From Ceratothoa steindachneri (taxonomy: Eukaryota > Arthropoda > Malacostraca > Isopoda > Cymothoidae), in contig OZ018329.1 of NCBI GenBank assembly GCA_963969495.1, forward strand, positions 67,971,660 through 68,035,659: a stretch of 64,000 bases of DNA, given 5' to 3'. Shown piece by piece: positions 1 to 64,000 of this stretch. The position numbers and the translations under genes were made by a program. The notes under the pieces were generated by a model. The model saw only the letters and a list, made by a program, of their open reading frames with translations, did not search any database and was not told the DNA's origin. Position 1 is the first letter of the stretch, and each line of letters starts with the position of its first letter.

Positions 1-657
1 CCCGCGGCCCACGAACACCTGCCGCCAGTACTGTTCTTCGCATAAACCAATAGGCATCGTGAATAATGCGTTTCCGGATGAGCTGTCAGCCTCCCCCTCC
101 TGACTTGCCCCCAACCCTCGCCTAGTCAATACCACATAACCTACACCCTCATAACAACACCTCGCTTCGGTGTATAGCCACCGACCTATCTACTCTCGCT
201 GTCCTTTTCTTAATTATTTTCCGCAACGCTACTCTCTAACTACCTGAGTGCCATATTACAGCGGTCCCTCTCTGTTCTTTCTATACACCAAACTAACTAA
301 CTAAACCTACCATTCACTCTCTAGGATGGATCCGCTTTAGTAAGTACCCAAATTTTCCGTTTTTATATTAAATGTTTTTAACTATTACAGTCTTTACAAA
401 ATTAAAAAAAGTTTAAATTTATTATCTTTAAATAATGCCAGGTCAATTTCTCTTATAGTTTGTAATTAATTTCTGCAATAATCCTTAAATTTATGAACTA
501 ATTTTTGAGTCAGTCTTAAAGCAAATTTAGCTGTTGCCAAGTCATATTTAATTTAACTTGTAGTACTTCCTACTGATATTTTGTAATTGTCACCTTTAAA
601 ATAATGTCTTGTTGGCCTTTTCAAGTTTTCTTCATACATAATAACTTTGTAAACTTA
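1..657. other. No gene recognised; possible exon/intron-like pieces
   Basis: No coding homology is visible. An ATG (M-D-P-L) near 333 is followed directly by a GTAAGT donor-like sequence. A CTAG acceptor-like end at about 660-663 precedes the hairpin module at 665, so a short intron of about 320 bp is possible. Arthropod Penelope-like elements carry introns and hammerhead motifs in their terminal repeats, which makes such an element one explanation. No reverse transcriptase or GIY-YIG sequence is present to support it. The stretch is otherwise AT-rich from 350 on. Confidence 0.25.
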
Positions 658-664
658 TTCTAGC

Positions 665-695
665 CTGAAGATGAAAACTTGTAGTTTTCGAAACG
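665..695 (+). other. Hammerhead-like hairpin module
   Basis: CTGAAGA (665-671) matches the hammerhead CUGANGA core. It is followed by one unpaired T, a perfect 7-bp stem (673-679 with 683-689), a TGT loop and GAAAC (690-694), which matches the second core strand. The unpaired base before stem II departs from the canonical fold, and no partner strand for stems I and III was identified. It is best called hammerhead-like; it may be a degenerate terminal module of a retroelement. Confidence 0.35.
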
Positions 696-781
696 TAGTG
701 AAAAATTAAAAGATGCTACATCCGTTTCTCGTGGCTCTGGGATATATCCTCAATATTAAATGCAAGCTTCACGGCCGAGCT

Positions 782-2059
<1,278 letters not shown>

Positions 2060-2185
2060 CCCACATGTATATAGGGTGACCAAAAGTGTGGGCTCTGCTA
2101 GAGTCCAAACTGCCAAATTGATTTTAACGTTCGAACGTCAGGAACTGCCCCAGTTTATTAAAGCTGGGTAACTTTGTGTCACGCT
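2060..2185 (+). pseudogene. LINE ORF1 (gag-like) fragment, I/Jockey type
   Basis: One frame reads through a segment containing RVQTAKLILTF and LPQFIKAG, typical of the region just before the zinc knuckles in I/Jockey-superfamily ORF1 proteins. It ends in a stop and then the 5' end of another LINE (copy A) begins at about 2186, so copy A seems to have inserted into this older fragment. Too short to assign to a family. Confidence 0.5.
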
Positions 2186-4350
2186 ACCCCGTAAGGGACG
2201 CGGCGATTTGCCTTCCTGGCCGCCGTGCTAACCGCACTCAGCCTTCCGTCCGGCCCCAGCTTAGCCTCTTCTTCTTTCAGACAGCCTGTGTTTCTCCCCT
2301 AATTCCTCATATCCCCTACAACCTCACTCACAACTTTCTATGGCCGGCCTTGAATTTCAAAGGGTAGATGCTGACCTTCTTCTCAGCTAACTATCCCGGA
2401 TCGGGGCTGAGGGGGTGGGGGACAATGTTCCTAAACCCCTGAAGTCTGGTTTAGAGAGGGGGAGTTTTTAACAACCTACTTAATCCCTACCCTTACCTTC
2501 CTCACATCCCCTTTCCTTCTCACTTCACACACTATCTTTTTACTCCGTGCCCAAGGTGGAGCCGCTATGCAGAAGGGCTACCAGGCCACCAGGTGGGAAG
2601 GGTGGCCAAATATGGCGGCACCTGGCTCTGCTAGCCCCGTACGCCCCCCTTACAGAGCGAGATACTGCGAGGGGTGATTAGCGTCTGCATCCCGTGAAAT
2701 GAATAGGGTCCCCATCCCGATGATGAAATTTTAAAAAACTATCTTCCCCTTTCTCCATCGCCATCGCCAGAGCCGCCTTCGGGTAGCTCCACAGAAAAAA
2801 TCGAGCCCCCCCCCTTTCCCCTTGTGCTTTCACAGGGAAACCTCCAAAATACTTTGACCGGAGAGCAGCAGGCTTACTCCTGTCCTTTGCTTATAGGTGT
2901 AGGGGCTTCCCTTCCACCCCCTTGTCTGGAGGTGCCCTCGGGTGACTCCTTCGTTCCAGCGGCATTCCTCCTTTTACTTTCCAAGGGGACTGCCAAGAAA
3001 GCCAACAGGCAGCCCATAACCGACCGCTCCACATTGAAGCTGCTCGGTAGGGCAGACCCACTTAGGGGGGGAGAGAGAAGACAGGGCCCATCGGTCGCTT
3101 CGCTCAAATTTTAAACCTAGCGGTGGTCAAGTCACGTTCTCCCCCCCCCCCGACCCTTAACTGACTAGAGAGACCGCTTCCAATGGAACCTGTGATGTCT
3201 TGGAGAGGGGAAATGGCCACATGGAGGCCCTCCCCGAGATAGACATGGTCCTTAAGGCAACTAAGCCTCAGGCGGTATGACCTTCCATGGGGGCAAATCC
3301 GGGGTCGGCGCCAAGCAACGAACCCGAGTCCGCCCCTATGCACGATCCTCCTCAATCAGCTCAGGTTTCCAAGGCAGTACAAGTAGGGAGGGGGGGGGGG
3401 TCTCCTCTTCCGGCCAGTGCCCCTGCGACCGCCAAGACCTTCTCCATCTTGGAGAAGAACCTTGCTGAGGCCGGTTCATCTGGCTTGGGTGCTCCTGCCG
3501 GAGGAAGGAGAAGCAGGTTAATGCTACTTCGGTAATCAACCAACCCAAGATCGGCACGTTCGACCCCGCTGCTCCCCTCCCCCCTGACAAAGACCAAAAG
3601 TACAAGTGCACAGAGGGCAGCCTCGATTACGTCGGGGGCACTCATTCAGAGACTACCTGGCGTTTTCGAGCCGGCTGACTTCAAACGCTCCTGGTCATTC
3701 GCTCCACTGATGGCAGTATGTTGACTAAGGGCAACATGATCTATCAGAGAAGAGCTTTAGCTAGTGTGATTGGTAGAGAGCCGAAGGTGACCCGTTTCTC
3801 GGACGGGAGCCTTTTGGCGAATGCGTCGAAAGGAGTAGTTTATTTGAAGGAACTCGTTGACTACTCCATAGAGGTCATCACCTTAGAGCTGGCTGACCAT
3901 GGGGCGGTCAAGGTGGAACATGTGATGAGAAAACATGAAGGGGCCTCGAGACCTACCCCTACACTCTTCGTCACGTTCGAATGTGACAAGCTCCCTTTGT
4001 CGGTGCGTGCCGGTTGGTATCGCTACCGCGTGAAGGCACTCGTGCCACTGCCGATAAGGTGCTATTACTGCCACCGCTTCGGCCATACAAATCGCTCATG
4101 TTGACGTGCAAAGTCAGGGATACCTGAAATCTGTGTAAGTTGCTCCAAAGCTGCACACGATAAGTCCAAATCGTGTGTGGCCAAGTGTGTCGATTGAGAA
4201 TGAAATCCTGGCCCTTCAGGCTCAGGGTAGTCTCTCATTTCGCGAGGCAATGACTTTGTCCTGGCGCGCCCGACGTTGTCGAGCCCCTCCAGGCCTACGA
4301 GTACGGTTGTTTCTGCGCCCATTCGGAACCCTTATGTGGGTTCCGAATTC
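2186..4350 (+). mobile_element. I-clade LINE copy A (5' UTR plus broken ORF1)
   Basis: The sequence starts with a CCGTAAGGG-type 5' end also seen at 43585 and 53349, and shares its GC-rich leader and ORF1 with those copies. The ORF1 part (about 3640-4200) encodes a zinc knuckle, CYYCHRFGHTNRSC, with all four ligands intact, followed by a second Cys/His-rich stretch (CVSCSKAAHDK). Compared with copy B about 90 bp are missing before the VDYSIE block, and stops and frameshifts break the frame. Such ORF1 proteins bind the LINE RNA. The copy is cut at about 4350 before any endonuclease. Confidence 0.8.
3718..4104 (+). pseudogene. ORF1 core of LINE copy A with CCHC knuckle
   Basis: An open stretch of 128 codons that ends with the CCHC knuckle. 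The central block, with VDYSIE and ITLELADHG, is shared with copy B at about 45360-45420. Copy B has an extra stretch before this block that is absent here, so this is an internally deleted derivative. The upstream leader (2186-3640) is Pro/Gly-rich and heavily frameshifted. Product: nucleic-acid-binding gag-like protein of the retrotransposon, no longer functional. Confidence 0.7.
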
Positions 4351-5190
4351 GGGTTGCTACAATATGATGGAAAATGTCTTAAAATAATCTCGCACGTTTA
4401 CGTGGTGGAATAACAGAGGTAAAATTTGAAAATTATTAATTCATCAACAACCGTTTTCCCACAAAACGTAATCGGTGCACTACCCTCAATTATACCACTA
4501 GAAAACTCTCCTTTCTACTATGTACGTTGTTTTTGTTTTGTTTTTTACATGAGAAAATTATCCTTCTTAGCGATTGGAAGTTTAACTACAAAGGTAAAAG
4601 TTGAAAAAATGCCTTGCAAATTTTTCATATCAAGATGTTTTGATCTTTTAAACCAGTTGTACTGCGAAGGAAGGGAAATGGTAAACTGTGCTATACAAGA
4701 GGAAAGGGAGAGAAAACAGTGACAAAATGTGAGGCTGGAAGAAAAGAGTGACTATCACTTGCCATTAAAGCCATGGCCACTTCTAGGAGCAACTAAAAAA
4801 AAAAAATACCTCTTTGAAAACTCCTACAAACCTCTGATAAGAGACCCAGGTGAACTATATTACCCGAGAAAACATGGACATTTACTTCTACGCTAACCAT
4901 GGGATGTTTCTCTAAAATCTTTAGTGTATGCTTCAACTTGAGGAAGAGAAAGAAAATAACTTTTATCTTTTTTTAGAAGACGGTCACATCTGGTACGCAT
5001 CTTAGGAACCTAGAAATAGTTACTAATTAGTCAAAGGAACTGGACCGACCGTCTGTTTCTAGCATCGTTCCTCAATTTAACTCATTAGAAATTTAAAACT
5101 GACTGATAAAAAATAAGCCCCGTATGGGGAATGGCGAAGTCATTGCTTGGTTTTGTTTATAATTTAAAGAGAAAGAGCTTTTAGATAAGA
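4351..5190. other. Unassigned interval
   Basis: A 98-codon open frame at 4426-4722 has no recognisable motif and a low-complexity end, so I do not call it a gene. No repeats or RNA structures stand out. The next recognisable sequence is the Cys-rich start of a CR1 ORF1 at 5194. Confidence 0.5.
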
Positions 5191-5193
5191 AAA

Positions 5194-6055
5194 ATGCCAG
5201 CCGCGCAGAAACTAAAGCATTGTTGCTTCAAATGTAAAAATACGAGGTGCATAATATACTTCCCCGAGCAGTCCTTTGATAATATTACATCAACAAGTAT
5301 ATGTGAATTTTCAAGATTAAAGAAAACCATGAGTTGGAGAAATCAAAGTGGATGTCGGTTATTAACCAAATGGAAAATTGTATAATCGCCCTAGAATTAA
5401 AGAAATGTAATTGCCTAAGAGAAGATAAGGATAGAATAGCCTGAGTTGGTCAGAAATTGTAAAATTAGAAGAAGAAGTTGCATTGATTACAAAGATACCC
5501 GAAAATGAAAGATTTATCGAACTCAAAAATAAGCGCCCAATAAAACCTAACATACGAGAAGAACCCGTTCTATCGACAGTCAACAAATTTGAAATCCTCC
5601 CTAAGGAAGAAGAAACCTACTTAGTTGGTGATTCAATAATTTGAAACCAAATAGATCACTTCGAGACTTATAACAGTTACAAACTCAAATTTCGATGCTA
5701 TCCAGGAGTAAAAATCAATTGTGTAACAGAAGAAATAAGCAAATTTGAGACAGACAGCACACAATGTCCAATTATAGTTAATGTTGGAAGCAACGATGTT
5801 TTTAACGGAAATAACTACGCTGGATCAGAAAGCATTATAAAAGATTATACGAAAATGGTTAAAGCGATCAAATCGAAAACAGATAATGGAATAGTTGTTG
5901 GCATACTACCTAGAATATATGAGAGATATGAAAACTTAAGCCGAGCTATTTGGATAAAGAATCGCTTAAAAGATATTTGCAAAAAGGAAAATGTTAATTT
6001 TTTTGTTTTCTGGCTTTTATTCATGCACAACATGGGTATGTGTAGTGTGCAATGA
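5194..6055 (+). pseudogene. CR1-like LINE (copy 1) ORF1 with SGNH esterase domain
   Basis: The N-terminal part has a Cys-rich CFKCKNTRC motif, and the part from about 5620 reads as an SGNH/GDSL hydrolase: VGDSI carries the nucleophile Ser block and VNVGSND the Gly/Asn block, followed by VVGILPR. Esterase-containing ORF1 proteins are known from CR1-like non-LTR retrotransposons. Several stops and frameshifts break the frame. The domain runs into the GA tract at 6074, so the DxxH block at its end is lost. Same strand and element as the endonuclease at 7270 and the RT at 9660. Confidence 0.75.
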
Positions 6056-6072
6056 CTGTACACACACAAAGA

Positions 6073-6073
<1 letters not shown>

Positions 6074-6157
<84 letters not shown>

Positions 6158-6230
6158 GGAGAGGGAGAGGGAGAGGGGGAGGGGGAGGGGGAGGGGGAGA
6201 TGGAGGGGGAGGGGGAGGGGAAGGGGGAGG

Positions 6231-6284
<54 letters not shown>
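6074..6284. repeat. (GA)n / (GGGGGA)n compound microsatellite
   Basis: Pure GA at both ends with a central GGGGGA-type block (about 6150-6235). It sits at the 3' end of the CR1 ORF1. Arg-Glu and Ser-Leu open frames over it are artefacts. Confidence 0.97.
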
Positions 6285-6289
<5 letters not shown>

Positions 6290-6359
6290 ACATTTTGCCA
6301 GGTTGAAGTGTCAAAGATGGAATGGTAGGAGCAATAAAATAAGGTCATGTGGAGGCAGT

Positions 6360-7100
6360 TTGTGAATCAGCAGAATCTGATTAGAACATCTGGTTTGAGA
6401 CCCAACCACAATGTAAGGCTATCGCACCCGAGTGTGAGAGCAGATAGGCAAACAGAGTAATTAGAGCTTTCTGAAATGGGGACAGACCGGCGACAAAAGA
6501 TGTTTCGCCTTAATGTAAAATTTGATAAAGGGCATCTTAGCTTTAAGCAAATGGAGTCTCTGTGATGCCCGAGCAAGGAAAAAAAACCCACATTAGGATA
6601 CTGAAAGGGGAACTGCGGCCAATCGCAGCATGGACTCCGACCAATCACAGGCTCCGCTGGAAACATTGGGTGGGCAGGCTCGGCCTCAGTAAGTCAGGGA
6701 AGGCGGAGCTATAATTCGCCTCCAGGATGCTCCTTGGTATAAATACGAAAGGATTAATCATTAATCAACATTATAATCATTAGTATAACTAGACTAACAT
6801 TATAAACTCTGAATTCACCGCTCTGCGAATCTCCATTATTCTTGCTCTTGCCATTATAACCCGATTTAGAATATTCCGTTCCGCATATTAAATCTTTTCC
6901 GTAAGTATAAACGTTTTAAAGTGGTATAAAAATACAGGTATTTAATTCCTTTTACTTACAAACCTTGATCGGTTAATCCCCCTCGGATCATACGTCAAAA
7001 AACCTGTAACAAGCCACTTTGCCAAACCCTTACTTATAGGATCGCCGTGCAATCAAAACAAGGCCTACTTACGCCAAACCTATAAGTAGCGACCCATATT
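6360..7100 (+). promoter_or_regulatory. Putative solo LTR / promoter-like segment inside CR1 copy 1
   Basis: Not coding. It interrupts the CR1 copy between ORF1 and endonuclease. Two CCAAT boxes (6619-6623 and 6641-6645) lie about 100 bp upstream of a TATAAATA box (6738-6745), an RNA polymerase II promoter layout often seen in LTR U3 regions. Near 7104 TTTGGCGACC resembles the start of a primer binding site. A candidate LTR start is TGTGAATCAG at 6360, but no target duplication or second LTR was found, so the boundaries are guesses. Confidence 0.4.
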
Positions 7101-7269
7101 TGGCGACCTATAATTGACGACTCTATAATCAAGATTGGATCCACCTCAACGGAAAAGGAAAGATACCCTATGGAGAATTGATACAAATAAACTTAAGGAA
7201 CCTATTGGATAATAAATCTCCGCTACTAGAAGAACAAGTATCACAGGGAAATAGACCAAGCCTCACCAC

Positions 7270-7620
7270 AGAAGAAATTGGATAAGATCATTAAAAGCCG
7301 AATTATTTAATACAAGGTCACTTAAAAACAAGTTTTCAGAGTTTCGAGCGTTAGCATCGATTAAAAACTACGACATTATCGGTATCACAGAATCTTGTAT
7401 TCACTGCCAATCGAGGGATTTTATTTCAGAATTTCAACTACAAGGATACAAAATTTTTCATCGAGATAGAGTCGAGAGAGAGGGTGGGTGGCGGTGTTCT
7501 GTTGTATGTCCGTGAAGATTTAAATCCTATAGATTGTGGCATTAAATCACCTTTTGAAGTAATCGAAATTAAGGGGATAGCACATTCTTTCAATAGTCAC
7601 TCTTCAAATTCTTTCGTTCC
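7270..7620 (+). pseudogene. CR1 copy 1 apurinic endonuclease, N-terminal part
   Basis: Reads NTRSLKNKFSEF then YDIIGITES and ISEFQLQGYK, the start of a CR1-type APE endonuclease that nicks target DNA to prime reverse transcription. A one-base frameshift near 7480 breaks the VERRGG-type block. The domain stops at about 7620, where a 1.35-kb block has been inserted; it resumes at about 8975 with DDQIGN and DHNLIEFEI. Confidence 0.75.
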
Positions 7621-7635
7621 AAATTAAAAAAAAAA

Positions 7636-7990
7636 ATTTTATATATCATTTTATTGCAAATTTTATGCACTTTGGTATGGTATAATTATTTTTTTAGCAA
7701 CATGACTAGAACATAGGGAAAATTAAGATAATGCAAAATTGTATACATTCATGGAAAAAAATTCTTAAATTTTTAAAGTTAATTTGCGAAAAAAAAAACA
7801 AAGATACACCATTGATTTTTATATCATTTTATTACAAATTGTATGCACTTTTTTATAGAATATATTTTGTTTTAGAAACATGACTAGAACATAGTGAAAA
7901 TATGCTAATGCAAAATTTTATACATTCATGGAAATTCTCCGTAGATTTTAAAGTTGATTTGTGAACAAAACGCAAACTATACCATGCGAT
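7636..7990. repeat. Two tandem copies of a 178-bp AT-rich unit
   Basis: The unit contains ATATCATTTTATT, AACATGACTAGAACATAG and ATACATTCATGGAAA, each recurring at exactly 178 bp (for example 7643 and 7821). A partial third start follows at about 7983. Part of the block inserted into CR1 copy 1. Confidence 0.85.
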
Positions 7991-8268
7991 TTTAAATATT
8001 TACTAAAAAAAACAAAAAAACGGCGCCTAAGAACTGGTTTATATTTTTAGCCTCATTCAAATATAGATTGAATTAAACTCCAGCGCATTCAGAACACCAC
8101 TAATATTCACCTAACACCCCGTTTTCTAACTGAGAACAAATCCTAGAATTGACCTTGTCCCCAAAATATATGTTTTAGTCCATCATTAACACAAATTTCA
8201 ATGGAACTAAAGAAAACTGATTTCAAATGATAACTAAATCTTATGTACATATTTTGGTCGTGAATTTA

Positions 8269-8569
8269 GTTTGAATGAGTCTTTTTTGAGACTCAGGGTA
8301 GCTGAGTGGATTCGCCGCTGGCTAACAGTGGTCCAGCGACGCGGGAAGCTGTTCGCAACTCGCATACGCTATTATTTTTTTTTTGCCCCTTTTTCTACCC
8401 CCCTCTATTTACAATGATGCCCAGACCGGGGAGGGGGAGCGAAAACCCTTGGATAACATTTCCAAATGGGCTCTCTTCATTTCTTCAAAATACGCTCCGC
8501 TTCTAGGAAAGGGATTATATAGCGTACGAGAAGTGCAGGCGAGTGGCTAAAAAGCTTCGTTTGAATGAG
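8269..8569 (+). mobile_element. SINE-like unit with tRNA-type A box
   Basis: TAGCTGAGTGG at about 8299 matches the RNA polymerase III A-box consensus exactly, and TGTTCGCAACTC about 50 bp later is close to a B box. GTTTGAATGAG occurs at 8269-8279 and again at 8559-8569, either as an 11-bp target duplication or as a shared end module; the same module recurs at about 19072. The folded sequence does not make a proper tRNA, so this is a tRNA-derived SINE candidate, not a tRNA gene. Confidence 0.45.
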
Positions 8570-8570
8570 G

Positions 8571-8970
8571 TTTTTTTTTTTACGTTAATTTAATTGACAA
8601 GAAAATAAATGAATTAATTAATTATTAAGTTTAACATAAATGATTTGATTTACAAAAGTTGAAGTAAATTAATTTGAAAGATTAAATTCACAAAGTTAGA
8701 GTAAAATCAATGAATGATTAAATTAACAAAGTTAAAGGATTGCATGAATTATTTAAATGACAAAAGAATTGAATTTTTATACATAATAAATGATGATATT
8801 ATATATTTAAGTTTCCCAAGAGGTTTTTTATTATAGGAATGCCCAGAGGCATTTCTATAACACTCCCCCCTAAGAAGGTTACCCCCCCCCCCCTTTTACT
8901 ATTTTGAGATTATAAGTCCGAGTACCGTCGAGGCCCTAAGATGAAATTATTATTCAAATACTCCAAAAAA
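8571..8970. other. AT-rich non-coding remainder of the insert, with hairpin
   Basis: Mostly TTAATTAA-rich sequence with loose repetition. At about 8835-8862 TATAGGAATGCC and GGCATTTCTATA form an 11/12-bp inverted repeat around CAGA, which could be one end of an LTR on the minus strand (TG then TATAGAAATGCC). A run of 13 C lies near 8883. Confidence 0.4.
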
Positions 8971-8974
8971 TCCC

Positions 8975-9257
8975 GTTCTTAAATTATTGAGTTAGTGATG
9001 ATGATCAAATTGGTAATAGGGATCATAACCTAATCGAATTTGAAATTAATATTTTTTTTTTAGAAAAAACTCAACATCATTAAACTAAATTTCAAAATTG
9101 AGAAATTATAGAACAAAAAATGAAGAAATTGATAAAGTGTGGCAAGAAATTAAAAACCATCTCGTAAATAAACAAGCACAATTCATACCATCAAATATTA
9201 GTACCGTCAAAAATATCAATAGACCTAAATGTTTATCTGCAGAAATTAAGAAACCAT

Positions 9258-9325
<68 letters not shown>

Positions 9326-11125
9326 AAAGCAAATAAAATCCTAAAATATAATACGAATATAGATAATAAAAAGCATTATGTAAAATTGAGAAGAAAAGTT
9401 AAAGCTCAAACCAAAAGAGCCAAACGAATTGAAGAGAACAGAGTAGCTCTAAATTGTAGAAATTAGTAAATAGTAGAAAACTGATAAAAAGTAGCATTGG
9501 ACCAATAAAAGACAAATATGATATTTTACAATTTAACGATGTTGATATAGCAAACACTTTAAATGAATATTTTTCATCTCTGTTTATAAAAGAGAATACG
9601 ATTAATAATCCCACACCAACTAATAAAAATACCAATATTAGACCACTTGAATATATTAGATGTCTGATTTTACTATAAAAAAACTTATTGAGAAAATGAA
9701 TATATATAAATCCCCTGGACCAGATAAAATATTTCCAAGAGTTCTGAAAGAAATCAAAAATCAAGTGGTTGAAGACCTAATGCAGATTTTTAATTTATCG
9801 CTAAAGAGTGGAATTGTTCCTCAAGAATGGAAGCTAGCAAATGTAACGCCGATGTTTAAAAGAGGTTGTAAAGAACTATCTGGTCACTATCGGCCAATAA
9901 GTTTAACTTCAATAGTTGGAAAACTCCTCGAAACTTGTATTGCAGAAAAAAATACTTGAGCATTTAGAAAAGAATAAATTATTAAATGATTCACAGCACG
10001 GATTTAGAAAACATAGGTCATGCCTCACAAATTTATTAGATTTCTTCCACTTTGTTAGTAGAGAATATGACAGTACCAGATCAGCCGATATTCTGTATTT
10101 AGATTTCAAAAGGCATTCGATAAAATACCACATAAGAAATTGGTGTCTAAAGTTAGAGCCTTAGGAATGGAAGGCGAAGTAGCAAAATGGATTTATAATT
10201 GGCTCACTGATCGTACACAGAGAGTACTCATTAACGGAGAAGAATCAGAATGGACTCCGGTGAGTAGTGGAGTTTCACAAGGTTAAGTTCTTGGATCTTT
10301 GCTTTTTATTATACATATATGTTAATAATGTAGATGATGACCTGCTGTTAAATATCTCTAAATTCGCAGATGATTGCAAGTTAGGTAAAGGAATAGTAAC
10401 TGACGAGGATGTTTTAGAATTTCAAAAGGATATTGATATAATAGCACAGTGATCAACAAAATGGGAACTGCCCATAAATCTAGACGAGTGTAAAGTAATG
10501 CATGTAGGTTATAAAAACTTGAGAGTATAATATAAAATTTTTCATTGAAATATTACCGTAACTGATAATGAAAAAGATCTTGGAGTCTATATATCAAATG
10601 ATCTCAAGTTTTCTCAGCAGTGTATTGAAGTGCAAAAGAAAGCAATGAAGCTTCTTGGATATATCAAACGTCAATTTAGTTTTAAAAACAAAGCTACAAT
10701 TTTAAATATGTACAATACATTGGTAAGACCACAATTGGAATATTGCGCTCAGGTCTGGTCACTATACTTGATATTGACAGATTGGAGAAAGTATAAGCTA
10801 GAGCCACAAAATTGATACCAGAATTACGAAATTATAACTATAAGAAAAGACTAGAAAGACTAAATTTATTCACACTAGAAACAATATGTTTGAGAGGTCA
10901 ATTAATAGAAGTATTCAAAATCATGAAAGGCATAGAACTTAATACAAATTATACGAGAAATAATAGCATGCAAATCATTGCGAATCATTTTCGAACATAT
11001 TTATGTGGGAACTTTTTTCCTATAAAATTTTAAAATTCTGGAGCCAGTTGCCTGAAGAAGTGGTGTCCAGCAGTTCATTTGACACTTTTAAAACAAGACT
11101 GGACAAAATAATGGTAAACTTTAGA
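8975..11125 (+). pseudogene. CR1 copy 1 endonuclease end and reverse transcriptase
   Basis: After the last endonuclease block (8975-9060) comes the linker and then RT: SPGPDKI, HYRPISL, DSQHGFR, DILYLDF, GVSQG and FADDCK are the conserved blocks of CR1-like RTs in the right order, followed by LGYIKRQF, RPQLEYCAQVWS and RGQLIEVFK of the C-terminal part. The catalytic FADD is at about 10360. At least four stops or frameshifts (9955, 10284, 10452, 10815) break it. It ends at about 11125 where another LINE begins. Confidence 0.9.
9259..9322. repeat. (GA)n microsatellite inside the CR1 ORF2 linker
   Basis: A pure 64-bp GA run that stays in frame as Arg-Glu repeats within the endonuclease-RT linker of CR1 copy 1. 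It probably expanded from a short local GA-rich codon run. Confidence 0.95.
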
Positions 11126-11139
11126 TAACTCAACTTATT

Positions 11140-12142
11140 TAAAGTCGATAGAGAGCTCTGCGATGCGATGGGGGAACCTGGTCGCATCTCTGCGAATGAC
11201 GACCGAACGCTTACTGTTGAGGTGAAATCTGAGGCTCAAAGCCATAAATTGGAGCGACTGACCGAACTGGTCTGGGAACCGATAGAAGTGTAGATTCACC
11301 AGCGTTATAATTAGTCCCAATGGGTTATCACCTGAGATCTCTTACGGCGATATTTTGAAGAGGAGATTGCCGGCGGACTATCATACCTTGGTGTGATTAA
11401 GAGGCGCACGCTCTCTGGTGACCTTGAACAGACTGGAATTTTGGTCTTAACATTTGAGACTCCAACTCATTCTGATCGTATTCGGATCCGCGCAGGTCTC
11501 TTTGAGCGTGTCCGGGAGTACGTGCCCCTTCCTCGCCGTTGTTACAAATGCCAAAAATATAGACACGTGACCAAGAACTGCAGACGTGATCAAGCCATCT
11601 GCGGCAGCTGCAGTCAACACTGCGGTGAGGATCATGAAACTGCAACATGTCAACTGCCTAAGAACTGCATTCATTGCAACCAACCTCATAGCACATCAGC
11701 AAAGACTTGAAAAAAAAAATATTGTCTGTTAAGGTTAAAGAACACCTGACCTTTAAAGAAGTCCGACATAGAGTATCCTCAATGTACCCAAATACCAGAA
11801 CTTTTGCGTCTGTTGTACCAGCAGCACAGTCTCGTGAGACCCCCTTCCGCTTCGTCGAAGGACTCTGCTCCTCCGGGTAATTCCGCATGCTCACTATCTC
11901 CAAAACCTAAAACTGATACGACTGTTCGACGCAAAACCGAACGTTCTACCTGCGCCTCTCCAAAGAGAACATCTAGCAATAAACGCCAATCCCCAACATC
12001 ACCCACATTGGGTGCTACTCCTGAAAAACCTAAACGCCAGAAACCACCTGATTGTTCTGTAAACATCACTAGTATTCCTTTACCAAAATATAGCCGCCCA
12101 CCTGATAGGAACAAATCGAAAAAGTTCGAGAGGAAAAAATGA
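11140..12142 (+). pseudogene. Second I/Jockey-type LINE, ORF1 with three zinc knuckles
   Basis: The frame contains GVIKRRTLSGDLEQTGILVLTF-like gag sequence and then three Cys/His knuckles: CYKCQKYRHVTKNC, CGSCSQHCGEDHETATC and CIHCNQPHSTSAKTC, the usual array of I/Jockey ORF1 proteins. A one-base slip in an A run after the third knuckle (about 11710) breaks the frame. A basic, Ser/Pro/Lys-rich tail (11804-12142) with KRQ and KPKRQK stretches follows. Only about 40 bp separate it from the CR1 end upstream. Confidence 0.85.
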
Positions 12143-13240
12143 CCATGGAAACTTTGATATCACACTAGAATATCCGTGGATATCGAAATAATTATTTTCA
12201 TTCACAGGAGGCAGTCATGTGTCTGCAGGAAACCAGAATGCCAGCAGCCCTACCAAACCCACCACGAGGGTTTCTTATATACTAAGAGGCTGGCCTTCTC
12301 GGCAGGAATGGATTGGACCACGGTGGCGCTTGCACACTTGTGAAGCGCCCTGTTGGTCACGTGAGGATCCAGCTGACTTCAGACTTGCAGGCTGTTGCAG
12401 TACGATACCACCTTGACAGATTATACACGATCTGCAACGTATAGAGCCCTCCCTATGACAGAGTTAGCGCTCAACAAATACATCAACTGGTTTCGCAACT
12501 ACCATCTCCGTATCTTCTTCTTGGAGATTTTAATGCTCGACACATACTGTGGGGAGACGCTCTCGTTCCCTAACGAGGCAGAATTGTAGCGTCCTTCCTT
12601 AACACCGGAGATTCTATAATACTAAATAACGATAATCCTACCCACTTACACCTACAAACAGGCACCCTTTCTTGTATCGATCTGTCTATATCATCTCCAG
12701 ATGCCGCACTTAACTTCTCCTGGTCCGTCAGCCAAGATTTATATAATAGCGACAACTTTCTAGTCATTCTATCCATTGCATACAACTTTCCTCTCCTAAC
12801 CACACCTCAGTCAATTTACCAACGTGCAGATTGGGCGAGATACTATGCTGAGGCGACTACTGATAGGGAGGTTACATCCTTTCCAATTTTTGAGAAGCTG
12901 TCGAATACCTCGTGGATACGATTGTTGCTGCGGCAGACACTTGTATCCAGAAAACGAGTGGAATACAACGCACTCAGTTTGTTCCTTGGTGGAACCGAGA
13001 GCTCCAAGCAACGATGTACAAGAAAAAGGTAGGTAGCAGTACGACGATATTACCGTAAGCGACTTACAGAAGATAAGATTGCGCTTAGTCCCGCGCGAGA
13101 GCGAGAGCTCACTACCTTTGGAAGAAATCTTAGGCAACTTCGTGGGAACGATACGTCTCCAGCCTCAACGAGAGGACACAGATGACGAAGGTGTGGCGTC
13201 GGATCTCGAAGATACATATGGCAAGCGTATGACCCATCAT
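12143..13240 (+). pseudogene. Second I/Jockey-type LINE, endonuclease and linker
   Basis: Across shifting frames the order is HNIRGY, CLQETRMP, GLDHGGACTLVKRPV, LDRLYTICNVY, LGDFNARH, SIILNNDNPTHLH, SCIDLSISSPDA and YNSDHF, which is a complete APE endonuclease (Mg-binding Glu in QET, GDFN, and the SDH end). The linker with PWWNRELQATMYKKK follows; RT is missing. Many stops. It is more diverged from copies A-C than they are from each other, so it is a separate family. Confidence 0.85.
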
Positions 13241-13288
13241 ACTCCGACGTTGCATGCTTCTAACAGTTTAATCTCCGATCTGCTAGAG

Positions 13289-16200
13289 CCTAGATTCCCA
13301 AACTGGGGGGGCCATACAGCAAAATTTAGGGGGCCACAAGCTGAGGCTATGTACACATAAAAATCCCAGACACCACCACACTAAAACAACCAGTCAGCAG
13401 CTGAGTCAGCCAGAGGAACAGGTACGTCTGTACTTGGTATACGTTTGAACAATGCCTTGCTGCCAGACGCATGAGTAATATGCCTCATTCTTTCTTTATT
13501 CAGTGTAATTCCATTTTATATATGATTTTGTGTTCTTGATAAAATAATTCATTGGGATGCATTTCGATACCAAACATTTTTCACTCAATAACTTATTTAA
13601 TACTTCCTATGCTATGGTTTTTGTAGGAGAACTTGGTCTTGAATCTTGAGTATCAACCAGTCCGCAGGCCCACTTTAGAGTCCACAGTTAAAAAAGCAAA
13701 CACTTTGTGAGTGTGTGTGGCCCCCTCAAATAATCTGTTTGCGCTAATTTTAGTATTATTGGGACTTAAGCCACCATCAATACCCATTTAATGCTAAGTA
13801 AGCTTTAAATCATGAAGTGTATTAGGAAGAAGGGGGAAAAAAAATATCTGTTGTATTTTTGCAAACTCCATGAAATGTTTTTGTTTTTTTGAGAGTTTAG
13901 TAAACTGAAATTTTATTTCCTTACCCTTCTCATTGTTATGAACTACTTGAAAATGTTGTTTAATGGCGGTTTTACTCTTTTAGAAAATTAGAACATTAGG
14001 AAAGTTCAGATAATAAAAAGCCACTAGGCTTGGGCCTATCGAGGTGATATGCTTTTGGAAAAAAAAAGTGATTGGAAAAGTAAGTTAATGAATGCTATTT
14101 TTTGGTCTAATGGCCACGTCAAATTAGCTAACACCTGCAATAATCTTCCCTTTCATAGGGTAGTCCACTGGAATACAAAAGACATTATGTTAAATATAAA
14201 AACAAAAATATAAACACAATCAATTGCAATAATCTTCCCTCTAATGGGTAGTCCACTACATACCAAATATTCATGTATTTGTAGGCTCATTATGAGTGAT
14301 GTCATTTAGCTAGAGCAGTATTTCTTTCCGCTTCAGACCCCTCTGTGATGGCTTCTAACAAGAAACGCAAATACGATGACAGCTATCTGGATTTTGGATT
14401 TACAAGCATTGATGATAAAGGTGTAGTGAACCCTCAGAGTGTGATTTGTCACAAAATACTCTCCACCCAATCACTGAGGCTATCAAGCTTAAATTACACC
14501 TGGTAACTACACATTCTCAACATGTTGGCAAGGATCGTTCTTTCTTTGGTCGACCTGAAGAGACAATGACATGGTGCCAGCGGTTCCATTCACCAACAAA
14601 ATGCGGCATTAGAGGAGGCATCATTTTTGGTATCCCTTGAAATAGCAAAGAAAATGAAACCTCACACTATTGGGGAGGAGTTAATTTTGCCATGTGCCAA
14701 AACCTATGGTCAAGCTTGTTTTGGGTAAGAAAAGTGCTGAAAAGCTGAGTGCTATTTCTCTCTCAAATAATACAGTGCAACGCCGAATATCTCTTATGTC
14801 AGATGATATCAAAGAACAGGCGATACAGAAAGTTAAAGAAGCTGGATTATTCAGTATTCTACTCGACGAGCCCACTGAAGTCCAGTCCTGCTCACAACTC
14901 ATTTTTTTGTTAGGTATGTTTATGGTGAGGATATGAAGGAGGAATTATTGTTTTGTGAAACTCTCGAGCAATCTACAAAAGGCGAAGATGTAATGCAGAA
15001 ACTTTCAGAATTCTTTGAAGCAAATAGTCTCGACTGGGACAATCTCTGTGGGATATGCACATACGGGGCTCCATCGATGTTAGGTTCTAAGTCAGGTTCT
15101 GTTTCAAGAGTTATACAAAAATCACCAAATGCTATACCTCTCTACTGCATGATCCACAAGCAACTCTTGCTTAAAAAAAAACCCTAATCTCAGAATTACA
15201 TAAAACCCTGAATACCATTATAAAGACAGTTAACTTTGTAAAAGGTAGTGCTCTTAACACACGCATTTTCAAGAAACTCTGCCGTGATATGAATGCAGCT
15301 CACGAAATCTTGTTATTTCATAGAGCAGTTCGTTGCTATCGAAAGGAAATGTAGTTCAGCGTGTATTTTAGCTCAAAGAAGATATCAGACTCTTCATTGA
15401 GGTGCAGGACAAGCGAGATTTTTTGTCAGCATGGTCTGTATATGGCTTCGAAATACAGCTAGCCTACCTTGTTGACATATTTAAACAGTTGAACACACTC
15501 AACCTTGAACTACAAGGAAAAGGAACTTTGATAATCGATTTTGTGGACAAAATTAAAGCTTTCATTCTTAAGATGGAGAATTGGAGGCGGAAAGTTGGAA
15601 TGGGAAACTTATCATTGCTGGAAACAGTGTCAGACATTGCATAGAAGTGTGATACTGTGCAAAGAACTTGATTATTCAACACCTTGAAGCCTTAGTGGAG
15701 AGATTTAAAAGGTACTTCCCAGATATCCAAAGCCAAACCTCTCAGGTAGTAAGGTTTCCCTTCACTGCTCCAGTGACATGCATACCTGATGATAATGATG
15801 ATGTCTAGACTGAACTGCTGACACTTCAAGAAGATACAGGAGCCAACATGAAGTTTGAAACGGAATATATCCCTGTCTTTTGGTTATCAATGGCAGCTTC
15901 ATACCCAAACTTATGTAATTTAGCTTTCCGCCAACTACTACCCTTTGCATCAACTTATTCCTGTGAGGCTGCATTCTCTCAACTTTTATATATTAAATCA
16001 AAATATAGCAATAGACTTAATGTGAAGCATGACCTACGATGTGCTTTGAGTCAAACAAAGCCAAGAATTATGTTGCTGGTCGATGGCTTTCAACATCACC
16101 CTTCACATTGAGTTTAATTGGGGTTTGAACAAACAAACTTGCACATAAAGGTTCTTGCTAAGAGAAGAGAAGGTGATGTTTCCACTAAAGGTCTTTGTTT

Positions 16201-16682
16201 TGTTATTTATGACTCCCTATGATAGGATTTCATTTAGGATTATTAAATTTGTCAGTAAAAATACGATAAGATTGCTTTTGATTACACTTTTATATGCAGT
16301 GAAATTTATTTCTTATACTTTTGTATATTGGAGAAAGGTTTTTGGAAATTAGTAGTTTTAATTAGAAGTAGGCCTACTCTTAAATTCTAAAAATTATTTT
16401 ATGTGCATCAAATTACTTCTTTAGTACCATTTTAATGTATATTTGAGATTTGGCAAAAGGTAAATTGCAAGTTTCCATGACTCAATATTTAAGAAAAGAA
16501 AAAACTATGAGGTTGAATGAATAAAATTACAGGTATCGTCGGAGTTTTTTCATAATGGACCTAAATAAATGTAGGACTACAGACAGTCACTGTTGTCACG
16601 AGATATAGATTGGGGAGGGAGGCCATGGATAAGGATCATATATGAAAAGTGGGTAAAGATCAGAAAAGTTTGGGAACCACTG
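13289..16682 (+). mobile_element. hAT DNA transposon (ZBED5/FAM200 type), decayed
   Basis: The 3' end GTTTGGGAACCACTG (to 16682) is the complement of the widespread hAT terminal sequence CAGTGGTTCCCAAAC; the 5' end at 13289-13303 keeps TTCCCAAAC but differs in its outer bases. Flanks TGCTAGAG (13281-13288) and CACTAGAG (16683-16690) agree at 6 of 8 bases, as expected for an aged 8-bp target duplication. The transposase remnant lies at 14348-16111. About 1 kb of AT-rich non-coding sequence precedes it and about 0.5 kb follows. Confidence 0.8.
14348..16111 (+). pseudogene. hAT transposase, BED-finger type, broken
   Basis: Starts MASNKKRKYDDSYLDFGFTS, the characteristic start of ZBED5/FAM200/SCAND3-like proteins, then a BED finger whose first Cys reads Ser. 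Later blocks are SLEIAKKMKPHTIGEE, LSNNTVQRRIS, LLDEPTEVQSCSQL (DESTD-type catalytic block with Pro for Ser), DNLCGICTYGAP (catalytic Asp replaced by Tyr in the TDGAP motif), MIHKQ, ALNTRIFKKLC and the C-terminal hAT dimerisation segment (about 15940-16080). At least six stops or frameshifts; not functional. Confidence 0.92.
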
Positions 16683-16815
16683 CACTAGAGAGACCGCTCC
16701 CAATAGAACCTGTGATGTCCTGGGAAGAGGGGTGGTGGCCATATGGAGGCCCTCCCCGAGATAGGTATGGTGGGTAAAGATCAGAAAAAGTATGGGAACC
16801 ACTGCGCTAGAGGTT
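16683..16815 (+). repeat. I-LINE fragment followed by a second copy of the hAT 3' end
   Basis: 16685-16770 matches I copy A leader 3166-3250 (ACCTGTGATGTC, GGAGGCCCTCCCCGAGATAG). It is followed at about 16771-16805 by another GGGTAAAGATCAGAAAAAG...GGGAACCACTG, a duplicate of the hAT terminus at 16650-16682. The hAT therefore sits in, or has captured, an I-LINE fragment. Confidence 0.75.
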
Positions 16816-17276
16816 GGAGACGTTTTTGGACATGCGATGTGTCGAAGGGGATTCATATAGCAATGTTTAATGACAAACTTGCCTGGAAGGTTTCAAAATC
16901 ACTGACGCATAAATTTAACGAGATTTATTATACAACAAATAATGGAATATTACTAATTATTGAATTTGATAATACGTTAAATGAATATAATGTGTATTTT
17001 AATGATATAACGTATATATATATATATTAGTATTAAACGGCGTACAAATATATATTTTGGGGCGACATGCATAATTTTCTCAGACGGGAAACGCTGCGTT
17101 CTGGCCACGCGGATAGAAGACACTGGGGTACCAGGATTAATGCAGAACATTTTAAAAAGGCCGCGTAACTATTTTAGATGGGTATATTCTAGCCAACTGA
17201 CCAAAATTATATATTTGATTTAGTTGCTCCAAGAATATATTGAAATATCATTGACATTTTTCCCTCTTAGAAAGTT

Positions 17277-17280
<4 letters not shown>
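16816..17280. other. No feature recognised
   Basis: AT-rich sequence without coding homology. An open frame over 16743-17030 crosses element boundaries and is not a gene. A 16-bp TA run lies at 17013-17029. Confidence 0.5.

Positions 17281-17357
<77 letters not shown>
17281..17357. repeat. (TA)n microsatellite
   Basis: An uninterrupted TA tract of about 77 bp. Confidence 0.97.
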
Positions 17358-17360
<3 letters not shown>

Positions 17361-17719
17361 CAGAGTCTTCCGTTTATACAAATCTCATGTGAACCCCAGG
17401 TATCATGCGAACAGTTCTCTATATAAATTACCAAATACGTGAGCCTATTTTAGTTTGTACCCGAATGATAACTTCCATACATTGTTACTCTATAAATTTC
17501 CCGTCTACATATTCTTCATTTATCACATGACCACGTTTATTCAATATCTCAATCCTATACATGCATGAAACATTCCCGTTAATAATCTCTCTGCCTAAAA
17601 TAATTAATATTCTCCTTCTATGAATTTCCATCACGTGTCGTGATATTTTCACTATCCAAATTTAATTAACTTCTCATTTTTAATATAAGTAATCATGTTT
17701 CCAGGGGATAGTTGCATTT

Positions 17720-17749
17720 AAATTTCTCAGCATCGAAGCTGAGAAATTT
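17720..17749. repeat. Perfect 12-bp hairpin beside the mariner MITE
   Basis: AAATTTCTCAGC (17720-17731) and its exact complement (17738-17749) are separated by ATCGAA. It lies 13 bp before the TA that borders the MITE at 17763. Function unknown; it could be the tip of another small element. Confidence 0.8.
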
Positions 17750-17762
17750 TGACAAACATGTA

Positions 17763-18178
17763 CAGTGTGATTTAAAAGGCGCGATACATAGAAAAAAATT
17801 AATGTTTTTTTATAAGAAACCATTTATTTATGTAAAAGGCTCTGTATGGTTACCATTGTTGTGAATACACATTGCAATACGTTCCCCATTCTCTTTATCC
17901 ACTCGCAATAGCACATCTGGAGATATGTGTTCAAATGAGTCCGTGATGCGTTCCTTTAAATGATTTATGTATTTAATGTTTTCGCGATACAACATGGCTT
18001 TCAAGTGTCCCCAAAGGTAAATATCAAGAGGGGGAGATCTGGGGACCTAAGAGGCCACTCAACTGGACCACGCCTACCAATCCAGGCATCTTAAAAAAAT
18101 ATAAAGTTGGAACAATAAATAGCTTCTTATAAAAAAACATTAATCTTTCCTATGTATCGCGACTTTTGAATCACCCTG
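17763..18178 (-). mobile_element. Mariner-like MITE, 416 bp, with 56-bp terminal inverted repeats
   Basis: The ends 17763-17818 and 18123-18178 are inverted copies (CAGKGTGATTYAAAAG, then CGCGATACATAG, then ATTAATGTTTTTTTATAAGAA). TA dinucleotides at 17761-17762 and 18179-18180 fit the Tc1/mariner target duplication. On the minus strand the interior reads PLDIYLWGHLKAMLYREN and IAMCIHNNG, the C-terminal end of a mariner-superfamily transposase just after the third acidic residue. It is an internal-deletion derivative and cannot move by itself. Confidence 0.88.
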
Positions 18179-18180
18179 TA

Positions 18181-18890
18181 TTATGAATAATAAATAGCAG
18201 ATGGAGTTTAAAAACCCCAAATGTAAGACATTACCTATATATATAGGCGGGCAAAATAGAGAATTCAATATATAAAATAAATACAAATTGGTTGAACTCT
18301 GTCAGTGAAGATAAAGATTTGTGTGGCGCTTAGCTAAAATTTGTGGGAGTGCTACAACATAATTTTTTTAGCATTGTTATAATATTGTGGAAAAGGAAAT
18401 GAACTTATCAAAAAATATAGATAAACTAGATAAAATTCTAAACAGAACAAAATCAAACATTTTTTACTTACTAATAGCCTAAATTGTTAGAGTTCAAGCT
18501 TGATCCATCTATTTATAAACGAAATCCATTCCTCTTGTTTTAATTTCCACGCCGAGGGAGGGTCTTGAAAGGACCCCACTGTGGCCCCCATTTTTATTTT
18601 ATTCATGAAATTTTCGATTACACATTTTCTGTAAGCATTCCGTAGCATTGGGACTGCTGAGAATAGTATTTGTCGTGCCTCGCACTACTTGTAAATGTAT
18701 GATATATTGTTATGGGGCCCCACATTCTTAAATTTTTGGGGGGAGGGGGGCATTAGAAATTGCTACGGCCCTGCCTACACACGAGCCACCGCTTGCCACT
18801 GTATGTGGTTAGATTATAGGCTTAAATATTCTAAACAATAATTAGAAGCTAGTAACAAACCAAATATGTATTACGTTTTATATATACAAA
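18181..18890. other. No feature recognised
   Basis: AT-rich with scattered stops in all frames. No inverted or direct repeats of note were seen. Confidence 0.5.
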
Positions 18891-18892
18891 TG

Positions 18893-19490
18893 TAACCTAT
18901 ACAAGTACTATATAGGAAAGCTGTACAATGATCATGTAAGGCTACACATGGAATATTGTATCTAGGCATTGGCCTCACATCTTAGGCAAAATATATATAT
19001 TTTTGAAACTGTATGGAAACTGGTGTGGCTTGCCAAGAAATTCAAGCGAGCGGTTTAAAATCTTCACTTGAATGAGTTTCTTTAGACTCGTGATAGCTCA
19101 GTCGAGATGCTTCTCGCTAAAGCTATATGGGCAATTGGAATCGTACCCTCATTAATTGGATAAGGTTATTATGATAATTTAAAAGAACTGGGTATGTTTC
19201 AACTGGATCGAAAGTTTATTAGAGGAGATATGATTCAGGTGTATAAAATGTTCTCTGACTTGGGCAAACTGCATTTAGGATAGTTTTTTTTTCATAATGG
19301 AAAAACGTTGGAAGACAAGGGGGCACAATTATAAGATTAAGAAAAAAACATGTAATCTTCACCTGTGGACGTTCCTTATTTAGTCATAGAGTTGTAAAAT
19401 TGTGGAATGAGCTGCCATTTGAAGTAGTGAACAGCAAGGATCTAGATAGTTTTACAATGTGTCTTGATGCTTTGATTGATGTAAAATGAT
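18893..19490 (+). pseudogene. CR1-like RT C-terminal fragment split by a SINE-like insert
   Basis: KLYNDHVRLHMEYCI (18920-18965) and KELGMFQLDRKFIRGDMIQVYKMFS (19180-19255) are adjacent blocks of a CR1 RT C-terminus. Between them about 170 bp (18996-19165) carry TAGCTCAGTCG, an A-box-like sequence, preceded by TTGAATGAG and GCGAGCGG. These match the SINE-like module at 8269-8569. Confidence 0.75.
18996..19165 (+). mobile_element. SINE-like unit, tRNA-derived head
   Basis: A-box-like TAGCTCAGTCG at 19092 with GGAATCGTACC about 45 bp on (B-box-like). The upstream TTGAATGAG...AGACTC arrangement is shared with 8271-8296. Inserted in a CR1 RT fragment. Not a functional tRNA: no cloverleaf can be drawn by eye. 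Confidence 0.4.
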
Positions 19491-21961
19491 TTTTGTAATT
19501 TATGCATATACTCTTTTTATTTGAGCTTGATTATTCCGATGGATGAAGTTTTTCTGCTGTAGAATTATTAATTGACAGGCGATAAGAGATGAAGGAAGCT
19601 AAAATGGCTAATGGATCTAGATGGAGGCTGAGTGGATCCTCCTTAATACTCCAGAATTTCCCTCAGTGTGCCCACTTTAAAACCATGATCTGCTATGTTA
19701 AGAAAATGAATAAAGTAAATGAATTAATGTAAATTCTTAGGGCAAGAATATAAGTAATAAAAACCGAAACTATATAAATAGGTATAAGGGTGATCCCAAT
19801 TGTTAATTATTTTAATAAAAAGAATTAGATTAAAATCTATATAATACTGAAGAGATTAAATAAAAGACAACGACAAGGTATTCCATAAGATTTACATTGA
19901 TTTAACTTATTAAACTGTATTTATTATAAACCAATGAAATGGAAAATAGGAATGTACTTAGAAATATGTAAAAATAAGGTTTGCAATTGTAAGCAAAAAA
20001 ATAATAAAGAATTTTAATTGTACTAACTTGGTAATCAATTGTTATAATTACTTAAAGAAAAAAATGTGTTTAAATACTATGCCTCTACACTAGTTTATGA
20101 ACCTGTTTGTTGTTCGTTCCAGGGAGGTGGCCAACTTGAGATATCAAAAATGGCGATGACATTTGGATTTATCAGTGGCGTACAAAATACAGATGATAAT
20201 TTTACTCGATCTCACTAAATTATGAGCGCGCTCAGTTGGTTAGATTTTCAACGAATTAAGCATTTTTGACAAATTTGTCCAACTTAAATTCCTTTTGTCA
20301 GGGATCACAATCAATGGTGGCTAGATATTGACGCAACGAAGATTAGCTTGTTACTTACTACCAGTGCTTTCGCGAGAATTACTTCAGGTCAGCCGAAGTG
20401 TTGCCATTTTCTTTGGCTGCCCGAGGTACAACCTGGAGATTTTCCGAAGGTTATGGGAAAACCAGACGCAAAAACTCACTTTTAAACACAGGCACAGTTA
20501 AATTATGAATACTAAACAATATATAATTGAGTCACAATGTTACTGATTGAAAATTACTTATAAAAAAATCTTGATTTAGTCTTGTGTGCGAATGAAGTGT
20601 GTAAATAGAATAGGTTGAATTTTATTCAGAAGTCAAGTTATAAACATAATAATCTTAAGATCTTTTATATTCTGTCGAATAAAGTTTGCAGAAGGACAAT
20701 AAAACTTTATTTATTCATCAACAACATTGCTTCAACTGTCTTTAGACTTTTACGTGGATTCAGTTTGCAAAGTGGTACTTCTTTACTACCTTTACATTAG
20801 TTACGTTACCTCTCATTACCATTGCCGTAGTTCCATATGGGGTAACCAAATTCACATCCTCGGTATCAACGAGCACATACTTTCAACTTTTCGTAATTCT
20901 TTTCCCTGACGTGACCCTCTACTTTAAGAGGCCTTTTCCAATCTTTATTTGCTCTATTCTTTATTTTATAATAACTAAACAACTTTATTTTATTACTACT
21001 ATGTGTCTATCCTATTTTATTTCAGACATATTTTTACTCTTGATTGACTTATTTAAATCATTCATAACCTTTCTATAGCTTTTCACGTTGTCCAAGCTCT
21101 TGTCTTGTATTATATTTTTAAACCTCTCTCTTTTTTCAGATCGAGCTTGCCATTTCTTAATCCAACTATAATGGTAACTTTTTTTTAAAGAAACGATTTG
21201 GAGTACACTGCTCTTCTACGACAATTATTAGAAAATATCCCATATTTCATAAGCATTTTTATCTCTAAACACTACCTTGTAAATTACGGAGCTGCCCAAG
21301 GTTTGCTTTATTAAAATATGTTTTTTAATATTGTTCTCATCAATGATGGCAATTTTAATTTTACATTGTTCTAGTTTAGCTATATTCCTGGTTAGTAAGG
21401 CTCCTTCTGGAATTATTCGCAATCGCTAAACGTGTTATCACTGTTAAATTATGAAATTTATTACCTTACTGACGAAAAGACTATTACCACTGTTCTGAAT
21501 TCATTTATGTAGCGTTCTTAGTTGCATTATAATTTATATTTTGAGTATTCGTTTTATATGTATCAATTTATTATGGTCTCTCGAATGTTAAAATTAAAGT
21601 TGAAATTACTTTCGTATTTAGTCACATTCAATAAACGATGTCATTTCTTTAATGATCGTGTTACAGAAGGAGTGGCGGCGAGGACCCCTTCCACATTGTC
21701 ACCATTAGCCTAAAGTGAAGATAAGGTATGGTTTTGGTATTGAATTTGGGCCAAAAGTGAAAGAACGATGAGGTTTAATATGGACACAATTATAATCGGT
21801 AATTGTGTAGAGTATGGCTGGATCCGAGTCCTAGCCCAAAACAAGCTATGACTATGATCTGGCCATACTCTACAAAATTATCCATCATAGGCCTATACCC
21901 CCGATGAGACATCTCCAACAACAAGCCGACCCTCAAAATAAACTAGAAGCGCATCCGCCCA
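19491..21961. other. Long AT-rich stretch, no gene recognised
   Basis: Open frames of 60-64 codons at 20615-20909, 21228-21422 (minus) and 21522-21713 show no known motif. One strong feature is a perfect 13-bp inverted repeat, TGTAGAGTATGGC at 21806-21818 with its complement at 21862-21874. Short GAGCGCGCTCAGTTGGTTAG-type sequence at 20226 resembles a tRNA A box, but no B box was seen. Confidence 0.5.
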
Positions 21962-22110
21962 TAACATAACATAATGTTACTGATGACAAAAGCTACAAGG
22001 GCCTATCAAAGGTCATCTGCATCTGTCAAAACCCACCACAAAATGGGTCCATAGGATTGTTTCAGATCATGCATCTACAATATACAATTCAAACAATCCG
22101 GTAAAGTTGA
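21962..22110 (-). mobile_element. CR1 3'-UTR fragment
   Basis: Begins with a (TTATG)n tail on the minus strand (ATAACATAACATAA on plus), then the conserved GATGACAAAAGCYACAAGGGCC and GTCAAAACCCACC segments. The same 3' end occurs at 24976, 28551, 31120 and 46643. This is a 5'-truncated copy of only about 150 bp. Confidence 0.85.
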
Positions 22111-22550
22111 AGATGAGCTGCTCTGGGCGATTCTGACCTTTTCTTCAGGCTGGTTAAAGCCATTTTTCTCTTGGGCTTTGTTCCTTTCCATAATGTTTCA
22201 TACTCTTTCGCGATAATGGTTAACTGAAGTCATCAACGAACAATGCTTTGTGTGTTTTTGCAACATTTTATCACACTTCTTTCTTTTATATATAATCTAT
22301 CATTTATTAATCATTTTATTTAATTTTTTTCTCTTAGCATAAATGTTTTGAAATTATCTTGGAACTAGTTTTTTGTGGGTTTGGCTATAATGCCGTCAGC
22401 CATCAACGAACAATAATGCTATTAATTCCTAAAGTTTTTGTTTAAATTTTTTTTTTTTTTTGTTTAATTATTTTTAATTTTTATTTTTCAATTTCTGTAT
22501 TTTTTATTTATTTTCCTCATTATTTTCAACTAATAATTGGATCTTTTTGT

Positions 22551-22612
22551 TAAGAACATAAGAAAAGAAGGAGACTGCAAAAGACCATTCATGGCCTACA
22601 CTTGGCAGCTCC
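22551..22612 (+). repeat. 62-bp dispersed repeat, copy 1
   Basis: Runs from TAAGAACATAAGAAAAG to CTTGGCAGCTCC. It is identical over all 62 bp to the complement of 35719-35780, where it interrupts RNase H of the Ty3/gypsy element. Confidence 0.9.
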
Positions 22613-22945
22613 TGTTCCATTCAACTGTTTTTTTGGTGGGAATCCTATACTTGAAAACAATCGTTAATTTCAAGCAGTTTGAATTATGGAAAGCCCATAT
22701 GAAGTTTATTTGATCAATTGTATATCTGTTGGCTCATTAATTAGTGACTGTGAGAAAGTTATTAAATTTTTAGGTGAGCATAATTGAATCCCATTAACAA
22801 TCCCTTGTAATCATTGTGCTAAACCCCTAGAAATACGTGATTTAACATTTACTTGTAATATACACGCGACGAAAACAGTGGTGAAAACATACATTTTTTT
22901 ATCAATCTGAACTCAAAGGAACATTTTTTTTCAAAGGCTCGGTAA

Positions 22946-24970
22946 ATGTTGCGAGTATGGGTGGATTTTTGTTTTGCATTTTTTTTACTTTTAGTTTTCC
23001 TTAAGTCAGAATTTCAAACAAAAATGCCACCAACTGATTTTAAATGTCACATAAACAACATATTACGTGCCTTGAATGAAACCAAAACACACACAGGCTT
23101 CCATCTCCTAAAAATAATATTTGAAACCATTGAATATAGCTATTATAATTTCAATCAAGAAAATCTGTCAAACTATGTAACATCTATAGAGGAAAAAATG
23201 GACCAAGGCAATTCTAAGTGGTCTCTATCAAAGATTGAAAAATGCATAAAAGAAACAGCTGATGCTATATTAAGAAAGTTGTATAAGAGACGAGTTAATA
23301 TAGATAAATCAAATCCAGAACCAAAATGGCTTACCTTAGAAATAAAAGAAAATATCAAATTAAGAAAACTCTATAATAGGATAAAAAGAAATGCCAAAGA
23401 AAATGCTACCAAAAAAGAGTTCACAAAATATTTAGAGCAAAAATTGAAAGTACAACAAATGGTTTGAGAATCAAAAGAAAAACTAGAAAAAGCTGTAACA
23501 GATGAAATAAAGAAAGATAAAAATAGAAAGCTCTGGTAACATATACCTTATGAAATCTGGACAGAAATAAACAACTTCTGGAATAATTAATATCAAGTAT
23601 ATAAAATGATATTGAAATCTATTGGAATGAAATGGAAAAGCATAAATATGAGAAAAATATCTACAATGAAGTGATATCAATTAAGATAGGTAATGATCAA
23701 GTGATACAATTTCAAACAAACGCACAGTTCATAATGGAAAATTTTGAATATGTTGTGAAATACTATATAATACATGTAATAGTATGAAATATCCATTGAT
23801 AACAAAAGAAAAAATTCAGTTCATGATAAACAAGATGAAAAATAAAAAAGCTTCAGGACCTGATGAAATAAAATCTGAATTTCTAAAAGCACTAAAAGAC
23901 AGTGAGAAGTTCTTAAAGAAGCTGTTGGAAGCATTAAATGATATTGTAGAAAGAAATAATATTCCAGAAAGCTGGAAATCATCATACACAAAATTGATTC
24001 CAAAAACAAAATGCTCTACAGCATCAGATTTTAGACCTATAGCCTTAACTAATGCTACATATAAACTTTATATGGAGATTATAAAAGAAAAAATTGAAAC
24101 TCACTCACATCAAAATTTATGTCTCCTTGAATATCAACAAGGGTTCACTAAAAAGAGATGTATTGAAGATAATATTTTTATCCTATTGTATTGAATGTTG
24201 CTACCAAAATAAAAAGCCGTATGTTGTATCAATAGATTTTAAAAAAGCATTTGATTCAATAAGAAGAGGTAAAATAATTGAAGCCTTAAAGAAGTATAAA
24301 ATATGCCTAGAAATAATTGATACAATAGCAACTCTATACACAAATGATTATACCTTTCTCTGTTTAAACAATTCTGAAATTAAAATAGATATAACTCGTG
24401 GTATAAACCAGGCTGCAATGGCTCAAGTACTTTATTTCTGTTGATAACGTATATGATAATTACTGAAATAATAAAAGGTAATTATGGATTTAGATCAAAA
24501 TCATTTTATATTCCAGCACTGTTTCATGCTGATGATTGCCTCTGGATCTCCAACTCTCTTATGGAAACAACATTCCTTATCAAAACTTTAAAAGAAACTG
24601 CAGAAATATGTGGTCTATCAATAAATTATAATAAAAGCAAAATTATTATGTTTAATAAACGCTATTGTGAAATAAAAAATATTGTTCAAATAAATGATAT
24701 TCAAGTTGTGGATCACCTAAAATACTTAGTAGAAATTAATAATTCTAAAATTTATTCAAATAATGAGTAATATGCTACCCTCAATAATTAGTAAAAGCAC
24801 AAACAAAATGTTAATTGGAAAAACTTGATAAACGTGATATTGCCAAGTGCAATTTATGTATCGGAAATAATATATTTTACAAAAAATTAAATAAATGATC
24901 AACAGAGAGCAGAAAATACAGCTTATCGTCACATTCTTGGTGCTCCTAAATATACCCCTGTTGCTGCTCT
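22946..24970 (+). pseudogene. LINE of unassigned clade: linker and reverse transcriptase
   Basis: The first part (22946-23467) is a Lys-rich linker with KWSLSKIEK and PKWLTLEIKENIKLRK. The RT follows: KKASGPDEIKSEFL, SDFRPIALTNATYKL, LEYQQGFTKKR, VVSIDFKKAFDSI, then FHADDCLW as catalytic block (HADD), LSINYNKSKIIMF, and ILGAPKYTPVAALR at the end. Frameshifts occur near 24190 and 24445 and a GINQAAMAQ replaces the usual GxxQG block. The style differs from the CR1 and I copies here. It is cut at about 24975 by nested CR1 elements and appears to resume at 30165. Confidence 0.85.
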
Positions 24971-24975
24971 TAGAA

Positions 24976-26195
24976 GACATAACATAACGTAACATAATTT
25001 CACGGATGACAAAAGCCACAAGGGCCTATCAAAGGTCATCCGCCTCCGTCAAAACCCACCCACAAAAAGTACCATCACCAGGGGAAGACAAAATCAAAGT
25101 CCCCCACAATATAATATAACAGATGACAAAAGCCACAAGGGCTCATCATAGGTCATCCGAGTCAAACAGCCTCTTTTTTAAGGCACCCAAACTCCCAGGA
25201 AAACTACATCCAGAGGATTGCGTCCAGAAACAAGGGTATCACCAATCAAGGCTTGTCAAAAACTAAATCATGCAGCTATAGATATATACAAAACTTAGGA
25301 ACCATCACAACCTTCCCTCCCCATAAACTCATCCAACCTACTCTTAAATACATTTAAATTTGGACTACCTACTACCCTCCGCGGCAATTTGTTCCAGAAG
25401 TCTACCACTCTATTGGTGAAAAAATATTTTCTTAAATCCAACCTACACCCTTGCTTTTTAATTTTCAAGTGGTGACCTCTAGTCCGATTTCCATCATCTA
25501 ACTCAAAAAACTTGCTAACATCCAATTTATCTATCCCGGAAATTTTTTTAAACAACTCAATCATATCCCCTCTCACACACCTCCTTTCGAACGAGAACAT
25601 ATTTAATACCCTCAGTCTATCTATATATTCAAGGTGCCTCAGGGAAGGAATAATCTTTGTTGCACTGACTCGAGAAGGTCAATATCGTGTCTAAAATGTG
25701 GGGACCATGCCTGTATACAGTACTCTAGATGTGGCCTAACATAAGAGTTATAGAGTTTAAAAATAACCTCCTTACTTTTGTAACTGACATTTCTCTTAAT
25801 GAAACCCAGCACTCTATTTGCCCTATTTCTTGCTTCAATACACTGCTTAGAAAACCTTAATGACTTATCTATTACTACTCCTAGATCTTTCTCATCCTCT
25901 ACTGAGCTCAGCCAATGCCCATCCATTTCATAGTTAAATTCTCTATTATCTTTTCCCATGTTAATAACTTTGCACTTATCAAGGTTGAAAGTCATTTGCC
26001 ACTTATGTGCCCAGGATAACAATTTATTTAAATCCCCCTGCACTTTAAAATTATCATCAATATCTTTAACTACAGCTGCTAATTTGGTATCATCCGCAAA
26101 AATTGACACTTTATTATTAACTGCCTCCCCAAGATCGTTTATATAGATGACAAATAATAATGGACCGAGAACTGATACCTGAGGAACCTGACTGA
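24976..26195 (-). pseudogene. CR1 copy 2, 3' half: RT end and 3' UTR
   Basis: On the minus strand: VLGPLLFVIYINDLG, FADDTKLAAVVKD, WQMTFNLDKCKV, EKDLGVVIDKSLRFSKQC, SYVRPHLEYCIQAWSPHFRHD, RRCVRGDMIELFKK and FTNRVVDFWNKLPRR, the CR1 RT C-terminus, then a 3' UTR and the (TTATG)n tail at 24976. One frameshift near 25650. RT starts abruptly at 26195, where the plus-strand copy 3 begins; the missing upstream part resumes at 28552. Confidence 0.92.
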
Positions 26196-26422
26196 CCTTT
26201 GAACAGGTAGCACGTGTTTCGTAGTGCTCTCAGAATATTTTGATTATTTGATATACTTTGGTGTGTGACATAAAGATAAATATTGAGTTATTAGATCATA
26301 TATTTGGTTAATATAACAAAGTTAAATTGTTGTTATTTTTTTATAAATTGTGGTTATTTTGTTTTGGTGAGAAAGTGACTTTTGTTTACTTTGGTGGCCA
26401 TCTTGATTAGCAGGTTTTAAAC

Positions 26423-27292
26423 TTGTGTGCACAAATTCGGGTCAAATTCTTGTTGTTTGTAAGTTTTTGTTTCTATTATTGTTCTTGTTTAAGTATGGCT
26501 GACTGTTTGGATGTAGAGAGTATGCCGTTTGAAAGTAGTGTGTATGTAGTGTGTGATGTCTGTGGTGTAGAGAGGAGAGTGAATGTGTCTGAGTGCCATG
26601 TATGTGCTTTGACTGAGGAGGTTAGTTGATTACGTGTGGAATGCTTGAGACTGAACGATTTAGTGTCTGAAGTGAGAAGAGATGCAAGTGTACATTTGAA
26701 GAGTCAGATTGGGACCAGGAGGGAGGAAGTTAGGCCTAGAACAGGGACTGGAGAGAAAGCAGTAAGTGAAGTAAGTGATGATGAGTGGTGGGTGAAAGTG
26801 AACAGAATAGATAAGTTAGGACAGGTTAGGTGTGTGAATGAGAGGGACATGGAACCTGTTAGGCTAACTAACAGATTTGATGCCCTGAGAGAGGAAGAAT
26901 TTGAAAGAGATTTGTCTGGTGTGGCTGTGCCTGAAAGTAGAATAGAAAGTCGAGTGAGTGAGAGCAGGAGGGAGGGTAATACTAGGCCTAGAGAGAATAG
27001 GAGAATGACTGAGGTGATTGTGATGGGTGACTCTCAGATTAGGTATTTAGATAGGAAGTTGAGTGAAAGTAAATGGAAGGGTGTGAGAGTTTGTCTGTCG
27101 GGTGCTGGTGTAAATGATGTGTGTGAGAGGGAAGCAGTTGTGATTTTACATGTCGGAGTAAACAATGTAAAGAAGGTGGGTACTTGTGAGTTACGACAGC
27201 AGTATAAAAGTCTGATTGAAAGGATGTGTGAAAGTAGAGTAAAAGGTGTTGTTTCAGGTGTGCTTCCCAGAATGGATGTGGGGATGGAGTGA
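26423..27292 (+). pseudogene. CR1 copy 3 ORF1: Cys-rich finger and SGNH esterase
   Basis: N-terminal CDVCGVERRVNVSECHVC is a treble-clef/PHD-like Cys pattern. After a Glu/Arg-rich linker, VMGDSQIRYLD gives the nucleophile Ser block and HVGVNNVKKVG the Asn block (Asn in place of the usual VND Asp neighbour), then VVSGVLPRMDVG. An in-frame stop (TGA at 26628) separates finger from esterase and about 40 residues of the domain are missing after the Cys-rich loop relative to 28816-29319. The DxxH end is lost by the deletion into RT. Confidence 0.85.
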
Positions 27293-27294
27293 CT

Positions 27295-28240
27295 GAAAAA
27301 TAGGAAACAGAGAGTTGTACTGAATGGAGTGAGGTCAGAGTGGAGGAATGTTATTAGTGGCGTACCTCAGGGATAAATTTTAGGACCTTTATTATTTATA
27401 ATCTATGTAAATGATCTTGGGCAAGGTGTGAATAGCAAAGTATCAATTTTTGCTGATGACACTAAATTGGCAGCTGTAGTCAAAGAGGTTGAGGGTAGCT
27501 TTAAAGTGCAGGGTGACTTAAATAAGTTGTTAGCTTGGGCTCAGAAGTGGCAGATGACTTTTAACCTTAATAAATGCAAAGTTATTAACATGGGGAGAGA
27601 TAATAGGGAATTTAGCTATGAGATGGATGGGTATTGGTTTAATTCAGTTGAAGATGAGAAGGACTTAGGAGTAGTAGTAGATAGATGACTGAAATTTTCA
27701 AAGCAGTGTATTGAGGCAAAAAATAGAGCAAATAGGGTGCTAGGTTACATTAAGAGAAATGTTAGCTACAAGAGTAAGGAGGTTATCCTTAAACTATACA
27801 ACTCTTATGTCAGGCCACATTTAGAGTACTGGATACAGGAATGGTCACCACATTTTAGACATGATATAAACTTATTAGAGTCAGTACAAAGGAGGGCAAC
27901 AAAAATAATACCATCCCTGAAGCACCTTGAATATGAAGATAGACTGAGGGTATTAAATATGTTTTCATTTGAAAGAAGGTGTGTGAGGGGAGATATGATT
28001 GAGCTTTTTAAAATCTTTTCTGGGGTGGATAAATTGGATTTCAGCAAGTTATTTGAGTTAGAAGGTAGTAATAGAACTAGAGGCCACCACGTAAAGATTA
28101 AATATCAGAGGTGCAGACTGGATGTTAGAAAATATTTTTTGACTAACAGAGTGGTGGATTATTGAAATAGTTTGCCACCTGAGACTGTAGACAGCCCAGA
28201 CTTGAATGTTTTCAAGCACAGATTGGATGATTATATGGGG
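27295..28240 (+). pseudogene. CR1 copy 3 RT, C-terminal half
   Basis: RKQRVVLNGVRSEWRNVISGVPQG, then a stop, then ILGPLLFIIYVNDLG, FADDTKLAAVV (catalytic Asp pair intact), NLNKCKVINMG, KDLGVVVDR, stop, RNVSYKSKEVILKLYNSYVRPHLEYW and RRCVRGDMIELFK. The final block NRVVDY* has lost the following Trp. Three stops; otherwise only lightly decayed, suggesting a fairly recent insertion. Confidence 0.9.
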
Positions 28241-28815
28241 ATGGAGGGTTAATTTCTTACTTTCGGTATGTGGATATGTTTCTTGACTCATTCCTGTGAA
28301 TGCAGTTTCTTTTTATTGTATATTTTGGGGGACTTTGATTTTGTTTTTGACAGACTCCTATGGAGGCTTTAAATTATATATTGTAGATGCATGGTTGGAC
28401 ATTCCTATGGATTGTTAAATTGTATATTGTAGATGCATGATCTGACAAAATCCTATGGATGCTTTATGTGGGTGGATTTGATGGATACGGATGACCTTTG
28501 ATAGGCCCTTGTGGCTTTTGTCATCCGTGAAATTATGTTATGTTATGTTATCCTTCCACTCTGACTTTACACCATTTAGCACTACCCTTTGCTTCCTGTC
28601 TTTCAGCCACTCAGCTATCTAATTTGAAAGTCCTTCTTGTTTCTAAGATTACGAGCATTTGTATAGAAACAATTTAACCCTCCTATCCCTGAATCACCTC
28701 TTCCAACCTGAATGACCTCACCTCTATCCCCTTGGAACCTATTTGTTATCTGCCAAGTCCATTCTACTTTCAGTACTATAATGTCCTCTCATAATTCCCT
28801 GACCACTATTAGTAT

Positions 28816-29319
28816 CTAGTTTCCCGCCCGCAAAGACCTAATAACACGATCATACTCCTTCCACAACACATCTACCCCTCTCCTACTCAAATGCAGTCCA
28901 TCCATCACATACATTTCTTTCATTCCAACAAACCTATCCCACACATCCACAAACATGACACCTTCCATCTCACACATCCTCCTCACATAATCATTCAACC
29001 CAATCGCACAAGACATCCATTCTACCCCAACATCCATTCTTGGAAGCACACCTGTCACAACACCTTTCATTCTACTTTCTTTCACCTTTTCAATCAACCT
29101 CTTGTACCTCTCACGTAACTCACATGCACCCACTTTCTTCACATCATTCACTCCTACATGTGTAATCACAACCGCATCCCTTGCACAGCCAGACACCAGC
29201 TCCTCATACCTATCAGACAGATCTCTCACTCCAGCACCCGGCAAACACATCCTCAAACCATTCACTCTACTTGCATTCAACTTCTTATCTAAATATCTAA
29301 CTTGGGAATCACCCATCAT
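28816..29319 (-). CDS. SGNH/GDSL esterase domain of CR1 copy 2 ORF1
   Basis: 167 codons covering a whole SGNH hydrolase: MMGDSQVRY (nucleophile Ser), LPGAGV (Gly block), HVGVNDVKK (Asn block), and MDGLHLSRRG near the end (Asp and His of the triad). All catalytic residues are present, unlike copies 1, 3 and 5. Separated from the finger part by a frameshift at about 29315. The esterase in CR1-like ORF1 is thought to act on lipid or acyl groups; its part in retrotransposition is not settled. Confidence 0.9.
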   Translation of the reverse strand: MMGDSQVRYLDKKLNASRVNGLRMCLPGAGVRDLSDRYEELVSGCARDAVVITHVGVNDVKKVGACELRERYKRLIEKVKESRMKGVVTGVLPRMDVGVEWMSCAIGLNDYVRRMCEMEGVMFVDVWDRFVGMKEMYVMDGLHLSRRGVDVLWKEYDRVIRSLRAGN

Positions 29320-29974
29320 TCACTTCAGTCAGACTCCTATTCCTAACCCCCACAGACCTAACTCCATCCCCACTCCTATTCTCATTCAAACTACCAGTCA
29401 CTCTACCTCCACCCCCACCCCCATCAGTCATATCACTTCCAGTTACTTCCTCTCTTAAGGCACTGAATCTATTAGTCAAACTAATAGGTTCTGTGTCCCT
29501 CTGACTCACACATCTATTCACCCCCTGGCTAACCACCTCAACAGAGGCAACCCTATTCTCACAAAGAACAGGAGAAGCCTCCCTAGCTACATGTTTCCTA
29601 ACCACTCTCCACTGTCCCCGATCCTCACTAGGCGTATTTCTAACTAATCTAAGGGGGCTAACTTCACTATCCCTAGAACTATCATATCCTACCTCCTCCA
29701 CCGGCCCTCTACCTTCACCTGAAACATCTAACTGGCCTACTTCACCACCTAACCTATTCCTAGCCCTAGTCCTAACACTAAGTTCCCTCCTGAGCTCAGC
29801 AACTAACCCCTCCAGCCTACATATCCTGTCTAAATCCTGCATTCTCATCCCCTCTAAATCTACAATGCATTCATGCTGCCCACATACAACACATGTATAC
29901 CCCTCACCAACTACACCACAATCAATGCATACATTCTGACACTCATGCTCACTTTCATCCCTGAACTCCATCAC
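29309..29974 (-). pseudogene. CR1 copy 2 ORF1, N-terminal finger part
   Basis: 221 codons. CIDCGVVGEGYTCVVCGQHECIVD (residues about 17-40) is a PHD-like Cys/His finger; RISRLEGLVAELRREL-type heptads follow, then a long Arg/Glu/Gly-rich linker. CR1-like ORF1 proteins with PHD plus esterase are known, and the likely role is RNA or chromatin binding. It ends TEVNDG at a frameshift just before the esterase ORF; in copy 3 the two parts are in one frame (TEVIVMGDSQ). Confidence 0.88.
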
Positions 29975-30164
29975 TTATTCAAACAAAGAAAGAACTTGTA
30001 GTAATAGGAAAAAAAAAAAGCAACTTAGATTTTGCTGATTCTGTGGTGAACAAGACTGTAGAAAAATCAACAGACCGAAACAAGATTTAAGGCACAACAC
30101 AGACCAAATCAGTCGCTAATTAAACCGTCAACCTAGAAACGAGGTTTCAAGAGAAAATAGGCTA

Positions 30165-30840
30165 GCTTTAAAAATATTAATGTATACTAAATATTCAACA
30201 ATAATGAAAATGAATCACTTAGTAATATATTTTATGAATTATTCAATAACAAAAATACTAAATAGATAAAATGTCTTCAATCATATATGTGTATATTTAA
30301 TTTAACACTAGACAACATTAAATGTAAAAGTAGAACTAAACTAAAAAAAAAATAAATACTTTTGATAATGACAAATGGATGATGGAATTACTAGAAAAGA
30401 GTAGTCTAACAATATATACAAAATAAAAATCAAAGATGATGAGATCTACTACAATGACCAGCGTTCAAGGATTTTTGTTTCTGGCACCAACCAATACTCT
30501 CAAATTGAATTGGAGAAATTTACAAATAGATGAAAATCAAACTGAAATGTGTATCATATGTAATATGAGAGAAATAGAAAGTATTGAACATTTTTTATAT
30601 TACTGTCCTAGATTATATGACATTAGACTAGAAAGTCAATACTATACTAAGGAAAAACATTTCTGAATGCAATTTTATTGTTTGACAGAACTATGAGCAA
30701 GAAAAATCAAGAAAAACATAAAATCCTACTCTTCCAAATGTGAAAAATGAGAGAAAAAATAATAAATAATGTAATCTGAAAATGATCTGAGCACTGATAC
30801 TGCATATAATTCAATGATAAATATTAAATGAAAATGAACT
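30165..30840 (+). pseudogene. C-terminal end of the unassigned LINE, zinc-binding motif
   Basis: An open frame at 30436-30666 reads APTNTLKLNWRN then CIICNMREIESIEHFLYYCPRLYDIR, a C-x2-C...H-x4-C zinc motif typical of the end of several LINE ORF2 proteins. Upstream ELLEKSSLTIY fits the preceding part. It follows on from the RT at 22946-24970, so one LINE seems to be split by 5.2 kb of nested CR1. Confidence 0.75.
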
Positions 30841-31119
30841 TAATTGATATTAATGTAATATTTAATTTAACACTGTATATAGTGTACATAAAAAAAAGAA
30901 AAGAAAAAAGACAAGATGACAAAGTTGGAATAGTAATCTGCTCAATATATCTTAGACAAGGATAAGAATCCGCACATCATATTTTAAATTTGTAAATTAA
31001 AATAACTTCTATATAAGGTGCTGACATAAAGGCACCTGATCTGATCCATTTTGGGTCCGGGGAAAAAAAACAACAAAAATCGCTCAGAGCAACTCGTCTT
31101 CAACATTACCCAAAAAGCA
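30841..31119. other. No feature recognised
   Basis: AT-rich, A-tract-containing sequence between the LINE end and the CR1 copy 4 tail; probably LINE 3' UTR. Confidence 0.4.
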
Positions 31120-31758
31120 TCATAACATAACATAATTTCACGGATGACAAAAGCCACAAGGGCCTATCAAAGGACATATGTATCCATCAAATCCCACCTA
31201 CATAATGCATCCATAGGATTTTTTCAGATCATGCATCCACAATATACAATTTAAACCATCCATAGGATTATGTCAGACCTTGCATCTACAATATATAATT
31301 TAAAGCCTCCATAGGAGTCTGTCAAAAACAAAATCAAAGTCCCTCAAAATATACAATAAAAAGAAACCGCATCCACAGGAATGAGTCAAGAAACATACCC
31401 CCATACCAAAAAGTAAGAAGTTAACCCTCCATCCCCATATAATCATCCAATCTGCACCTAAAAACATTCAAGTTTGGGCTGTCTACAGTCTCAGGTGGCA
31501 AACTATTCCAATAATCCACCACTCTGTTAGTCAAAAAATATTTTCTAACATCCAGTCTGCACCTCTGTTTTTTAATGTTTAAGTGGTCACCACTAGTCCT
31601 ATTATTTCCCTATAACTCAAATAACTTGCTTAAATCTAATTTATCCATCCCAGAAAAGATTATAAAATGCTCAATCATATCTCCCTTCACACAGCTTCTT
31701 TCAAATGAGAACATATTTAATACACTCAGTCTATCTTCATATTCAAGTTGCTTCAGGG
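31120..31758 (-). pseudogene. CR1 copy 4, 3' part (RT C-terminus and 3' UTR)
   Basis: The (TTATG)n tail at 31120 is followed on the minus strand by 3' UTR and RT codons such as NRVVDYWNSLPPETV and the RRxCVKGDMIEH block. It stops at 31758 where the Ty3/gypsy element begins and resumes at 40604 with the same codon series, so both belong to one CR1 copy. Confidence 0.9.
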
Positions 31759-31762
31759 ATGC
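31759..31762. repeat. 4-bp target site duplication ATGC (left)
   Basis: ATGC directly precedes the LTR (TGTAGCGGGCC). The matching ATGC is at 40600-40603, after CCACCACA. Four to six bp is the normal range for Ty3/gypsy insertions. Confidence 0.85.
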
Positions 31763-32552
31763 TGTAGCGGGCCGAAAAAATTTAGACTAACCCCAATCGA
31801 TCCAACCCGCTCCCTACACTAATCTGGACATGAGAAATCAAAGGAGAATGAAACGGATTGTATGTACAGTCCTTTACTAACAAAAAAATACAATATTTAC
31901 CAAAAACTATGGGTAAATATGTACAAAATATCTACAATAGAGAGGGGCGATTATATTGGAGATCTCCTTACTTTTCACCAAAAATTACAAAAAGAAAATC
32001 CTATATATATGAATACTATTTAATCTATCCTAATAAACATGAAAAATCAAACAACCAAAAAAAATCCTGACTACAACAGTCAATATATAAACAACAAACA
32101 AGGCCTCACTTTATTCAAAGAGGATGGGGAGATGTCCAGCCACCTGCCACTCGAGCGAGCAAAATGCCTAGGACTTACAACAAATGTGGCGCCTCTGCGC
32201 TTGATGGAAGATAATGACCTTAAAAAGCTTGCGTGGCTATTATAAGCCCTCCTTCATTAAGCTATACTATTGGCCTTTATTTATTAACAATAATAATATA
32301 TAGCTTTCCAGGATATAATGCTTTGTTTGTAATATAAGGATATACAAAACTAAGTCCTATCTTTTCAGAATATGGCGCCTGGAAAGAAAGAAAAAAAAAC
32401 ATGGTAATCATTTTTATACATAAAATAAACAAAAAACAACAAACCCATTCCCATTCAGACACACACACATTTTTACAGAGGAAGGGATAGGGTACTGAGA
32501 AAAGGGGTGGGAGAATGGCCCTTTTACACACACTCACATTCGCTCCACCACA
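31763..32552 (-). repeat. 3' LTR of the Ty3/gypsy element (790 bp)
   Basis: In element orientation it begins TGTGGTGGAGCG and ends GGCCCGCTACA. It is 46 bp longer than the 5' LTR because it keeps a block (about 31790-31838) missing from the other. A related solo LTR at 55150 also has extra sequence there, so the 5' LTR probably lost it. Confidence 0.93.
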
Positions 32553-32565
32553 CCCCTCCTTCCTT
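32553..32565 (-). promoter_or_regulatory. Polypurine tract
   Basis: AAGGAAGGAGGGG on the minus strand abuts the 3' LTR, the required position for plus-strand DNA priming. Confidence 0.9.
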
Positions 32566-32601
32566 AAGCCATTCGACCAGTCACTCACAAAACCCCTTCA
32601 A

Positions 32602-33396
32602 TCACTCTTCATGGTACCACTTGTGCTCAATCGCACCCTTCTGCACCCATTCACACTCTTCTACTGGTCCCTGGCTACGCGTAGCAATTAGTCGTGGTTG
32701 TTCGTCAGTCATCCTGTCAGTCTCATCGTCACTATTGATCATCTCATCAACCATACTCTTAGCCCTCATTACCAGTTCTCCCATCTCACGACAGAATTCT
32801 TTCATACTCTTCCGTTCAGAACCCTCACTCTTCATACCCCCATTCATCAGCTCCTCACTCACAGCTCTCATCCAACTCAAGGTACATTCTTGCGAAACAG
32901 ACAGTTCACTCACATCCCCTGTATTCTCAACAGGCATACCAGAAACCCCTTCGACTGGTTCCCACCAGAAACCTGAAAAATCAGCCACTTCATCATTCAC
33001 TACATCAAACTCACCCCTACTATTACCATTCATAAAACCCGAAAAATCAGCCACACTAGGTTCATTCTGCCCAAACACACTATCATTCATACTGTTCCCA
33101 AAACCAGAAAAATCAGGCACAGGCAGCTCACTCACTCGTCTACTTATACCAGCCAAATCACTCACCTGTTTACGCAAAAACTCAATCTCCCTTTCAAGAT
33201 CCCCCATACCAGAAACACTCTGCTCAGACTTACTTTCATTCGTACTTGCATTCTTCCTTTCACTCTTCTTTGTACGCTTTCTACTCCTCGAGACTAAGAC
33301 TAGCTCTTTCCCAGACAGATCCATACTATCACATTCAATCTCATCATCATGCACTTTACCTCTCTCTCTACACAGTCCATACACTGGATGGCTCAT
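32602..33396 (-). CDS. Accessory ORF3 downstream of integrase, function unknown
   Basis: 264 codons, same frame as integrase, starting five codons after its TAA stop. Basic stretch RSRKRTKKSERK (residues 38-48) is NLS-like; residues 65-92 (LEREIEFLRKQVSDL) look coiled-coil. DFSGF occurs three times at residues 95, 117 and 139, exactly 22 residues apart, in an acidic, Ser-rich middle. The C-terminal part is helical and acidic with Met and Glu. There is no signal peptide or transmembrane segment, so it is not an envelope. Product could be an accessory or gag-like protein; no family recognised. Confidence 0.75.
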   Translation of the reverse strand: MSHPVYGLCRERGKVHDDEIECDSMDLSGKELVLVSRSRKRTKKSERKNASTNESKSEQSVSGMGDLEREIEFLRKQVSDLAGISRRVSELPVPDFSGFGNSMNDSVFGQNEPSVADFSGFMNGNSRGEFDVVNDEVADFSGFWWEPVEGVSGMPVENTGDVSELSVSQECTLSWMRAVSEELMNGGMKSEGSERKSMKEFCREMGELVMRAKSMVDEMINSDDETDRMTDEQPRLIATRSQGPVEECEWVQKGAIEHKWYHEE

Positions 33397-33411
33397 CAGG
33401 TAGTCAGGAGG

Positions 33412-34608
33412 TTATCTCCATCTCCTTAACTGACTCTGATGAGCCCGCACTCTCTCAGTCATACCGTCATTCAAACTCTCCAAAACATACGTCACCCCAT
33501 TTTCCCAAACCCTCGCAACTCTATAAGGTCCATCAAACTTCTCACTCATCTTTGACACATTCAACCTACCCTTCACTTCTTTCACCTTCAATACTTTTGC
33601 ACCTAATTCAAATGAATGGAACCTTTCATGCGCCTCACGCCATACATTCTGCTCACTTTCACTCAAACGAAACCTATCTTTCACTCGCCTTTCAAAATTC
33701 ATCACAAACTGACATGGGGACATTCCAGTTGCACTATGCACAGTTGAATTATACGCCCACAACACTCTCCCCAGACACACATCCCAGTCATTCACTGTCG
33801 TACTCATCATTCTCAACATCTCACACAAGGTTCTTATAGTCCGTTCAGCCAATCCATTTGAAGACGGTACATACGGAGTTGTTCTCACATGCTCCACACC
33901 ATTCTCTCTCAACATTTGCTCAAACACTTCCCCTACAAATTCAGGCCCATTATCACTCAGACATCTTCTAGGCTTCCATACACACATAGGAAAAAACAAC
34001 TGCTCAACCACACGCGCAACAGTCACACTCCTTTTATCTCTCACAGGCGCTGCATACACAAACTTACTTTTATGATCAACTGTAACAACCATACCAACAT
34101 TCCCAGCACTTGTACGCGGCAAAGACACACAATCAATCACTACCAATTCAAACGGTTCTTTCGCATCAACTTTCAACATCGGTGGTTTCACTTGCACACC
34201 TTGCACCTTTCGCTTCTGACACCTTTCACACGTAGTTGCAACATCATTCACAACAGTTCTCAGAAATGGATGGAACACACGCTCCTTCATACACTCCCAC
34301 AGCTTAAACTTACCCATATGCCCATAATTATCATGCACAACCTTCACCAGACCAATCATACGAACTAAGGACATCACAGGTACATACATATCATCACCAC
34401 CCTTCACATGCCTCACAAAATATACAACATCCATACAAACAACAAAATCCTTAGCATACCTTTTAAAATCACTTAAACACTCTGGCCATTCATTCAAATC
34501 AACACACATCATTACACACCTCTTCAACTCACTAACAAAAGGACACATCTCTTGCATCTCTAGAATATCATCATCACTTAAAATCTCATTCTCATCATCC
34601 ATGACCAA
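33412..34608 (-). CDS. Ty3/gypsy integrase
   Basis: HHCC zinc domain: H92-x4-H97 and C127-x2-C130. DDE core: D159 (VVIDCV), D219 (CLSDNGPEF) and E255 (GLAERTIR), with 35 residues between the last two, all present. C-terminal GPY/F module near residue 350 (KFDGPYRVARVW). About 398 codons, normal length with an acidic N-terminal extension. Same frame as the upstream ORF but separated by a single TAG (34609-34611); the frame itself opens at TTG, the first ATG being two codons later. Joins element DNA to the host genome. Confidence 0.95.
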   Translation of the reverse strand: MVMDDENEILSDDDILEMQEMCPFVSELKRCVMMCVDLNEWPECLSDFKRYAKDFVVCMDVVYFVRHVKGGDDMYVPVMSLVRMIGLVKVVHDNYGHMGKFKLWECMKERVFHPFLRTVVNDVATTCERCQKRKVQGVQVKPPMLKVDAKEPFELVVIDCVSLPRTSAGNVGMVVTVDHKSKFVYAAPVRDKRSVTVARVVEQLFFPMCVWKPRRCLSDNGPEFVGEVFEQMLRENGVEHVRTTPYVPSSNGLAERTIRTLCEMLRMMSTTVNDWDVCLGRVLWAYNSTVHSATGMSPCQFVMNFERRVKDRFRLSESEQNVWREAHERFHSFELGAKVLKVKEVKGRLNVSKMSEKFDGPYRVARVWENGVTYVLESLNDGMTERVRAHQSQLRRWR

Positions 34609-35712
34609 CTAAATCATGCCACAAAATTTGACAACATTCTTCGCACACTCATTCAACTTCATCACCTCACATTCACCTTTCATAAGACAATCCTTATCAG
34701 CATCCAAAGACAAATCATTTAATCTCATAAAGTCTACACCAAGCAAGAAACAACACGGCATTTGCTCATCCTTCAGAATCACAAAGTCATGCTTCACATT
34801 CACACCATTACCCAAACTCACTTTCAGACTAACCTGTTCCCATGCCACTATCAAGCCATTCCCTAATCCACTTATCCGTAACTTCACAGGTTTATGCTCG
34901 CAACATTTAAACTCATCATACTTACTCAGAATCCTCTCATTCACTAAAGACACCTGCGCTCCAGTATCAATCAAACCACAGAACAACCTTTCACCAACTT
35001 TCACTCTCGCTTCCATCATATCAGGTCCACCGTGTTCGCAATAAACCGAAGGAACAAGCACACCAACATCAGCACTGATATCCACACTGTCATTAACTCC
35101 CATATCACTCACCACACACTCATCTTCATCCAGACAATCATTCTTCTCTCTTATATATGAACACTTTTCAATCACCCAATTGTAGTGCACACCACTCAAA
35201 CATTGCAGATGTACCACATTAGGATTCAAACCCTTCATCTTCTCATCCTTGTACACAATCGGCCTCTCACCACCAAAGTGCACATAAACAATCACTCCAT
35301 ACAAATGACTCACTACAATCAACACTTCTTGAAATGGCGGGACCCCTTGCATACACATTGCTCTCAATTCTTTCATGAAGTTCCGCACCTTTGCCATACC
35401 AATGCTTTCAGGCTTCCTACACACTTCATTCATTACCTCCTTCCTTAAATCATCCACACTATTGGGCACTCTCACATCTACTCCATCACTCTTTAAATCT
35501 TGCAAACCATTCCATACACTCTCAAACAAGGAATCACCACCACCCTTACTCTCTTTTCCATTCATAATCCCTTTCGGCAAATACTCAGGATCACTCACTC
35601 CACACACATTTTCATCATTCGTACCAGGATACCTTGACATCAAATCAGCCACTCCATTCCGTTCACCAGGCACATACTCAATCACATAGTCAAAGTCACT
35701 CAAATCCTCCAA
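34609..35712 (-). CDS. RNase H tail, OTU-like domain and second retropepsin
   Basis: Residues 1-30 are the last RNase H/tether part (YVIEYVPGERNGVADLMSRYPG). Residues about 57-185 resemble an OTU cysteine protease: GGGDSLFESV at the nucleophile site (Ser where Cys is usual), VVSHLYGVIVYVHF as central strands, and CLSGVHYNWV with the catalytic His. Residues about 230-345 form a second retropepsin: LIDTGAQVSLV (DTG at 249-251) and LLGVDFMRLNDLSLD (ILG-type block). Stop is TAG, then integrase in the same frame. Removing the 65-bp insert puts this ORF in the pol frame, so it belongs to pol. Confidence 0.85.
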   Translation of the reverse strand: MEDLSDFDYVIEYVPGERNGVADLMSRYPGTNDENVCGVSDPEYLPKGIMNGKESKGGGDSLFESVWNGLQDLKSDGVDVRVPNSVDDLRKEVMNEVCRKPESIGMAKVRNFMKELRAMCMQGVPPFQEVLIVVSHLYGVIVYVHFGGERPIVYKDEKMKGLNPNVVHLQCLSGVHYNWVIEKCSYIREKNDCLDEDECVVSDMGVNDSVDISADVGVLVPSVYCEHGGPDMMEARVKVGERLFCGLIDTGAQVSLVNERILSKYDEFKCCEHKPVKLRISGLGNGLIVAWEQVSLKVSLGNGVNVKHDFVILKDEQMPCCFLLGVDFMRLNDLSLDADKDCLMKGECEVMKLNECAKNVVKFCGMI

Positions 35713-35718
35713 AGTCCA

Positions 35719-35783
35719 GGAGCTGCCAAGTGTAGGCCATGAATGGTCTTTTGCAGTCTCCTTCTTTTCTTATGTTCTTATGT
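35719..35783 (-). repeat. 65-bp dispersed repeat inserted in RNase H
   Basis: On the minus strand it runs from ACATAAGAACATAAG to GGCAGCTCC; 62 bp are identical to 22551-22612. Its length (65, not a multiple of three) exactly accounts for the frame change between pol and the next ORF, and it brings the stop that ends the pol ORF. Confidence 0.9.
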
Positions 35784-37958
35784 AATCCTACTATCAGCCC
35801 ACTTCATACGCTGCAGATACACAAGAGGTTGATGATCCGTTTTTATCACAAACCTCACACCATACAAAAATGGACGCAACACTTTCAAACAATATCTTAT
35901 CGCAGCCAGCTCTCGTTCCACAGTCGAATACTTTCGTTCTGCAACATTCATAGCCTTGGATACATACCCAATTATTCGCCTGACATTCTCTCCATTCAAA
36001 CGCTGCTCTTGCATCAGAAAACCTCCCATACAATACCCACTCGCATCTGTATACAGTTCAAGCATTTTAGCATTTACACTATAATCTGGGTAAGCCAATT
36101 CAACATCTTCAGCCGCTGCCTCTTTCAGTTCCTCATATGCCTCATTCATCTTATCATTCCACCTGTTAACCGTACTACCTTTCTTGCCCATCCACTCAGT
36201 CAGAGGCTTACTCACACCAGAACAATCACGTATAAACTTTCGCTGAAACTCAATCAAACCCCAAAACGACTTCAGTTGCTTCACAGTCACCGGTTTAGGA
36301 AACATTCGCACCTTCTCAACATACTTTGGTGATTTTCGCAACCCATTCTCACTCACCATATGCCCAAAGAATTCCACTTCTTTCGCAAACCATTCACACT
36401 TCGCCACTTTCACTTTCACACCAACACTCTCCAACGTTCTCAACACGTCATTCACCAATCTCATATGCTCCTCAAAAGTCTCAGTCATAATCAAAATATC
36501 ATCTATAAACGCAATCACATTCTTACTCGCAAACTTACTCAACACAACATTCATTGCCCGCTGGAAGGCTCCGGGAGCATTAGCCAACCCAAAGCTGAGG
36601 TTCCGGAACTGGTAATGCCTCTTTGAGGAAGAGAAGGCAGTTACCAGCCGGCTCTCCTCAGCAATGGGCATCTGGTAATACCCCTGTACCAGATCCAACT
36701 TCGTAAACCACTCTATCCCATGCATACTATACACACACTCAGATACCACACACATCGGAAACCTTTCTTTCACAGTCTTTTCATTCACCTTTCTATAATC
36801 CACACACAGACGCAATCTTCCATCCGGCTTACGTACAGGTACAATTGGACTATTCCATGCACTCTCGCTCTCTTCAATCACCCCCAATTGCTCCAATTCC
36901 AAACACTGCTCCTCAATCTCATCAGCAACCGGACGTGGGAAATGCCTCGGCCGCTGATAGATTGGGGAGTCCTCCTTCAGGACAATCTTGAATTCTGGGA
37001 GCTTTGCAACCCCAAAATCCAGATCACCCTTACTGAGGGCTCCCTTTCGCTCAAATATCATTTGATACACATCCTCCCTTTCATACTCAGTCAAACATCC
37101 ATCCAATTTCACCATGTCCTTCACCTCATTATACATCCATTCACATGTCTTTTTATTCGCAACATTCACCCTGATATCCGTACTATCATCCATACCTACC
37201 TCATTGACAGTGGAGAGGTGGCCCAGTACATCTCCGACTTGGATTCCCCTCACCTGCCCTTTCACACTGGGGTCCGCCTGCACACATACAAAAGGATCAT
37301 TCATTCTCATCAAGCCATCAAACACACAAGCAACACGCCTTACCTTATAACACGCATCCTTTCCATCCAATATCACAGTGTTCTCACTCACATCCAAACT
37401 AACATCCTTACTCCAACTCACTCTAACAGACACCCTTTCACCCTTCACAAGCCTTACATTCTCCATAGCAGTCACCTCAATACCAGTAAACACACTCCTC
37501 AAAACGCTACCATCTTTCCCTACATACAACTTATACACCCCATTTTTACCAATCTTTCTCTCAATCTGATCACTCGCAGGATGCACAACCATACGATTCA
37601 TTTTCATAAAATCATACCCCAAAATCACACCATACTCACTACTCACCTTATCAATCACAGAAAATTCACATTCATTCATCATCATACCATGCATTCGAAC
37701 AGCTGACCTTATCATTCCAATCACAGGCACTCTCCTATTACCAATACCTACCAAACTACCCTTGCACTCAGACAGGAGGGCTTTCTCGCTAACCTTGTCA
37801 TACACATCTTTATACACCAAGCTTGCCTTGCATCCAGAATCTATTAAAGCCAAACACTCAATTCCATTCAACTCCACCTTCACAATCAGACACTCATACT
37901 TCCTACCAGACAGCACTTTCACACTAGACAGACTTACCAACACATTACTCACACTCAT
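35778..37958 (-). CDS. Ty3/gypsy pol: protease, reverse transcriptase, RNase H
   Basis: 726 codons from the first ATG; the frame is open further upstream across the gag stop, so real entry is probably by frameshift at 38000-38006. First retropepsin: LALIDSGCKASLV (DSG at 40-42) and VILGYDFMKMN. RT about 330-540: LRLCVDYRKVN, FTKLDLVQGYYQ (D422), FGLANAPGAFQR, AFIDDILI (D486, D487) and FFGHMVS. RNase H from 630: LYTDASG (D638), ERELAAI, KTDHQPLVYL (D708). Catalytic residues are intact. The ORF is cut short by the 65-bp repeat. Confidence 0.95.
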   Translation of the reverse strand: MSVSNVLVSLSSVKVLSGRKYECLIVKVELNGIECLALIDSGCKASLVYKDVYDKVSEKALLSECKGSLVGIGNRRVPVIGMIRSAVRMHGMMMNECEFSVIDKVSSEYGVILGYDFMKMNRMVVHPASDQIERKIGKNGVYKLYVGKDGSVLRSVFTGIEVTAMENVRLVKGERVSVRVSWSKDVSLDVSENTVILDGKDACYKVRRVACVFDGLMRMNDPFVCVQADPSVKGQVRGIQVGDVLGHLSTVNEVGMDDSTDIRVNVANKKTCEWMYNEVKDMVKLDGCLTEYEREDVYQMIFERKGALSKGDLDFGVAKLPEFKIVLKEDSPIYQRPRHFPRPVADEIEEQCLELEQLGVIEESESAWNSPIVPVRKPDGRLRLCVDYRKVNEKTVKERFPMCVVSECVYSMHGIEWFTKLDLVQGYYQMPIAEESRLVTAFSSSKRHYQFRNLSFGLANAPGAFQRAMNVVLSKFASKNVIAFIDDILIMTETFEEHMRLVNDVLRTLESVGVKVKVAKCEWFAKEVEFFGHMVSENGLRKSPKYVEKVRMFPKPVTVKQLKSFWGLIEFQRKFIRDCSGVSKPLTEWMGKKGSTVNRWNDKMNEAYEELKEAAAEDVELAYPDYSVNAKMLELYTDASGYCMGGFLMQEQRLNGENVRRIIGYVSKAMNVAERKYSTVERELAAIRYCLKVLRPFLYGVRFVIKTDHQPLVYLQRMKWADSRIT

Positions 37959-37996
37959 GCACCCAGAGGATACTTCAGCAGGTACCCTCTTACCAT

Positions 37997-39730
37997 TCAG
38001 TTTCCCACTTCAGACTTTCCATTCACACCTTGCGCTCTCAGTCTAATCCAACACTTTTCACTTGAATGTCCTTCCATCGCACAATAGCTACATACATTCC
38101 TCTGGTCACGACACATCCTTGCATAATGACCAGCCTTTCCACAATTACCACATGCATATTTCATACTTTCCCCACCAGTTGCTCCACCATTCAACCTCGG
38201 ACAATCTTTCTTCAAATGGCCTATTTCTTTACACTCGAAGCACTCTTTCACACTTTCCTGGCAATCCTTTATCATATGCCCTTTCTTACCACACCCAAAA
38301 CATGCACCAGATGTCCACCTACATTCTGCCAACATATGACCTTTCCTTCCACACCGACGACATTCCACAATCTTTCTCCCACCATTCGGTCTCTCGTTTG
38401 CTGGGACATACCTCGGCTTCTCTCTCATATATCCGTTCCCACGCTTGAAATTCATCTGCCCCCTTCCATTCGACCACCCTCCATTTGCCCATCCATTCTG
38501 CCGGCCCAGGAAGTTTGACATCACTCCAGCTGGTGCAGCCTTCAGGGCATCCCTGTAGCTGACAAACTGCTGGGGTGGATGAAAGCTCCTGGGCTTCTTA
38601 CCTCCAACATTCACACTGTACCATCCATCCTCTTCTAAATCGCTTTCATCATCAAATCGTCCATCTTCTAACAGTTCCAACACATCCTCCCACATCAACC
38701 GTTCACCTGTCAGTCTCACTCTCTCCTTTCTCTTTCCACTCAGCCATTCACTCACCTTTCGCGGGATCGTGTCCAAAAACTTCCTCATGAGTGGTTTACA
38801 TTCATTTACATCATCATCACCATACCTCGTTCTTGCCATACTCTCAAGCCTATGTGCATACATATTCACACTTTCACTCTTCCCCATTCGAGCCTTCTCA
38901 AATTCATTCACCCTTTTATACTTCACACTCTCTTTCATTCGTTTCACCTGCCCAATCAATCTCTTCTTCACTACATCGTACTTTGGCTCCCCCACACTTG
39001 TGATCACACGGAAAAACTCCAATACTTTTCCCTCCAAACATTCCCCCAAAACATTCATCCAGTATCCCTTATTCTCCGGGTACTTGAGCTTACAATAACG
39101 CTCAAATTCCCCGAAGAATTCTTCCATACTTTTCCCACCATGTAACCTAAATCGATCTATCTTTGGCACTTCCCTTATCAAAATACCTTTCCCCACATTC
39201 ACTTCACTCTCCGAAGAGCTACTCTCGGTCTCACTCATTCCAATCATACCATCACTCTCTCCTTCATCCGAGTACAATGAGTCCACACTCTTGCCTCTTA
39301 CCTTCCTATCCTTCCCCTTTGCACCACTCTTCCTTCTCTTGCGTTCAACTCTCTTCCATTCTCCGTCCTTCCTACCACTCACCGTATCTTCTTTAGACTC
39401 AATCCTACTGCCATCCATTCCTTTTAGCAGAGTCCCTTCAGTAAGAGCAGGGGTCAAGGTTGTAGGTCCTGGGGCTGATCCAGCCCCTGTCATCATGTTA
39501 TACAGGTCCTGCATCCGTCGGTCCGTCTGATCCTGTCGGTCCGTCTGATCCTGTCGGTCTCCCATTTCCTTCTTCATCCTATCAGTCTTTTCATTCATCC
39601 CTTTTATTTTATTCTCCATTCCCTCCATCATTCCCCGCAACATTTCACACTCCTCTTCTTTCTTTCTCAACTCCAGTCTCAATCGCACTACTTCTTCATT
39701 CAATGTTTCCGCTACAGCCATTATTCCCAA
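37997..39730 (-). CDS. Ty3/gypsy gag with five CCHC knuckles
   Basis: 577 codons. Residues 8-70 are coiled-coil (LRLELRKKEEECEML), followed by a short DRQDQT tandem repeat and a Lys/Arg-rich linker. The capsid-like gag domain at about 190-350 has FGEFERYCKLKYPE and LEGKVLEFFRVI. Five CCHC zinc knuckles lie at residues 457-470, 477-490, 497-510, 527-540 and 547-560, more than the one or two usual in Ty3/gypsy gag. Ends at TGA right after GGGAAAC. The leader between PBS and ATG is about 105 bp. Confidence 0.95.
   Translation of the reverse strand: MGIMAVAETLNEEVVRLRLELRKKEEECEMLRGMMEGMENKIKGMNEKTDRMKKEMGDRQDQTDRQDQTDRRMQDLYNMMTGAGSAPGPTTLTPALTEGTLLKGMDGSRIESKEDTVSGRKDGEWKRVERKRRKSGAKGKDRKVRGKSVDSLYSDEGESDGMIGMSETESSSSESEVNVGKGILIREVPKIDRFRLHGGKSMEEFFGEFERYCKLKYPENKGYWMNVLGECLEGKVLEFFRVITSVGEPKYDVVKKRLIGQVKRMKESVKYKRVNEFEKARMGKSESVNMYAHRLESMARTRYGDDDVNECKPLMRKFLDTIPRKVSEWLSGKRKERVRLTGERLMWEDVLELLEDGRFDDESDLEEDGWYSVNVGGKKPRSFHPPQQFVSYRDALKAAPAGVMSNFLGRQNGWANGGWSNGRGQMNFKRGNGYMREKPRYVPANERPNGGRKIVECRRCGRKGHMLAECRWTSGACFGCGKKGHMIKDCQESVKECFECKEIGHLKKDCPRLNGGATGGESMKYACGNCGKAGHYARMCRDQRNVCSYCAMEGHSSEKCWIRLRAQGVNGKSEVGN
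38000..38006 (-). promoter_or_regulatory. Slippery heptamer GGGAAAC for -1 frameshifting
   Basis: On the minus strand the gag frame reads G-GGA-AAC-TGA, the X-XXY-YYZ pattern, and pol is open in the -1 frame across this point. Nine bases after the heptamer AGAGG (37990-37986) can pair with CCTCT (37969-37965), giving a possible stimulatory stem. The same heptamer serves gag-pro frameshifting in some simian betaretroviruses. Confidence 0.85.
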
Positions 39731-39835
39731 GTTAGTAAAAAGATAGGAGGGAAAAAAACAATCAAACTACTTGTCACACTAATTGGGTATGGACTGCAAT
39801 CCAATCCAGTCACTCTCCCAGTTTCGAAGTCTCAC

Positions 39836-39853
39836 GTCCCTATTCGGGCGCCA
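39836..39853 (-). promoter_or_regulatory. Primer binding site, tRNA-Lys type
   Basis: TGGCGCCCGAATAGGGAC on the minus strand, two bases after the 5' LTR. It differs at one base of 18 from the classical PBS complementary to tRNA-Lys3. Confidence 0.93.
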
Positions 39854-39855
39854 AA

Positions 39856-40599
39856 TGTAGCGGGCCAAAAAAATTTAGACTAAATCGAAGGAGAATGAAA
39901 CGGATTGTATGTACAGTCCTTTACTAACAAAAAAATACAATATTTACAAAAAAATATGGGTAAATATCCACAAAATATCTACAATAGAGAGGGGCGATTA
40001 TATTGGAGATCTCCTTACTTTTCACCAAAAAATACAAAAAGAAAATCCTATATATATGAATACTATTTAATCTATCCTAATAAACATGAAAAATCAAACA
40101 ACCAAAAAAAATCCTGACTACAACAGTCAATATATAAACAACAAACAAGGCCTCACTTTATTCAAAGAGGATGTGGAGATGTCCAGCCACCTGCCACTCG
40201 AGCGAGCAAAATGCCTAGGACTTACAACAAATGTGGCGCCTCTGCGCTTGATGGAAGATAATGACCTTAAAAAGCTTGCGTGGCTATTATAAGCCCTCCT
40301 TCATTAAGCTATACTATTGGCCTTTATTTATTAACAATAATAATATATAGCTTTCCAGGATATAACGCTTTGTTTGTAATATAAGGATATACGAAACTAA
40401 GTCCTATCTTTCCAGAATATGGCGCCTGGAAAGAAAGAAAAAAAAACATGGTAATCATTTTTATACATAAAATAAACAAAAAACAACAAACCCATTCCCA
40501 TTCAGACACACACACATTTTTACAGAGGAAGGGATAGGGTACTGAGGAAAGGGGTGGGAGAATGGCCCTTTTACACACACTCACATTCGCTCCACCACA
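39856..40599 (-). repeat. 5' LTR of the Ty3/gypsy element (744 bp)
   Basis: Matches 31763-32552 with about 11 substitutions and one indel of about 45 bp. Begins TG and ends CA in element orientation. An AATAAA (minus strand, 40328-40323) is a candidate poly(A) signal, and a TATATATTATT lies just upstream of it. Confidence 0.94.
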
Positions 40600-40603
40600 A
40601 TGC
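40600..40603. repeat. 4-bp target site duplication ATGC (right)
   Basis: Partner of 31759-31762. Beyond it the CR1 RT sequence resumes. Confidence 0.85.
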
Positions 40604-43584
40604 TATTATTTTTGTTGCCCTCCTTTGTACTGACTTTAGCAGGTTGATGTCATGTCTAAAATGTGGTGACCATGCTTGTATACAGTACTCTAAATGTGGC
40701 CTAACATACGAGTTGTAAAGTTTAAGGATAACCTTTACTCTTGTAGCTAACATTCCTGTTAATGTATCCTAGCACCCTATTTGCTCTATTTTTTGCCTCA
40801 ATACACTGCTTTGAACACTTGAGTGGCCTATCTACTACTCCGCCTAAGTCCTTCTCATCCTTAACTGAATTCAGCCAATGCCCATCCATTTCATAGCTAA
40901 ATTCCCTATTATCTCTTCCCATGTTAAGAACTGTATTTTTTAAGGTTAAAAGTCATCTGCCACTTCTGAGCTCAAGCTAATAACTTATTTAAGTCACTCT
41001 GCACTTTAAAGCTACACTCAACTTCTTTGACTACACCTGCCAATTTAGTGTCATCAGTAAAAATTGACAGTGCTATTTACAGCCTCCCCAAGATCATTTA
41101 TATAAACTATGAATAATAAAGGGCCTAGAATGGATCCCTGAGGTATGTTACTGATAACGTCTCTCTACTGTGACTTCACCCCATTCAGCATAATTCTGTT
41201 TCCTGTCTTTCAGCCATTCAGTTATCCAATTCAAAACTCTACACATATCCCATGCATTCTTAATTTGTGAACTAGTCTCCAATGTGGATCCTTATCAAAA
41301 GCTTTGCTGAAATCTAAGTAAATTACATCAACATTCTCTCCCTTATCTAATTGTTTAGTAATATAATCCATAAAATCCAGTAAATTTGTTAAACACGATC
41401 CACTTATTCAAAACCCATGCTGAACATTATTTATTAACCTACCATACTCTAGATGGTCAGAAATCCCCTTCTCAACTATCTTCTCAAGAATTTTACCAAT
41501 AATAGAAATTAAGCTTACTGGCCTAAAGTTATTTGGGTCCTCTTTACTTCCCTTTTTAAAAATTGGCGCTACATTTCCTAATTTCCAATCATTAGGTATT
41601 TATCCAAACTTTAGTGATCTACTATATTTCTTCTCAAGAACTACTGCAATACTATCTACACCTTCTTTGAGTAACCTAGAATGAATGTTGTCTGGGACAG
41701 ATTACTTACTAGTATTTAACTCCAATATAAGCCCTTTAATTATTTCTCTGTTCATATTTACGGTATTCAACACTACTTCCCTTGACCTAGAATTATCATC
41801 AATTAATCTATCTCGATTCTAATGTGTAAATACTGAAGAAAAATGATCATTAAGAACTTCTACTATTTCCTCATCAGATTCTTTCAAAACCCCTTCATAT
41901 CTAATAGGGCCCTATTTTATCATTGTTATATTTATTAGTTTTATAATAGCTAAAGAATTTTCTTGGTGTTTTATTATTATTTTGAGTTAAATTAATTTCT
42001 GCCGCCCTTTTGCTCTTCTTAATAATCTTATTTAGCTCATTTCTGGTCGACCTATAAGGATTTAAATTCTTAAGTCTTTTCTCTCTGTACACTCTGGTAT
42101 GTCCTTTTCTTAGAAATTTTCTTAGTTATCTTGTGATTCCACCACAACAGCTTCCTACATTTCTTCCTTATAGCCTTCATTGGAATACACTGTTCCTGGA
42201 CTATGTTTAGTATAGTCTTAAAAGTGTCCCACCTCTCATAATTATTTTTCCCCCTGAATTCTATTGTAATATCCCCTATAAAATTTGGAGTTTTTGTGGA
42301 GTTTGATGATGTTCTACCTTTCAATATTCCCAAGTTAAAATGAACCATCTGATGATCACTATTTCCCAATGCTTCCCCGACAGTCAATTCCTGAACCAAG
42401 TGATTATCATTTCAAAGAACCAGATCTAAGATATTGGTACCCCTGGTTGGCTTATTAACAAATTGAGTCAAAAAATTATCCTCAAAGCATTCTATAAACT
42501 TACAACCTGCTCTATCCCTTCCTATCATATTTTCCCAGTCCACAGAATTTAAATTAAGGTCACCAAGAATAATAACTATGTACTTCACATCTTTTCCTTA
42601 TTTTCCTGATCATTAGCTCATCAATGCAGTCAGTCTGTCCAGGTAGTCTGTAAAAGGCTCCCAAGCATATTATCCTATTTTTACTGACCCTAATATCTAC
42701 TCACAGTGACTCAACTTCTCCTTGCTTTATAGAATTATTTAGATTTGAAGAAATGCTATTTCTGATATAAATAATCAACCCACTACCCATCTCATCTCTC
42801 CTTTGACTAATGTACATATCATAACCCTGTAGTTCAAATTCACTCACATTATCATTAAATTTATTTTCATTAACCCATGATTCTATTACATATATATCTA
42901 TATCTTTTAGAATGTATACCTTCCACTCTATCTCTTCTGCATCTCTTTCCTTTCCCTGACCATTATCAGTAACTAGTTTCCCCGCCTGCAAAGACCCAAC
43001 GGCACTAATCCTGCTACAACATGTCAACCCCAGTCCGGCTTAGATGGAGTCCATCCAATGCATACAATGCCTTATTCCCATAAAACCCATTCCAAACATC
43101 TACAAACACTAATCCCGACTCCACACAGGCCTTTCACATACTCATTCCGTCCAATTGCATGAGACAACCATTCCATCTCCACATCCAATCTCGGAAGCAC
43201 ATCTGAAACAATGCCTTTCACTCATCATTTCAACTAACCTTTTGTATCTCTCTCGTAACTCACATGAACTCACCTTCTTTACATCATTTACTCCCACATG
43301 CATAATCATAACTGCATCCCTCTCACACCCAGACACCAGACTATTCATACCTCTCAGACACATCATTTACACCAGCACCCGGCAAACAAACTCTCACTCC
43401 CTTCCATTTGCTTGCACTCAACTTCCTATCTAAATATCTAATCTGAGAGTCATCGATCACAAGCACCTCAGTCATTTTCCTAGGCCTAACATTACCCTCC
43501 CTACTGTTCTCATTCAAACTACCACTTATTTCACTTTCTGCTACAACCACATCAGAAAAAATCACTTTCAACCTCTTCCTCCCC
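40604..43584 (-). pseudogene. CR1 copy 4, ORF1 end, endonuclease and RT
   Basis: Read on the minus strand: esterase part of ORF1 at 43571-43142, endonuclease at about 43030-42300 (IDIYVIESWVNENKFND, FELQGYDMYISQRRDEMGSGLIIYIR, then NSDHQMVHFNLGI), linker with NPYRSTRNELNKIIKKSKRAAE, and RT to 40604, continuing at 31758. It is the only CR1 here whose endonuclease-to-RT region is not deleted. Many stops and frameshifts. 5'-truncated at 43584, where I copy B starts. Confidence 0.9.
43142..43571 (-). pseudogene. CR1 copy 4 ORF1 esterase part
   Basis: VIDDSQIRYLDRKL has Asp for the Gly of the GDSQ nucleophile block; LPGAGVNDVSERYE, then in another frame HVGVNDVKKVSSCELRERYKRL (Asn block). The end is garbled. 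Clearly the same domain as at 28816-29319, but with a damaged nucleophile motif and frameshifts. Confidence 0.85.
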
Positions 43585-46500
43585 CGTAAGGGGCATGTTC
43601 ATTTGCCATTCTGACCACTGTGCTGACAGGATTCAGCACCCCGTCCGACCCCAGCTTAGCCTCTTCTCCTTCCTTCAAAACACTTGTATTTTCCCCCAGT
43701 TTCATCACTTTTCATACAACCTCTCCCACAACTTTCTCTGCTCAGCCTCTAATTTCACAGGGTAGATGCTGACCTTCTTTTCAGCCAACTGCCCCGGATT
43801 GGGGCTGAGGGGGGAGGGGACAATGTTCCCTAACCCCTTAACTCTGGTCTGGGGTGGTAGGTTTTTAACAACCTGCTTCATCCCCACCCATACCTTGCTC
43901 ACATCCCCTTTCCTTCTCACTTCACCATCTATTTTTTTTACGGCGTGTCCAAGGTGGAGCCCCCATGCTGAGGGACTGCCAGGCCACCAGGTGGGAGGGG
44001 TGGTCCTGAATGGCGGCCCCTGCCTCTGCCAGGCCTGTACCCGCCCTTGCAGGGCAGGCTACTGCGAGGGGTGATGAGCGTATGCATCCCATGAAAAATT
44101 TATGGTCGCCATGCCCAATGATGAAAAAATAAAAAATCTTCCCTCATTTTCCCCTTGTCCATTGACGGAGCTGCCCTTGGGCAGCTCCATGGAAAAAATG
44201 GAGGTCCCCCCCACTGTGCTTGCACAGGGGACCCTCCAAATTTCTTTAACCAGAGAGGGGGGGGGGGCTTACGCCTCTCCTTCGCCAACCGGTGTAGGGG
44301 ACCTCCCCTCACCCGCTTGTCTGGAGATGCCTTCCAGCACCTCCCTCTTACCAGTGGCAGTCCCCACTTTAATCTCCAAGGTGACTGCCAAGAAAGCCAG
44401 CAGGTAGTCCATGTAAGCGGCTCAGTAGGGCAAACCCCCTTAGAGGGAAGAGGGAAGCCAGGCCCCTTCAGTCGCTTCCCTCAAAAGAACTGCTGGCAAG
44501 AATATTGAACCTTGCTGGGGTCAAGGCCTTTGCCTCGACTGTGAGACTAAAAACACTGCTGCCAGTAGGACCTGCTATGTCCTGGGTGGGGGGAGGGATG
44601 GCCAACTGGACGATCCCCCCATGGGAGCAAATCTGGGCTCTGCTCCAAGCACCGAACTTGAGTCTGCCCCTATGCAAGGTCCTCCTCAATTGGCTAGGGT
44701 TTCTGAGGCAGTACAAGGAGGGGAGAGATCTCCTCCGACCGGTGCCCCTGCGACTGCCAGGACCTTCTCCATCTTTAAGTAGGCCCTGGCTGAGGCCGGT
44801 CCATCTGGGCTGTGGGCCCGTGTCAGTAGAGGGTAGAAGCGGATTCATTCCCCACCCTCCTCTCCTAAAAAGAAAAAAAGACGGGGGGGGGGGGGCTCCT
44901 CTCCATCAGTGGGGGTTGCGGGGACAGATGGGTCTGCTGCCCACTTCGGTAAGTGACAAAGCCAAGATTGGCACATCCAGCCCCTCTGCCCCCATGGGTG
45001 CCGAGCCTCTGACTATGACTAAGACCAAAAGTGCGCAGGGAGGAGCCTCAATAAGATCGGGGCTCCTAATTCATAGGTTACCTGGTGTTTTTGAGCCTGC
45101 TGGCTTCAAACGCTTTTTAGTTATTCGCTCCACTGATGGCAGCATGTTGGCCAAGGGGCAACATAATCCATCAGAAGAGAGCAGTAGCTAGTGTAATTGA
45201 TAGAGAGCCAAAGGTGACCCATTTCTTGGACAGGAGCTTCCTGGTGAATGCGGTGGATCCATCCAAGGCAGCCAAGATAAGTGCACTTTGGACACTTGAT
45301 GGAACCCCGGTGAGTGTGATGCCCCACTATACCATGAACTTTGTGAAAGTAGTTTATGTGAGGGAACTCGTTGACTACTCCATAGAGGACATCACCTTAG
45401 AGCTGGCCGACCATGGGGTGGTCAAGGTAGAATGTGTGATGAGAAAACAGGGAGGGGCCTCGAGACCCACCCCTACACTCTTCATCACATTTGACTGTGA
45501 TAAGCTCCTTGAGTTGGTGTGTGCCGGTTGGTACTGCTACTGCGTGAAGGCATTCGTGCCACTCCCGCAGCAGTGCTATTACTGTCAGCGCTTTGGCCAT
45601 GCGAATCAGTCATATAGACATGCAAGGCCAAGTGTGTTACTTGCGGAGAGCAATGTGGCGCATATCTCCTTGAGAAAAAAATCCTGGCTGTTCAGCCCCA
45701 GGATCTACTCTCCTTCTACAATGCTAAGGACTTGGTCCTGGCGCGCCCCACTGCCTGGGACGTCTTACACCTCAATGCTTAAAAAGACACCCTCTGCTCC
45801 TGGCCGATCCATGCCAACCAGTACAGTCATTTCCACACCCATTCATAACCCTTCTGTGGGTTCTACTCAACCCGGGTGCTTCCCTGGTAAAGCTGGCAGC
45901 ACAAAGGGTTCACACCCAGCCCCAGCTAAAACCAGGGCTTCCCCCTCTTTCCCCAGTGTGACCGTTTCCTATAAGGCAAAATGGCCATGCGCCTCCGCCA
46001 AGTCGTTAGACTCCCAGGAGGCAACACTCCTGAAGTTGGTCACCAGGCCATCTTCCTAAAGGAGGTTGGCTCCTTTGCCCACACCTAGTGGTGGGTTGGG
46101 TGGCTCAGAGATGGTAGTTCCTCGAAAAGAGGTCGCCCCTGCCTACAAAGCCGCAATGCCCGCCTAAAGGTTTCGAGGCAGAGGGAGGAAAAGACACATG
46201 ATGAGCCCAACCTCCCCCAATAAGTTCTCAAAGGTGACAGCGCCCAGGCTTCTGTCTCTGGGAAGCGCACGGCCATTTCCGTGAGGGTCTTCTGTTTGAA
46301 AAGGGCCCCCACATCTCCGAGCTAGGCCTGGAGGGCATATTCCTTCAATGGAATTGCCGTGGACTCTGGGCCAACTGGGAGGAGGTATGGAGGCTCATCT
46401 CATCTTTTTTCCCGTTAGCTATATTTCTGCAATAGACCATGCTTAGCGCGTGCCCCCTGCCCACCCTCTGGGGGTATAAGGGTTTTGCGACCCCACCACC

Positions 46501-46642
46501 ATGAGATGGGGGATGCGCGGTTTACACCTGGTATGATGTCTCTGTTCTTCTTTTCACTTTAGATACCTCCTTTCAGGCCGTGGCTGTGCAGCTTCACCTG
46601 GATAGGAGGTATACTGTTATTTCTGTGTACATTCCACCGTCA
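43585..46642 (+). mobile_element. I-clade LINE copy B (5' UTR, ORF1, start of endonuclease)
   Basis: CCCGTAAGGGGC start, GC-rich leader as in copy A, ORF1 at 44505-46059, then at about 46335 FLQWNCRGLWANWEEVWRLISSF, the first block of an I/Jockey APE endonuclease. It ends within SVYIPPS (46642), where a CR1 tail interrupts it. This copy has the longest ORF1 of the three. Confidence 0.88.
44505..46059 (+). pseudogene. I-LINE copy B ORF1 (gag-like)
   Basis: Two open frames, 44505-45191 and 45136-46059, overlap and join across a GGGG run near 45157 that has one G more than copy A (GGG), so one base breaks the ORF. Core motifs: RLPGVFEPAGFKRFLVIRST, then DGTPVSVMPHYTMNFVKVVY, VDYSIEDITLELADHG and a zinc knuckle CYYCQRFGHANQSY in which the fourth ligand Cys is Tyr. 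A Ser/Pro/Thr-rich tail follows. Upstream Pro/Gly-rich frames (44100-44500) may be part of the same protein. Confidence 0.82.
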
Positions 46643-47033
46643 TAACAAAACATAACATAACATAATTTCACATATGACAAAAGCCACAAGGGCCTATCAA
46701 AGGTCATCCTCATCTGTCAAAACCCACCCACATAGGACTATATCAGATCATGTAACTACTTTATAAACAATCCATAGGATTGTGTCAGATCATGCATCTA
46801 CAATATACAATTTAGACAATCCATAGGATTGTCAGATCACGCACCCACAATATACAATTTAAACCAGCCACACAAGCGGATCAAAAACAAAAAAACACCA
46901 TCGCCAGGGGAAGACAAAATCAAAGTCCCCCATAATATAATATAACAGATGAAAAAAGCTACAAGGGCCCATCAGAGGTCATCCGAGTCAAACAGTCTCT
47001 TTTTTTAAGGCACCCAAACTCTCAAGAAAACTA
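46643..47033 (-). mobile_element. CR1 copy 5, 3'-UTR segment
   Basis: (TTATG)n tail at about 46645, then the conserved 3' UTR, including a second GATGAMAAAAGCTACAAGGGCC unit at about 46947 as at 25109. Ends at 47033 head-to-head with the CR1 5' end on the other strand, forming a likely 5' inversion. Confidence 0.85.
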
Positions 47034-48067
47034 TGTGCTGCCTTCGAACAGGCAGCATGTGTTTCGCAGAGCTCTCAGGATATTTTGATTATTTGCTATA
47101 CTTTGGTGTTTGATAGAAGTTTTTACACAAAATAGTATTACGTATGGTCTAGTGACATAGTAAACATAAATATTAAGTTATTAGATCATATATTTGGTTA
47201 ATATAACGAAGTTGTTTAGTATTGTGAATTTTTCAACCAGGTTCTTTTGTTTACATTATTTTGCGCGGGAAAGTGCGTAGTAGATAAATTAAGTTAGTGT
47301 TTTGAAACCTCGTTTCCAGATTGATGGTTTAATTAGCGGCTGATTTGGACTTGTGTTTTGCCTTAAATCTCGTTTCGGTCTGTTGATTTATTTTTCGGCA
47401 GTTTTTCACCATAGAATCAGCGAAAGCTAAGTTGCTCTTTTTTTTCTTAGTACTACTTAAGTTCTTTCTTTGTTTGAATAAGTGAGGAAAGTGAGCATGA
47501 GTGTTGGAATGTATGCATTGTTTGTGTTGTAGTTGGTGAGGGCTATGTATGTGTTGTATGTGGGCTGCGTGAATGCATTGTAGATTTAGAGGAGATGAGA
47601 ATGCAAGATTTAGACAGGATATCTAGGCTGGAGGGGTTAGTTTCTGAACTTAGGAGGGAACTTAGGGCTGGGAATAGGTTAGGTGGTGAGGTAGGCCAGA
47701 TAGATGTTTCAGGTGAAGGTAGCGAGCCAGTGGAGGAGGTAGGATATGATAGTTTTAGGGATAGTGAAGTTAGCCCCCTTAGATTAGTTAGAAATAGGCC
47801 TAGTGAGGATGGGGGGCAGTGGAGAGTGGTTAGGAAACGTGTAGCTAGGGAGGCTTCTCCTGTTCTTTGTGAAAATAGGGTTGCCTCTGTTGAGGTGGTT
47901 AGCCAGGGGGAAAATAGGTGTGTGAGTCAAAGGGACACAGAACCTATTAGCTTGACTAATAGATTCAGTGCCCTAAGAGAGGAAGTAACTGGAAGTGATA
48001 TGACTGATGGGGGTGGGGGTGGAGGTAGAGTAACTGGTAGTTTGAATGAGAATAGGAGTGGGGATAG
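47034..48067 (+). mobile_element. CR1 copy 5, inverted 5' UTR and ORF1 part
   Basis: Starts at the same 5' end as copy 3 (GAACAGGCAGCATGTGTTTCG). The 5' UTR runs to about 47490; then ORF1 with a decayed finger and RISRLEGLVSELRREL heptads (47600-47660), Arg/Glu/Gly-rich linker, LTNRFSALREEV and TGSLNENRSGD, where CR1 homology stops at about 48067. The esterase is absent. The ORF is open for 237 codons but its last 80 codons are foreign sequence. Confidence 0.85.
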
Positions 48068-49095
48068 AGCTTCAGCCATCTCCGAAAGCCAGATGTCTCC
48101 GACGATTGGTACCACAGAGCTGGAAAAGAGAAGGCATATTCAGGCACTGATTCACTGCCATACTCAAACATCTTTACTCCTAACACATTCAACCATACCC
48201 CCTCTCACACAATTTTCACTCACCTATTCTCCATCCAGGCGGTTCTTCCTTCTTCAGTCACAACTAATGACTTCCAAACTATTACTAAACAAAAATATTA
48301 TTAGCTGAAAGAATCCGCCTAAAAAGAAAATAGAGATGAATGAGGGAGCACGATAGAGGTCTATCGAGTTCCCCCACACAAGCAAATACGGTGATCACGC
48401 AATCTACACACACAATTCTGAAAAAGAAAAAAGGGATTAGACATAGGGGAGGGGACGCGGACAACCAAACTACTACACCATGACAGATCATGCGGTGGTA
48501 ACACCATAGTTCTTTCAATCTTTGCTATAATTTGGTTTACAGCATTGTATATGTAAAAAAGAAAAACCCGCATAGGTTGGAGAGGTGTGCAACATCGCTG
48601 TCATTAGGTTGCTTAGGATTTTGTTCAAACTCTTCAGAGTCATCATGTATTGTTGTTGTCACTTTCACCTTATTTTTGGGATCATCCTCTTTTCATTGTT
48701 ATCATATCTTCACGATCATCATATAAAAAATCAAACTGGTCACATCACTGCAAGGTAATCTGAATCAAGTTATGACTATCATCAAGCCTTCGCCATTGTT
48801 GTTTTCTCCATCACATCATTGACATTGTGTATTGCCCTCAAAAGGGACAAAATGCCTTTAAGGTTGAGATTATAGAAAAAAAAAAAATCAAGAAAAACCT
48901 AAGAAGCAGGGGTCACAAAATGGCCATGTTGATACAGAAGAGTTGTCTATTGCCTCATCATTTATTTGTCACTATCACATTACTGCAAGACAATCTGAAT
49001 CAAGTTATCACCATCATCAAGTTGTTACCTTCATCAGCCCAGAGCAAATGGTAGAGGGGATGAAGTGTCCTTTGAAAACTAAGCATCCACGGCGC
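48068..49095. other. Unassigned interval
   Basis: No coding homology recognised. On the minus strand TTTTCCAG followed by a short open stretch near 48120 looks splice-acceptor-like, but nothing supports an exon. Scattered T-rich and GA-rich tracts. Confidence 0.4.
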
Positions 49096-49634
49096 CCCGA
49101 GCCAGAGACCCAATCAATCTCAACATGCCGCTTTCTGCCTTCTGCTCAGTGTGGTCAATGCAGATCTTCAAATGTCTCCTAGGAAGCCAGCAACCGACCT
49201 TCCTTGAGCTGAGCCCTGAAACATGGAACATGCATTCGTGTTTCAACTGTGTGAAGAAGCGGGCTGGTGTCCTGAAGGTTATGAATGAGGAATAGTCCTC
49301 ATTCAATGCTTCTTCAGCAACTGGACGAAGGGAAGGATGAATGCCCAGTTCCTCTTGAAGCTTGCCCCCGAGTCAGAGACCCAATCAATCTCAACATGCC
49401 GCTTTCTGCCGCTCAGTGTGGTCAATGCAGATCTTCAAATGTCTCTTAGGAAGCCAGCAACCAACCTTCCTTGACCTGAGCCCTGAAACATGGAACATGC
49501 ATTCGTGTTTCAACTGTGTGAAGAAGCGGGCTGGTGTCTTGAAGGTTATGAACGAGGAATAGTCCTCATTCAATGCTTCTTCAGCAACTGGATGAAGGGA
49601 AGGATGAATGCCCAGTTCCTCTTGAAGCTTGCCC
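49096..49634. repeat. Tandem duplication of a 271-bp unit
   Basis: 49096-49366 and 49367-49634 are near-identical (shared GAGACCCAATCAATCTCAAC start and CCTCTTGAAGCTTGCCC end). The second copy lacks TTCT near 49407 and has a few substitutions (for example CTGGACGAAG against CTGGATGAAG). Open frames of 66-80 codons cross it on both strands without known motifs. Confidence 0.92.
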
Positions 49635-50580
49635 ACCTCCACATGAAAGCTGTCCTGAAAAAAATGAAGGTGGAACTCAGGAAGAAGGTGTTGGAATAGG
49701 AGAAGAAGCTCTTTGTTTTCTGTGGGAAATCAGAAGCCCATGCATCGGTTACATTATTGATAAAAATTCATTGTCTTGTGATGTAATTGTTGATGGAAAT
49801 TCAGGTCAAATCTTAGAGGAGCAATCAAATATTGCCCAACTTTCATGACAATTTGATAGAATCACTTTCATTTGACAAGGAACCAGAGCAGCATGTGCTT
49901 GACTCTATATCATTAATTTGATATACTACTAATACTAGCATGGGACACCCTACTGTATATATTATTAATCCCATCATACTGCGACTATTCTCTTGGACCT
50001 ACCCCCAGATCCTGTGATGGCTTCAGGTTGCTTTATGCCATCTTCAAATTAGGCACACCCTCACTATGCACCACCATTTGATTGAGTGCTTCCCTGCACC
50101 TTGCTGCAATAACTGCATTATCCCCCGGAGTATTCCACACATTCTTGTTGAATATCTCAGCCTGGGTGAACTTTACCTGTCCAGGTACTGGGATGAGTGG
50201 GCTCGCTACTGCTTCTCCAATTTTATTTGACTTTGATGTTGGTTGCATGCTCCTGTGCCAAGGGGAGGCAGGCTTTTCCCCAATGCCTAGTGTGCTTCTT
50301 CATTTTTTATATATATACTTTTTTTAGTCTAGCATTAGGCTATAAGATTATGCCCTTGTAGGCAATTACCACATATACACCTTAAAACCCCCCAATTTTT
50401 ATTATACCTGTCAGAAAATATCTGATCACTCTTTCTATTAACCTATAAAATAATAATAATTTCAAATATCTTTATTTCTTAAATATAAGGTTAAGATAAC
50501 TCAGCAAAATATTAGTAGTATGGTAATGCAATATTTTGAGAATGTTACCCTGACCTATAAAGAAATTCTTGCATAATTGT
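49635..50580. other. Unassigned interval upstream of the SR exon
   Basis: A 91-codon frame to 49848 ends EEQSNIAQLS and is not recognisable. The rest is non-coding and may be 5' flank or first intron of the gene at 50611. TTTGTCTCACAAAG at about 50584-50597 could be a weak splice acceptor. Confidence 0.4.
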
Positions 50581-50610
50581 AATTTGTCTCACAAAGTTTG
50601 AAAGAATAAG

Positions 50611-50747
50611 ATGGGTAGATCAAGATCTAGAAGCAGATCTCCTAAGAGACACAAAAGCAAACGGAGTCACAAACGAAGATCAAGATCTAGAGATAGAGAA
50701 AGAAGACATAGGAGAGAGCGATCCAAAGAAAGGTCTTCAAAAGCAAG
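50611..50747 (+). CDS. 5' coding exon of an RS-rich splicing-type protein
   Basis: ATGGGTAGATCAAG starts MGRSRSRSRSPKRH and runs 45 full codons plus two bases, ending SKERSSKA at CAAG|GTTAGT, a good donor (intron phase 2). Alternating Arg/Ser dipeptides with KR and ER runs make a nuclear RS domain as in splicing factors. An MGRSRSRS start is shared by ARGLU1 and SNRNP27, among others; the short exon cannot separate them. No other exon is recognised in the window, so the gene presumably continues to the right of 64000 or in unrecognised short exons. Confidence 0.65.
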
Positions 50748-51625
50748 GTTAGTCTATCTTCTATTTTCTATATGGGAAAATAAATTGTTGCTCTCACTTA
50801 GCAAGGTGGAACTTTATGGGGTCAGTATGTTTTTGATCTTTAGTTTTGGTCATGCTGCTGTTCTTTATTTAATGATATGCAAAAATTATAATATAAGATA
50901 AGTGTCATTCTGTTATTGTGAGTTGCTTACCAAAGAAAGTGAATGGTTGTGAAAAATGGGCTCAGCTACTCAACTGAAAACCTGCTCAAAATTATCCTCT
51001 GAATTCTCCAATAAATCAGCTTGGATTTAGTTGGGGAACCTACTGACATAACCTTCATTAAGGTACCTTATAGTACATATATGGAATGTGAGGGGTGTGT
51101 CTTACCATCAGATGTGAAAGAGTTGATATTATAAAAGTTATAGACATACTTATTAGAGTGTAAATATAAATGGAAAAGTTTGATTGGATTGTGAGTGTCC
51201 TTAATGGCTGTTTCACGATGAGTCTGTGTAGTTTGGCTGTTTGCTCTTTAATTGTTTGAAAAATATCTCAGAGATTTGTGAAAAGGTATGAGGGTATTGG
51301 GGGAGGGGGGAGAAATGTCACTTTTGCAAGTAGGTGGAAGTGGGGAAAATTATATATGATAGGTTTATGTAGAGATGATTTACAAAGGACCATACCTGAA
51401 ATTCTGACATTAAGCTATGGTTGTCTTGCTCAATGAAGCCTACGAGTACATAAATGCCAGGACTAAGCCTGTACCAGGTGTATAGAGGAATGTAAAGGTG
51501 ATTTCCCAATTCTCTCTTTTTTTTCTTGATGTATATACTATGTCAAGGTAAGATTTGTTTTCTGATTTCCTATTTTATTTATAGGGGAGAGGGGATATTT
51601 GTTTATATACTAATATATAAATATA
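50748..51625 (+). other. Presumed intron sequence
   Basis: Follows the GTTAGT donor. Non-coding, no repeats recognised before the TA at 51624 that borders the Tc1 element. Confidence 0.4.
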
Positions 51626-53187
51626 CAGTGGGTGCAATAAATATCCAATACATGGTCAAAAGTTTATTTACCATAGTTACACAACAGCAAAGTAATCAAA
51701 AATTTAACATCTTATGTATTTTGTACGTTGAATACAAATTCGATATTAGAATACACAAATTGGAAAGCATTGATATTATATTAATAAAAGTGTTAGATTA
51801 TTGCCTCAAAAAGTATCCAACACACCTGCAAAATTGGTTTTAATGCAATAATAAATAGTTCTCGAACATTCCAGAGTGGTTTATGTGACAGGAATGCTTT
51901 AGAACTTTCTAGAAAAATAATCTACTTCATCCACATGAAACAGCGGACCTCAGTCAGTGTTTGAGAGCTGCATGAGAAGGAGGTCATCGTTCAACACTCT
52001 AATTCTAATCTGGCCAAGATTAAAGAATTAGCAAAAAGTTTCAGAGAACTAATTGTTCAGTTACATAAGTGGTTTGGGTTATAGAAAAATTTCATCTATG
52101 CTAAAAATACCAATCTCAACCATTGGTGACACGATTCGCCAGTTCACATCATATCAGTCCACTGCAAATCTACCAGGTTCAGGGCATCCATCTAAAATTT
52201 CAAACTGTGTGGTTAATCATATAGTCCATAAAGTAAAGAAGAATCCTCAAGTGACTTGATCTGAAATTCAGAAAGATTTGAAAGCAACTGAGACAAATGT
52301 ATGCAAAAATACAATTAGAGCATTTCTTGGGTATGATGGATTCCACTTTCGCACATCAAGGAAGACACCTTTGTTGAAACCAATTCATGTCAGAAATCAT
52401 CTAAAGATTTTGGGATGCTGTACTACGATCTGACAAGATGAAGATTGAGTTATTTGGGTGGAATAGTGTTAGTCACGTTTAGAGGCAGAAAAACACTGCT
52501 CATGATCCTAAAAATATAATCCCAACATTGAAGTTTGGAGGAGGCAGCATAATGGTATGGGGCTGCTTCTCTGCAGGTCCTGGAAGACTCCATATTACTG
52601 AAGGGGAAATGAATGCTCAGATGTATAGCAGGATTCTGGATGATAATCTCTTACAGTCTGCAGATGATTTGAAGTTGCCAAGAGGATGGACATTCCAGCA
52701 GGATAACGATCTAAAACATACAGCCAAGGGCACTGCAGCGTGGTTTCAGCAGAAGAAAATATAGCTTATGGGATGGCCAAGTCAGTTGCCAGCCATAAAT
52801 CCTATCGAGAACCTGTGGCGAGAATTAAAACTAAAGATTCAGAAAAGGGACCCAAGAAATCTAACAGATTTAAGAAGATTGGGCCAAGATACAAATATTT
52901 GTAAGAAGCTCATAAGTAAATATCCCAAATGGTTGAAAGCTGTACTAGCAATGAATGGTCATATCACCAAATACTAACTGGTTTTCATAAATGTATTGGA
53001 TACTTTTTGAAACATTTGTTTGATATTTTTGGCGTAATCATAGTAATGTTTTACTATTTTTGCAATATGATACCAATTTGTATTCAACGTACAAAATACA
53101 TAAGATGTTCAATTTTCAATTACTTTGCTGTTGTGTAACTGGTAAATAAACTTTTGACCATGTATCAGATATTTATTACGACTACTG
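51626..53187 (+). mobile_element. Tc1-like transposon A with about 114-bp terminal inverted repeats
   Basis: Ends 51626-51740 and 53075-53187 are inverted copies (ACATGGTCAAAAGTTTATTTACC, then ACACAACAGCAAAGTAAT, then TTATGTATTTTGTACGTTGAATAC). TA lies on both sides (51624-51625 and 53188-53189). The transposase between them is broken. Confidence 0.95.
52010..52977 (+). pseudogene. Tc1-like transposase A, DD34E type, broken
   Basis: N-terminal HTH part: LAKIKELAKSF, IVQLHKW, then GLGYRKISSMLKIPISTIGDTIRQF and NLPGSGHPSKIS. Catalytic core: FGGGSIMVWGCFSAGPGRLH, GWTFQQDNDLKHTA (second Asp), a stop at 52763, then MGWPSQLPAINPIENLWRELK (Glu). The first catalytic Asp region (52430-52480) is garbled. 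C-terminal end NGHITKY. At least five stops or frameshifts. Confidence 0.92.
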
Positions 53188-53189
53188 TA

Positions 53190-53348
53190 TTTATCTTATT
53201 TCTCATCCCCGCTTATCCACTCTTACGTGGGGTCAGCATTTCTGACAATCCTTCACCACTCGCTCCGGTTCTGTGTCTTATCTTGTGAGTCCCTTTCCTT
53301 CAAGTTCATCCCTAATATTTTCAATCCAATGTCCTTTTGACTTTCTAT
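53190..53348 (-). pseudogene. RTE-like LINE RT, extreme C-terminus
   Basis: Minus strand reads HWIENIRDELEGKGLT and, in a shifted frame, RNADPT, the usual end of RTE-type RT proteins. Its upstream part is at 57205-57630; I copy C lies between. Confidence 0.7.
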
Positions 53349-53999
53349 GGCTATGACCTCGTAAGGGGCGCGACAATTTGCTGTCCCATGCTGACAGGAC
53401 TCAGCGCCCTGTCTGGCCCCAGCTTAGCCTCTTCTCCTTTCAGACAGCCTGTATTTCTCCCCTACTTCATTACTTTCCCTACAACCTCTCCCACAACTTT
53501 CTCTAGTCGGCCTCTATTTTCACAGGGTAGATGCTGACCTCAGCCAACTATCCCGGGTTGGGGCTGGGGGGGGGGAGGGGACAATGCTCCCTAACCCCTG
53601 AGCTCTGGTCTGGGATGGTGGTTTTTAACCCTGCTTCATCCCCACCCATACCTTCCTCACATCTCCTTTCCTTCTCACTTTACTATTTTTTTTTTTTACG
53701 TTGTGCCCAAGGTGGAGCTGCCATGCTGTAGGGCTGCCAGACCAACAGGTGGGAGGGGTGGCCTTAAATGGCGGCACCTTGCTCTGCGAACCCTGTATGC
53801 ACCCCTTGCAGAGTGGACTACTTCAAGGGGTGATGAGCGTTTGCTTCCCATAAAAAAAAATAGGGGCACCATGCCCAATGATGAGAAAACTAATAATCTT
53901 CCCTCAATTTTCCCTTGTCCATCATCGGAACTGCCCTCAGGCAGCTCCACAGAAAAAATTGAGGACCCCCTATCATGTGCTCTCGCAGGGACTTCAGTC

Positions 54000-55149
54000 T
54001 GCCGCATCGTAGCACAGTTGGTGAGGCCCTATCTCTTGCTCAGAGATGTAAACAGTAGACATCCCCCTCTGGGGAGACTACTCTATCACTCCCCGAGGTC
54101 AAGTCCTTGCTGACCTGATTGACGAGCTTGAGATGAGTTTACGCATCACTGCCTGAGAAACTTTCATTTTCCTGCCTTGTTTTATCTTTGTGCTCTCCAG
54201 ATGCACAGCCAGATTTTGATTGGGAAGTGGTCAATGACCTCCATGGTAGTGACCACTTTCCTATTCAAATATCATTTTCTGGGCCACTGCCACCCGAGAG
54301 CCCGCACCTGTGTTGCTTGGCGCGGGCGCAGTGGTCTGCATTTCAGGAAATTACTGAATTCTCTATCTCAGTTGAGGAGTCTACGTCGGTAGATGAGGCC
54401 ATTAAGTTCTTTTACAGGAACCCCATCTCCACTCCCGTGGTGGTCAGCACTATGCCTACATGCGATATAAGTGCCACCTGAACGATTTCACTGTAGGTGA
54501 ATTTTGTCGGGCCAGGGCTAGGTTCAGGTATATTTTGAAGCACGCACGCTGCTCTTCTTGGCGGGCATACGTGTCTTCACTTAGCGGGAAGACCCCTCTA
54601 GCAGTGGTGTGGAAGCAAGTCAAAAGGATTTGGTGCAAGTTCTCACAGGACTCCTCTCCTGTTTCTCCAGGAGAATGGGGCCGCAATCTCTAGCCAGGAT
54701 GCTGCTCTGCTAGCATTCAATGCACATCATGATGTTGCAGAAGGACACCGACTGGACTTTACCTCCAGAAGTGGAGAACTCTTCAATGACAGGTTTACTC
54801 TGAGTGAGTTGCATTCCGCTCTTGCTTCGTGCATGAACACCACTGTCATGTACGCCATGCTTAGACACCTGGGTGAGCGAGGCATGACCTTTCTGTTAGA
54901 TTTGTTCAACAGGATCTGGGTGGAGGGTCTCCTCCCTGATTCCTAGCCAGTTTCGGCCCAATCTCTCTAATCTCTTGCGTGTGCAAGTTGATGGAGAAAT
55001 TGTTAGAGTAGCCTTTTATCTGGACAGCAGAGGCCATCTGTCTCCTGCACAGTGCCGCTTCTGCAAGTTCCACTCCATGTCAGATGTTCTGCTCCGGCTG
55101 GAAAATGCCGTCTGCAAGGCCTTGCTTTGTAGACAGCACTATGCTACGT
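54000..55149 (+). pseudogene. I copy C endonuclease end and N-terminal RT
   Basis: GSDHFPIQISFSGPLPPESP closes the endonuclease. WSAFQEITEFS, CHLNDFTVGEFCRARARFRYILKHARCSSWRAYVSSL and SQDAALLAFNAHHDVAEGHRLDF form the linker, then FTLSELHSALASC and ISLISCVCKLMEKLLE (RT motif). Frameshifts near 54480 and 54690 and a stop near 54945. The frame reaches FVDSTML just before the LTR insertion. Confidence 0.85.
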
Positions 55150-56011
55150 TGTAGTGAGCCGTAAGCAACACTAACCCTGCGTTCCAACCTTATCCTAGAA
55201 TTTACCGACCTTGATAACCCCAAGGAAGAATTGATATGATTTGATATACAGTCCTTTACTTTACAAAAAATAATGTACAATAATATTTACAATCGAGAGG
55301 GGTGATTATATTAGAGATCTCGTTACTATTTACAAAAAAAATAAATATACACCGGTGCACATCCAAAATAAATACTCTTTACAAATTAAATTTCTCCAAC
55401 CGAAAACAAAATAAAATATGACAGGCTATACAACAAGGTCCACACAACAAATCAATCAAAACAACACCCGAACAAGAAGGGGCACAGACTGTCACTTGGC
55501 GCTGGGTTGGTGGTGGTAGTAGTAGGTAATACCCTCCGTTTCAGGGCTGGGCTGGGTGGAGCACTCGCCTTGAGGGATTCTTCTCACAGTGCGTAAAAGC
55601 TTCCACTCTGTAGAAGAGATGATATCCCCCATTTACAATTTATTTACCATAAAGGGAAGGGAAACCAATAAGTGGGCACTCGACCCGAGGAAATTCTGTT
55701 AGCTTCTTACCTCTAAATGAACATCCAAGTGCACATAACAAATTCCCGTTTATAACTTTTATAATTCCTAAACTTTTATTCTTCACTGTTTAAAGGATTT
55801 CAACAAAATATATCTTTCGTTAAATTTACTTATGACAAAGTAATATCTCTGAAAAGAGAATACAATTGGTTAACATTATTCATAATAAAAAATCGGAAGG
55901 CAAATTATACCCACACACTCACACAGGTAGGGAAAGATATATGTACAAGTGGGTGGGAGAAGGGCCCTACAGACACACACACACACGTGTACACACCGCT
56001 CCCCCACAACA
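55150..56011 (-). repeat. Solo LTR of a related Ty3/gypsy family (862 bp)
   Basis: Plus-strand start TGTAGTGAGCCG and end CCCACAACA mirror the LTR ends at 31763-32552. Shared stretches include ATACAGTCCTTTACT, AGAGGGGYGATTATATT and GAGATCTC. It interrupts RT motif A of I copy C: TATGCTACG before, TTCGATCTGGAGGAGGCC (FDLEEAYDTAW) after. No clean 4-bp target duplication is visible (ACGT against TTTT). The internal element has been lost by LTR recombination. Confidence 0.85.
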
Positions 56012-57205
56012 TTTTTTTCGATCTGGAGGAGGCCTATGATACCGCATGGTGATAGGGTTTCATGTAGACTCTCTACACTATGGGGGTGTGAGGTTGCCTC
56101 CCAATGTTTATATCTGAATTTTTGTGAGATCATTGATTGCGCGTACAGGTGTGTGAGCCCTCTCCGGACCAATGGAGCAGGAAGAGGGTAACCCGCAGGC
56201 AAGTGTCTTCAGTGTCACACTCTTTGCCCTGAGCATCAATGCCATCACCTCGGTGCCATTCAGCATTTGGGGCTCTGATAGGGCTATACTGCCTTGCTTT
56301 TTTATTGATCCTTTGTTCATTTGAAGCTCTTCTACGGATGTGAGTTTTATGCATCCGCAGCCGAGCGTGTATTGCTGGAAGGTGATCTCAATCCACCACA
56401 CCAGCCTTCGCCTGGTGACTGGTGTCTTCCGCACTTTCCCCATTGAGAGCCTACTAGTCGATGCTTGGAAGATGCTACTCAGTCTACGCCGTGCACAGTG
56501 TATTATTGACCTGTACACGCGAGCCCAGCTCCTCTCTCAGTCACCAACAGCTCTCATTGCATCCGCACATGATTTCGATGGTGCCTATGTTGCTGAGAGA
56601 TGTCAGTCATATCCTAAGCCTTTTGTATTTAGGGCTAGGAAACTCCTTCAAGAGGTAGCTATAGCTCTCAGGCTGGTGGTGCCCCTAATTCTGCCCAGGA
56701 TACCACCCTCGAGGGTACTACATTTGATTATTTGTCACCATGCCCCTGCTCCCAAAGCTTCTACAGCGCCGGGAGTATTGCATTTGACCCTTTTGGAGCA
56801 CACCTCGTGTCATGCTGGAACCGTGCCACTGTATACGGATGTCTCCAAGTCCAAGAGGGGGTCAGTTTCCACGATGTATCCACTCTGTTTGAAGTCAGTG
56901 GGGCTCTGCCAGATGCTGCCTCTGTCTTCACAGCTGAGCTGGTGGCAATACACCACTCAGTATGGGAGATTACGAGACATGCCCGGTTCAAAGACCGGAT
57001 TGTGATCTATAGCAACTCACAAAGCGCCCTGAGTCCTCTCGGGGCATTGGAATCTCAAGAGTCCCCTGGTTCGCGATATCTGTGATGCCACGGTTTTGTC
57101 AAGTTGGGCAGATGTTGAGATTATCTTCTGCTGTTTTCCTGGACATGTAGGAATTGCGGGGAATGAGCGCACAAAAGAGTCCATGAGGACTCTGCAACTG
57201 GACCA
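56012..57205 (+). pseudogene. I copy C RT C-terminal part and RNase H
   Basis: FFDLEEAYDTAW (motif A) and EQEEGNPQASVFSVTLFALSINAIT (motif B, with N for V/C); the DD motif is lost. The tether and RNase H follow: VPLYTDVSKS (D), SVFTAELVAIHHSVWEI (E), IVIYSNSQSAL (Asn where the third acidic residue is usual) and CCFPGHVGIAGNERTKE (H). Frameshifts near 56160, 56860 and 57060. Confidence 0.88.
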
Positions 57206-57630
57206 GCATTTCATTCTTCCTCTGCATTTTCATCTTCATGACTTCAAGCTTCCTCTCTTAGGTCTTCTTTGTTACCCACATTTACGCCCCATATAACAGT
57301 GCTGGTCTAACTACTGTCTTATACACTTTTCCCTTTGTCCTTATGTTAATCTTTTTTTCACATAGTATTCCAGATGTCTTCTTCCAATTGTTCCACCCTG
57401 CTTTGATTATCTAGGCAATCTCAGCATACAAATCTCTATCACTTGTGATGGTTGACCCCAAATATTTAAAATTCCTCTCTTTTCAAGATTTCCTCTGCAT
57501 TCTAAGCTCTCCCTGGCCCTGGATATTATCCAAGAAACTAATATACTCCATTTTTCTCCTACTGATTTTCAACCCCCTCCCCTCTAACTTCTCTCCAAAG
57601 CTCCAGCTTCCCTTCAATCTCTAATCGACC
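57205..57630 (-). pseudogene. RTE-like LINE RT fragment
   Basis: Minus strand, shifting frames: KLELWREV then KNGVY, an FLG-type block, LEEDIWNTM/CEKK, KGKSV then TVV-like and ERKLEVMKMKMQRK, the thumb region of an RTE-type RT (the usual blocks are LGS, GWNNW, KGKVYKTVVRPALLYGAE and MLRWMCG). Heavily decayed. Collinear with 53190-53348 if copy C is removed. Confidence 0.7.
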
Positions 57631-57631
57631 A

Positions 57632-58816
57632 CAGTGCTTGACAAAAGTTTAGGCCGGGTGAATGGGGGTGGATTAAACTTATGTCTAAAAATGAATGGTA
57701 TAGATGAGGGTGATTTAATTTAGTCAGAAATTTGGGCCGGCTGCACGACACCACTACATCCCTCAGTTTCCCACTCAGCCTGCCAGCACCTGCTCAGTGT
57801 CGGCTTGGCCATGATAATGAGAGGACTGTGTTGTTGTGTTCTCCTGACCGACGTCATTTTGTGACTGGTTTTTTTGTAGTTTGGGAGTGTTTGTGGCCAT
57901 ATTATGGGGAAAGTGAGGCAGTTATTTTCTGAAACTATTGCCCAGATTATCGCTCTTAAGGAGGCCAGTAAGTAAACTAAGGAAATTGCCAACCAACTTA
58001 AAATAAGTGATCGTGTTGTGAGGCATTACGTTGCTAGGTGGAGGGAGGGAGGGTGTGAGTGATGCCAAACCAACCCAGAAAGAGCCGTCTGGTAGGCCTT
58101 GTAAGACCTTTTGGCATGTTGATAATGTTGTTAAGAGAGACCTAGAGAAGTGTCCTGTAAAATTAAGGAAAATAATAGTGGTCTGTTCATTGAGGTGTCT
58201 GTGCGCACTGTTAGTCAACGTGTTCATGAGCTTGGTTACACAAGCCACTGCCCCATCAAGAAACTGATTCTCAGTGGGATGATGCTGACTGGCTTGTCAT
58301 GCTTTGGTCTGATGAAGCAACATTTACAGTGACTGAGGGGAGGGGTGGTAACGTGTATCGGAAGCATGGCAGTGACCCCCTTGACCCACGCTACCTTTGT
58401 GGAACCGTGAAACACCCCAGTTCATTAATGGTATGGGGTTATTTCTCAGGCAGGGGCTTGGGGAAGCTTGTTGTGTTGCCTGCCAACATTAAAGTTAACC
58501 AGTACATGTATTATGAGCTTCTAAATGAACATCTGGAGGAGGGCTTTGAGTTAACAGACGCAAGCGTGTTCCAACAGGATGGTACCCCCTGCCACACTGC
58601 CAAATCTGTTATAACTTGGCTTAAAGACTGTGAGATTAAGTTCATTGAGGATTGGCCTGGTAACAGTCCAAATTTAAACCTGATTGAAAACCTTTGGCAG
58701 GTGGTTAAACATGTGTTACAAGGGAAGGATGTCAGCACTCTCCCCAAGCTGGAGAAGGAAATTAGGCCTTGTTGGGATGTTATACCTACCCAGACCTAAA
58801 CTTTTGTTGAGCACTG
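57632..58816 (+). mobile_element. Tc1-like transposon B, 1185 bp, 33-bp inverted repeats
   Basis: Ends CAGTGCTTGACAAAAGTTTAGG (57632) and the complement of CCTAAACTTTTGTTGAGCACTG (to 58816) match over about 33 bp with few differences. TA follows the right end; the left flank reads CA, so the duplicated TA has mutated. Contains a broken transposase. Confidence 0.93.
57904..58800 (+). pseudogene. Tc1-like transposase B, DD35E spacing
   Basis: Starts MGKVRQLFSETIAQIIALKEASK, a stop, TKEIANQLKISDRVVRHYVARWREGG (HTH). After frameshifts, 58299-58799 is open for 166 codons: LWSDEATFTV (first Asp), SSLMVWGYFSGRG, VFQQDGTPCHTAK (second Asp), NLIENLWQVVKHVLQ (Glu). Thirty-five residues lie between second Asp and Glu by alignment with Tc1, whose spacing is 34. 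The catalytic core is intact; the N-terminal half is not. Confidence 0.92.
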
Positions 58817-60360
58817 TAGTGTGAAAAATAATACTTCTTGGTTCTCCTTTCTAAAGAGGACTGGCCCCTGTGCCCTTGGCCTCATCATGCACTAGAGGGA
58901 AGGGTCCCTTATCCCCTCAGAAAGGACATACATTATTTAGTCAAAGAGGTATGGTCTTAGGGATGACCCTTGATATAAGGTGTGGCGAAAATGGAGAAAA
59001 CATTTTCATTCTCTTCGATAAGTAGTGGTGACATTTAAAAGAGCCGATTGAAAGATAGTTTTTTTGGCTGTCTGAGAAAAAGCTTATTTTATGTTACCTT
59101 CTTGTGTATGCGAGAAGATTCCTTTTGAGGGCTTTGAAGAAGACTGTGTTTGCCAAGTATAGCCTTTTAACTGCATAATTATGATTGATTGCGTTACTGC
59201 AATAATTTTTCTCAATATATATATATATATATATAGCAAGAAGATTTTTCAAAGTTGCGGTTGCTACTTACTGTGTATATTGCTTAAAATAATTACATTG
59301 CGAGCCAATTCGCAACTCATTCAACTTAATTGGCATGCAATTGTAACCAATAATAGTTGTGATCGCAATTGTATCAGCAAAAAATTGTGTGCAAGTGCCC
59401 AACACTGTATATAGGTTTATATATATAATAATAATTATTATTTGGTTTTGCAATTCCTATTCCTTTGTGTCACCATTTTTTTGTGATTACTATTTGCTGT
59501 TTCTTTGATTCACCTCCAAAATCAATGAGGATATTGACTCTTCCAAGGAATCCTGCCAATGAGTATCTATGTCCACATACCTTGGATGCGGAACAGGTCC
59601 CTCTACCCCGGGTGATGAAGGTTCCACCTGAACACTGTTTGGTGTCAAAATATAATACTTCTTGGCCCCCCCTTTCTAAAGAGGACTGGCCCTTGGTGCC
59701 CTTGGTGCCCTTGGACTCACCAGTCATTGTCATACTGACCTTTTTGTATATTTCATTTTCTGGTCAGGCATCCTCCTGGATAAAGGCAGTTTGGCAAACC
59801 ACCACTACTACTACTACTGCTCAGGGTGAATTGGAAAGAGATTGGATTTTGTACTTTGCATTTCCATTAAAAAATGTTTCTGTAGGAAATGGAAAGAGAG
59901 AGAGCAAGAATGTTATCTGAAGAACTGTGGAGAAAGTTCGTTTCTCTCTCTCTCTCTCTCACTTCAGAGGCAGGCAAAAGCTCTGTTGGATGTTTTTTTG
60001 GTTTGGCTGCATAGATGCCCTTTGTTTATGGATACAAGTCATATGGTACATACAAGCTGGGAACCAGCATTCCTTACAAGTGCCCCTTGCAAAGCAATTC
60101 CTGAAGAGAATATTAGGTGTGAGAAGACTTGTATCCTTCTCAGTTCCCTTGAAGGCTACCCTGCTCTTGCACTGTGGTGCTGCCTATCTGTAGGAGCTGC
60201 TATTTCCAGGTGAGTAGATGTAAGGTTAAAATATTGAAGCTGGTGCAGAACAAGGATGGGCAGGGACCTTTGACTATTGTTTGTGTACATAGGTGCAAGC
60301 CCACCAATGAATTTCATTGGGAGTTTGCTGCCAGGCAGCAAAAAACACCTTTCCTAAGGC
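58817..60360. other. No gene recognised; paralogous 75-bp segment and small microsatellites
   Basis: 58817-58887 and 59641-59722 share AATACTTCTTGG, CTTTCTAAAGAGGACTGGCCC and GTGCCCTTGG. An ACT-triplet run lies at 59796-59818 and a CT run at 59944-59960. A 151-codon frame at 59465-59920 has no known motif. Part of it may belong to the gypsy remnant downstream on the minus strand. Confidence 0.45.
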
Positions 60361-60369
60361 TTCAGCTAT

Positions 60370-61545
60370 TTAGGCCCATGGTTTCCCTGTGGCATTGTGC
60401 AGTAGATTGAGGAATTCCATGAATCAAATGTGGGCTTTTGAAACTTGAGTACACCACAGTACTCAAGTAGGCCTGTGAGGTTGACATCCTTATTTTATGT
60501 GTTACTGCATTTGCATAGTAAATGATGTCTAGAGGAATGTGGCTCAATTTTGGTGATGGCTAGATAGGAGAGAGCATCTGCTATAATATTGTATTTTTCT
60601 TTAACATACGCAAACTGAGATGTAATCCAATTGCCAACATTTGCTCAAATAAGCCTATGAGGTTGGGGGCCCTCATCCTACATGGTTGCAATTGATGTCT
60701 GTGGAAGATGGTTCAATTTTAATGATGGCTAGGCAGGAGAAATCATCTGCTCTGATGTCTTTTCACTTAATGTGACAAATATCAGTGAAGTGTGAGAGAT
60801 AAAATCCATTTGGAGACATTCGCATTGGGAATGGTGATCCAAAGTGGTCTGGATCGCTGATAGGAAAGGGTGCTTGATAATTTGTATATATAGGGTAAGT
60901 GAAAATATTTCACTGCAATATAGTCAGCAGCCTGTCCAAATTTGCTGTGATGTCTTTCAACAGGCTTTAACACCTTGGAGAAGAATGCTACGGGACTACA
61001 TGCTTCTTTTCTTTGCTTCAACATGCTTCCAATACCATTGTCAGATGCATCCATTGCAAGGGAAAGTTTACTTGGTCACATGGACTAAATGCATGTAGGC
61101 AGCCAAAACACTTTTCACCTCAGTGAAAACCTTGACTTCCTCATCCATCCATGTTACTGGGGGTGTTCTTTTTTGGATGAAAGTATGCAACTGTGCTAAC
61201 TTTAGTATTGCTTCAATTTTTTTATCAGTGAGAGATATTCCATCTTTCATGGCATGATGACCAAGAAAAGTGATCTCCTAGGCTACAAAGGTGTATTCTG
61301 CAGATTGCACCTTGGGACTCTAACTTGGCACCAGTGTCATCAAGAAATATGAAGACAAAGTTGACCTTATAATACTCAAGCAAGAAAAGGGTGAAGAGTT
61401 TAGCCTGCACTTTTTAAGCACCAGCATCCTGACACATAAATAAAGCGCAAATTGCATTATAGTGGCAATCTTGTGGATTGAATCTGAATCAATAGATATT
61501 CAGTTTGACCTTGGATAGTATGGTTTTCCCATGGAAATTGTCATA
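60370..61545 (-). pseudogene. Second Ty3/gypsy pol remnant: RT and RNase H
   Basis: Minus strand: HGKTILSKVKLN then NPQDCHYNAICALF (RT), FVFIFLDDTG (catalytic FLDD) at about 61370-61345, EITFLGHHAMKDGISLTDKKIEAILKL (connection), then MDASDNGIGSMLKQRKE (RNase H Asp), VAFFSKVLKPVERHHSKFG and ADALSYLA near 60550. Many frameshifts and stops. Different family from 31763-40599 (FLDD, not FIDD, and little shared wording). No LTR found. Confidence 0.85.
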
Positions 61546-62594
61546 AAAATCCATTATATTTGACACAGGAAGAAAAGAGCACTTTTCTTCCATTCATTAC
61601 TGCCAGACTTCTTGCTTCAAGTGAGAAGAGTAAAGCTCTTTGGTGATAGTGGGACTTGGATTAAGAAGTCAAAATGAATTGTGCCATTCATATCCCATTA
61701 AAGATACAAGAGAATCTTTTTGTGGATGAGGCTCCTCTTTCGGAGGGGTATCCCCCATCCCCCCACCTGGAAAAATCTATTATCTAAATGTTTAATAACC
61801 CAGTTTTCATTCTTCTAACAGTCCTATTAAAAAATGGTTCACTTTTTAGTTAAGAAAGGAGAAGTGAATAAATATTGATTTTTTTTTTGTTGCAAGTGTA
61901 CTTTTAACTTGTTATGAGGAATCTATTGTCCCGATTGCAAAACCTCTGCCCATCTCCTTTAAATGATACACAGTGGAATGAGTTGAATGTAGTTTTTCCT
62001 GCCATGAAAATTCTGAAACCATCGTTGGCACTGGCTCACACCAATTGTTCCTTCAACTGTATATTTGACACAGACTTTCTGTCGCTAACTTAAGTATTCT
62101 TGCATTTTATAAACTCACAAAGCATAATGTTGAAAATGTGTTCTTTTGCCACTTTCATAATATTCATTATTTAATGATAAGGCACATTAAATTAACAACA
62201 GTATAAAATTAATAGCCCAGAAAATGACAACTAACGTATGCTGAAATGTAAGCTTGCGCTTAGACTAAGATATAAGGACTACTAGGCTTTGGGTTTAGCA
62301 TACTAGGCAAGTATTAAAAATACCCTGCTTTAGATTATATATATCCATAAAATAATGGCAAACTTGAAAAAAAATGCATTACTTATTAATGGGGTTATTT
62401 GTAGTGTTGCTTAATACTTTTGAGATTTTTTTATCCTGTGACATATATCTTTGTCTTAATATATCTTCCCATTGTAGAATAGCTTTCATTTCATTCATTT
62501 TAACAATGCCAAAATGATACAAACCCCCACAGTACTTGCAACAAAAAAACATGTTTGATAATAAATAAAAACTATATATATATAATGCATTACA
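61546..62594. other. No feature recognised
   Basis: AT-rich with no coding homology. A T run of 10 lies at 61880 and a (TA)n run of about 12 bp at 62575. The left end may contain more of the gypsy remnant but too decayed to read. Confidence 0.5.
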
Positions 62595-63550
62595 CTATTA
62601 ATAACTTACTTACTTGGTGTAGTCTAGAAGTTCATCTTTCACAGACAGTCATGGTGGGCCACCACTGATCCCAGCCTTAGCATCCCTGCTCTGGAGGTTC
62701 ACATGGTCCGGTATAGAGTTGGAGGCTGCCCAGCAGATTGAAGTGTATCCAGGAACTGGAGGCTCATCTGGCAAGGTTCTCGGGAACCTGTCGAGTCCAG
62801 CTTTGAATTTGTCCACTGGGCTGCCTGTTATGTCTCACTTTTGTTGGTAGTGCGTTGAAGATCCTGGGCCCCTCGTGTCCCAGGCTGGCTGCAAGCAGGG
62901 TCCTTATATGCTTGGGGACTCTTGAGGGAAGGGTTCTTCTAACACACGCATTCATTATGGTCGTTAATGTAAGCTTGTAGTGCAGAGGGTGTTGGATCTG
63001 GCATCATATTCTCTAGGACCTTCCATGTGTAAATGGTTCAGTATCTCTCTCGTCTCCTTTGTTTCTGCCTAGTGAAGGTCCTCTGCACTGCTTCCAACTT
63101 CTAGATATCACTTTTTTGGTGTGGTGACCATAACTGGCTACAGTAGTCAAGCATGGGCTGCACCAGGGCATTCCAGATGGTTAGCCTTACTTTCCGTTCC
63201 CTGAATGCAAACATTCTCAGCACCCAGCCCGCCATCATTTTGGCTTTATTAACTGCTTCAGTGATGTGGTAGTGGAAGCAGGTGTCATCGCTGAGGTGCA
63301 CTCCAAGGCATTTGACATGTGGTTGTGGGTTTATGTCCTGACCTCCTTCAGTGTGCATCCCTCTTTTAGTGTTTGGTCTCTGACTGAGACCTTCCCACAA
63401 GGAAGCTGTGGAGCCATATTCCTAGTATAGATTTGATCTTGTGGAGTAGGATCCCATGGTCAACCTTGTCAAAAGCTTTGGCAAAATCTAAAAACACAAC
63501 ATCCACATTCTTTCCCTCGGCTAGGCTTTGCAGGAACCAATCATGGTATA
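62595..63550 (-). pseudogene. LINE RT remnant with internal deletion
   Basis: Minus strand: AEGKNVDVVFLDFAKAFDKVDHGILLHKI (RT motif A, 63510-63425), then a jump to GVHLSDDTCFHYHITEAVNKAKMMAGWVLRMFAFRERK, WNALVQPMLDYCSQLWSP, LEAVQRTFTR and ASLGHEGPRIFNALPTKVR at 62860. The catalytic YxDD region is deleted. The 3' end reads CCAAGTAAGTAAGTT (62618-62604), a short-repeat LINE tail. Clade not assigned; CR1-related by the SQLWSP and AVQR blocks. Confidence 0.85.
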
Positions 63551-63559
63551 GGCCACCTG

Positions 63560-64000
63560 TGATTCTTTTTCACTGCCTTGAGATATCTGTGAAGGAAGAG
63601 GGCAAAATTTTCCAGTTTCTGAATGGGATTATTATTAGCCCCTTATTCCTTAATGGCTGCTTTGAGTTTTGGGAGTGAGCTTACATTGTGCTTCTGCGAA
63701 TGCTTTTTTATGAGGTACCACAGATTTTCAATAAGATTTAAATCTCAGCTGTTACCTGACAGCCTTTAAGATGATCAATAAACTTTTTGCAGTAGTAGCT
63801 GGAGCACCATCATGCTGTTTGCAGCAGCACATGCAAAACTATCAGGAAGGAAATCACACATCTAAATAATTTGATTCACCTTTTATTTTTAGGAAGCACA
63901 ACAAGTTCCCCAGAGCCTCTACCAGAAAAATAGGCCCAAGCCATTAAGGAATCAGGGTACTGACAGTTTGTTCAAGCTAGTGTCGGTCTAGGGAATTTTT
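63560..64000 (-). pseudogene. Tc1-like transposase C, C-terminal half, running off the edge
   Basis: Minus strand: SLMAWAYFSGRGSGELVVLPKNK (63945-63890), QHDGAPATTAKSLL (second catalytic Asp), DLNLIENLWYLIKKHSQKHNVSSLPKLKAAIKE (Glu). Several frameshifts. Closest in wording to transposase B (SLMVWGYFSGRG, NLIENLW), so probably a sister family. The HTH half lies beyond the window. Confidence 0.85.

Follow-up and report, generated by a model that had tools for sequence, protein, structure and literature searches.

The stretch of DNA analysed here (64 kb, the window) carries on its minus strand, from 40599 to 31763, a single LTR element, and its features are collected in Table 1. The LTR pair showed 12 mismatches over 744 aligned bases (98.4%). 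The flanks, rejoined without the element, gave a 762-column match (90.6%) to another copy of the interrupted repeat in the window (27510-28270), and a match at 79% to a third copy (26031-25309). As the joined flanks match an uninterrupted repeat copy, the element was inserted once, as one piece. The interrupted repeat looks LINE-like by the appearance of its ORF.

Paired LTRs and a short target duplication, both hallmarks of Ty3/gypsy elements, are present. The Pol order PR-RT-RNase H-integrase is retained, and two extra domains, one with an OTU fold and the other a second retropepsin (PR2), lie between RNase H and integrase. By these hallmarks (LTRs, target-site duplication, and Pol order) the element is a Ty3/gypsy LTR retrotransposon.

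The CCHC zinc-knuckle patterns of the gag ORF lie close to its C-terminus, and five such knuckles exceed the number familiar from Ty3/gypsy Gag. The G GGA AAC heptamer is in register for a shift from the gag to the pol frame and, as read from the sequence, is a candidate −1 ribosomal frameshift site. The first retropepsin (PR1) was found where the initial annotation had placed it, in the usual position before RT and RNase H, and it exceeded the cutoffs of PF13650 (28.1 bits, cutoff 24.3) and PF09668 (32.1 bits, cutoff 26). The RNase H part matched Ty3 in PDB 7q5b. The C-terminal extension of Pol gave no Pfam match; it shows repeated DFSGF-like motifs, and an Env remnant, a tether, and an unrelated part are all conceivable.

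Elsewhere in the window, the ORF 29319-28816 (minus strand) resembles a GDSL-like lipase/acylhydrolase (PF13472, 40.8 bits, cutoff 32.9). It adjoins a 221-aa Cys-containing ORF (29974-29309) without a Pfam match, and this region seems to belong to a further mobile element.

Table 1. Features of the LTR element, given as window positions.
Feature	Position	Strand	Remarks
5' LTR	39856..40599	-	744 bp
3' LTR	31763..32552	-	790 bp; 46 bp near its end absent from 5' LTR
Target-site duplication GCAT	40600..40603 (5' side), partner 31759-31762	-	both sides of the element
gag	37997..39721	-	ORF 39766-37997, ATG at 39721 (read from sequence); four Pfam stretches; five CCHC patterns
G GGA AAC heptamer	38000..38006	-	immediately upstream of gag stop; sequence reading
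PR1 (first retropepsin, DSG)	37608..37883	-	residues 43-134 of ORF 38009-35778
Reverse transcriptase	36357..36836	-	RVT_1, residues 392-551 of ORF 38009-35778; PF00078, E 6.2e-29
RNase H, main part	35784..36161	-	residues 617-742 of ORF 38009-35778; PF17917, PF17919
Short insert within RNase H	35716..35780 (approximate limits)	-	copy-specific
RNase H tail	35632..35715	-	alignment with P0001, P0002, P0004
ORF RNase H tail-OTU-PR2	35769-34609	-	386 aa, stop to stop
OTU-fold domain	35152..35580	-	model, fold search, and profile
OTU site codons	Ser80 35532-35530, His195 35187-35185, Asn197 35181-35179	-	
PR2 (second retropepsin)	34672..35022	-	DTG at residues 268-270
Integrase	33865..34347 (H2C2 34347-34204, rve 34161-33865)	-	ORF 34608-33412; Pfam
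C-terminal extension of Pol	32605..33411 (ORF to 32602)	-	269 aa, directly after integrase

Copies and relatives of the element

The window copy is damaged by the RNase H insert and by two in-frame stops, where ORFs end at 34609 and 33412; the ORFs 35769-34609, 34608-33412, and 33411-32602 share one frame divided by these two stops. The insert is absent from the translations of five other genomic copies, of which L002 and L004 were open through the entire 1,150 codons, and L005, L006, and L008 had stops elsewhere. Insert and stops belong to the window copy. The inserted sequence (35780-35716) resembles a dispersed short repeat.

A search of the own genome (3.93 Gb) with the OTU piece gave 7,349 first-look candidates. 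The best 150 of these were scored; all showed 98-100% identity with the piece stop-free, and in 30 of the 150 the open frame measured precisely 1,782 aa. One such copy, with 1,782 codons between flanking stops, carries PR1 early in the frame and, at its end, a C-terminal part 97% identical to that of the window. These copies are the best matches and are biased to good copies. With 150 copies at this level of identity among the best of the 7,349, the lineage that carries the arrangement is a successful one.

A second family of the same genome showed an open frame of 1,706 aa in many rows, with RNase H-OTU-PR2 in the loci read. The protein P0005, used as a query against the genome, gave 81 matches; the best nine were 34-47% identical to it, and among the later ones (31-33%) are copies from the family to which the window element belongs. 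Four pieces were taken from the best P0005 rows. The RNase H tail and OTU were present in 4/4, and PR2 was present in both pieces that were long enough (L078 and L081).

Relatives were collected in successive protein searches, which gave seven proteins, then 24 listed (one already known), and then three. Two relatives, P0031 and P0032, have the same order. P0031 (1,761 aa, unbroken) contains PR1 at 32-124, RT at 388-547, RNase H at 613-748, the OTU from its motif to His-Tyr-Asn at 798-918, PR2 at 981-1073, H2C2 at 1199-1244, and rve at 1259-1357, and its tail aligned with the window C-terminal part at 26% identity over 188 columns (E 2e-5). P0032 (1,235 aa) ends within H2C2 (25.0 bits, cutoff 25.5) and keeps the order as far as that, with PR1 identified by motif and alignment, without a separate Pfam stretch. 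P0033 spans the OTU end, PR2, and integrase, and P0022 showed no PR2 after its OTU. No relatives were found in IMG/VR with P0014, the window ORF, and alignment A4 as queries, or in bacterial and archaeal genome contigs with P0014.

The initial annotation had allowed that relatives might lack the segment and that the copy might be a chimera of two elements. P0031 and P0032 carry the segment, and the empty site indicates one insertion. More broadly, an artefact (a two-element chimera, an assembly error, or chance motifs) could be suspected from the insert and the stops of the window copy, but we give it practically no weight, as it is already refuted by the target-site duplication with the empty site, the 150 scored copies at 98-100%, the shared order in P0031 and P0032, and the fold and profile matches given below. 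Pol reads PR1-RT-RNase H-OTU fold-PR2-integrase-C-terminal part in one frame, and this polyprotein has the segment as an established component.

Values of dN/dS (NG86) were obtained for three pairs between the two families, with L002 and L004 standing for that of the window and L013, L015, and L023 for the second. The RNase H tail gave 0.13-0.14, OTU 0.28-0.29, PR2 0.38-0.45, and the linker taken together with PR2 0.30-0.40; these values are rough, since with dS of 1.0-1.3 (1.7-2.3 with the linker) the synonymous sites are fairly saturated.

The OTU fold and its Ser-His-Asn site

The motifs from which an OTU-like domain had been proposed are present in the ORF 35769-34609, with GGGDSLF at residues 76-82 (35544-35524) and GVHYN at 193-197 (35193-35179). 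The lack of any OTU fold match had been named as the outcome that would count against this domain; the AlphaFold model matched the OTU fold with both Foldseek and VIA-align. The profile search proposed along with it gave a concordant result. The 27-row profile matched OTUD3 (E 5.2e-4) and OTUD5 (E 1.6e-3) with His and Asn aligned, and the nucleophile motif, His, and Asn follow each other in the same order as in OTU.

This profile was stronger than the searches with the single ORF and with the OTU-only alignment. The window ORF as a single PDB query found DDI1 and no OTU chain, and a seven-row OTU-only profile reached OTU chains in the PDB at E 0.4 only, level with unrelated chains. The Pfam OTU family, PF02338, had no match in the window copy and stayed below the curated cutoff in all proteins scanned (best E 0.036, in one of the seven members of alignment A2; no match in P0031-P0033). 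In the viral predicted-structure library BFVD, the 50 listed matches of the OTU model include iridovirus OTU proteins; no named retroelement is among these 50, several of which are nameless. Baculovirus VP80 capsid proteins (A0A0E3URQ5, Q80LL6, and W5VLA4) also matched the OTU model in BFVD, with E 1.5e-3 to 3.6e-3.

The catalytic Cys of DGxC is absent, Ser being found instead, and Gly replaces the Asp of the canonical DGNC. The His is followed by Asn at +2, as in OTU domains. Because the nucleophile is not Cys, the OTU-fold domain cannot be assigned to the OTU cysteine peptidases. In the 27-row alignment A3 (without P0006 and P0028-P0030, and made before P0031-P0033), the nucleophile column was Ser in all 23 lettered rows (4 gaps), a count to be read with the protein search in mind, which collects by shared five-residue words and may favour Ser-bearing relatives. 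His and Asn were each found in 20/20 rows (7 gaps), and the rows reaching them are 22-59% identical to the window ORF. Among the 135 columns in which 18 or more rows have a letter, five were invariant (S80, G142, Q189, H195, and N197), and three of the five constitute the predicted active site. The chance of these three named columns falling among five of 135 is 2.5e-5, relatedness ignored.

Within the genome, the 48 loci L001-L048 (43 places, as five were entered twice, window included), which are best matches, all had Ser at the nucleophile position, encoded by TCC in 8 and TCT in 40, and all fitted a pattern requiring His and Asn. The four pieces of more diverged families showed Ser in 3/4, His in 4/4, and Asn in 3/4. 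The site was lost in some diverged copies, with Leu for Ser in L078 and Ser for Asn in L081, where stops are present. The initial annotation had regarded the domain as 'perhaps inactive since Ser replaces Cys', that is, Ser as damage. This view is not borne out; Ser is fixed together with His and Asn across the aligned family and is therefore a family character. At the sequence level, the OTU-fold domain predates the divergence of the compared families, and purifying selection keeps it with Ser-His-Asn where OTU peptidases have Cys-His-Asn/Asp.

To find a sister of the Pol OTU that carries Cys, the own genome was searched with PF02338, which gave 42 matches. In the 25 loci cut out (L051-L075), the nucleophile motif was readable in 19 (18 Cys, and one Ser in L073) and off-pattern in 6. 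The PF02338 loci were rejected as the sister, as those read represent a different repeat with DGNCLF and HYDV, mostly with stops. We take this Cys-type repeat to be probably a Helentron; the ORF adjoining L052 gave no Helentron-type Pfam match. Since the canonical Cys-type OTU sits in another repeat of the genome, the Pol OTU forms a separate branch of Ser type.

The two retropepsins

The motifs proposed for a second retropepsin were confirmed as LIDTGA at residues 266-271 (34974-34957) and LLGVDFM at 342-348 (34746-34726). PR2 of the window copy remained under the Pfam cutoffs (RVP, 19.9 of 20.7 bits; gag-asp_proteas, 20.7 of 28.2). In relatives it passed them, with gag-asp_proteas scores of 35.4 bits in P0031 and 33.1 bits in P0032 (cutoff 28.2) and an RVP score of 21.3 bits in P0033 (cutoff 20.7). 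A five-row PR2 profile found DDI1 retropepsin-like domains closest in the PDB (E 1.1e-6). Profile matches to retropepsin families in relatives and to DDI1 thus uphold the identification, against which a complete lack of retropepsin matches had been set. PR2 had low pLDDT in both AlphaFold models, and its predicted fold was poor. DDI1 was considered as a special ubiquitin link of PR2 and rejected, because a three-row PR1 profile used as control also found DDI1-type proteins first (E 1.6e-6).

The PR1 and PR2 profiles aligned over 112 columns with an hhalign probability of 96.5% (E 9.1e-10, few sequences). Identity was 34-42% among three PR1 sequences, 39-52% among five PR2 sequences, and 15-25% between PR1 and PR2. 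As the cross identity is lower than the identity within each type, PR1 and PR2 were separate before the compared lineages split. The suggestion of a duplicated protease agrees with the aligned profiles and must allow for a split older than the compared lineages; PR2 could have originated by acquisition instead of duplication. The D-T/S-G triplet of PR2 was found in 14 of 16 lettered rows of alignment A6, the exceptions being P0005 (DTS) and P0009. All 48 own-genome loci have D-T-G-A, and L081 has D-I-G.

Proposed role and comparison with known systems

From the sequence and fold evidence, we favour, with a probability of about 0.5, an established Pol module in which a Ser-type OTU hydrolase would be freed by PR1/PR2 and protect the element from ubiquitin-dependent loss. 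The OTU domain, lying between RNase H and integrase, would be cut out of the polyprotein by PR1 and/or PR2. The freed domain may engage ubiquitin, a ubiquitin-like modifier, or the polyprotein tail via its active-site cleft, and could act as a serine-type hydrolase on ubiquitin, a ubiquitin-like protein, or Pol itself. Gag-Pol, integrase, or the particle would thereby be shielded from ubiquitin-dependent loss. PR2, which has its own DTG, probably acts as a retropepsin dimer on a separate set of cleavage sites, or else as a partner of PR1. That an OTU deubiquitinase turned into a Ser-His-Asn hydrolase beside a second retropepsin, which would place three proteases in one Pol, is put forward tentatively.

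The missing DGNC Asp and the rarity of active Cys-to-Ser changes speak against a serine hydrolase. Clan CA-type sites with Ser are inactive more often than they are active, and we know of no OTU fold with serine-type catalysis. The domain may possibly be a pseudo-deubiquitinase, a non-catalytic binder of ubiquitin or ubiquitin-like proteins that recruits or shields the replication complex; Ser for Cys and the lost Asp fit such a binder, and Cys-to-Ser OTU mutants serve as inactive binders. Pure binding, however, would not necessarily call for the His and Asn that are invariant in 20 rows at 22-59% identity. These two residues are conserved no less strictly than Ser, and for this reason a serine-type hydrolase is slightly favoured over a binding-only pseudo-enzyme.

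PR2 might alternatively be required as one half of a PR1-PR2 heterodimer, needed for an active protease and not for a second cleavage set, and this would fit either reading of the OTU domain. Retropepsins work as dimers, the D-S/T-G triplet occurs in both PR1 and PR2, and the alignment of the two profiles spans 112 columns; PR1 and PR2 could, however, each homodimerise, and we consider the heterodimer unlikely. It is quite improbable that the OTU fold is only a structural or spacer aid to Pol folding, with PR2 as a leftover duplication. The weaker constraint on PR2 than on the RNase H tail (dN/dS about 0.4 vs 0.13) and the missing triplet in P0005 and P0009 would suit that view, but the active site accounts for three of the five invariant OTU columns, DTGA is kept in 48 loci, and PR2 passes Pfam cutoffs in relatives.

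The element would show that LTR retrotransposons can incorporate a fold of the ubiquitin system permanently into Pol. It offers a natural test of whether the OTU fold works with a serine nucleophile, and it raises the question of why one retroelement retains two retropepsins.

With Ty3/gypsy (Metaviridae), the element shares LTRs, a 4-bp target-site duplication, a CCHC gag, PR-RT-RH-IN, and an H2C2 and rve integrase. Unlike other Ty3/gypsy elements, it has an OTU fold and a second retropepsin before the integrase and a long C-terminal part after it. OTU in mobile elements is already known. In an incomplete literature search outside Repbase and subscription journals, the RNase H-OTU-PR2-integrase arrangement was not found described, and no listed title or abstract mentioned an OTU in Ty3/gypsy Pol; the terms 'second protease' and 'two proteases' are absent from PMC2642776. 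According to PMC2836005, Ginger1 transposases carry OTU or Ulp1 at the C-terminus, and OTU also occurs in Helitrons. PMC6431247 describes OTU in Helentrons and other extra domains in giant gypsy-like Burro elements, and PMC11943222 a gene with an OTU domain.

Ginger1 resembles the present element in having OTU near a gypsy-type integrase in a mobile element. Ginger1 and Helentrons are, however, DNA transposons, and the Ginger1 OTU is C-terminal of the transposase, unlike the Pol OTU. The Ginger1 transposase is not known to include PR, RT, or RNase H. The OTU deubiquitinases (OTUD3, OTUD5, Otu2, and nairovirus vOTU) share the fold and the order of the site with the Pol domain, whereas the latter has Ser for Cys and Gly for the DGNC Asp, and sits inside a retroelement Pol. 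DDI1 retropepsin-like proteases are the closest PDB match of PR2, but of PR1 equally.

The tymovirus PRO/DUB and nairovirus vOTU also place an OTU fold in a replication polyprotein, with a cysteine nucleophile and in RNA viruses without retropepsins. Natural replacement of Cys by Ser in a clan CA-type Ser-His-Asn site is known from silicatein and SERA5, which have the papain fold and not the OTU fold; silicatein is held to be active, and SERA5 is disputed, as it keeps such a site without clear proteolysis. The lentiviral dUTPase is likewise an extra domain between RNase H and integrase, with an unrelated fold and function and no second protease beside it.
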